The notes below the pieces were generated by a model. It was not told the origin of the DNA. It did no database searches and worked only from the letters and a program-made list of their open reading frames with translations. This document shows, piece by piece, positions 1 to 33,973 of a DNA stretch of 33,973 nucleotides. The DNA is taken from positions 1 through 33,973 of the forward strand of contig CAISJD010000129.1 in NCBI GenBank assembly GCA_903885605.1, given 5' to 3'. Each line of letters starts with the position of its first letter. Positions within the stretch are counted from its first letter, which is position 1. The stretch comes from an uncultured Chthonomonas sp. (lineage in GTDB: Bacteria > Armatimonadota > Chthonomonadetes > Chthonomonadales > CAJBBX01). Made by a program: the position numbers and the translations under genes.

Positions 1-1
1 C

Positions 2-121
2 CGCATCGACCTCATCCTCCACAGCCCAGCGCTGGGCGAGGCCAAGGCATGGACCACAGCCTCGCCTGCCTCCGACCACCTGCCGCTTGTGGCGGAGTGG
101 GAGGTGGGGGACACGGACTGA
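2..121 (+). CDS. Endonuclease/exonuclease/phosphatase family protein, C-terminal end (partial)
   Basis: This is the last 39 codons of a gene that begins before the window; the frame is open from base 2 to a TGA at 119-121. The visible peptide begins RIDLIL and ends with SDHLPLVAEWEV. A R-I-D-x-I strand followed by an S-D-H-x-P-[VL]-V-A motif is the standard end of the endonuclease/exonuclease/phosphatase (EEP, DNase I-like) fold, where the Asp-His pair belongs to the metal-dependent phosphoesterase active site. The substrate cannot be told from this fragment, since the family covers nucleases, sphingomyelinases and inositol phosphatases. It converges on the GH32-like gene with a 32-bp gap. 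The family call rests on one motif plus its terminal position. Confidence 0.72.
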   Translation, partial: RIDLILHSPALGEAKAWTTASPASDHLPLVAEWEVGDTD

Positions 122-153
122 CACGGGCCAGCCCGAGCCCTCCGGTCACTCCT

Positions 154-2457
154 TCAGAACGGGTTCGAAGCGGCCATCTCCCACGCCTTCACGCCGCTGA
201 ACTTGGCCGTGCCGCCCTCGGCGTAGATCGCCACGCCCAGGCTGTCCGGGCGGCCGGGGAAGACGCGGCGGCCGATGGCCTGGCGGTCGTTGGCGTAGAC
301 CTCGATGACCGACTTGTCGACGAAAACCCGCAGGCGCAGCGGCTCGCCGCGCTTCAGCTCCAGCGGCGCGCTCTCGACCACCTTGCGGCCCGCCACACCG
401 CTGCGCGTGCTGTCCATCACCAGGGCGCGCTTGGCCGCGTCGTAGTAGAGGAGCGTCTCCTCCTCGCCGCCTGCCGAGGCGCGGACCTTCACGCCGGCCT
501 TCTGCGCCGTGCCGGGGTCGATCTGGAGCGCGATCTCGCAGGAGTCGCCCTTCACGCCCTCCAGCGGCTTGGCTGCGTCGGCCAGCGTCGCGGGGCGCCA
601 GACCTTCGGGCTCAGCCGCAGCCGCTCGAGCTCGGCCACCGGGCGCATACGCAGCGTGCCGTCGGACCCTACCCAGAGCGTGCGTGGCAGCCCGAAGACG
701 CCCGACCAGCCCTTGGCCTTGTCGCCGCCGGGGTTGTCCGTGAGCCACGACCACATGATCTGCCGCCCCTTGCCGTCGACCAGCGCCTCGGGCGCGAAGT
801 AGGTGTTGTCCACCCACGTCATGCGGCCGTGGCTTTCGGGCAGGAAGTGGTCGTCCCGGTAGGCGCCCACGTAGAACTGGCAGCCCCTGTTGTGGCTGAT
901 GAAGAGGAGCAGGTGCTTGCCGCTCGCCTTGCCGCCGTCGGGGCTCGAGGGGAGGGGCAGGAAGCTGGGACACATGTTGTCCTCGCTCCGGTCGGTCCAC
1001 TCGGGCTTGCGCTGGTAGAAGACGTGGCGGTAGGTCCAGCTCTTCAGGTCGGTCGACTCGAAGAGGTAGAGCCGGTCGCCCTGCTCGCTCAACGGCGCGT
1101 CTGGTGCGCGGCCGATCTTGTTCAGCACCAGGAGGTTGCCGGTCAGGATGTAGTACTTGCCGTCGCGCTTCCAGATGTTGGAGGGGTCGGCCGAACCCAG
1201 GATCAGTGGCTTGCCCGTCGCGTCGGTGGTCTCCGTGAGGCCGAACTCGGTGCTGCGGATGATGGGGTTGGCCTCGGACTTCTGCCAGACATCATAGGGC
1301 GGCCCTGCGCTGCGGGCCACGCCGATGCCCTTGGGCCCCCAGAGCATCCAGTAGGAGAGGTAGGCCGCGCCGTCGTCATCGACGAACCCGCCTCCGCTGA
1401 AGCATCCCTCGTCGGAGCCGCCCGGCCCGATGCCGTCGGGCTGGTGCCGCCAGTGGAGCAGGTCGGCGCTGGAGATGTGGCCCCAGCAGAAGCCCGAGCC
1501 GCTCCGGTTGTAGAGGTACATCAGGTGGTAGCGGCCGTCGGCGTAGAAGGCGCCATTGGGGTCACCCGGCTCGCCCATGTCCTCGGGCACGCAGAAGTGG
1601 TACCCCGGCCGCCAGGGGTCGGCGAGGAGGCGCTCACGCAGGAGCCGGGCCGACTGGAGCGCCGCATCGGGCACAGGACCGGTGAAGCCCCACGGCTGGG
1701 GGACCCCGGCATTGGCGCCCTGCACGCCGGTGGTCATCACCGCGGCGGCGCCCTTGCCGGCCAGCTCCAGGCAGCCGCCGCTCAGTTTGACATCGCCCGT
1801 GAGCCTGATCTCGGTGAAGCGGCCCGTGCGCTCGCGCAGCCCCTCGTCGGCGAAGGACCACCAGGCCCACGGGGCGGGGCCTCCCTCCAGCGAGCCGGGC
1901 TTCAGGCGTCCGATGGCCTCGGCCTCGAGCACGGAGGCATAGATGCGGGCGTCGCGGATGCGGCCCGCGAAGGTCTCTCCGGTTCCGGCCGCCGTGTGGC
2001 GCTTGCCGAACAGGACCACCGCGGACGGGCCGAAGCTAGCCGGTTCGGCGCCCATGGTGTACCGGACCTGCAGCGCACCGTTGCGGTAGAGCGAGACCTC
2101 CTTGCCGCGATAGCTGACGGCCACCTGGACGAACTCATCGGGGCCGGCGGTCTCGGCGGGCCAGGCCTCCTGCTCGCGCTGCGTGCGGAGGTAGCCTTCG
2201 CTGCCGGGCATCCAGCGCGCCGGGGCCAGTTCGCCGAAGACGACGCCGTCGAAGATGGTGCCGCCGTCGTCCAGCGTCAGCGCGGAGCCGCCCTGCTGCT
2301 TCAGGTCGCTCACGGCGGCCCAGACCACGAGCGTCTTGTCTCGCACGACGCCGTCGCCCACCTGCGGCGCACCCGCGCACGCGCAGGCAGCCACGGCCAG
2401 CGCCGCCGCCAGTATGATCTGCCAGACCAACCCGCCCCACTGCAAGCACTCGCGCAT
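154..2457 (-). CDS. Secreted LamG + GH32-like glycoside hydrolase, predicted lipoprotein (fructan/sucrose-type)
   Basis: The protein has 767 aa. I chose the ATG at 2455-2457 because GGGAGG lies just upstream and it opens a signal peptide with a lipobox-like V-A-A-C near residues 22-25; an upstream in-frame ATG would add an Arg-rich tail unlike coding sequence. Residues about 60-190 look like a concanavalin/LamG beta-sandwich. Residues about 285-600 form the five-bladed GH32 propeller: GDPNG with the expected nucleophile at Asp299, an SADPSNIW segment at the place of the family RDP motif (Asp424), and EDNMCPSF (Glu492, Cys496) at the place of the EC acid/base motif. The C-terminal 150 residues match the GH32 beta-sandwich (SVIEVYAND). 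GH32 enzymes hydrolyse beta-fructosides such as sucrose, inulin and levan. The Arg of RDP is replaced by Ala and the EC pair is spread out, so the substrate is uncertain. The gene is divergent from the DUF4091 gene. Confidence 0.85.
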   Translation of the reverse strand: MRECLQWGGLVWQIILAAALAVAACACAGAPQVGDGVVRDKTLVVWAAVSDLKQQGGSALTLDDGGTIFDGVVFGELAPARWMPGSEGYLRTQREQEAWPAETAGPDEFVQVAVSYRGKEVSLYRNGALQVRYTMGAEPASFGPSAVVLFGKRHTAAGTGETFAGRIRDARIYASVLEAEAIGRLKPGSLEGGPAPWAWWSFADEGLRERTGRFTEIRLTGDVKLSGGCLELAGKGAAAVMTTGVQGANAGVPQPWGFTGPVPDAALQSARLLRERLLADPWRPGYHFCVPEDMGEPGDPNGAFYADGRYHLMYLYNRSGSGFCWGHISSADLLHWRHQPDGIGPGGSDEGCFSGGGFVDDDGAAYLSYWMLWGPKGIGVARSAGPPYDVWQKSEANPIIRSTEFGLTETTDATGKPLILGSADPSNIWKRDGKYYILTGNLLVLNKIGRAPDAPLSEQGDRLYLFESTDLKSWTYRHVFYQRKPEWTDRSEDNMCPSFLPLPSSPDGGKASGKHLLLFISHNRGCQFYVGAYRDDHFLPESHGRMTWVDNTYFAPEALVDGKGRQIMWSWLTDNPGGDKAKGWSGVFGLPRTLWVGSDGTLRMRPVAELERLRLSPKVWRPATLADAAKPLEGVKGDSCEIALQIDPGTAQKAGVKVRASAGGEEETLLYYDAAKRALVMDSTRSGVAGRKVVESAPLELKRGEPLRLRVFVDKSVIEVYANDRQAIGRRVFPGRPDSLGVAIYAEGGTAKFSGVKAWEMAASNPF

Positions 2458-2641
2458 TCGGTCCTCCCGGTACCGGCCGGCAGTTCCGCGCGGCCATGCG
2501 CAAGTTCCACGGCGGCGGCGGCGACTCCTGCCGCGCCGAGGGCCTCCGTGACCGAGTCCCGTGCGCGCAGGAACCCACCCCACTCGCGCCGAACTTATTC
2601 GGCGCCGGGGCCATGCGCCGCCGGCCGGAGGGATTACGCCC

Positions 2642-4240
2642 ATGACCACCACCGCCTGGCTTGAGTCCTCGCTACGCCGCGTCTACCCGACATCTCCCGC
2701 CGGCGATGCCACGTCGCTGACGCTTTGCGCGGCGCGCAATGACCGGGCCTCGTTCCAGGTCTGCGTCCGCAATGGCTCCACCTCCGCCGTCCGGGCCGAG
2801 GTTGCTGTGGAGCCCGGATGCGAGGGGCTTGCGGCGGTGGTGCGCCGGGTGGGCATGGTCGCCATGGCGCACCTGAACACCGATACGCCGGCCGACGAGT
2901 GCGAGGGGATCGGCCATGTGCCCGGCCTGGCGCCGGACCCGCTCTACCCGGAGGCTTCGACGCTGGTGGGGCCGCGCGAGGCCGCCGCGTTCTGGGTGAG
3001 CCTCTCCACCGGGCGCGGGATGGACCCCGGCGCGCACGAGTTGGTGGTCCGCGTGAGCCTGGAGGGCCGCCCGCCCGCCGAGATGCGCGTGACGCTGCTG
3101 GTGGGCGAGCCGGTGATCGACCTCCGCAAGCCCTTCTGGGTGACGCACTGGTTCTACGCCGACGCCCTTTGCGACTGGTACGGCGTGGAGCCCTTCTCCG
3201 AGGCGTTCTGGCCCATCTGCCGACGCTACATGGCGGACCACGCCTCGCACGGCGGCTCCAGCCAGTACGTGCCGATTTTCACGCCCCCCACCGACGGCGT
3301 GAAGCGCCCCACCCAGCTCCTCCGCGTCTCGGAGCCGAAGCGGGGGCGGTACGAGTTCGACTTCTCCGACGTCGACCGCTGGGTCTCGACAGCCCGCAAG
3401 GCCGGCGCAGGCTACTTCGAGTGGACGCATCTCTTCAGCCAGTGGGGCGTGAAGCACGCGCTCCGGGTCTACCGCGACAACGCCGACCCGGCGTCGCTGC
3501 TCTGGCCCGCCTCCACAGGCGCGGTCTCGCCGGTCTACCGCCGCTTCCTGGCGCAATTCCTGCCGCGCTTCCATGCCTTCCTGAGCGAGCGCAAGCTGCT
3601 GGATGTGTCGCTCTTTCACGTCTCCGACGAGCCCGGGCTGGACCACCTTGAGAACTACCGTAGCGCCCGCGCCATGCTCCACGATCTGGCGCCCTGGCTC
3701 CGCTCGTCCGACGCGCTGAGCAACCTGGAGTTCGGCAAGCTGGGCCTCGTGGATATCCCGATCCCCTCCATCTCCGAGTCGCACGCCTTCGCCGACGCGG
3801 GCATCCCGGCCTGGGCCTACTTCTGCTGCGGGCCGCGCGGGCGCTACGTCAACCGCCTCATGGACACACCGCTGGCGAAAATCCGCTCCATCGGCTGGCT
3901 GCTCCACCGCTTCCAGGCGGGCGGCTTCCTCCACTGGGGCTACAACTACTGGTACCGTTCCCAGTCGCGGCAGCTGATCGATCCCTTCACGGACCAAGCC
4001 GGCGGCGCGTGGCCGGGCTGGCCCAACGGCGACCCGTTCGTCGTCTATCCCGGGCCGCAGGGTCCGTTGGACAGCATCCGGTGGGAAGCCTTCGCCGATG
4101 GCCTGCGAGACCAGGCCCTCCTCCGAACGCTGGGCCTGGCCGCCGATGATGCGCTCCTGGCGCCGCTGCAGGGCTACGACCGCTTCCCGCGCGACGCGGC
4201 GTGGCTCTTAACCGCCAAACGAAGGCTGCTGGGGCTGTAG
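2642..4240 (+). CDS. DUF4091 / GH123-like catalytic domain protein
   Basis: The protein has 532 aa. The ATG at 2642 follows GGAGGG by nine bases; the longer frame from 2561 lacks such a site. Residues about 15-160 form an N-terminal beta-sandwich, and the rest is a TIM-barrel-like domain. FHVSDEP places an adjacent Asp329-Glu330 pair where GH123 N-acetylgalactosaminidases carry the Asp-Glu pair used in substrate-assisted catalysis. The ending, with FLHWGYNYW, GDPFVVYPG and SIRWEAFADGLRD, is the hallmark of DUF4091. The family acts on glycans, but the sugar cleaved here is unknown. No signal peptide or membrane segment is visible, unlike its neighbours, so it may act in the cytoplasm on imported oligosaccharides. 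A 48-bp gap separates it from the next gene, suggesting one transcript. Confidence 0.85.
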   Translation: MTTTAWLESSLRRVYPTSPAGDATSLTLCAARNDRASFQVCVRNGSTSAVRAEVAVEPGCEGLAAVVRRVGMVAMAHLNTDTPADECEGIGHVPGLAPDPLYPEASTLVGPREAAAFWVSLSTGRGMDPGAHELVVRVSLEGRPPAEMRVTLLVGEPVIDLRKPFWVTHWFYADALCDWYGVEPFSEAFWPICRRYMADHASHGGSSQYVPIFTPPTDGVKRPTQLLRVSEPKRGRYEFDFSDVDRWVSTARKAGAGYFEWTHLFSQWGVKHALRVYRDNADPASLLWPASTGAVSPVYRRFLAQFLPRFHAFLSERKLLDVSLFHVSDEPGLDHLENYRSARAMLHDLAPWLRSSDALSNLEFGKLGLVDIPIPSISESHAFADAGIPAWAYFCCGPRGRYVNRLMDTPLAKIRSIGWLLHRFQAGGFLHWGYNYWYRSQSRQLIDPFTDQAGGAWPGWPNGDPFVVYPGPQGPLDSIRWEAFADGLRDQALLRTLGLAADDALLAPLQGYDRFPRDAAWLLTAKRRLLGL

Positions 4241-4288
4241 CCGCATCGGCGCAGGCGTACGCCGCGGCGGGATCAAGGAGGCCGGCAC

Positions 4289-7200
4289 ATGGGTAGGAGC
4301 GTTCTTGCTGTAGCGGCCTGGCTGGCGCTCGCAGCGATACCGTCGGAGGGCCGAGCGGACCGGATACCGCTGCACCGCTTCAGCGATCCCGGTGTATGGC
4401 GGCACCAGAGCGACGGCGGCGTGGCGCCGACCGTTGCCGCGGCGGCGGGAGGAATGCGGATAGTGTACCGCGATGCTGCCCCACACTGGGGTAATCTGAC
4501 GGCTCCCTGCACCGTGCCGCCGCGTGCGCGGGCGCTCCTGGTCACTCTGACCAAGGTGCGATCATCGGGTGGCGCCGCCATGCATCTGTGGCTCTGGGAG
4601 CCTGACCAGGACGCATGGGTTACCCAGATCACCGCCGACGGCGTGCCGTTCGGCCAATGGAAGGCCGGCAGGAGAACGCTAAGGATCCCAGTAACGCGGT
4701 TTGCTTTTGAGCCAAGGGGCGCAGGTACCCGCGAGATGACGTCGACAAGCCGTATGCTAGTAGGGTGCAATTTCGCGGACCTGGAGGTCGTGATGAACTC
4801 CATGGAGTGGGACATCGACGAGGGGTCTACTCGGGCTGAGCTTCCGGTGACGCCGGGGCTCAGCGTCAATTCTGACGGCAGGACCGTCATCGGGATCCTG
4901 GATATGGGCCCGAGCTTGCCCGACGGCTTCGTGCCGGCGCACAAGCCCGCGCAACTGGCTGACGCGCTGAGCAACAGGGGCTACTACGCGCCCGTGTTGC
5001 AGGCGGGCGACCTGGTGGCAGGCGGCCTCCTGACCAGACGCAAGATGCAGGCGCTTGTGCTGCCCAGTGCTCCCTACTTCCCAGTTGCGTTGCGTGAGCC
5101 GTTCCTCGCCTACCTCCGCGAGGGCGGCGGGTTCATAGCGCTGGGGGGCTACGCATTCGAGCGGCTGGTTGAGTGGAATGGGCAGGCGTGGGTCGAGGCA
5201 GGTAGCGGCGTCACTGCCGGCGAGATGACGCAACCCATCCCGGCTGCGGACGGCATGACCACTCGGTTCGGCCACTCCGGCGACGCCATGACCTTTGCGC
5301 CTGAGCAGATCGGCATCTTCGACCCGGCGTTCCAGCTCAAGAACGCCACCCGCTCACAACCCTCGGCATGGCTCAGCGGCATCTGGCCGACTGCTTCGAG
5401 CCGCCTGGACGCCGCGCTACCGAAGGCCGTTGAGGGCTTCGCAGCCTCGGGGCTCATCGGCGACAACAACCCGGTCTTCCCGCCTGTGTACCGCCGGTGG
5501 GTGCCCATGCTGGAACTGACCGACGCCGACGGCAAGCCCCGGGGGTCGGCCCTGAGCCTGATGCGCAACCATACGGGCCCCTACGCCGGCTCGACCTGGG
5601 CGTTCAGCGGCGTCACCGGGCAGAAGGTCGTGCTGGGTAGCCAGGGGCACGAGAAGCTGCTGGCCCTAGCTGCGGAAGCATGCGCCGGCAACATGTGGCT
5701 ACGGAGCCTTCGATCCGAGTTCGCCTCCTACTCGCCTGGCGAGACGGCCGTGCTGGAGATCCGTGTTCGCAATGACTCTGATGCCGCCAAGACCGGCACG
5801 CTGGCAGTCTACGCCGAGGCCAGGTCAGTCTCCTCGACCAAGGTTCGGCTGGATCCGCATACGGGCGCCATGGTGCGGATGCGGCTGGCCATCGACGAGT
5901 CACTGCCTTCCATCGTCCGCCTGAGCGCCAACCTGACAGTGGGCATCAGCTCCGCCGACACCGTGTTCGGTGGGCTGGTGGTCCGCAAAGCCACGACGCT
6001 GGCGATCGGCCCCAAGGTGGCGTGGAAGGACAACTACCTGACGGTCGATGGCGTCCCGCGCTTCCTGCTCGGGGCCAACCAGACCGGGTTCATGTTTTAC
6101 TCGGACCGTGAGGATCCGGCAGTCTGGGATGCGGACCTCTTGCGCATGGCGGCCAACAACGTCCGGATCCTGCGCATCCTCCACTTCTCGCCCTTCGCCA
6201 AGGCGGGTTACGAGGGGCAGGCGTCGCACAGCTCGCTGGACCTGGCCAATCGGCCGGAGCGCCTCTGCCGCCAGATGGACGCCATCGTCCACCTAGCCAT
6301 GAAGCGCCGCGTGGCCGTCTTCCTGACCCTGCACGATTGGCTCGATGTGGCCCTCACCGACGAGGAGCTTCGGGCCCAGGCCGACTGGAACGCCTTCTGG
6401 GCAGACCGCTACAAGGACGCGCCCGGCGTCTTCTTTGATATCCAGAACGAGCCGGCAGTGCCGATCCCGGACAGGCCGGATATGGCGGCCCTCTGGAACG
6501 CCTGGCTCTCCCGCAAGTACGGTTCCGACGCCGCGCTGAAGTCTGCGTGGCACGTCACCCCGCCCGAGGCCGCCCTGCCCAACGTGCCGCTGAAGGGCGG
6601 CTCCGACCAGTGGGACGACGTGCGGACCGCCGACCGCAAGCGGTTTGAGGCCGAGGTGCTGAACCGGTGGCTGCAGGCCAACGTCGAGGGCGTGAAGCGA
6701 GGCAACCCGCGCGCGCCGGTCTGCGTCGGCTACCTCCCCTCCATGCCGCCGGCCGACAAGGTGCTGGGCGTACGGCATACGGACTTCTCGAACATGCACT
6801 ACTACGGCGACCTGCGCGGCCTGCCGCTGGAGTTCAGCCTGATCGACCGCCGGGCGTACGGCAAGGGCATGAGCATCGGCGAGTTCGGCGCTCAGGAAGC
6901 GCACCAGGCCCGCAACGCCGGGGCCATCGGAGCGCCGGACGCCGAGAGCAAGCGGCGCTTCAACTGGACGGTCCACCACGCCGTGGGCATGGGCGGCGCC
7001 TTCGTGGCTGCCTGGTGCTGGAAGGATATGGACGAGATGGTCTTCCCCTGGGGCCTTTGGAACCGGGGAACGCCCGTCGCCAAGCCCTGGATGGAGACCT
7101 ACGCCGCCCTGGGCGCGTTCCTGAAGGACTTCGAGCCGGTCTACGAGCGCCCCAAGGTCTACCTGCTCCTGCCCGACGCGCACCGCGTCGGCCCGCGGTT

Positions 7201-7888
7201 CGACGCCGTCCACTCGGCCCTCCAGCGTTCGGTGGAGCTTCTGCTCAGCCAGCAGGTGAACTTCGGCGTGCTCAACGAGGAGGACCTTGCCGCCGTGCCC
7301 GAAGGGGCGCGAGCCATCTTCTGGCCCTTGCCCTACTGCCCGTCGGATGCGGCGTTTGAGGTGGTGGCGCGCTGGGTGGTGGCAGGTGGGACGCTCTACT
7401 TCAGCGGCGGCATCGGTTTCGACGGGGCCCGCCGGCCCACGCAGGAGGCGCGCTACGCCATGCTTGGCCTGCCCCGGCGGCAGGACGTACCGCCCTTCGA
7501 TGTGCCCGACGCCGTCTGGGGCGAGCCGCCGATGGAATCCAAGGCAGGCAAAGGCCGCGTCCTCTTCGCGCCCTATCCGCTGGAGCTGCGGCCGCACGAC
7601 ACCGACGAGGCCCTCTACGCCGTGGCGCTGCACCGCGCAGGGGTCCACCCGAACACGGTTCGGGCGCCGGGCGGCACGGTCCGATGCCTCACCATCCCGG
7701 ACCGGCGCGGCGGGCAACTGACCATGCTCGTACGCACGGACACCGGCGAGCAGGCCCTGCCCGTTCGCCTGCCCTCCATGACCGCCAACCTGCAGATGCC
7801 CGCCGGAGCCTGCGCCTTCGTGCTGACAGGCTCCGACGGCAAGGTCACCGCGATCGAGATGGACGGCAAGGTGGTCGCCAAGCCGTAG
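4289..7888 (+). CDS. Large secreted GH5-like (clan A) glycoside hydrolase with glutamine-amidotransferase-like domains
   Basis: The protein has 1199 aa. The ATG at 4289 follows AAGGAGG and starts a signal peptide (about residues 1-24). Residues about 25-170 look like a beta-sandwich. Residues about 198-300 (VIGILDMG to IALGGYAFE) resemble a class I glutamine-amidotransferase fold of the kind found as a non-catalytic domain in glycosidases. Residues about 480-570 look Ig-like. A TIM barrel spans about 577-890, with Glu721 in FDIQNEP as predicted acid/base and Glu865 in SIGEFGA as predicted nucleophile, the pattern of cellulase-type retaining hydrolases. Residues about 954-1060 form a second amidotransferase-like domain similar to the GH42 trimerisation domain, followed by a short beta domain. 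Substrate is unknown; beta-mannan, beta-glucan or beta-galactoside are all possible. It ends seven bases before the convergent GH106 gene. Confidence 0.82.
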   Translation: MGRSVLAVAAWLALAAIPSEGRADRIPLHRFSDPGVWRHQSDGGVAPTVAAAAGGMRIVYRDAAPHWGNLTAPCTVPPRARALLVTLTKVRSSGGAAMHLWLWEPDQDAWVTQITADGVPFGQWKAGRRTLRIPVTRFAFEPRGAGTREMTSTSRMLVGCNFADLEVVMNSMEWDIDEGSTRAELPVTPGLSVNSDGRTVIGILDMGPSLPDGFVPAHKPAQLADALSNRGYYAPVLQAGDLVAGGLLTRRKMQALVLPSAPYFPVALREPFLAYLREGGGFIALGGYAFERLVEWNGQAWVEAGSGVTAGEMTQPIPAADGMTTRFGHSGDAMTFAPEQIGIFDPAFQLKNATRSQPSAWLSGIWPTASSRLDAALPKAVEGFAASGLIGDNNPVFPPVYRRWVPMLELTDADGKPRGSALSLMRNHTGPYAGSTWAFSGVTGQKVVLGSQGHEKLLALAAEACAGNMWLRSLRSEFASYSPGETAVLEIRVRNDSDAAKTGTLAVYAEARSVSSTKVRLDPHTGAMVRMRLAIDESLPSIVRLSANLTVGISSADTVFGGLVVRKATTLAIGPKVAWKDNYLTVDGVPRFLLGANQTGFMFYSDREDPAVWDADLLRMAANNVRILRILHFSPFAKAGYEGQASHSSLDLANRPERLCRQMDAIVHLAMKRRVAVFLTLHDWLDVALTDEELRAQADWNAFWADRYKDAPGVFFDIQNEPAVPIPDRPDMAALWNAWLSRKYGSDAALKSAWHVTPPEAALPNVPLKGGSDQWDDVRTADRKRFEAEVLNRWLQANVEGVKRGNPRAPVCVGYLPSMPPADKVLGVRHTDFSNMHYYGDLRGLPLEFSLIDRRAYGKGMSIGEFGAQEAHQARNAGAIGAPDAESKRRFNWTVHHAVGMGGAFVAAWCWKDMDEMVFPWGLWNRGTPVAKPWMETYAALGAFLKDFEPVYERPKVYLLLPDAHRVGPRFDAVHSALQRSVELLLSQQVNFGVLNEEDLAAVPEGARAIFWPLPYCPSDAAFEVVARWVVAGGTLYFSGGIGFDGARRPTQEARYAMLGLPRRQDVPPFDVPDAVWGEPPMESKAGKGRVLFAPYPLELRPHDTDEALYAVALHRAGVHPNTVRAPGGTVRCLTIPDRRGGQLTMLVRTDTGEQALPVRLPSMTANLQMPAGACAFVLTGSDGKVTAIEMDGKVVAKP

Positions 7889-7895
7889 CCGGCAG

Positions 7896-10800
7896 TTACC
7901 GCAGGGGCGTCGGTGACGCCGCACGCAGCGTCACCGGCCCCAGCAGGCCCGACTCGGCCAGGGGCGAATCGGCCCGGTACGGGTTGTGCGTCACCGTGGC
8001 GACGCGCTTCCCCTCGGGCAGGGCCGCATCGCCGATCAGCCGGTTCTGCCACAGGTTCGTCACGCGAACCGCCAGCCGATTGGCGCCGGGCCTCAGCGCC
8101 GACGAGACATCCACGCGCCACGGCGGATGCCAGATCACGCCCAGCGCGTGGCCGTTGAGGCTCACCTCGGCCAGGTTCTTCAGCGAACCCAGGTCCAGCG
8201 TCACCGCCTTCTTGCCTGCTATCCACGCCGCCGGAGACTGGAACGTCGTCTCGTAGACGGCGGTGCCCGAGAAGTGGCGGATGCCCTCCTCCGGCCGCAG
8301 CGTCCAGTCGGTCAGGGCATCGAACGCCACCCGGCCGGGGCCGCCCCAGCGCGGCGCGAAGGTGACCGTCCACGGCCCCGCCACCTGCGCGGTCTCGGCT
8401 CCGGGCGCCGCGTGGCGCACGACCTTGCCCGATGCGTAGGTGGCTGTGATTTCGGCCGCCTGCCAGGACGTGAGCGTCGGCGTTCCGGCAGCGCCCCCGG
8501 CCACGTCGTCGGTGGGAGGCTCGGCATCGGCCTGAACCGATGGTATGCGGAGCACTCCGTTCTCCCGCACGGTGACGGCGCCCGGTTGGCCGTCGTAGAC
8601 GTACTCAACCCGTAGCTCCTTCACGTGGAAGGGCGCCGGATCGCCCCCCGCCAGGGAGTTCGTGGCATCCAGCTTGATGGCCCCGCCCCGCACCTGCGCC
8701 GCCACCCGGGCCGTCAGGTCCTGCGGCGTGCCGAAGCCGTCCGTGGCCCCGTAAAGCGCTCGGCGGATCTCCAGCGCGTGGCGGAGGGCCGCCGCGGTCA
8801 ACGTGGGCCGCCAATCGAGGCGCACCAGCCGGTCGCCGCCCTGGGGCCGATTTCGGAAGACCACGAAGAGGGCCTGGCCGGGACCGAACCGCAGGTCCAC
8901 GCTGGTGAGGCCGCCGGGCTCGCCGCGCCACACCGGGGCGGCCCGCACTGTGCCCGTCTCGGCGTCCCAGATCTCCGGCAGAAGGCCCGCCACGCGGAAC
9001 GTGCAGGTGGCCGCTGTCGAGAGCGGCTCCTGGTTGGTGATGAAGTAGACCTCGGCGCCGCCCACGCGCCGGTGGAGCCACAGCATGCGCGTGGTGTCGT
9101 CGGTGCGGATGGCGCAGTCGGGCCGCAACCGAAGGTCATCCAGCACGGGCTGCACGCGAGCCATGTCGCCGGTCCAGTAGACGCGCCCTTTGCCGACCCT
9201 GTTGCAGATCGTCTTCTTGCCGTCCAACCCGCCCCAGAGCTTCGCCGCCAGGCCGATCACCTCATCATCGGCTTGTGGGAACCCGGCGAGGCCGAAGGCG
9301 CGGTCCGGGCGTGGCCCAAACACGACGGCGCCCCGGCGCACCAGTTCGGCGACACGCCGCAGCACGCGGGGCGACATCGTGCGCTCGTTGGGCAGCGCGA
9401 GCAGCCGATAGGCGGCCCCGCTCGGCGCGATGATGCGCCCGTCGGCCACCCGCAGGCCCTGGAGCAGCATATCTCGATCAAGGCCGTCCAGCGCGTATCC
9501 CGCCGGCGTGGTGCGCATCGCGCGCCCCTCGCTGTTGAAGGAGTAGCCGTCCTCGCCCGCATAGGAGAGGATGTCGGCCACCGGCTTGCCGGCCTGGAGC
9601 AGGTACTGGCACCGGCCCAGGTAGGCGAAGTAGGCCTTGCCCTGCTCCCACCAGGTGAGGTTGCGGGTGAGGTGGATTCCGTTGCCCCAGGCCCAGCCCG
9701 GCTTGCGGTCGTCGGTCCAGCGCTGCCCCGCGTAGCTGTGGAAGTAGTAGCGGTTCACGCCCTGGGCGTAGATCCAGTCTCCCTGCGTCTTCATGCTCCA
9801 CGGGTCGAAGTTCCAGAGGTCGCCCGATGTGAAGGCTTCGGCGCCCACGATGGGCCGGCCGTAGACGTGCGCGGCGGAGGCGGCCATGCGGGAGATGCCG
9901 CCGTCATCCAGGTTGCCGAACCAGAACTCGCTCATGGGCATGTCGCTGACGCCGCTCGCCCGGAGCGCGTCGAAACCGCCGTTGCCGTAGGCCTCGGCGG
10001 AGCTCTTCAGCCCCTGTCGCCGCACGATGCGCGTGAAGGCGGCGTAGTAGTTCTCGTTCCAGAGGTCGGCCACGGTCCGGCGGAAGTCGTCCATGAACCG
10101 CTTGGTGGTCGCTTCGTCGTCCAGCGTCCTGCCGGTGAGGGCCGGGAGCCAGTTCCGCACTTCGTACCCCCGGAGCCGGTGGAACTCATCGGGGAGCGCG
10201 GGCGTCCAGTTCTGGTCGCCGCACTCATAGCTGTCGATGAGGCTGTAGGCGAGCGTCTTGCCCGCCAGCGGCCCCGCGTCGGCGATCACCTTGTTGACGA
10301 AGTTGCGGCAGTGGCTCTCAACGGCCTCGCGGCTCAGCTTGTCGCACTCGAGGCCCTCGCCCCACCGGGTCACGGGATGGTTCTTCTTGCCGATGGGCGT
10401 ATGGCCCAGCCGCAGGATCGTCCAATCGCCGGCGGGCGCGTCCCACTGGACCGAGCCGTCGGCGCCCAGGCGGTTCGTGAGGTCGACGACCGAGTTGCCC
10501 GGCACGATCCGCGGTCCCAGGTGGGTGATCAGGTCCACTTCGGCCACCGTGTTCGCCGTGGCGTCGGACTGGAAGGTGCGCCCCTGGCTCAGGTGGAACG
10601 CGAACCGGAAGACCCGGGCCGTGACGGGAGCGAAGCTTGCTGTCGTCTGCCATTCGACGCCGATATCGAGGAATGATTGCGGCATGGGGTAGCGGCCCAC
10701 GCTGCGGAAGGCGACGCCGTCGTCGGAGACCAGCAGCTCCAGATCGTCGCGGGTCCACTGCGGTCCGGGCGCCAGCCGGAAGCCGCAGGCGCTGACGGGG

Positions 10801-11477
10801 CGATCAAAGGTGAGGTCGAGATGCCCGTTGCGCTGCGCGTCGAAGGGCGTGGTGAGGTAAGTGCCGGGATCGCCGTCGAAGAGGAGCGCCGCATCGGCCG
10901 CCGGGCCGCCGCCCGTGGAGACCGCGGGCCGATGGTCGCGCACCGGCCGATCCTTCTCCACATCCGGGGTGGGAAAGGCCAGTAGCGCGATGTCGCGGTA
11001 GTGGCCCAGGCGCGTGGTGGGCTGGGGCAGCCGCGCCGCCACGGGCCCGCCGCCTCGCACCTGCACTTCCGACCAGGTCAGCGCCTGCATGGCCTCGGCC
11101 GGCCGCACCCACGGGCCGCCGCTGCTGCTCCAGCCCTCGCAGTTGAAGAAGCCCAGCTCCAGGCCCAGCCTGCCGGCCTCGCGCACGGCGTGCTGCGTCA
11201 TCTTGCGCCAGGCGGGCGTCATGAAGGGTGCGGGGCCGTCGGCAGCGAAGGGGATGTTGGCGATGGTGCCGCCGCCGATGCCCACGCGCTTCAAGGCCTC
11301 CAGGTCGGCCGTGATGCCGGCCTGCGACACGTTGCCCGCCAACCAGTGCCACCAGACCTGCGGCCAGGCCGAGACGGGCGGGGTGCGGAAGCCGCGCTCC
11401 AGGTCGTCGGCGCGGGCTCCGGCAGCGGAGAGGGCCGCGATGGTGGCGAACATGGGCATGAGACGGGTGGCGAGCAT
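7896..11477 (-). CDS. GH106-type alpha-L-rhamnosidase, secreted
   Basis: The protein has 1193 aa. The ATG at 11475-11477 follows GGAGG with six bases between and opens a signal peptide ending near ARA-DD (residue 24). The sequence starts in typical GH106 fashion with a WPQVWWHWLAGNVS segment, an FFNCEGWSSSGGPW stretch near residue 110, then DSYECGDQNWTP with Glu418 and GAEAFTSGDLW with Glu547, both conserved-looking acids in likely active-site loops, and HSYAGQRWTDDRKPGW. Residues about 1060-1170 form a galactose-binding-like sandwich (SLNGHALGVIWHPPWRVDV). GH106 enzymes remove terminal alpha-L-rhamnose from pectic rhamnogalacturonan or plant glycosides by inversion. I infer the role of the two Glu residues from position, not alignment. 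The length is within the usual 1000-1200 range. Confidence 0.87.
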   Translation of the reverse strand: MLATRLMPMFATIAALSAAGARADDLERGFRTPPVSAWPQVWWHWLAGNVSQAGITADLEALKRVGIGGGTIANIPFAADGPAPFMTPAWRKMTQHAVREAGRLGLELGFFNCEGWSSSGGPWVRPAEAMQALTWSEVQVRGGGPVAARLPQPTTRLGHYRDIALLAFPTPDVEKDRPVRDHRPAVSTGGGPAADAALLFDGDPGTYLTTPFDAQRNGHLDLTFDRPVSACGFRLAPGPQWTRDDLELLVSDDGVAFRSVGRYPMPQSFLDIGVEWQTTASFAPVTARVFRFAFHLSQGRTFQSDATANTVAEVDLITHLGPRIVPGNSVVDLTNRLGADGSVQWDAPAGDWTILRLGHTPIGKKNHPVTRWGEGLECDKLSREAVESHCRNFVNKVIADAGPLAGKTLAYSLIDSYECGDQNWTPALPDEFHRLRGYEVRNWLPALTGRTLDDEATTKRFMDDFRRTVADLWNENYYAAFTRIVRRQGLKSSAEAYGNGGFDALRASGVSDMPMSEFWFGNLDDGGISRMAASAAHVYGRPIVGAEAFTSGDLWNFDPWSMKTQGDWIYAQGVNRYYFHSYAGQRWTDDRKPGWAWGNGIHLTRNLTWWEQGKAYFAYLGRCQYLLQAGKPVADILSYAGEDGYSFNSEGRAMRTTPAGYALDGLDRDMLLQGLRVADGRIIAPSGAAYRLLALPNERTMSPRVLRRVAELVRRGAVVFGPRPDRAFGLAGFPQADDEVIGLAAKLWGGLDGKKTICNRVGKGRVYWTGDMARVQPVLDDLRLRPDCAIRTDDTTRMLWLHRRVGGAEVYFITNQEPLSTAATCTFRVAGLLPEIWDAETGTVRAAPVWRGEPGGLTSVDLRFGPGQALFVVFRNRPQGGDRLVRLDWRPTLTAAALRHALEIRRALYGATDGFGTPQDLTARVAAQVRGGAIKLDATNSLAGGDPAPFHVKELRVEYVYDGQPGAVTVRENGVLRIPSVQADAEPPTDDVAGGAAGTPTLTSWQAAEITATYASGKVVRHAAPGAETAQVAGPWTVTFAPRWGGPGRVAFDALTDWTLRPEEGIRHFSGTAVYETTFQSPAAWIAGKKAVTLDLGSLKNLAEVSLNGHALGVIWHPPWRVDVSSALRPGANRLAVRVTNLWQNRLIGDAALPEGKRVATVTHNPYRADSPLAESGLLGPVTLRAASPTPLR

Positions 11478-11702
11478 GGCGTTCCTCCGGCGGCCTGTTT
11501 GGCAGCGACCAGGCGAGGCAAGCATACCCGCAGCCACGGGGCAGGCGGGTGCCGTGTATGGTTTGGTGTGGGTGCAGCGTGGTTCGGACCGGTATATTAG
11601 ACGGCTGTCTACTTGTATCAGTCGGGCCGAGTGATCACAATGTGCTCATCAGCAGTGTAGCGCTCAACTACCTGGCACCCGTATCCAACAGAGAAGATGT
11701 AT

Positions 11703-12143
11703 ATGCAGATGTTACCATGGTCCTACCGCCTTCCTGTCGTTCTGATGTTAGCTGTTGTTCTCAGTTCCACCGCCTTGGCAACGGTTCCGAGCTGTGGCAT
11801 CAGTGCACAGCAAGACGTACCATCCTCAGGCTATGACCGTCTCACTTACTGGGCTGCGCCGACGACGTCGTGGACTGTGATCGGTCGGTTCTGGCAGGGC
11901 GACTACGTGCCTGCGAACACAAACGACGCTGGCGGCAATCCGACCGACGCGAGTATCGACTCCGGTACTGCGGCCATGGACATCGATCATCAGACCGTCA
12001 AGGACTACAACGCGCAACTGCGAATACAGGATCTGTACAATCAAGGAGGCAAAGACTACTACTACGCGTATCGAATGCGGAACCAGAAGACAAGCACTGT
12101 TGTGGTGATTGAATGGACTCCGTTATTCATTCGCTACTGGTAG
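11703..12143 (+). CDS. Small secreted protein, no recognised family
   Basis: The predicted product has 146 aa and is not recognised. It begins with a clear signal peptide (hydrophobic core LPVVLMLAVVLSSTALA), leaving a mature part of about 118 residues rich in Tyr, Thr, Asn and Asp, with one Cys and an aromatic C-terminus. ATG codons occur at 11697, 11703 and 11709 in frame; I chose 11703 because GAGAAG at 11691-11696 lies six bases upstream, but 11697 is nearly as good. Its DNA is visibly less GC-rich than everything around it and uses many A/T-ending codons, which suggests recent acquisition or relaxed codon selection. It overlaps the next gene by 31 bp. The secreted, compact, aromatic-rich nature would fit a small extracellular or binding protein, but no function is claimed. 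Confidence 0.6.
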   Translation: MQMLPWSYRLPVVLMLAVVLSSTALATVPSCGISAQQDVPSSGYDRLTYWAAPTTSWTVIGRFWQGDYVPANTNDAGGNPTDASIDSGTAAMDIDHQTVKDYNAQLRIQDLYNQGGKDYYYAYRMRNQKTSTVVVIEWTPLFIRYW

Positions 12144-13684
12144 CCTGCTTCACGGTCGTTCCCATCGCGATGGGCCAGGCGCCGTCGGGCCTTGTTGGCG
12201 GCGCCAGGGTCCCGGCTCGCGCGCCTGCGTGGGCGAAGGCGGCTGAGCTTCAGCGCGAGGTAACGCTCGCCGTGCACGGCGAGCCGCTGGCCGTGGCCTG
12301 TGAGCGGCTGAGCGCTGCCTCGGGTGCGCGGATTTCGTGCGAATCGGCGCTCGCGGAGCAGCGCGTCAGCCTGGTCGCCGCTCCGGCGCAGCTTGGGCTC
12401 CTGATGCTGCGCCTGGCCGATGCGCTCAACCACACGCAGACGCCGGGCCGCATGGCGGAATGGGAGACTGGTGACGCGTCCGGCGAGGAGCGCTACCTTC
12501 TGCGCCGCCTGCCCGGGGCCGAGGGGGCATTCCGTGCGGAGCTTGACCGACCGCGTGCCACCGCCCTGCGCTGGTTGGGAGCCCTGCGCGAGTTCGGCGC
12601 CACAGGCCGCACGGATTCGCCGGAAGGGGCCGATTGCCCGGTTCTGGCGGACCTGAGGGCCGAGCCTGCCGACAGCGAGTTCAGCGATGCCCGGCTCGCC
12701 GTGCAGGCGCTGGGCAACGCGCCGCTCCCGGCCATCGACACCCTCCTGGCCACCGGTGGAGCGAGCGTCGATGTGCCCGGGCCGCCGGGCGCGGAGGGCC
12801 TACCGACGCGGCGGAAACTGCGCCTCTCGCTGTCGCCGGGGCCTGGTGTCGGCGTTTATGACCTCACGCTAGCGGTACGGCAGGGCCTGGGCGGCGCTGC
12901 CCCCGAGGTCGGCTACACCCTCGACACGCTGGGCCTGGGTCAACCAAGCGCCGAGACGCTCCAGGCCGAGGCCAAGCGGGATGCGGCTTCCGGTCCCGAG
13001 ATCGACCTCTTCCGCGATGCCGGCCCGGGCGCGGGCACGGCCGTAACCTCGTTGGCCACGGCGCTGCGGCTCTGGTCACGGGCCTCCGGCCGCACTGTAG
13101 TGGCCGAGGTCTTCCTCAAGCCGCGTGCATCGCTGACCTGCACCCGAGGAGCGCCCGACCAGGTGCTGACGGCGATCTGCCGGACGTTCGCCTGCGACTG
13201 GAGGCGTATCGGCGACGTCACGGTCGTCTGGAGCCGGACCTGGGCGCAGGACCGTGAGGCCGACGTCGGCGCAGGGCAGTTGGCGGCGCTGTCGCGGGAC
13301 CTTGCCGGCGGCGGCAAGCCTGCGGTCCGGGCCCTCGCGGAGATCGGCAGGTTGCCCGGCCCCAAGTTCGAGACGGCGGCAAGGTGCCTGGAGCAGGCGC
13401 AGCTCCAGGGCGGTCGCGTAGCCGGTGTTTGCCGCTTGCTCGGTGCGCTATCCGCGCCGGGCCTCGACCGTGCCCTCAACGGCGATGAAGCCAACCTTGC
13501 CCTGACGGATGAACGCGCCCGGGTCGTCGCCTCGCTCCTGGGCCACCCGCCGGCGCCGCCGGTCCGCGCCTCGGTGCGTTTGGACGCAAACGGTGCAAGC
13601 GGCGTCGTTACGCTGAAGGATAGCAGCGGGCGCGGCGGCGCCGAGGTCAGGCTGGCGCTTCGGCATCGCTCACCGCCTGAATAG
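12113..13684 (+). CDS. Secreted protein with two STN/secretin N0-like domains
   Basis: The predicted product has 523 aa. It starts inside the previous gene, with a signal-peptide-like N-terminus (SLLVACFTVVPIAMGQA); no strong ribosome site is visible, so translation may be coupled to the upstream gene. Residues about 38-120 (VTLAVHGEPL, LSAASGARISC) follow the same pattern as the N0/STN region of the secretin encoded at 29968 (VTLDFRNASV, LSRASGIPIV). A second such unit appears at about 310-385 (LWSRASGRTVV, LTAICRTFACDWRRIGDVTVVW). STN domains are periplasmic modules in secretins and TonB-dependent receptors. No beta-barrel follows here, so it is neither. The rest is low-similarity sequence. 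It may be a periplasmic sensor or a docking protein; the function is unknown. Confidence 0.65.
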   Translation: MDSVIHSLLVACFTVVPIAMGQAPSGLVGGARVPARAPAWAKAAELQREVTLAVHGEPLAVACERLSAASGARISCESALAEQRVSLVAAPAQLGLLMLRLADALNHTQTPGRMAEWETGDASGEERYLLRRLPGAEGAFRAELDRPRATALRWLGALREFGATGRTDSPEGADCPVLADLRAEPADSEFSDARLAVQALGNAPLPAIDTLLATGGASVDVPGPPGAEGLPTRRKLRLSLSPGPGVGVYDLTLAVRQGLGGAAPEVGYTLDTLGLGQPSAETLQAEAKRDAASGPEIDLFRDAGPGAGTAVTSLATALRLWSRASGRTVVAEVFLKPRASLTCTRGAPDQVLTAICRTFACDWRRIGDVTVVWSRTWAQDREADVGAGQLAALSRDLAGGGKPAVRALAEIGRLPGPKFETAARCLEQAQLQGGRVAGVCRLLGALSAPGLDRALNGDEANLALTDERARVVASLLGHPPAPPVRASVRLDANGASGVVTLKDSSGRGGAEVRLALRHRSPPE

Positions 13685-13752
13685 CCCGCCGCCGCCGTAC
13701 CGGCTCCACGCCGGGCGGAACGGGTAGACTGCGCGCAGGAGAGCCGCGCAGC

Positions 13753-15015
13753 ATGGAGCAACCTCAACCGAGCCGACCCCCTGCATCGCGCTTCCCCGCC
13801 CTGGCGCACCGCGACTTCAGGCTGATCTGGATCGGCCAGACGATCTCCGTGGCGGGCACGCAGATGCAGTCGGCCGCGCTCCTGTGGCACCTCAACGCGC
13901 TCACGCATTCGCCGGTGGCTCTGGGCCTCATGGGGCTCTACCGCGCGCTGCCCATGATCGCCCTCTCCATCGCAGGCGGCGCCGTGGCCGACTCCGCCGA
14001 CCGGCGCCGGGTGCTTATCGTCACGCAGGTCCTGCTGGGCCTCTCCGCCGCCGCGCTGGCCGCCGCGACGGGTGCGGGCCATGCCACGGCCGCCCTCCTC
14101 TACGGCATCACGGCCGTCAACGCGGCCACGCAGGCGTTCGGCAATCCCTCCAGACAGGCCCTCATGCCCAACTTGGTGCCCCGGGAGGACTTCGGCAACG
14201 CCGTCTCGCTCAACTCCATCGCAACCAACACCGCCGCCATCGTCGGCCCCGCCGCCGCGGGCTTGCTGGTGGCCCGCGTGGGCATGGCCGCCGTCTACTG
14301 GGTGAACGCCGCGTCATTCGTCGCCGTCATCGCGGCCCTGCTGGCGATCCGCCCCAAGGACGCCAGACCCGAGGGCCCCGGGCCCGGCATGGGGCTGGGC
14401 GCCGCCGCCGAGGGCCTCCGCTTCGTCTTCCGAACGCCGATCCTGGTCTGGACCATGGGGCTCGACTTCACCGCCACGTTCTTCTCCACGGCTTCGTCCC
14501 TCCTGCCCATCTTCGCCACCGATGTGCTGAAGGTCGGCGCCGAGGGCTACGGCCTGCTGGCCGCGGCGGAGGGGATGGGATCGCTGGCCGCGGGCTCCAT
14601 CATGGCGATGCGGCGGCCGCCTCGACGGCCCGGCCGCGCGATCCTGACGGCGGTGACCCTCTACGGCGTCGCCACCGCCCTCTTCGGCCTGTCGCGCACC
14701 ATGTGGGTGGCCTTCGCCACGCTGGCCCTGCTGGGCGCCGGCGATACCGTGAGCACCATCCTGCGTCAAACCTTGCGGCAGATGGTCACGCCGGACCGCC
14801 TGCGCGGCCGCATGACGGCGGTGAACATGCTCTTCGTCATGGGCGGGCCGCAGCTGGGCAACCTGGAGGCCGGGCTGGTGGCGGGCCTCTGGGGCGTGCC
14901 CTTCTCGATCGCATCCGGCGGCCTGGCCTGCGTGCTCGTGGCGGGTCTGGTCTGGTGGCGTGGCCGCGCCCTGGCGGACTACCGCGACGGCACGCACGCA
15001 AGGAGGCTTCCATGA
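13753..15015 (+). CDS. MFS transporter, MFS_3/EntS-like exporter family
   Basis: The protein has 420 aa and about 12 predicted membrane segments, and is typical in length for the major facilitator superfamily. It opens with FRLIWIGQTISVAGTQMQ, followed by a loop 2-3 motif resembling the MFS signature (GGAVADSADRRRVLI), and QAFGNPSRQALMPNLVP. These segments are characteristic of the MFS_3 group that contains the enterobactin exporter EntS and many drug or metabolite exporters. An AGGAGAG site precedes the ATG. The stop codon overlaps the start of the next gene in ATGA, so the two are translationally coupled; the transporter may handle a product linked to that secreted protein. The substrate cannot be read from sequence. 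Confidence 0.88.
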   Translation: MEQPQPSRPPASRFPALAHRDFRLIWIGQTISVAGTQMQSAALLWHLNALTHSPVALGLMGLYRALPMIALSIAGGAVADSADRRRVLIVTQVLLGLSAAALAAATGAGHATAALLYGITAVNAATQAFGNPSRQALMPNLVPREDFGNAVSLNSIATNTAAIVGPAAAGLLVARVGMAAVYWVNAASFVAVIAALLAIRPKDARPEGPGPGMGLGAAAEGLRFVFRTPILVWTMGLDFTATFFSTASSLLPIFATDVLKVGAEGYGLLAAAEGMGSLAAGSIMAMRRPPRRPGRAILTAVTLYGVATALFGLSRTMWVAFATLALLGAGDTVSTILRQTLRQMVTPDRLRGRMTAVNMLFVMGGPQLGNLEAGLVAGLWGVPFSIASGGLACVLVAGLVWWRGRALADYRDGTHARRLP

Positions 15016-18000
15016 TCCAGCGAACCCTCGCCTCGCTCCTGCTTGCGGTCTGCGCGTCCGCGGCCATGGCCGGTCCCGAAGCGCCGGCGAACCCCGGCTT
15101 TGAGCGCGGCTCCGCGGGATGGACGCTGACCGCCGGCCCCTACGGCCGCCCGGCGCAGGGCTCCGCGGAGGCAGCGCGCGTGGCGAAGGGCCTCGGACGC
15201 GCAGGATCAGCCGCCCTGCAACTGGACGCCCGGGGCCGCTCCAGGGAAGTGGACGCCTACTCGGCGCCCGTGCCCGTGGCGCCCGGCCGGGGCTGGCGCC
15301 TCGCCGCCTGGGTGCGCGCCCTCTCGCCGAAGTCCGACTACAAGGTGACCATCGACTGGCAGGATCCGCGCGGCAAGCACCTGAGCTATGACAACGACTG
15401 GCGCGGACGCGGCGAGCCCGGCCCCTACGCCCGGCATGGCGGCGTCTTCGTGGCGCCGGAGGGAGCGGCCCGGGCGGTGCTCATCCTGGGAGTGCAGCCA
15501 CGCTCCTGCTGCCTGTTCGACGACATCAGCCTCACCGACGCCGGTCCCGCCGAGCCGATAGGCGCCCGGCCGCGGCGGAACGGCGACGGCGCCGCGGCCA
15601 TCAGCGGCCCCGGCCGGGTGACTGCGGGCGCCTACGCCTCCTGGCGCGCTACCTACACCTGCGGCGCGAGCGGCCTCCCGGTACGCGGCGTCATCGCCCT
15701 GCGGCGGATGCCTACCTCGCTGGACTGGTCCGATCCGCAGGGCATCGACCCCAGGGCCGAGGGCGCCGTCCGCGTTCGCGGGCCACAGGGCTCAGAGTTC
15801 CAGGTGGAGCGCGGACAGGCCGGGGTGCTGCTGGTGCGCCTGGTCTGGCCCGCCCTGCAGCCGGGACAGGCCGTGGAGATCAGCATCGGCGACCGATCCG
15901 GCGGCGGCCCCGGCCTGCGCGCGCAACGGACGGCCGCCACGGGCGTGCGCTGGGTTGCCGGCTCCGACTGCAAGGCCGACGGTGACACGCCGGACCTGGC
16001 CCAGACCGAGGGCGGCCGTTTCGACGTCATGCCCGACCGGCCGGTGCGCCTCCGCGTCGTCTGCCCCAGCGTGGTCGAGGCAGGCAAGTCCGTGGCGGCC
16101 CGCGTCGAGGCGCTGGACCGGTGGGGCAATGTCTGCGCCGCGCCGGCCGCGCCCGTGCGCTGGAGCGGCGCCTCCGCGGTGCGCCCACTGCCCGACGGGG
16201 GCTACGCACTGGCCTTCGGCCGCGCCGGTCCGGCCCGGCTCGAGGCGCGCGCCGGGACCATCGCCGGCACAGCGGAGCCCATCGTGGTGGAGCCGCTACC
16301 CATGCCGCCCATCAACTCGTCGCCACGGCCCACTGGCCGCATGTTCGGTCGCTGCGGCGTCATCCTGAACGGCCGAGTGGCGCTCCTCTTCCCGCCGGCG
16401 GGGGCTGCCTACGGACCGGTGATCCTATACACGCGTTCCGGCCTCGGCTGGACGCGGTTGGGGACGATCACCTCCCCCGCGCGGCTGGCGCTGGGCTCCG
16501 GCGCTCCCGCCCTCTCACCGATCCCCGGAGCCGACGTGCGCTTCGGTCCGCCTGTTGTCACGATGCGCGACGGCCGAGCCGAGGCTGTGCTGCGCGGCTC
16601 CGAGGGCGGCGCGAGCGTCGTAGCCCGCTTCACGGTCTCGCCCGACACTCCCATGGTCGCGTTGCAGGTGACGGCCACGCCGCCGGCCGGTGAGTCGGTG
16701 GCCTGCCTCTACGCGCCGCTGCTTCGGGCCGGAGACGGCGCCTTCGGGCGCAACCACGCCGGGGCGCTCTTCCCAGGGCTGGAGTACCTGGCGCCCGGGG
16801 AGGCCTCCTCCAGCGACCGCGGCGTGGCGTGGAAGATCCGCGACCGGCGCGTCCCGCACCCTTACAAGGTCACCGTGCCGCTCATGGCGGCGGTCGGGGA
16901 GCAGGGGCTCTGCGCCATCGCCTGGGACCCGAACCAGCGCTGGGACGGCCGCAACCCGCTGCCCCTGGCCCGTTTCGAGGCGCCCAGCCCCGACGGCGCC
17001 GATAATCTGGCCATGGGCCTCTCCGCGCCCGGCTTCCGCCGAGGCCTCCCCGAGAACCGCCTGCCCGGCCCGCTGCCCGGCGCCTCCGGGAAGCCCATCG
17101 CCCTGAGCTGCAAGCTTTTTGTCATGCCCAGCGGCGCGCGGGCGCCGGACGCAATCGCCGCCTGGGCCGCGGCGCACCCCATGCCGGCGCTTCGCCGTCC
17201 CCGGTCCGAGCAGGCGGAGGCGGCCCTCTGCGCCCGGGCCTTCGCGCGGACCTGCTGGGTCGAGGGCGTCCGGGGCTGGTACACGGCCGTGGGCCTGAAG
17301 CCCGGCTACGCCGACGACATCGCCGCGCGGGCGTTGCAGCTGGGCGCCGCCATGGAGCCCGGAGACGCGGCGCTATCCGCCTCCAACGTGGCCCGCCAGG
17401 CCATGGAAGCCGTGGGCGGCCCCGGCGGCCCCTCTACCCTCCTGCTGGCGGGCGATCCCGAGCGCGCCGTCGAGGCCCTGCGCGGCGCGGCCTATGGCCG
17501 CATGGCGCAGCAACTCCCCGACGGCGGCTGGGCGTTCAGTCACATATTCGGCGCGCAGGGGCCGCGAGCGACGCTGGCCGAGCCCGGTGACGTGGAGCTC
17601 GGCTCCTGTGCCACCGCACTGGAGACGGTGCTGGCCTACGCGGCCGCCACGGGCGACCCCGCCGCCGTCCGGGCCGGCCTGCGCGGGCTGGAGCGCCTGG
17701 ACCGCTTCGTGAAGCCGGCGGGCGCCGAGAGCTGGGAGGTGCCCTTCACCTGCCCCAACCTCCGAGCCGCCGCGCTGGCCGTGCGCTGTTTCCTGCGCGG
17801 CTACCAGATCACGCAGGACCCCGCCCACCTCGCCTCGGCGCATCGCTGGGCCATGGCCGGGCTGGCGTTCGTCTGCCTCTGGGAGCCGGCGGACCGGCCG
17901 GTGATGCCGGGGGCCACCATCTCCGTCATGGGCACCACCTTCTTCGACCAGGGCTGGTTCGGCCGGCCGGTGCAGTGGGTCGGCCTCGCCTATGCCGAGG

Positions 18001-19007
18001 TCATCCGCGAACTGGCCCGGTACGATCCCGCCTTCGACTGGGCGGGCGTGGCGGACCTGATCCTCGCCTCGGCGGAGAAGCAGCAGAAGCCCGAGGGCGC
18101 GGCCTGCGGCCATGTGGGGCTCTATCCCGACTCCTACTCGCTCCTCACCGGCTCCGACTCCTACGAGTGGTGCCTGGCCCCCACGGGCATTGTAGGCAAC
18201 CTGCTCGGCAAGATGCGCCTGCCCTTCGAGCCCTCCATCGTGTCGGCTCCCCTGCCCGGCGGCACGCTGCGCGGCGTGACGTTTGCGCTGCCCCTGGAGG
18301 CCGCGGCCCACGGCGGAGGCGTCCGGCTGCGGCTGCGGCAGTGCGCCGGCGCCTCGGCGGGCGGCGTCCTCTACGGCATCACGCCACCGGCCTCGGTCAC
18401 CTGGCAGGGACGAACGCTACCCCGGCTCGAGCGGGCGCCGGCCAAGGGCGACGGCTGGTGGACCGGCGCAGTTGAGGGCGCGGTCTGCTTCCGCATCACC
18501 TTCGCCGAACAGGAGGGCGACCTGCTCCTCGACGGCTGCGTCGCGGCTCCCTACCGCGCGCCGCGCCTGAAGGGCGAGCTTCGCAACGGCGGCTTCGAGG
18601 CCGGGAGCGACGGCTGGGTCCTGGAGCCGGGCGCGCGCATCGTCTCCGACGGCCAGGCTTTCGCCGGAACGCAGTCCCTGCTGAGCGACGGCCTGGGTGC
18701 GGGGACCGAGGCCCAGGCCACCTCGGCGCGGTTCGGGGTGAAGCCCTCGGCACGCTACCGGCTATCGGCCATGGTTCACCAGCTTGCGGGCGACGGCGAC
18801 TACAAGGTGACGCTGGAGTGGCTGGACGCCGCATCCCGGCACATCGCCTACGCCAACGACTGGATGGGCCTCGACAAGCCCCGCGACTACGCGGCGCACG
18901 GCGGCCTCTTCACCGCGCCGGACAACGCCGCCTCGGCGATCATCATCCTCGGCACGCGCCGGGCAAGGTGCCTCTTCGACGCGGTCACGTTCACGGAGGC
19001 GCCGTAG
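15012..19007 (+). CDS. Large secreted protein with matching carbohydrate-binding-like modules at both ends and a helical-toroid-like core
   Basis: The product has 1331 aa. The ATG at 15012 overlaps the MFS stop as ATGA, follows AGGAGG, and starts a signal peptide (LASLLLAVCASAAMA). Residues about 25-178 and 1188-1331 are clearly two copies of one module: both begin N-x-GFE-x-G and share DYKVT, a Y-x-NDW turn, a Y-A-x-HGG-[VL]-F segment, APxxAA, ILG and CLFD. They resemble CBM4_9-type jelly rolls. Residues about 330-435 look Ig-like (VEALDRWGN), about 440-700 look beta-rich, and about 735-1075 look helical and repetitive like an (alpha/alpha)6 toroid (CATALETVLAYAAATGD, FFDQGWFGRPVQWVGLAY), a fold shared by polysaccharide lyases, glycosidases and epimerases. 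No specific family is recognised. It probably acts on extracellular polysaccharide. Confidence 0.75.
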   Translation: MIQRTLASLLLAVCASAAMAGPEAPANPGFERGSAGWTLTAGPYGRPAQGSAEAARVAKGLGRAGSAALQLDARGRSREVDAYSAPVPVAPGRGWRLAAWVRALSPKSDYKVTIDWQDPRGKHLSYDNDWRGRGEPGPYARHGGVFVAPEGAARAVLILGVQPRSCCLFDDISLTDAGPAEPIGARPRRNGDGAAAISGPGRVTAGAYASWRATYTCGASGLPVRGVIALRRMPTSLDWSDPQGIDPRAEGAVRVRGPQGSEFQVERGQAGVLLVRLVWPALQPGQAVEISIGDRSGGGPGLRAQRTAATGVRWVAGSDCKADGDTPDLAQTEGGRFDVMPDRPVRLRVVCPSVVEAGKSVAARVEALDRWGNVCAAPAAPVRWSGASAVRPLPDGGYALAFGRAGPARLEARAGTIAGTAEPIVVEPLPMPPINSSPRPTGRMFGRCGVILNGRVALLFPPAGAAYGPVILYTRSGLGWTRLGTITSPARLALGSGAPALSPIPGADVRFGPPVVTMRDGRAEAVLRGSEGGASVVARFTVSPDTPMVALQVTATPPAGESVACLYAPLLRAGDGAFGRNHAGALFPGLEYLAPGEASSSDRGVAWKIRDRRVPHPYKVTVPLMAAVGEQGLCAIAWDPNQRWDGRNPLPLARFEAPSPDGADNLAMGLSAPGFRRGLPENRLPGPLPGASGKPIALSCKLFVMPSGARAPDAIAAWAAAHPMPALRRPRSEQAEAALCARAFARTCWVEGVRGWYTAVGLKPGYADDIAARALQLGAAMEPGDAALSASNVARQAMEAVGGPGGPSTLLLAGDPERAVEALRGAAYGRMAQQLPDGGWAFSHIFGAQGPRATLAEPGDVELGSCATALETVLAYAAATGDPAAVRAGLRGLERLDRFVKPAGAESWEVPFTCPNLRAAALAVRCFLRGYQITQDPAHLASAHRWAMAGLAFVCLWEPADRPVMPGATISVMGTTFFDQGWFGRPVQWVGLAYAEVIRELARYDPAFDWAGVADLILASAEKQQKPEGAACGHVGLYPDSYSLLTGSDSYEWCLAPTGIVGNLLGKMRLPFEPSIVSAPLPGGTLRGVTFALPLEAAAHGGGVRLRLRQCAGASAGGVLYGITPPASVTWQGRTLPRLERAPAKGDGWWTGAVEGAVCFRITFAEQEGDLLLDGCVAAPYRAPRLKGELRNGGFEAGSDGWVLEPGARIVSDGQAFAGTQSLLSDGLGAGTEAQATSARFGVKPSARYRLSAMVHQLAGDGDYKVTLEWLDAASRHIAYANDWMGLDKPRDYAAHGGLFTAPDNAASAIIILGTRRARCLFDAVTFTEAP

Positions 19008-19014
19008 GCCCGGC

Positions 19015-20523
19015 TCAGCCTTCAGCCGCCGGCAGTTCGACCGTCACGGTGACGCCCTCGCCCGGGCGGCTCTCCAGACGCATGGAGCCGCCATGGGCCT
19101 GCACGATGCTCCGGCAGATGGCGAGGCCCAGACCCGTGCCGCCGTGCTGCCGCGCCCGGGCCTTGTCGACCCGGTAGAAGCGCTCACAGACGTGGGGCAG
19201 GTGCTCGGGATCGATGCCCGCTCCGGTGTCGCGCAGGGTCACGACCACCTTGCCGCCGTCGCGCCGCGCCTCCACCGTGATCCTGCCGTCGGGCGGCGTA
19301 TGGCGGCCCGCGTTGTCGAGCAGGTTCGTGAAGAGGCGCGTCAGGTGCCCCGCGTCGCCCATCACCTTCTGATCGCCGCACTCCAGGCTCAGCCGCGCGT
19401 CTCCATGCGGAAAGGCGCACTCGGCGGCGTCCTCCACGATCCGGCTGAGAGGCGCCGGGCGTAGGTTCGGCGCCGCCTCGCCCGCGTCGGAGCGGGCCAG
19501 CAGGAGCAGGTCCTGGATGGTCTGGTGCATGCGCCCGGCGGCCCGGTCGATGCTCGCCACGGAGCGCCGGTGCTCGGCCGGCAGCGTCTCGTCGGCGAGG
19601 GCGAGGCCCGCGTTGGCCTTGATCACCGTGAGCGGCGTGCGGAGCTCGTGCGATGCGTCCGCGGTGAACCGCCGCTGCTGCTCGAAGGCATGCTCGATGC
19701 GACCCAGCATGCCGTTCACCGTCTCGGCCAGCGTGGCGAACTCGTCGCGGCCCGCCACCGGCAGCCTGCGGGAGAGGTCCTCGGCGCCCATGGAGGCGGC
19801 CTCGGCTGTGAGCCGCCGCAGGGGGCTGAGCATGCGGCCGGTGAGGGCCAGGCCTCCCAGCGCCGCGATGAGCAGGGCCAGCGGGGCGAGCATGAGCAGC
19901 GTCCGGTTGAAGTTGGCCACCGCCAGTCCCACGTCGCCCAGCGAGTAGGCCACCTGGACCACGGCCAGCACCGCGCCGTCGCGCTTCAGGGGCGCGTAGG
20001 CCACGCGCACATCGGTGCCGTTGCGGCGGATGGTGGCGAACGTCTGCGAACCGTTCGCCGCCCGGCTGAAGCCCGACTGCAGCCAGGCCCGCTCGCCGCC
20101 CATGGGGAGCATGGCCCGTCCAGCCAGGTCGTACACCGCCTCGCTGGCGCGCTCGGTCCACTGCGGACGCCGGCTGCCGGGCCGCCATGGACCCGGTCCG
20201 GCGAAGGGCCCGCCTCCCTTTCCTGGGCCCGGGCCGCGCCCCGGTCCGGGCGGGCGCATCTGGGAGGGTTGCCACGAGCCGCCGGCGGGCGGTTTCGTGT
20301 TCATCGGACCGTAGACCCGGAACTCCGGCGGCGGGCTCTGCCAGAACTCCTGGTGCCGCGCGATGCGGAGCCGCAGGTCGCCGTCCACCGAGGCGATGAG
20401 GTTGCGCTGGACGCTCCAGCGCAGAGCCGCGCCCAGGCCCAGCAGGATGAGCGCCAGCGCCGCCACGTTCCAGAGCGTGAGGCGGGCGCGGACGGAGGTG
20501 ATGCGCAGGGCCGCCGGCCTCAT
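19015..20523 (-). CDS. Sensor histidine kinase (CusS/QseC-like architecture)
   Basis: The protein has 502 aa; the ATG at 20521-20523 follows GAGGAGGAG and overlaps the response-regulator stop as ATGA, so the pair is coupled. Membrane segments lie at about 15-36 and 206-228 and enclose a periplasmic sensor of about 165 residues containing an unusual Pro/Gly run near residues 80-115. A HAMP region follows (LTGRMLSPLRRLTAEA). The HisKA box is FTADASHELRTPL with phospho-accepting His292. The ATPase domain shows the N box (NLLDNAGRH, Asn404), the G1 box (DTGAGI), a FYRVDKAR F box and the G2 box (GTGLGLA). All catalytic elements are intact. The stimulus is unknown. It ends seven bases from the convergent gene's stop. 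Confidence 0.95.
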   Translation of the reverse strand: MRPAALRITSVRARLTLWNVAALALILLGLGAALRWSVQRNLIASVDGDLRLRIARHQEFWQSPPPEFRVYGPMNTKPPAGGSWQPSQMRPPGPGRGPGPGKGGGPFAGPGPWRPGSRRPQWTERASEAVYDLAGRAMLPMGGERAWLQSGFSRAANGSQTFATIRRNGTDVRVAYAPLKRDGAVLAVVQVAYSLGDVGLAVANFNRTLLMLAPLALLIAALGGLALTGRMLSPLRRLTAEAASMGAEDLSRRLPVAGRDEFATLAETVNGMLGRIEHAFEQQRRFTADASHELRTPLTVIKANAGLALADETLPAEHRRSVASIDRAAGRMHQTIQDLLLLARSDAGEAAPNLRPAPLSRIVEDAAECAFPHGDARLSLECGDQKVMGDAGHLTRLFTNLLDNAGRHTPPDGRITVEARRDGGKVVVTLRDTGAGIDPEHLPHVCERFYRVDKARARQHGGTGLGLAICRSIVQAHGGSMRLESRPGEGVTVTVELPAAEG

Positions 20524-21203
20524 GGCTCCTCCTCGTGGCTCGCGCGGAGCACGTAGCCGACACCGTGCAGGGTCTGGATCAGGCTCGGCTTGCGGCCTCC
20601 GTCGATCTTGCGCCGGAGCTGGCCGATGTAGACATCCACGGTGTTGCTGTAGCTCTCGTCGTCGCTCCAGACGCGCTCGAGGATGTACTCGCGGGTCAGC
20701 GGACGCCCTTCGTGCGACGCCAGGGCCTCCAGCAGCGTGTACTCGCGCGAGGTGAGGTGCACCTCGCGGCCGGCCACGGTGACCTGCCGCGCGCCGGTGT
20801 CGATGGCCACTTCGCCCACCTGGATCACCCGCGTGCGGTGGACCCGATCGCGCCGCACCAGCGCACGCACGCGGGCCAGCAGCTCCCGCAGCTCGAAGGG
20901 CTTGGGCAGGTAGTCGTCGGCGCCCAGGTCGAGGCCCTTCACGCGGTCCTCCACGGCGTCGCGGGCGGTGAGCATGAGGATCGGGGTGGTGCGTCGGCCG
21001 GATCGAAGGCGCCGGCAGACCTCCCATCCGTTGAGCCCGGGCAGCATCACATCGAGCAGGACCGCGGCGTACTCATGCTCCTGCGCGGCCCGAAGGCCCG
21101 CCTCGCCGTCTGCCGCGATGTCCACGTCGTAGCCGCCGGCGGTCAGGCCTCGCCGCACGACCTCCGCGATGTCGGCATCATCTTCTACAATGAGTAGTCT
21201 CAT
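20520..21203 (-). CDS. OmpR/PhoB-family response regulator
   Basis: The protein has 227 aa. The receiver domain (1-120) has the acidic pair Glu7/Asp8-Asp9, phospho-accepting Asp51 in LLDVMLPG, Thr79 in LTARD and Lys101 in LPKPFEL, all as expected. The C-terminal winged helix (about 128-222) carries LTSREYTLLEALASHEGRPLT and the recognition-helix region SNTVDVYIGQLRRKID, ending with the family's TLHGVGYVL hairpin. GGGAGG precedes the ATG. It is closest in feel to CusR/QseB/MprA-type regulators, but I do not assign a name. Family members bind as dimers to direct repeats with 11-bp spacing; two such pairs lie in the adjacent intergenic region, one facing this gene and one facing the secretion operon. 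This suggests autoregulation and control of gspE. Confidence 0.95.
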   Translation of the reverse strand: MRLLIVEDDADIAEVVRRGLTAGGYDVDIAADGEAGLRAAQEHEYAAVLLDVMLPGLNGWEVCRRLRSGRRTTPILMLTARDAVEDRVKGLDLGADDYLPKPFELRELLARVRALVRRDRVHRTRVIQVGEVAIDTGARQVTVAGREVHLTSREYTLLEALASHEGRPLTREYILERVWSDDESYSNTVDVYIGQLRRKIDGGRKPSLIQTLHGVGYVLRASHEEEP

Positions 21204-21269
21204 GGCGCCTCCCAGGGCCCGGCCCGATACCTGTACGCCGCAATCCTGTCTGTAGGATAGGCCATGGAG

Positions 21270-21287
21270 ATGAAAAGTCGATGAAGG
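21270..21287 (-). promoter_or_regulatory. Candidate response-regulator operator facing the regulator/kinase genes
   Basis: Read on the minus strand, this is CCTTCAT, four bases, then TTTTCAT: two TTCAT-core half-sites with an 11-bp period, the geometry used by OmpR/PhoB-family regulators. It lies 66 bp upstream of the response-regulator ATG. It mirrors a second pair at 21315-21332. Binding is inferred, not shown. Confidence 0.5.
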
Positions 21288-21314
21288 CCGCGCGCGAGGC
21301 CCGGCCGGCCGGGT

Positions 21315-21332
21315 CTTTCATGATTCGTTCAT
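21315..21332 (+). promoter_or_regulatory. Candidate response-regulator operator facing the type II secretion operon
   Basis: CTTTCAT, GATT, CGTTCAT: two half-sites with TTCAT cores and an 11-bp period, on the plus strand, ending 67 bp before the gspE start codon. It has the same 7-4-7 layout as the pair at 21270-21287 but points the other way. No convincing -35/-10 pair is visible nearby, as is common for promoters that depend on an OmpR-family activator. Confidence 0.5.
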
Positions 21333-21399
21333 ATCCGGCGCGTCTTTATCTACAGCCGCCTGATGGGCGTAGCCGGCCGAACCCTGGGGGAAGCAGCCA

Positions 21400-22965
21400 G
21401 TGAGCGATACGATTGGGGCATTGGAGACGCCGAGTAGCCGGCAGGGCTTCGAGTGGATCGACCTGGAAGTCGTCAAGCCGACCGAGGAGGCCGTCCGACT
21501 GACGCCGCCCGAACTGGCCCTGCGGCATCAGGTCCTGCCCGTGGAACTCCGCGACGGCGTTCTCACCGTAGCGATCGGCGCCCCCACCGCACTGGCCGCG
21601 GCCGACGAAGTGGGCAAGCTCGTCGGGTACCCGACCCGCGCCGTGCTGGCCGCTCCGTCGTTCATCAGGGCGCTTATCGAAGAGATCTTCATCGAGCGCA
21701 TCCTGTCCGGCCTGCCCGACAAGGCCGACGACCAGGCCGGCGCCGAGATCGACGACACCACGGACCTCGCCGACCTGCAGAAGATGGCAGGCGAGGCCGC
21801 CGTGGTGCAGATGGTGAACCTCATCTTCGCCCAGGCCGTGCGCGACGGGGCCAGCGACATCCATGTGGAGCCCTACGAGCGGCAGGTGAAGGTCCGGTTC
21901 CGCGTCGACGGCATGCTCCGCGACGCGCTCCAGCCGCCCCGCCGCATGCACGCCGCCATCGTCTCGCGCATCAAGATCCTCGGCGAGATGAACATCGCCG
22001 AGCGGCGGCTCCCGCAGGACGGCCGCATCAAGATCACCATCGCCGGCCGCGCCATCGACGTCCGCGTGAGCATCGTCCCCACCGTCTACGGCGAGCGCGC
22101 CGTCATGCGCATCCTGGACAAGACGACCGCCATGCTGGGGCTCGAGGAGCTCGGCATGCGGCAGGACGCGCTGGCCAGGTTCCGCACCATCATCCGCGTG
22201 CCCCACGGCGTGATCCTCTCCACCGGCCCCACGGGTTCCGGCAAGTCGACCACGCTCTACGCATCGCTTCAGGAGATCTGGTCCTCCACCACCAACATCC
22301 TCACCATCGAGGACCCGGTGGAGTACCAGGTGCCCGGCATCAGCCAGATCCAGGTGCGCCCGCAGATCGGCCTCACCTTCGCCAACGGCCTCCGGAGCAT
22401 CGTGCGGCAGGACCCCGACGTCATCATGGTGGGCGAAATCCGCGACCATGAGACCGCCGATATCTCCATCCACGCGGCGCTCACCGGCCACCTCGTCTTC
22501 AGCACCCTGCACACCAACGACGCCGCGGGAGCCGTGACCCGCCTGCTGGACATGGGCGTGGAGCCCTACCTCGTGGCCTCGTCGCTGGTGGCCACCGTGG
22601 CACAGCGGCTGGTGCGGCGCATCTGCGCCAACTGCGCCCAGCCCTACGAGCCGCGCCCAGAGACGCTGGAGGCCATCGGCATCGAGGCCTCCGACCTGCC
22701 CGGCGGCACGCTGATGCGCGGCGCCGGCTGCGACCGATGCCAGCAGACGGGCTACAAGGGCCGGCACGCGCTCTTTGAGCTCTTCATCGTCGACGAGCCC
22801 ATCCGGCGGCTCACGGTGGACCGCGCCAGCTCCAACGATATGCGCGACCACGCGATCCGCCGGCAGGGCATGCGCACCCTCCTGGGCGACGGCCGCCTGG
22901 CCGTGCTGGACGGCAAGACGTCGCCGGACGAGGTGCTGAGGGTCTGCCAGAGAGAGGCCCTCTGA
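21400..22965 (+). CDS. gspE: Type II secretion ATPase GspE (PilB/GspE family)
   Basis: The product has 521 aa and is the cytoplasmic hexameric ATPase that drives pseudopilus assembly. The start is a GTG at 21400; only a weak G-rich stretch precedes it, and no better in-frame start is available. Residues about 30-115 match the GspE/PilB N-terminal domain (LALRHQVLPVEL). The ATPase domain has Walker A GPTGSGKST with Lys282, an Asp-box region (LTIEDPVEYQVPGI), Walker B with Asp and Glu in DVIMVGEIRD, and a His box (LVFSTLHTND). CANC and CDRC (C-x2-C twice, about 45 residues apart) form the usual zinc-binding element. It heads an operon in which most genes overlap. Its stop and the gspF start share one base (TGATG). 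A PilB role cannot be excluded from this gene alone, but the following gspG-K genes favour type II secretion. Confidence 0.94.
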   Translation: MSDTIGALETPSSRQGFEWIDLEVVKPTEEAVRLTPPELALRHQVLPVELRDGVLTVAIGAPTALAAADEVGKLVGYPTRAVLAAPSFIRALIEEIFIERILSGLPDKADDQAGAEIDDTTDLADLQKMAGEAAVVQMVNLIFAQAVRDGASDIHVEPYERQVKVRFRVDGMLRDALQPPRRMHAAIVSRIKILGEMNIAERRLPQDGRIKITIAGRAIDVRVSIVPTVYGERAVMRILDKTTAMLGLEELGMRQDALARFRTIIRVPHGVILSTGPTGSGKSTTLYASLQEIWSSTTNILTIEDPVEYQVPGISQIQVRPQIGLTFANGLRSIVRQDPDVIMVGEIRDHETADISIHAALTGHLVFSTLHTNDAAGAVTRLLDMGVEPYLVASSLVATVAQRLVRRICANCAQPYEPRPETLEAIGIEASDLPGGTLMRGAGCDRCQQTGYKGRHALFELFIVDEPIRRLTVDRASSNDMRDHAIRRQGMRTLLGDGRLAVLDGKTSPDEVLRVCQREAL

Positions 22966-24182
22966 TGCCCGCCGTCACCTTCAACTACACAGCGCTAGAC
23001 AGCTCCGGCGCCAAGCGCACCGGCGTGGTGGAGGCGGAGACCCGCGAGGCCGCCATCGCCCGCCTGGCCACCGAGGGCCGGTTCGTCACCGACATCGCCC
23101 AGGCGGGCTCAAGCGGCAAGCGCCATTCCGGGCACGACATCCACGGCAAGGTGGCCGCGCAGGACATGGCGGTCTTCACCCGCCGCCTCGCCGACCTGGC
23201 GCGGGCGGGACTGCCGCTGGACCGCGTCCTCCATGTGGTGGGTGAGCAGTCCGAGAGCCCCGTGCTGCAGGCCGTCTGCGCGCAGGCGCTGGAAGATGTG
23301 CGCGGGGGCCTTCCTGTGAGCCAGGCGCTGGCCAAGCACCCGAGGCTCTTCGCGGAGGTCTACACCCAGACCCTCCGCGCAGGCGAGGCCAGCGGCCAGT
23401 TCGGCGAGGTAGCGGCGCGGCTGGCGGACCTGCAGGAGAAGGAGGTCTCCCGGCGCAGCCAGATCGTCAGCGCCCTGGTCTACCCGGCGATCCTCTCGAT
23501 GACCGCGCTGGCGGTGATCACATTCCTCATGACCTTCGTCATCCCGAAGCTCTCCGGCGTTTTCAAGGACCTGGGCGGCGACCTGCCCGCGCCCACGCGG
23601 ATTCTGATCGCCGTCGCCGTCTTCATCGTGGAGAACTGGGTGGTGGTGATCAGCTCCATCGTGGCCGTCGTGGTGGGCCTCCGGGTCTGGCTCGGCACCC
23701 CGGGCGGCGCCTTCGCCAGGGACAAGGCGCTACTGAACCTGCCCGTGGTCGGCCCCGTCATCACGAAGGCTACGGTCTCGCGTTTCGCCCGCGTGCTGGG
23801 CACGCTGGTCTATGGTGGAGTGCCCATCCTGGAGGCCATCGACATAAGCGGCCTGGCGGCGGGCAACCGGCTCTTCGCGGTCAGCGCCAAGCAGGTGGAG
23901 TCCGATGTCCGCGAGGGCCGTCCCATCGCCGAGGCCATGGCCGACGCCGGCGCCTTCCCGCCGGTGCTGACGCACATGGTGGCCATCGGTGAAGAGACCG
24001 GGGACCTGCCGCTCATGCTGAGCCGCGTCTCCGACAGCCTCGATTTCGAGGTGGACACGGGCATGCGGCGGCTTGTGGCCCTGGTGGAGCCCGTCATCGT
24101 GCTCTCCATGGGTGTCTTCGTGGGCTACGTGGTCGTTTCCGTGCTGCTGCCCATCTTCCAGGCGCAGGCGCTGGTGAAGTGA
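22965..24182 (+). CDS. gspF: Type II secretion inner-membrane platform protein GspF
   Basis: The protein has 405 aa, the standard GspF/PilC length. It opens with FNYTALDSSGAKRTGVVEAET, the typical start of the family. Two T2SSF domains lie at about 65-188 and 262-390, each with the conserved F-x-R-x-L-x-x-L-x-x-A-G-x-P-L/I pattern (FTRRLADLARAGLPLD and FARVLGTLVYGGVPIL). Membrane segments are at about 168-196, 213-244 and 371-400. GspF sits in the inner membrane and couples the GspE ATPase to pseudopilin assembly. The gene begins at the last base of the gspE stop and ends 11 bp before gspG. Confidence 0.94.
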   Translation: MPAVTFNYTALDSSGAKRTGVVEAETREAAIARLATEGRFVTDIAQAGSSGKRHSGHDIHGKVAAQDMAVFTRRLADLARAGLPLDRVLHVVGEQSESPVLQAVCAQALEDVRGGLPVSQALAKHPRLFAEVYTQTLRAGEASGQFGEVAARLADLQEKEVSRRSQIVSALVYPAILSMTALAVITFLMTFVIPKLSGVFKDLGGDLPAPTRILIAVAVFIVENWVVVISSIVAVVVGLRVWLGTPGGAFARDKALLNLPVVGPVITKATVSRFARVLGTLVYGGVPILEAIDISGLAAGNRLFAVSAKQVESDVREGRPIAEAMADAGAFPPVLTHMVAIGEETGDLPLMLSRVSDSLDFEVDTGMRRLVALVEPVIVLSMGVFVGYVVVSVLLPIFQAQALVK

Positions 24183-24193
24183 GGAGGAGAGCC

Positions 24194-24637
24194 ATGATCG
24201 GGCCTACGCTGAGGCAGCTCCGTGTGGATCGCCAACGGGGAGCCTTTACGCTCATCGAGCTGCTTGTGGTCATCCTGATCCTGGGCATCCTGGCGTCGCT
24301 GGTGGTGCCGCGCGTGGTAGGCCGCACCGAGGATGCAAAGATCGCCAAGGCGGCCTCCGATATCGCCACCCTGGGAAGCGTCCTGCAGCAGTACCGCGTG
24401 GACAACGACGCGTTCCCGACATCGGACGAGGGGCTAAACGCCCTGCGGGTGCAGCCGGCCGATGCCACCAACTGGCGGGGCCCCTACACCAGCCGGGAGA
24501 TCCCGCTGGACCCGTGGGGCAACCCCTACGTATACGAGTCGCCGGGAGCGAACGGCGAGGACTTCTCGATCACCTCCTACGGCGCCGACGGCGCGGCGGG
24601 CGGCACGGCCGAGAACTCCGACATCACCAGCGAGTAG
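24194..24637 (+). CDS. gspG: Type II secretion major pseudopilin GspG
   Basis: The product has 147 aa. The ATG at 24194 follows GAGGAGGAG; an in-frame GTG 15 bases earlier lacks this. The N-terminus has a prepilin signal with Gly-Ala before FTLIELLVVILILG. Cleavage after Ala places Glu at +5, as required for pseudopilin packing, so the -1 residue is Ala rather than the usual Gly. The C-terminal half has the GspG signature: DNDAFPTSDEGLNAL, NWRGPY and PLDPWGNPYVY, the calcium-binding loop region. GspG is the main subunit of the pseudopilus. Processing would need a prepilin peptidase, which is not encoded in this window. Confidence 0.95.
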   Translation: MIGPTLRQLRVDRQRGAFTLIELLVVILILGILASLVVPRVVGRTEDAKIAKAASDIATLGSVLQQYRVDNDAFPTSDEGLNALRVQPADATNWRGPYTSREIPLDPWGNPYVYESPGANGEDFSITSYGADGAAGGTAENSDITSE

Positions 24638-24658
24638 GCGAGGAGACAGGGGATCGAC

Positions 24659-25186
24659 ATGAGGCGCAGTGCGGCAGGGCGGCGAGGCTTTACCATCATC
24701 GAGATGAACGCGGTGGTGGCGGTGCTGCTGCTTGCCACCGCGATTGTGGTTCCGAACCTGGTGATGGTCCGCCGGTCCCGTGAGCGTGACGACGTCATGG
24801 CCAAACTGGCCCGGGCGCCGATCACGGCGCTGAACACCGCCCAGAACTCCGGCGATCCGGTCCGCATGACCGTGATGGAGGATGCCCTGGTCGTGGAGCA
24901 GATGCCCATCGACGGCGAGGCGCAGGAGGTCACCCGGGTCTCGTTCGCCGACTGGTTCACGCTCGATTCACAGCAGCAGGACGGCGGCGAGATCGACCAG
25001 GGCGAATGGGAGTGGTGGGCCTATCCGGACGGCAGGGCGGCCGAGGCATCACTCACGTTCGTCGACGGCGCCGATGTCCGAACGCTGACCCTCACCAAGG
25101 AGGGGCGCGCCTACTGGCTGCGAGGCGAGCCGGAGGAGCAGGGCGAGACAGAATGGACCGCAGGGGAGATCGAGGTCCGTGAGTAG
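24659..25186 (+). CDS. gspH: Type II secretion minor pseudopilin, GspH-like
   Basis: The protein has 175 aa. The prepilin site is RRG before FTIIEMNAVV, with Glu at +5 and a hydrophobic helix to about residue 32. The remaining globular part, beta-rich and acidic, has no strongly conserved motif, which is normal for GspH. The call rests mainly on its position between gspG and gspI. The ATG at 24659 is preceded by AGGGG. The last eight bases overlap gspI. Confidence 0.8.
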   Translation: MRRSAAGRRGFTIIEMNAVVAVLLLATAIVVPNLVMVRRSRERDDVMAKLARAPITALNTAQNSGDPVRMTVMEDALVVEQMPIDGEAQEVTRVSFADWFTLDSQQQDGGEIDQGEWEWWAYPDGRAAEASLTFVDGADVRTLTLTKEGRAYWLRGEPEEQGETEWTAGEIEVRE

Positions 25187-25553
25187 GCGCAGGGGCTTCA
25201 CGCTGGTCGAGGTGCTCATGGCGGCCCTGCTGGTGGCCGTGGCGGTCACGGCCGTCATGGGAGGCCTCAGGGCACTGGGCCAGGCCGACGTGAAAGTGGC
25301 CCGCAACCAGCTCCTCCAGCGGCTCGTTACCGCCAAGGCCAACGAGGTGCTCGCCTCCACCGACCCGTCGTCGTTCGGTGACGGCGGCGACTTCACCGAC
25401 GCGGGCTACCCGGACATCACATGGACCATTGACGTGCAGACCAGCGGCGCCACCGACGTGGACGAAGTCACAGTGGCCGCAACGCTCGACGACGACGAGC
25501 AGTTCCTCACGTTCCTGCAGTATGTCCGGCCGCTGACGGCGGTGAGCGAATGA
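25179..25553 (+). CDS. gspI: Type II secretion minor pseudopilin, GspI-like
   Basis: The protein has 124 aa. The start is a GTG that overlaps gspH by eight bases, with GGAGATCGAGG just upstream. The prepilin site is RRRG before FTLVEVLMAALLVAVAVT, with Glu at +5; the FTLVEVL[MV]A pattern is typical of GspI. The short C-terminal domain fits the family length of 120-130. In the type II system GspI forms the pseudopilus tip with GspJ and GspK. Its stop overlaps the gspJ start in ATGA. Confidence 0.88.
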   Translation: MSRRRGFTLVEVLMAALLVAVAVTAVMGGLRALGQADVKVARNQLLQRLVTAKANEVLASTDPSSFGDGGDFTDAGYPDITWTIDVQTSGATDVDEVTVAATLDDDEQFLTFLQYVRPLTAVSE

Positions 25554-26278
25554 ACGCCGGAACGCGGGCACGGGCGGGGCTGACGCTGGTCGAGCTGGTG
25601 CTGGTGCTCGCCCTCACGGCCGTACTCACGGGCGCCGTCGGCTACGGCTTCGTGGCCGGCCTGGACCAGCAGCGCCGCCACACCGCCCGCCAGGCGGACA
25701 CCGACCCGGTCGCGTCGTTGGAGCGCGAGATCACCCGGCTCATCGAGGGAGCCAAGCTCACCGAGGACGCTGAGGATACGACCACCTACATGGTCGGCGC
25801 CGCCGACGCCACCGGCGATACGGGCACACTGGGCTGCGATACGCTGACCTTCACCACCACGGCAGGGGCGCCGGACTTCGGCCCGCTGCTGAGTGACGAT
25901 GACTACGAGACGCAGTACACGGTATCGGGCCCGGTCGGCGGCGTCACCGAAGTGCAGCTCGGCGGCCAGCTCCAGGGGCGAACCGAGAGTGTCTCGGGCC
26001 TGCTGATCCGCACCCAGCGCCCCTCTGACGGCGACTATACCCAGGGCGGCACGCAGCGGGTCCTCTCCGCCCATGTGGACAGCATCGGCTTCCGCTTCTG
26101 GAACGGCGCTTCCTGGGACGACACATGGGACACCGCCACCGAGCGCCGCCTGCCCGGCGCCATCCTGGTGAGCTACGTACTCGCCGATGACGCGACCGAG
26201 ACCGTGCGCTCGTTCACGGTGGCCGTACCCGCCAGCGACGTGGACGCCAACAACACCGTGACGGGGTCCGTCGAATGA
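25550..26278 (+). CDS. gspJ: Type II secretion minor pseudopilin, GspJ-like
   Basis: The protein has 242 aa. The prepilin site is RAG before LTLVELVLVLALTAVL, with Glu at +5. The length exceeds that of GspH/I and fits GspJ (about 200-240). The soluble domain is beta-rich and very acidic, with several Asp/Thr-rich turns and an FRFWNGASWDDTWDT segment, similar to the W-rich area of many GspJ proteins. It is coupled by ATGA overlaps to both gspI and gspK. Order and length support the assignment. Confidence 0.88.
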   Translation: MNAGTRARAGLTLVELVLVLALTAVLTGAVGYGFVAGLDQQRRHTARQADTDPVASLEREITRLIEGAKLTEDAEDTTTYMVGAADATGDTGTLGCDTLTFTTTAGAPDFGPLLSDDDYETQYTVSGPVGGVTEVQLGGQLQGRTESVSGLLIRTQRPSDGDYTQGGTQRVLSAHVDSIGFRFWNGASWDDTWDTATERRLPGAILVSYVLADDATETVRSFTVAVPASDVDANNTVTGSVE

Positions 26279-27513
26279 AGCGCGGCAAGGGAGCCTTTGT
26301 GCTCGTTGAGGTGCTTGTCCTCGTCGCGTGCCTCGTGGCGCTGATGGCCATGCTGGCCGCCGACCAACGCGAATCCATGCAGGCTGCGCAGAACCGGCTC
26401 AGGCTGCAGCGCGCCGACTTTGCCGCCAGGTCGGCCGTCGCGCTGGCCGTCGCCACGCTCGAGGCAGCCGACTCCAACCTCGTCACCCTGGCTGACGACT
26501 GGGCGGCCCTGGGCGACCTCGGGAATGCCGAGTACACCGTGGGCAACGCTACTTTCCGGATGGAGATTGTCGACGCCGGAGCCATGGTCGACGTCAACTT
26601 CGCCGAGGAGGAGCAACTGAACCTCCTGCCGATCGACGATGAGATGCGCGACTGCCTGCTGGACTGGCGTGAGGGAGACACCCTCGCCCGGGCCGCCGGC
26701 GCCAAGGACAGCTACTACAACTCGCTGACCCCGCCGTACAACGCGCGCCGGGGCACCATCCAGACGATCGACGAGTTACTCCTGGTCAAGGGCTGGACCG
26801 CGCGCCGCCTCTACACGACGCTCGACGAAGACCTGCGCACCGGCGTCTCCCTCGACGATGACAGCGGCAATCCCATACCGTTGGCCCGGGTCTTCACGAC
26901 CGATAGCGGCGCCCCGAACACGCGGGCCGACGGCAGCACGCGCAGCAATATTGGCTCAGGCCAGCTGAGCCCCATGTTCTTCATGCAGATGGGCGCCGAC
27001 CCCATGCTGGCCCAACGGCTGGCTGCGGCGGGGCCCTACTCCAACTTCCAGCAGCTCCTGACAACGCCCGGCGTCAGCACCGACATGGCACAGCAGCTGC
27101 TTGATGCGGTCACCTTCACCAATAGCACACGTCTACACGGAAAGATGAACGCCAACACCGCATCGCAAGCCGTGCTCATGACGCTGCCGAACATGACATC
27201 CGACATCGCCGCCAACATCGTATCGCGCCAGTCAGCCGGCCTCGCATCGCTGGGTGAACTGGCCACCATTCCAGGACTTGAGGGAAGCCTGCTCGGCGAG
27301 GTCGCCGACCGGCTGGTGGTCGGCAGCGACGTCTGGATCATCAGGGCCTATGGGTCCAGCGGCGGCCAGGGGCAGGCGGTGGAGGTGGTCGTTCGGAAAG
27401 ACAGCGATCGGGTCCGGGTGATCACCTGGCAACGGGTGCCCGGAACCGGAGTGCCGTCGTGGTGGGGCTGGAACCAAGACGCTACATACTCGACAACGGT
27501 AGGATCCACATGA
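26275..27513 (+). CDS. gspK: Type II secretion minor pseudopilin GspK
   Basis: The protein has 412 aa. It begins KRGKGAFVLVEVLVLVACL. After the hydrophobic helix comes the GspK pattern: RADFAARSAVALAVATLE, a segment around DVNFAEEEQLNLLP, LLDWRE, and IQTIDELLLVKG. Residues about 280-330 hold helix-hairpin-helix-like repeats (MNANTASQAVLMTLPNMT, and LASLGELATIPGL), the SAM-like domain of GspK. GspK caps the pseudopilus tip. Unusually for the family, Glu is kept at +5 if cleavage follows Ala, as in gspG; many GspK proteins lack this residue. The stop overlaps the next start in ATGA. Confidence 0.93.
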   Translation: MKRGKGAFVLVEVLVLVACLVALMAMLAADQRESMQAAQNRLRLQRADFAARSAVALAVATLEAADSNLVTLADDWAALGDLGNAEYTVGNATFRMEIVDAGAMVDVNFAEEEQLNLLPIDDEMRDCLLDWREGDTLARAAGAKDSYYNSLTPPYNARRGTIQTIDELLLVKGWTARRLYTTLDEDLRTGVSLDDDSGNPIPLARVFTTDSGAPNTRADGSTRSNIGSGQLSPMFFMQMGADPMLAQRLAAAGPYSNFQQLLTTPGVSTDMAQQLLDAVTFTNSTRLHGKMNANTASQAVLMTLPNMTSDIAANIVSRQSAGLASLGELATIPGLEGSLLGEVADRLVVGSDVWIIRAYGSSGGQGQAVEVVVRKDSDRVRVITWQRVPGTGVPSWWGWNQDATYSTTVGST

Positions 27514-28814
27514 AACACGGACATCACGCTCTTCCTGCGGTCGTCTGGTCGCCGGGATCGGTCAGGGCGGTCCATCCCGCCACCGGGCGCCGTCAGGCGG
27601 CCGCGAGGCTGGATGAGTTAACCCCGGTCCTGGGACGAGGCCGCAAGGTCGTCATCGGTGTGGAGCGCAGCCACGTGTTCCTGCGGGTGCTGACGCTGCC
27701 GCGGGCCGCCCGGGCCGACCTGCGCAAGATGGTGGGCGCCCAGATCGCCACGCACTTCCCCATGGCTCCCGAGGAGATCGTCTTCGACGTGGCGCAGTCG
27801 GCGGGCAAGGGCTCCGAGGGCTGCACCACGCTGGTTGCCGCCATGCGCGTCAGCGACCTCCGGGAACTCCTGGCCGCCGTCCGGTCGGCCGGCCTCGTGC
27901 CGATGCGGATCGTGCCCGCCTCCTTCGGAGCGGCCGCGCTGGCCGCCGCAGCCGGCCACCACGACGCCGTCGTGGCTGAAGCCACCGATGCCGGCCTGGC
28001 CGTGGATGTCATCCGCGACGGCCTGCCCGTGCTTGCGCGCCTGACCGCCCTGGGCGATGACGCCACCGAGGTCCGACGTACCGCAGCGGCCGCCGAGGCC
28101 GAGGGCCTCCCGGTGCTATGCGTCGGCGCTGTCGGTATGGCCGGCGGCGAGCAACTCCAGGGGCATACGGTCGACCTGTTGCCCGACGCGCCGCCCTTCG
28201 ACTTCGTCCTTCCCGAGGATAGGGTGCGCCAGGAGACGCGCGGCTCGGCTATCCTCGCGCGCTCCGCCGCCCTGGCGGCCTGCCTGGCCGTGGTCCTCGG
28301 CGTCACCGCGTGGCGCGACCGCGGCACGGCCATGGCCGACGCGGCCCGCGTGACAGGTGCGCTGACCCGCGAGACAGGCAAGCTCCGCTCGGCAGCGCAG
28401 TCCGCCACCAACCGGGCCAAGCATGCCGCCGAGGTGCAGGGCACGCTCACGGACGCGTTCGAGCCGGGGCAGCCTGTCAGCGACCTCGTGAACGTCGTGG
28501 CGGACAGCCTGCCGCAGGAGGTCTGGATCACCGGCCTCAGTGTGGAGCGCGGCAAGCCCATTCAGGTTCGCGGCACCGCGGGCAATCCCACGCAGGTGGC
28601 GGGGATCCTGGACAGCCTGGGCGGCACCCCGCGGGTGGCGGACGCCCGGCTCGTCTCGGCCAACACCAGCCGCATCGGCATGGTGCCGGTGGTGCAGTTC
28701 AGCGTATCGGCGGCGGCGGCAGGCAATCCGGCCATGCCGACGCCGCCAAAGAAGGCCGCCAAGCCCATCCGCAAGCCCGGGCAGACGGCCGGCTCGGCCG
28801 GAGGTGCGCAATGA
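27510..28814 (+). CDS. gspL: GspL-type assembly protein: PilM-like actin fold fused to PilN-like domain
   Basis: The product has 434 aa. I chose the ATG at 27510 because it forms the ATGA overlap used throughout this operon; an in-frame GTG at 27459 is possible but would overlap gspK by 55 bases. Residues about 35-240 resemble PilM (VIGVERSHVFLRVLTLP, MVGAQIATHFPMAPEEIVFDV), the cytoplasmic actin-like part that binds the ATPase GspE. A single membrane helix lies at about 247-268, followed by a coiled stretch and a periplasmic PilN-like ferredoxin fold at about 310-405 (VNVVADSLPQEVWITGLSVERG, VRGTAGNPTQVAGIL). GspL in classical systems has this same cytoplasmic-membrane-periplasmic layout. 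The N-terminus is longer than in typical PilM. Confidence 0.86.
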   Translation: MKHGHHALPAVVWSPGSVRAVHPATGRRQAAARLDELTPVLGRGRKVVIGVERSHVFLRVLTLPRAARADLRKMVGAQIATHFPMAPEEIVFDVAQSAGKGSEGCTTLVAAMRVSDLRELLAAVRSAGLVPMRIVPASFGAAALAAAAGHHDAVVAEATDAGLAVDVIRDGLPVLARLTALGDDATEVRRTAAAAEAEGLPVLCVGAVGMAGGEQLQGHTVDLLPDAPPFDFVLPEDRVRQETRGSAILARSAALAACLAVVLGVTAWRDRGTAMADAARVTGALTRETGKLRSAAQSATNRAKHAAEVQGTLTDAFEPGQPVSDLVNVVADSLPQEVWITGLSVERGKPIQVRGTAGNPTQVAGILDSLGGTPRVADARLVSANTSRIGMVPVVQFSVSAAAAGNPAMPTPPKKAAKPIRKPGQTAGSAGGAQ

Positions 28815-29377
28815 AGGACGCCGGCCATGGCCGCATAGTCTCCATCACGATCCTGGTGCTGTCGCTGCTCGTGATCGCCGCCTCCGTGGCTTCGATCACC
28901 GTGGCGCCCAAGCCCGATCCGGAGGCCGCACGGAACGCCCACCGCAAGACGCTGGCCAAGCTCATCAGTACACGCGATCAAGCGAAGGTCGACGCCGGTT
29001 TGGCCGAGAAGGCCTCCGCCAAGCGCATCTGGCCGGGCGACTCCGACGCCGTCACGTCGGCCCTCATGGCAGGCCTGACCCGTGAGGCCGAGGCCCGAGA
29101 CCTGAAGATGGCCGGTTTTCGCGCCCAGCGCCTGGTGGACTACCAGGGCATCACGGAGATGCCCTTCTCTGTGCAGGTGGTGGGCAGCTATCCCGAGGTC
29201 CGCTCCTTCCTGGCCATGCTGGACAAGCCTGGGACCCGTGTCTTGCTCCGGTCGGCACAACTGGCATCGGCCGACGCCGCCACGGATACGGTGAGCGCCA
29301 CGCTGGGCGTATCGGCGTTCATCCGGTCGGTCATCGTGCCCGCGCAGGCAGCGAAGGGGGCGAAGCGAAATGGCTAA
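28811..29377 (+). CDS. PilO/GspM-like inner-membrane assembly protein
   Basis: The protein has 188 aa. The ATG at 28811 overlaps the gspL stop in ATGA. A membrane helix lies at about 9-31 after a short cytoplasmic start, followed by a coiled region (about 40-65) and a ferredoxin-like domain with YQGITEMPFSVQVVGSYPEVRSFLAMLDK. That segment is the core motif of the PilO domain. It should pair with the PilN-like part of the previous protein to form the periplasmic side of the assembly platform. In type II nomenclature this is the GspM position, but the sequence is PilO-like. It overlaps the next gene by eight bases. Confidence 0.83.
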   Translation: MKDAGHGRIVSITILVLSLLVIAASVASITVAPKPDPEAARNAHRKTLAKLISTRDQAKVDAGLAEKASAKRIWPGDSDAVTSALMAGLTREAEARDLKMAGFRAQRLVDYQGITEMPFSVQVVGSYPEVRSFLAMLDKPGTRVLLRSAQLASADAATDTVSATLGVSAFIRSVIVPAQAAKGAKRNG

Positions 29378-29966
29378 CCGCAAGAGTCCGGTCCTCTACA
29401 TCGCGCTGGGCGCCGCGGTGATCATAGCGGGTGTCATGTTCACGACCCCGCAGAAGGCGACCCAACGCGGGGCTGTGGCGGCCAACCGGACGCGAAAGGC
29501 CGCCGACGGGGCCGCCGGCGCATCCGTCAAGTTCGCTCGGTACGCGGGAACGGGCCGCAACGCCTTCGACCCGCAGGTCGTCTCGGGCCGCACGGCGGCC
29601 TATGGTGGCCGCGCCGGGGTCGTGGGCAGCGGCGGCACCTGGCGCCTGACCGGCATCAGCGTGGTCAACGGGGCCCGCATCGCCGTCGTCGAGAACGACG
29701 CTACCAAGGAAGCGCTGGAGCTTCGTTCAGGGCAGAAGTGGGACGGCCTACTGGTTCAGTCCATAGATGGTGTTGCGGTTGCCCTGCGAGATCGTAAGAA
29801 TCATGTGACTAAGCTGAGCTTCCCCGATCCGGCCGAAGCGGTCGGCGGCGACATCAAGAACGAACCCGTCCGGCCCGTCCCGGCCGCAACGGGTGTACAG
29901 CCTCTGCGTATCGACCTCTCCGCACTGCGGGGGCGCGGCATGGCTATTGAAAGGAAGGCGAACTGA
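29370..29966 (+). CDS. GspC/PilP-like inner-membrane to secretin connector
   Basis: The protein has 198 aa. One membrane helix lies at about 7-26, followed by an Ala/Lys/Arg-rich linker and a small beta domain at about 80-150 (WRLTGISVVNGARIAVVEND, LRSGQKWDGLLVQSIDGVAVALRD). This is the homology-region layout of GspC and PilP, which bridge the inner-membrane platform and the secretin N0 domain. The central pattern with G-D/N-x-A-x-V and a following W-x-V-x-x-I is shared by both families, so I do not choose between them. No PDZ domain is present, unlike many GspC proteins. The gene ends one base before the secretin start. Confidence 0.75.
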   Translation: MANRKSPVLYIALGAAVIIAGVMFTTPQKATQRGAVAANRTRKAADGAAGASVKFARYAGTGRNAFDPQVVSGRTAAYGGRAGVVGSGGTWRLTGISVVNGARIAVVENDATKEALELRSGQKWDGLLVQSIDGVAVALRDRKNHVTKLSFPDPAEAVGGDIKNEPVRPVPAATGVQPLRIDLSALRGRGMAIERKAN

Positions 29967-29967
29967 A

Positions 29968-32724
29968 ATGAGATCGCTCACACTCCTGGCGGGAGCCTCC
30001 CTGTTCCTGCTGGCGGTAGCGCCGTCGCCTGCGCAGATGGACCTCTTCGGTGAGGACGAGACGCTCTGGTCGACGCACCGGCTGAACCCCAAGGTGAAGG
30101 TGACGCTGGACTTCCGAAATGCCAGCGTCGACGCCGTGCTGCAGGTGCTGAGCCGGGCCAGCGGCATCCCCATCGTCAAGGACCCGTCGCTCACGCAGCC
30201 GATCACCCTGCAGAGCCCCAAGCAGCAGACCCTCCGTGACGCCTTCTCCATGCTCAGCGTGGCCCTGGGCCTCCGCGGCTACGAGCTGAAGCGCGACGGC
30301 GCCATGATGGTCGTCAAGCAGAAGCAGCAGCGGGGCAGCGGCGGCAGCGGCCGCGGCGGCTCGTCCGGTACGAGCGGCTTCGACATGTCCTCCATGGCGT
30401 CGATGTTCGGCTCAAGCCAGCAGACGAGCACCTTGCTCAAGGTCTACAACATCAAGTTCGCCAGCGCCAGCCAGGTGGCCCGCGTCATCAACGACGTCTT
30501 CGCCCTTACGGGCAACCAGGGCTTCGGCATGTTCGGCATGCCAGGGATGATGGGCATTCCTGGAATGCCGGGCGGCATACCCGGGATGCCCGGCGGCGCC
30601 CCGGGCGGGGCTCCCGGAGCGGCTCCGGCCACGCCGGGCGGCGCACCCCCGGCCACGCCGACGCCCGGTCAGCGCACCGATAGCGGGCGAATCGTCCCGG
30701 CCGTGAACCAGGCGCAGGGCGGTGATGCCGGCTCGAACCTCGAGCTGGTGGCACAGCGCGGCGGAGGCATGTTCGGCGGTGGCGGCGGAATGTTCGGCGG
30801 CGGAGGAGGCATGTTCGGCGGAGGCATGGGCCAGTTCGGCCGGCGCGGCGGCGGTAGCAGCCAGTCGTCCACGGTGCGGGCCTCATCCGACGACTACAGC
30901 AACACGGTCATCGTGAACGCCTCAGCCACTGACCACGAGCAGATCGCCAAGCTGATCCTCGAGATCGACAAGGAGGCCGACAAGGCGCAGGTCTCCAAGG
31001 TCTACCCGCTGGAGTACGCCACGGCCTCCGACCTCACCTCGATCGTCATGAACGTGCTCAACGCCAACGCCAGCCGTGGCCGCGGCTACACCGGCCAACA
31101 GAACACCGGCGGCGGCGGCATGTTCGGCCAGATGTTCGGCGGCAACCGCATGGGCGGCAGCGCCGCCTCCAGCGGCGTCGGCACGGTGGCTGCCGAGACG
31201 CGCACCAACTCGCTCATCGTCACCACGGTGCCGGACAATCAGGAAGTCGTCCAGCAGGTCATCAAGGAGCTGGACAAGCCGATCAAGTTCGAGACCGGCG
31301 CCTTTGTGATCAGCCTGAAGAACGCCCGCGCCGACACAGTGGCGTCGCTCATCAACAGCTCGTTCGGCGGAGGCCGCGCGGGCACGACCACCAACCGGAC
31401 GGGCACCGGTTCGACCCGGACCAACACCGGGGCCACCCGCAGCACCAATAACCGGAACACCGGCGGCCTGCCGGGCCTGAACGCACCTGCCTCGGTCGCC
31501 GATGTTGAGCCAACCGAGGTGCTGACGGACGAGGAGATCGTGGATGCGGTCCGCCGCGGCGAGGATCCCCGAGCATTGGCGGCCGCTCGCGCACAGGGCA
31601 TGGGTGGCTTCGGCGGGATGATATCGCAGATCATGGGCGGCGGCGGCGGCAACCGCTCCTCGCAGACCTCCACGCAGAACGCCGTCAGTTACGACAGCTC
31701 CGGTCGCGTGGTCACCTACCAGAACCTCTCCGGCACCGTCTCCGCCATCGCGGACACCAACACGAACAGCGTCATCATCGTCACCTCGCCGCAGAACCGC
31801 GAGATCCTGCAGAAGATCCTGGACCAGCTGGACCGTATCCCCGAGCAGGTCATGATCGAGACGCTGATCGTCGAGGCGAGCCTCGACGCCACCAACAAGC
31901 TCGGCGTTGAGTGGAACTTCAAGGGCGGCAGCTCGGCCATCACGACGGCCTTCGGTCTGGCGGCGGACACGGCGCAGCCCCAGGGCATGCGCTACACCCT
32001 TACGGCCAAGGAGTACTCCGGTTTCCTGGGCGCCATCAAGACCGACAACCGCTTCGAGGTGCTCAGCACGCCGCGCATCTTCACCAGCAACAACTCCGAG
32101 GCCGAGATCAACATCAGCCAGAGCCTGCCCTACGTCACCAACCAGCGGGTGGACTCGAACGGCAACTACTCCTACAGCTACTCGTTCATGGATGTAGGCA
32201 TCGTCCTCACCGTCACGCCGCGCATCACCTCGAACGGCTATGTGACGATGGACGTGACCCAGACCGCCAACGACTTTGTGCGGTACACCGACTTCAACGC
32301 CCCGGTTGTCAACCAGCGCGAGGCGCAGACCACCGTGAGCGTTCGCGACGGTGAGACCGTGGTGCTGGGCGGCATCATCAAGGGGAGCCTCTCCTCCACG
32401 GTGAACAAGATCCCGATCCTGGGCGACCTCCCGCTGCTGGGCGCCGCCTTCCGGTCCACCAACCAGACGAAGTCGAAGACCGAGCTCCTCGTCTTCCTCA
32501 GCCCCAAGGTGGTCAGGGATGAGGCCGACGCCCGCGCTCTGCGGGAGCAGGTGGAAGGGCAGCTGCAGCCCAAGACGCTTGAGAAGGTGCTCAACTCGCG
32601 GCTGGGCCAGCCGACCGCGGCGAAGGACGAGCCGGCCAAGCTCGTGCCGCTGAAGGATGGGCCGGCCAAAGATGCACCTGCCGACGCTCCCAAGGATGGC
32701 GCCAAGGTCCCTGGTAAGTCGTGA
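29968..32724 (+). CDS. gspD: Type II secretion secretin GspD with Gly/Met/Phe-rich insertions
   Basis: The product has 918 aa. The ATG at 29968 follows AAGGAAGG and opens a signal peptide (LAVAPSPAQ end). N0 lies at about 36-112 (VTLDFRNASVDAVLQVLSRAS), then several N-type repeats (VYNIKFASASQVARVIND; VYPLEYATASDLTSIVMN; VISLKNARADTVASLIN), then the secretin domain at about 625-850 (VMIETLIVEASLD; VNKIPILGDLPLLGAAF; TELLVFLSPKVV). Three long low-complexity insertions interrupt the N repeats: about 185-300 (GMPG and MFGGGG units), 365-408 and 465-585. The C-terminus is a Lys/Asp/Ala/Pro tail. The protein forms the outer-membrane channel. Family members usually have 600-750 residues; the extra length comes from these insertions. 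No obvious pilotin-binding S-domain is seen. Confidence 0.95.
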   Translation: MRSLTLLAGASLFLLAVAPSPAQMDLFGEDETLWSTHRLNPKVKVTLDFRNASVDAVLQVLSRASGIPIVKDPSLTQPITLQSPKQQTLRDAFSMLSVALGLRGYELKRDGAMMVVKQKQQRGSGGSGRGGSSGTSGFDMSSMASMFGSSQQTSTLLKVYNIKFASASQVARVINDVFALTGNQGFGMFGMPGMMGIPGMPGGIPGMPGGAPGGAPGAAPATPGGAPPATPTPGQRTDSGRIVPAVNQAQGGDAGSNLELVAQRGGGMFGGGGGMFGGGGGMFGGGMGQFGRRGGGSSQSSTVRASSDDYSNTVIVNASATDHEQIAKLILEIDKEADKAQVSKVYPLEYATASDLTSIVMNVLNANASRGRGYTGQQNTGGGGMFGQMFGGNRMGGSAASSGVGTVAAETRTNSLIVTTVPDNQEVVQQVIKELDKPIKFETGAFVISLKNARADTVASLINSSFGGGRAGTTTNRTGTGSTRTNTGATRSTNNRNTGGLPGLNAPASVADVEPTEVLTDEEIVDAVRRGEDPRALAAARAQGMGGFGGMISQIMGGGGGNRSSQTSTQNAVSYDSSGRVVTYQNLSGTVSAIADTNTNSVIIVTSPQNREILQKILDQLDRIPEQVMIETLIVEASLDATNKLGVEWNFKGGSSAITTAFGLAADTAQPQGMRYTLTAKEYSGFLGAIKTDNRFEVLSTPRIFTSNNSEAEINISQSLPYVTNQRVDSNGNYSYSYSFMDVGIVLTVTPRITSNGYVTMDVTQTANDFVRYTDFNAPVVNQREAQTTVSVRDGETVVLGGIIKGSLSSTVNKIPILGDLPLLGAAFRSTNQTKSKTELLVFLSPKVVRDEADARALREQVEGQLQPKTLEKVLNSRLGQPTAAKDEPAKLVPLKDGPAKDAPADAPKDGAKVPGKS

Positions 32725-32765
32725 TGCCGGCTGAAGCCAACCGGCAGAAAGGACGGACACCTGAC

Positions 32766-33596
32766 ATGCGAACCACACGTTGGCTGGCCGCTCTGGCCCT
32801 GACAGCCGTCGCAACCGCGGCCTCGGCACAGGGACCAGGGATGGGCCCAGGACCCGGCATGGGCGGCCCTGGGCAGATGGGAAGGATGCCCTTCGTCATG
32901 GGCACGGTCGCATCGATCGACCGCGCCACCAGCACCATCATGGTGAACTCGCCCTTCGGCGGCAACGAGACGGCGGTACGCGTCAACGCGCAGACCAAGG
33001 TCGCGGGTCAGGTGACCATCCAGGTCTCCGACCTGAAGGTTGACGATCAGGTCCAGATCCAGGGCATGCCCACCGGCCTGACGGCCAGCTCCATCAACGC
33101 GGGCCAGATGCCCGACTTCCTGCGCATGAACATAGGCCGCGGCCCCGGTGGCCAGCCGGGCGGCCCCGGGCAGGGCGGTCCGGGCCAGGCCGGCCAGCCC
33201 GGTCAGGCGGCGCAGGGCCAGGGCAACCGCGGCCAGCAGCCGCAGCAGCCCGCCATGGCGTTCGGATCGGTGACGGGGAAGGTCTCTTCCACCTCGCCGC
33301 TGACCATCGCGGTCAGCAAGGACGTCTCGGTCATCATCAAGCTCGCGCCTGACGCCAAGATCACGAAGATCACCACCGTCACGCTGGCAAGCCTCAAGGT
33401 GGGCGATCGCATCATGGCCATGGGCGCCGAGGCCGATGACGGCGTCTTCCTTGCCACCGGTATCGGCGTCAACCTGAGCATGGGAGGCATGGGTGGCGGC
33501 CGCGGCGGCATGGGTGGCTTCGGCATGGGCGGCCCGGGCATGATGGGCGGCGGCCCCGGTGGTCCAGGCGGCGGTGGCAACCGGCCTCCGCAGTAG
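32766..33596 (+). CDS. Secreted Gly/Met/Pro-rich protein with two DUF5666-like domains
   Basis: The protein has 276 aa. I chose the ATG at 32766 for its signal peptide (RTTRWLAALALTAVATAASAQ); the ATG at 32724, touching the secretin stop, would add 14 polar residues. Residues about 42-108 (GTVASIDRATSTIMVNSP, KVDDQVQIQG) and 164-235 (GSVTGKVSSTSPLTIAVS, KVGDRIMAMG) are two copies of a small OB-like beta domain resembling DUF5666. Gly/Pro/Gln-rich runs flank and separate them, and the C-terminus is almost pure Gly/Met/Pro. It is the last gene of the secretion operon, 41 bp after gspD and before a strong hairpin. The function is unknown; the shared Met-Gly composition with the secretin insertions suggests a periplasmic or outer-membrane partner. 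Confidence 0.78.
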   Translation: MRTTRWLAALALTAVATAASAQGPGMGPGPGMGGPGQMGRMPFVMGTVASIDRATSTIMVNSPFGGNETAVRVNAQTKVAGQVTIQVSDLKVDDQVQIQGMPTGLTASSINAGQMPDFLRMNIGRGPGGQPGGPGQGGPGQAGQPGQAAQGQGNRGQQPQQPAMAFGSVTGKVSSTSPLTIAVSKDVSVIIKLAPDAKITKITTVTLASLKVGDRIMAMGAEADDGVFLATGIGVNLSMGGMGGGRGGMGGFGMGGPGMMGGGPGGPGGGGNRPPQ

Positions 33597-33618
33597 CCGC
33601 AGAGCCGCTCCACACAAA

Positions 33619-33656
33619 CCGAGGGGCCGAGCATCGTGTGATGCCCGGCCCCTCGG
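33619..33656 (+). terminator. Strong hairpin ending the secretion operon
   Basis: An 11-bp arm (CCGAGGGGCCG) pairs with its complement, then one A/C mismatch and a further 5-bp GCATC/GATGC stem close on a GTGT loop. It begins 22 bp after the last stop codon of the operon. No run of T follows, so it is either a non-canonical terminator or an mRNA 3'-end stabiliser. Confidence 0.65.
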
Positions 33657-33704
33657 CACGTCTGGGCGTTGTATGGGCGGCCCCAGACCCTCGGGTACCG
33701 GCCA

Positions 33705-33745
33705 CTGTCATTGAATTGTCAGTATTCCGTCAGTGACTTTGTCAT
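33705..33745 (+). promoter_or_regulatory. Pho-box-like array of CTGTCAT half-sites
   Basis: Four half-sites lie in tandem: CTGTCAT, TTGTCAG, CCGTCAG and TTGTCAT, starting at 33705, 33716, 33727 and 33739. The first three are exactly 11 bp apart with A/T-rich four-base spacers, as in the PhoB box (CTGTCAT, 4 bp, CTGTCAY). A possible fifth half-site, GTGTCAC, is at 33753. The array ends 59 bp before the ATG of the DUF7948 gene, a normal place for a PhoB-type activator. No clear -35 is visible. Confidence 0.55.
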
Positions 33746-33804
33746 TCGGCCTGTGTCACCGTAACCGTACTGTGTCTCGTGCGTGTCGGGCAAGGGGGGA
33801 TCAC

Positions 33805-33973
33805 ATGCGGTTCGATGGACGGATGACGGTGACTCGGCGCCTGATGGTTTGGGCGTGCTTGGTGGTGGCATCGGCAGTCGCCTGGAGTGCGCCGACCGCG
33901 CTTGGGCGGGGCGCCATGGCGTTCGAGGCCAATCGGGGCCAGACCGATGCGTCGGTCAGGTTCCTGGCTCGCG
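33805..33973 (+). CDS. Secreted DUF7948 (SBBP-type) protein, N-terminal part
   Basis: The gene runs off the window; 56 residues are visible. The ATG follows AGGGGGG. A signal peptide (VWACLVVASAVAWSAPTALG) is followed directly by AMAFEANRGQTDASVRFLAR. The F-E-x-N-x-G-Q-x-D-x-x-V-x-F-x-A-R block is the signature start of DUF7948, found at the head of large secreted proteins with SBBP beta-propeller repeats or cohesin/dockerin-like domains in Acidobacteriota, Armatimonadota and relatives. These are surface or secreted proteins of mostly unknown role. A Pho-box-like array lies just upstream. Confidence 0.85.
   Translation, partial: MRFDGRMTVTRRLMVWACLVVASAVAWSAPTALGRGAMAFEANRGQTDASVRFLAR

Follow-up and report, generated by a model that had tools for sequence, protein, structure and literature searches.

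To our knowledge, the regulation of type II secretion outside the well-studied bacteria is largely unknown. We examined a 33,973-nucleotide stretch of DNA from an uncultured Chthonomonas sp. (here referred to as the window), in which a type II secretion operon lies divergent from a two-component system, with two short repeat pairs between them (Table 1). The question raised by this locus is whether these pairs are sites of the adjoining response regulator and, if so, whether they serve its own gene, the secretion operon or both.

Table 1. Features of the regulator-gspE locus, with positions in the window
Feature	Position	Strand	Remark
Histidine kinase (HAMP, HisKA, HATPase_c), heavy-metal sensor kinase-like	19015..20550	-	Profile matches; exact start uncertain
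OmpR/PhoB-family response regulator, CztR/SilR/CopR-like	20520..21203	-	Profile matches
-10-like hexamer TATCCT, regulator promoter	21254..21259	-	Exactly 10 nt after second TTCAT
Regulator-facing predicted operator TTCATCGACTTTTCAT	21270..21285	-	Two TTCAT half-sites, 11-bp period
Conserved dyad AGGCCCG-N6-CGGGTCT	21297..21316	.	Between the two operators, from three-species comparison
gspE-facing predicted operator TTCATGATTCGTTCAT	21317..21332	+	TTCAT-N6-TTCAT match, 16/16 kept in three species
Candidate gspE -10 TATCTA (TATGTA in congeners)	21347..21352	+	14 nt after second TTCAT
gspE, type II secretion ATPase	21400..22965	+	TIGR02533 above cut-off
gspF, gspG, pseudopilins, J-, K-, PilN-, PilO-like proteins, gspD secretin	22965..32724	+	
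DUF5666 protein, last gene of presumed secretion operon	32721..33596	+	

The regulator contains Response_reg (PF00072, E 6.7e-29) and Trans_reg_C (PF00486, E 5.1e-26) domains, both above cut-off, and its assignment to the OmpR/PhoB family in the first-pass annotation of this DNA holds. Its best NCBIfam models were CztR/SilR/CopR and RppA, both below cut-off. With the former (TIGR01387), the closest model, it scored 228.7 bits (cut-off 279.2); with the PhoB equivalog TIGR02154 it scored 197.6 bits (cut-off 296.2), and it was far under the cut-offs of the CpxR and BaeR models. As a quick tree gave the window's regulator no robust placement among its relatives, we speak of a subfamily rather than of orthologs. 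The divergent genes were identified as a type II secretion operon, with GspE reaching 633.6 bits for TIGR02533 (cut-off 630.25) and the GspD secretin 359.8 bits for TIGR02517 (cut-off 351.35).

The gap between the regulator and gspE (21204-21399) is 196 bp long. Just as first described, it contains two TTCAT pairs with an 11-bp period, which face away from each other; their distances to the predicted start codons are 66 and 67 bp. They had been read as 7-4-7 repeats (CTTCATC-GACT-TTTCATC on the minus strand and TTTCATG-ATTC-GTTCATA on the plus strand); what is conserved as the core is the TTCAT pentamer with its period, the outer bases of the 7-mers being variable. Exactly two TTCAT-N6-TTCAT matches are present in the window, even with one mismatch allowed, and the earlier observation that the pair precedes none of its other genes was borne out. 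Shuffled sequences gave an expectation of 0.19 matches in the window at up to one mismatch, and two matches were reached in 1 of 100 shuffles.

Over the whole 5.6-Mb genome we detected three exact copies, two of them being those in the regulator-gspE gap, and 0 copies of the reversed-pattern control. The third exact copy sits within long open frames, without a promoter-like hexamer. Nearly all of the 46 one-mismatch copies are likewise within long open frames, and a -10-like hexamer is positioned as expected at only one of the 46, which is again in an open frame. Since the operator is found in a promoter context of its own genome only in the regulator-gspE gap, the arrangement looks like a dedicated local switch. 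The complete mirror-image arrangement was identified in 3 of the 41 genomes searched, namely those of the window's species and two congeners, both of which keep the divergent regulator-gspE order. The three species agree at all 32 operator columns (16/16 per pair) and at 130 of the 164 columns in the remainder of the gap (79%), the latter figure being somewhat lowered by a one-base indel near the regulator start, as the comparison was ungapped. The congener version of the dyad between the operators, AGACCCG-N6-CGGGTCT, differs by one A-T to G-T change; this dyad may form a hairpin or be bound by a further protein.

On the regulator side, we searched the 300 bp before each of 83 subfamily regulators from the phylum, including the window's own and those of the two congeners. 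The exact pair was present upstream of 25 of them, and a pair with at most one mismatch upstream of 38, leaving 45 regulators for which it was absent at that threshold within the 300 bp. Every other spacing from 0 to 15 gave an exact count of 0 or 1 in the same set, and 2 of 80 generic OmpR-type regulators (a control set mostly from other phyla) had the exact pair. Conservation of the pairs, on which the first-pass proposal depended, is thus found both in the genus and across the subfamily. Of 31 subfamily sites (near-copies left out), 22 have a TANNNT hexamer starting exactly 10 nt past the second TTCAT. The spacer columns of these 31 sites show no conserved hexamer at the would-be -35 position. 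The composite of pair and -10, at up to two mismatches, was detected at 43/83 loci, compared with 0.35 expected from shuffles, and the window's regulator-side site is a perfect instance of it.

Given the GC-rich dyad lying between the pairs, one could take the repeats for an accident of sequence, or for an inverted repeat with a structural role (a hairpin or terminator, for instance), with no regulator binding to them. This is contradicted by the cross-family conservation, the strict 11-bp period and the fixed -10 phase, and we consider it extremely improbable. The TTCAT repeat is very probably the regulator's own docking site.

In the PhoB-type layout, the regulator replaces the -35 contact at the promoter. 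The regulator side of the gap shows this layout of an activated promoter, with the repeats in place of the -35 and at a fixed distance from the -10. Since the operator is found at the same place across the subfamily, with the -10 at a fixed phase, the autoregulation predicted in the first-pass annotation is strongly supported, and autoregulation of the response regulator is very likely. Once phosphorylated by the kinase, the regulator would dock as a head-to-tail dimer on each of the two TTCAT-N6-TTCAT sites. The pair facing its own gene takes the place of the -35, with the -10 following 10 nt downstream, and a regulator bound there would recruit RNA polymerase in the manner of PhoB, resulting in positive autoregulation.

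The mirror pair would extend this control to the divergent gspE operon, on which the same regulator would most likely have an activating effect. The gspE-facing -10-like hexamer is weak and off the usual phase in the three species, at +14 and not +10, and a TA...T hexamer at +10 of this pair is absent in all three. Perhaps, then, the regulator acts as a repressor, its binding keeping RNA polymerase from one promoter or from both: sites overlapping the -35 region can also repress, and the gspE site of the window does not have the phase expected for activation. The regulator-facing site, however, matches PhoB-type activation in both position and phase, and the spacer columns contain no conserved -35 hexamer, which makes repression quite unlikely.

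Alternatively, both pairs could serve the regulator promoter, the far one as an upstream or looping site, with gspE having an unrelated promoter of its own. The lack, at the gspE-facing pair, of the +10 hexamer seen elsewhere would agree with this, as would the absence of the pair from most gspE orthologs. The far pair, however, points to gspE and is fully kept in the genus. In addition, 6 of the 27 non-congeneric gspE orthologs examined, all in other families, have the pair at up to one mismatch (exact at L280 and L283, with one mismatch at L278, L279, L284 and L285). A hexamer follows at +10 in L278, L279, L280 and L283, compared with 0.03 loci expected from shuffles, and one base closer in L284 and L285. 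In these genomes, close relatives of the regulator (sought at E <= 1e-75), where found, are on other contigs or megabases away, so that the presence of these sites is not explained by an adjoining regulator promoter. Divergent pairs in other subfamily loci, which face non-gspE genes at variable distances, also fit separate promoters. It is therefore unlikely that the two pairs serve autoregulation only. The genome G008 has a second gspE-type gene (56% identical) bearing a pair, followed by TATACT.

Direct control of the gspE operon by the regulator, as first proposed, is likely, with moderate support from the genus (3/3) and from the gspE orthologs of other families; our reservation comes from the window's own -10-like hexamer, weak and at +14. 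We consider it quite probable that the pairs are tandem-dimer operators of the adjoining regulator, which would activate its own promoter and, most likely, the gspE operon. The regulator would thereby probably control both itself and the export machine. We infer from the sequence that the regulator is phosphorylated and binds the pairs, in which direction it acts, and what its signal could be, namely a heavy-metal-like one or envelope stress.

The same genome encodes a second subfamily regulator (G000:C65, locus L163), 62% identical to that of the window. Back-to-back GTCAT-N6-GTCAT pairs lie about 80 and 140 bp upstream of its gene; in its promoter, the GTCAT-N6-GTCAT is followed by TAGGCT at +10, while the divergent GTCAT pair faces an exported protein. 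Given this identity and the same operator layout, another regulator such as this paralog might be the main binder of the TTCAT pairs; its own site, however, is GTCAT, and its recognition helix is different (VDVRIGLLR, compared with VDVYIGQLR in the window's regulator), with R at a position where TTCAT regulators have Y, H or F. We regard such binding as very unlikely. The comparison suggests TTCAT and GTCAT paralogs with separated specificities, which, coming from one lineage, is a lead rather than a result.

Several known systems resemble this locus. In Escherichia coli pho-box promoters, at which PhoB acts, direct repeats that recur every 11 bp precede the -10, as found here, and Pseudomonas aeruginosa PhoB controls the Hxc type II system, a response regulator over type II secretion as predicted here. 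The PhoB half-site is TGTCA, however, rather than TTCAT, and the window's regulator scores below the PhoB model cut-off. Envelope stress systems of the CpxR/BaeR type go with Spy/CpxP proteins, which recalls the exported LTXXQ-family genes faced by the operators of the regulator's relatives, although the window's regulator is far below the CpxR and BaeR cut-offs. The 7-4-7 direct-repeat layout is shared with Mycobacterium tuberculosis PhoP, which binds as a tandem dimer to 7-bp direct repeats with a strict 4-bp spacer, but has another half-site sequence and other targets (PMC4832192). The Synechocystis CopR of the CopRS system was reported to bind TTCATN4-5TTCAT, with a match to its site between the divergent nrsRS and nrsBACD operons (PMC4182526). 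The likeness to CopR extends to the CopR/RppA-like regulator group, the TTCAT direct repeats and the divergent region beside a two-component system (PMC4182526), whereas the spacer there is N4-5 and not N6, and the known targets are metal efflux genes rather than a secretion operon. The operator here is of an already known kind, with N6 separating the pentamers, and its target is new. As a separate observation, an OmpR-type regulator of the cyanobacterium Komarekiella (L108) is preceded, at a distance of about 298 bp, by TTCATCTTAATTTCAT, which resembles the reported CopR site.

A divergent pair in the opposite orientation was found at 12 of the 83 regulator loci (exact) or 24 (up to one mismatch). 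Genes divergent from subfamily regulators often encode exported Gly/Pro-rich proteins, several of which match Pfam LTXXQ (Spy/CpxP family). In the window's genus, the secretion operon thus appears to sit in the slot used by relatives for envelope proteins. The LTXXQ genes of the window's own genome have no TTCAT-N6-TTCAT operator within one mismatch. At L159, the divergent gene encodes a protein with DUF4382 and DUF5666; DUF5666 also occurs in the protein encoded at the end of the window's presumed secretion operon.

A large regulon in one genus (G008 and G010), considered from their 38 and 37 exact pairs, was rejected. A 7-bp-spacer control, which is in codon phase, gave 41 and 40, and therefore raw genome counts alone are not evidence. 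We relied only on sites that had a -10 and lay outside long open frames. In G008, an LTXXQ gene, a pseudopilin and a membrane-fusion-like protein have sites outside long open frames upstream of them.

Tentatively, and with a little less than even confidence, we propose that the regulators of this subfamily, throughout the phylum, use TTCAT-N6-TTCAT for autoregulation and govern a regulon of envelope and secretion functions comprising LTXXQ chaperone-like proteins, pseudopilins, an efflux-type protein and type II secretion ATPases. The window's genus would have the secretion operon in the divergent slot that is often LTXXQ's, and the paralog would have switched to GTCAT after duplication through a change in its recognition helix. 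A short defined operator here predicts regulator, site, promoter phase and targets in a poorly studied phylum, and the tie of secretion to a system whose relatives adjoin Spy/CpxP-like proteins suggests a response to envelope or metal stress.

Two further observations were made. A sulfate adenylyltransferase-like gene has a TTCAT pair in both species of the genus of G008 and G010 (L236 and L268). At L276 (G004), the gspE ortholog comes directly after a gene whose end resembles an LTXXQ protein, and secretion and LTXXQ genes may be in one operon there.
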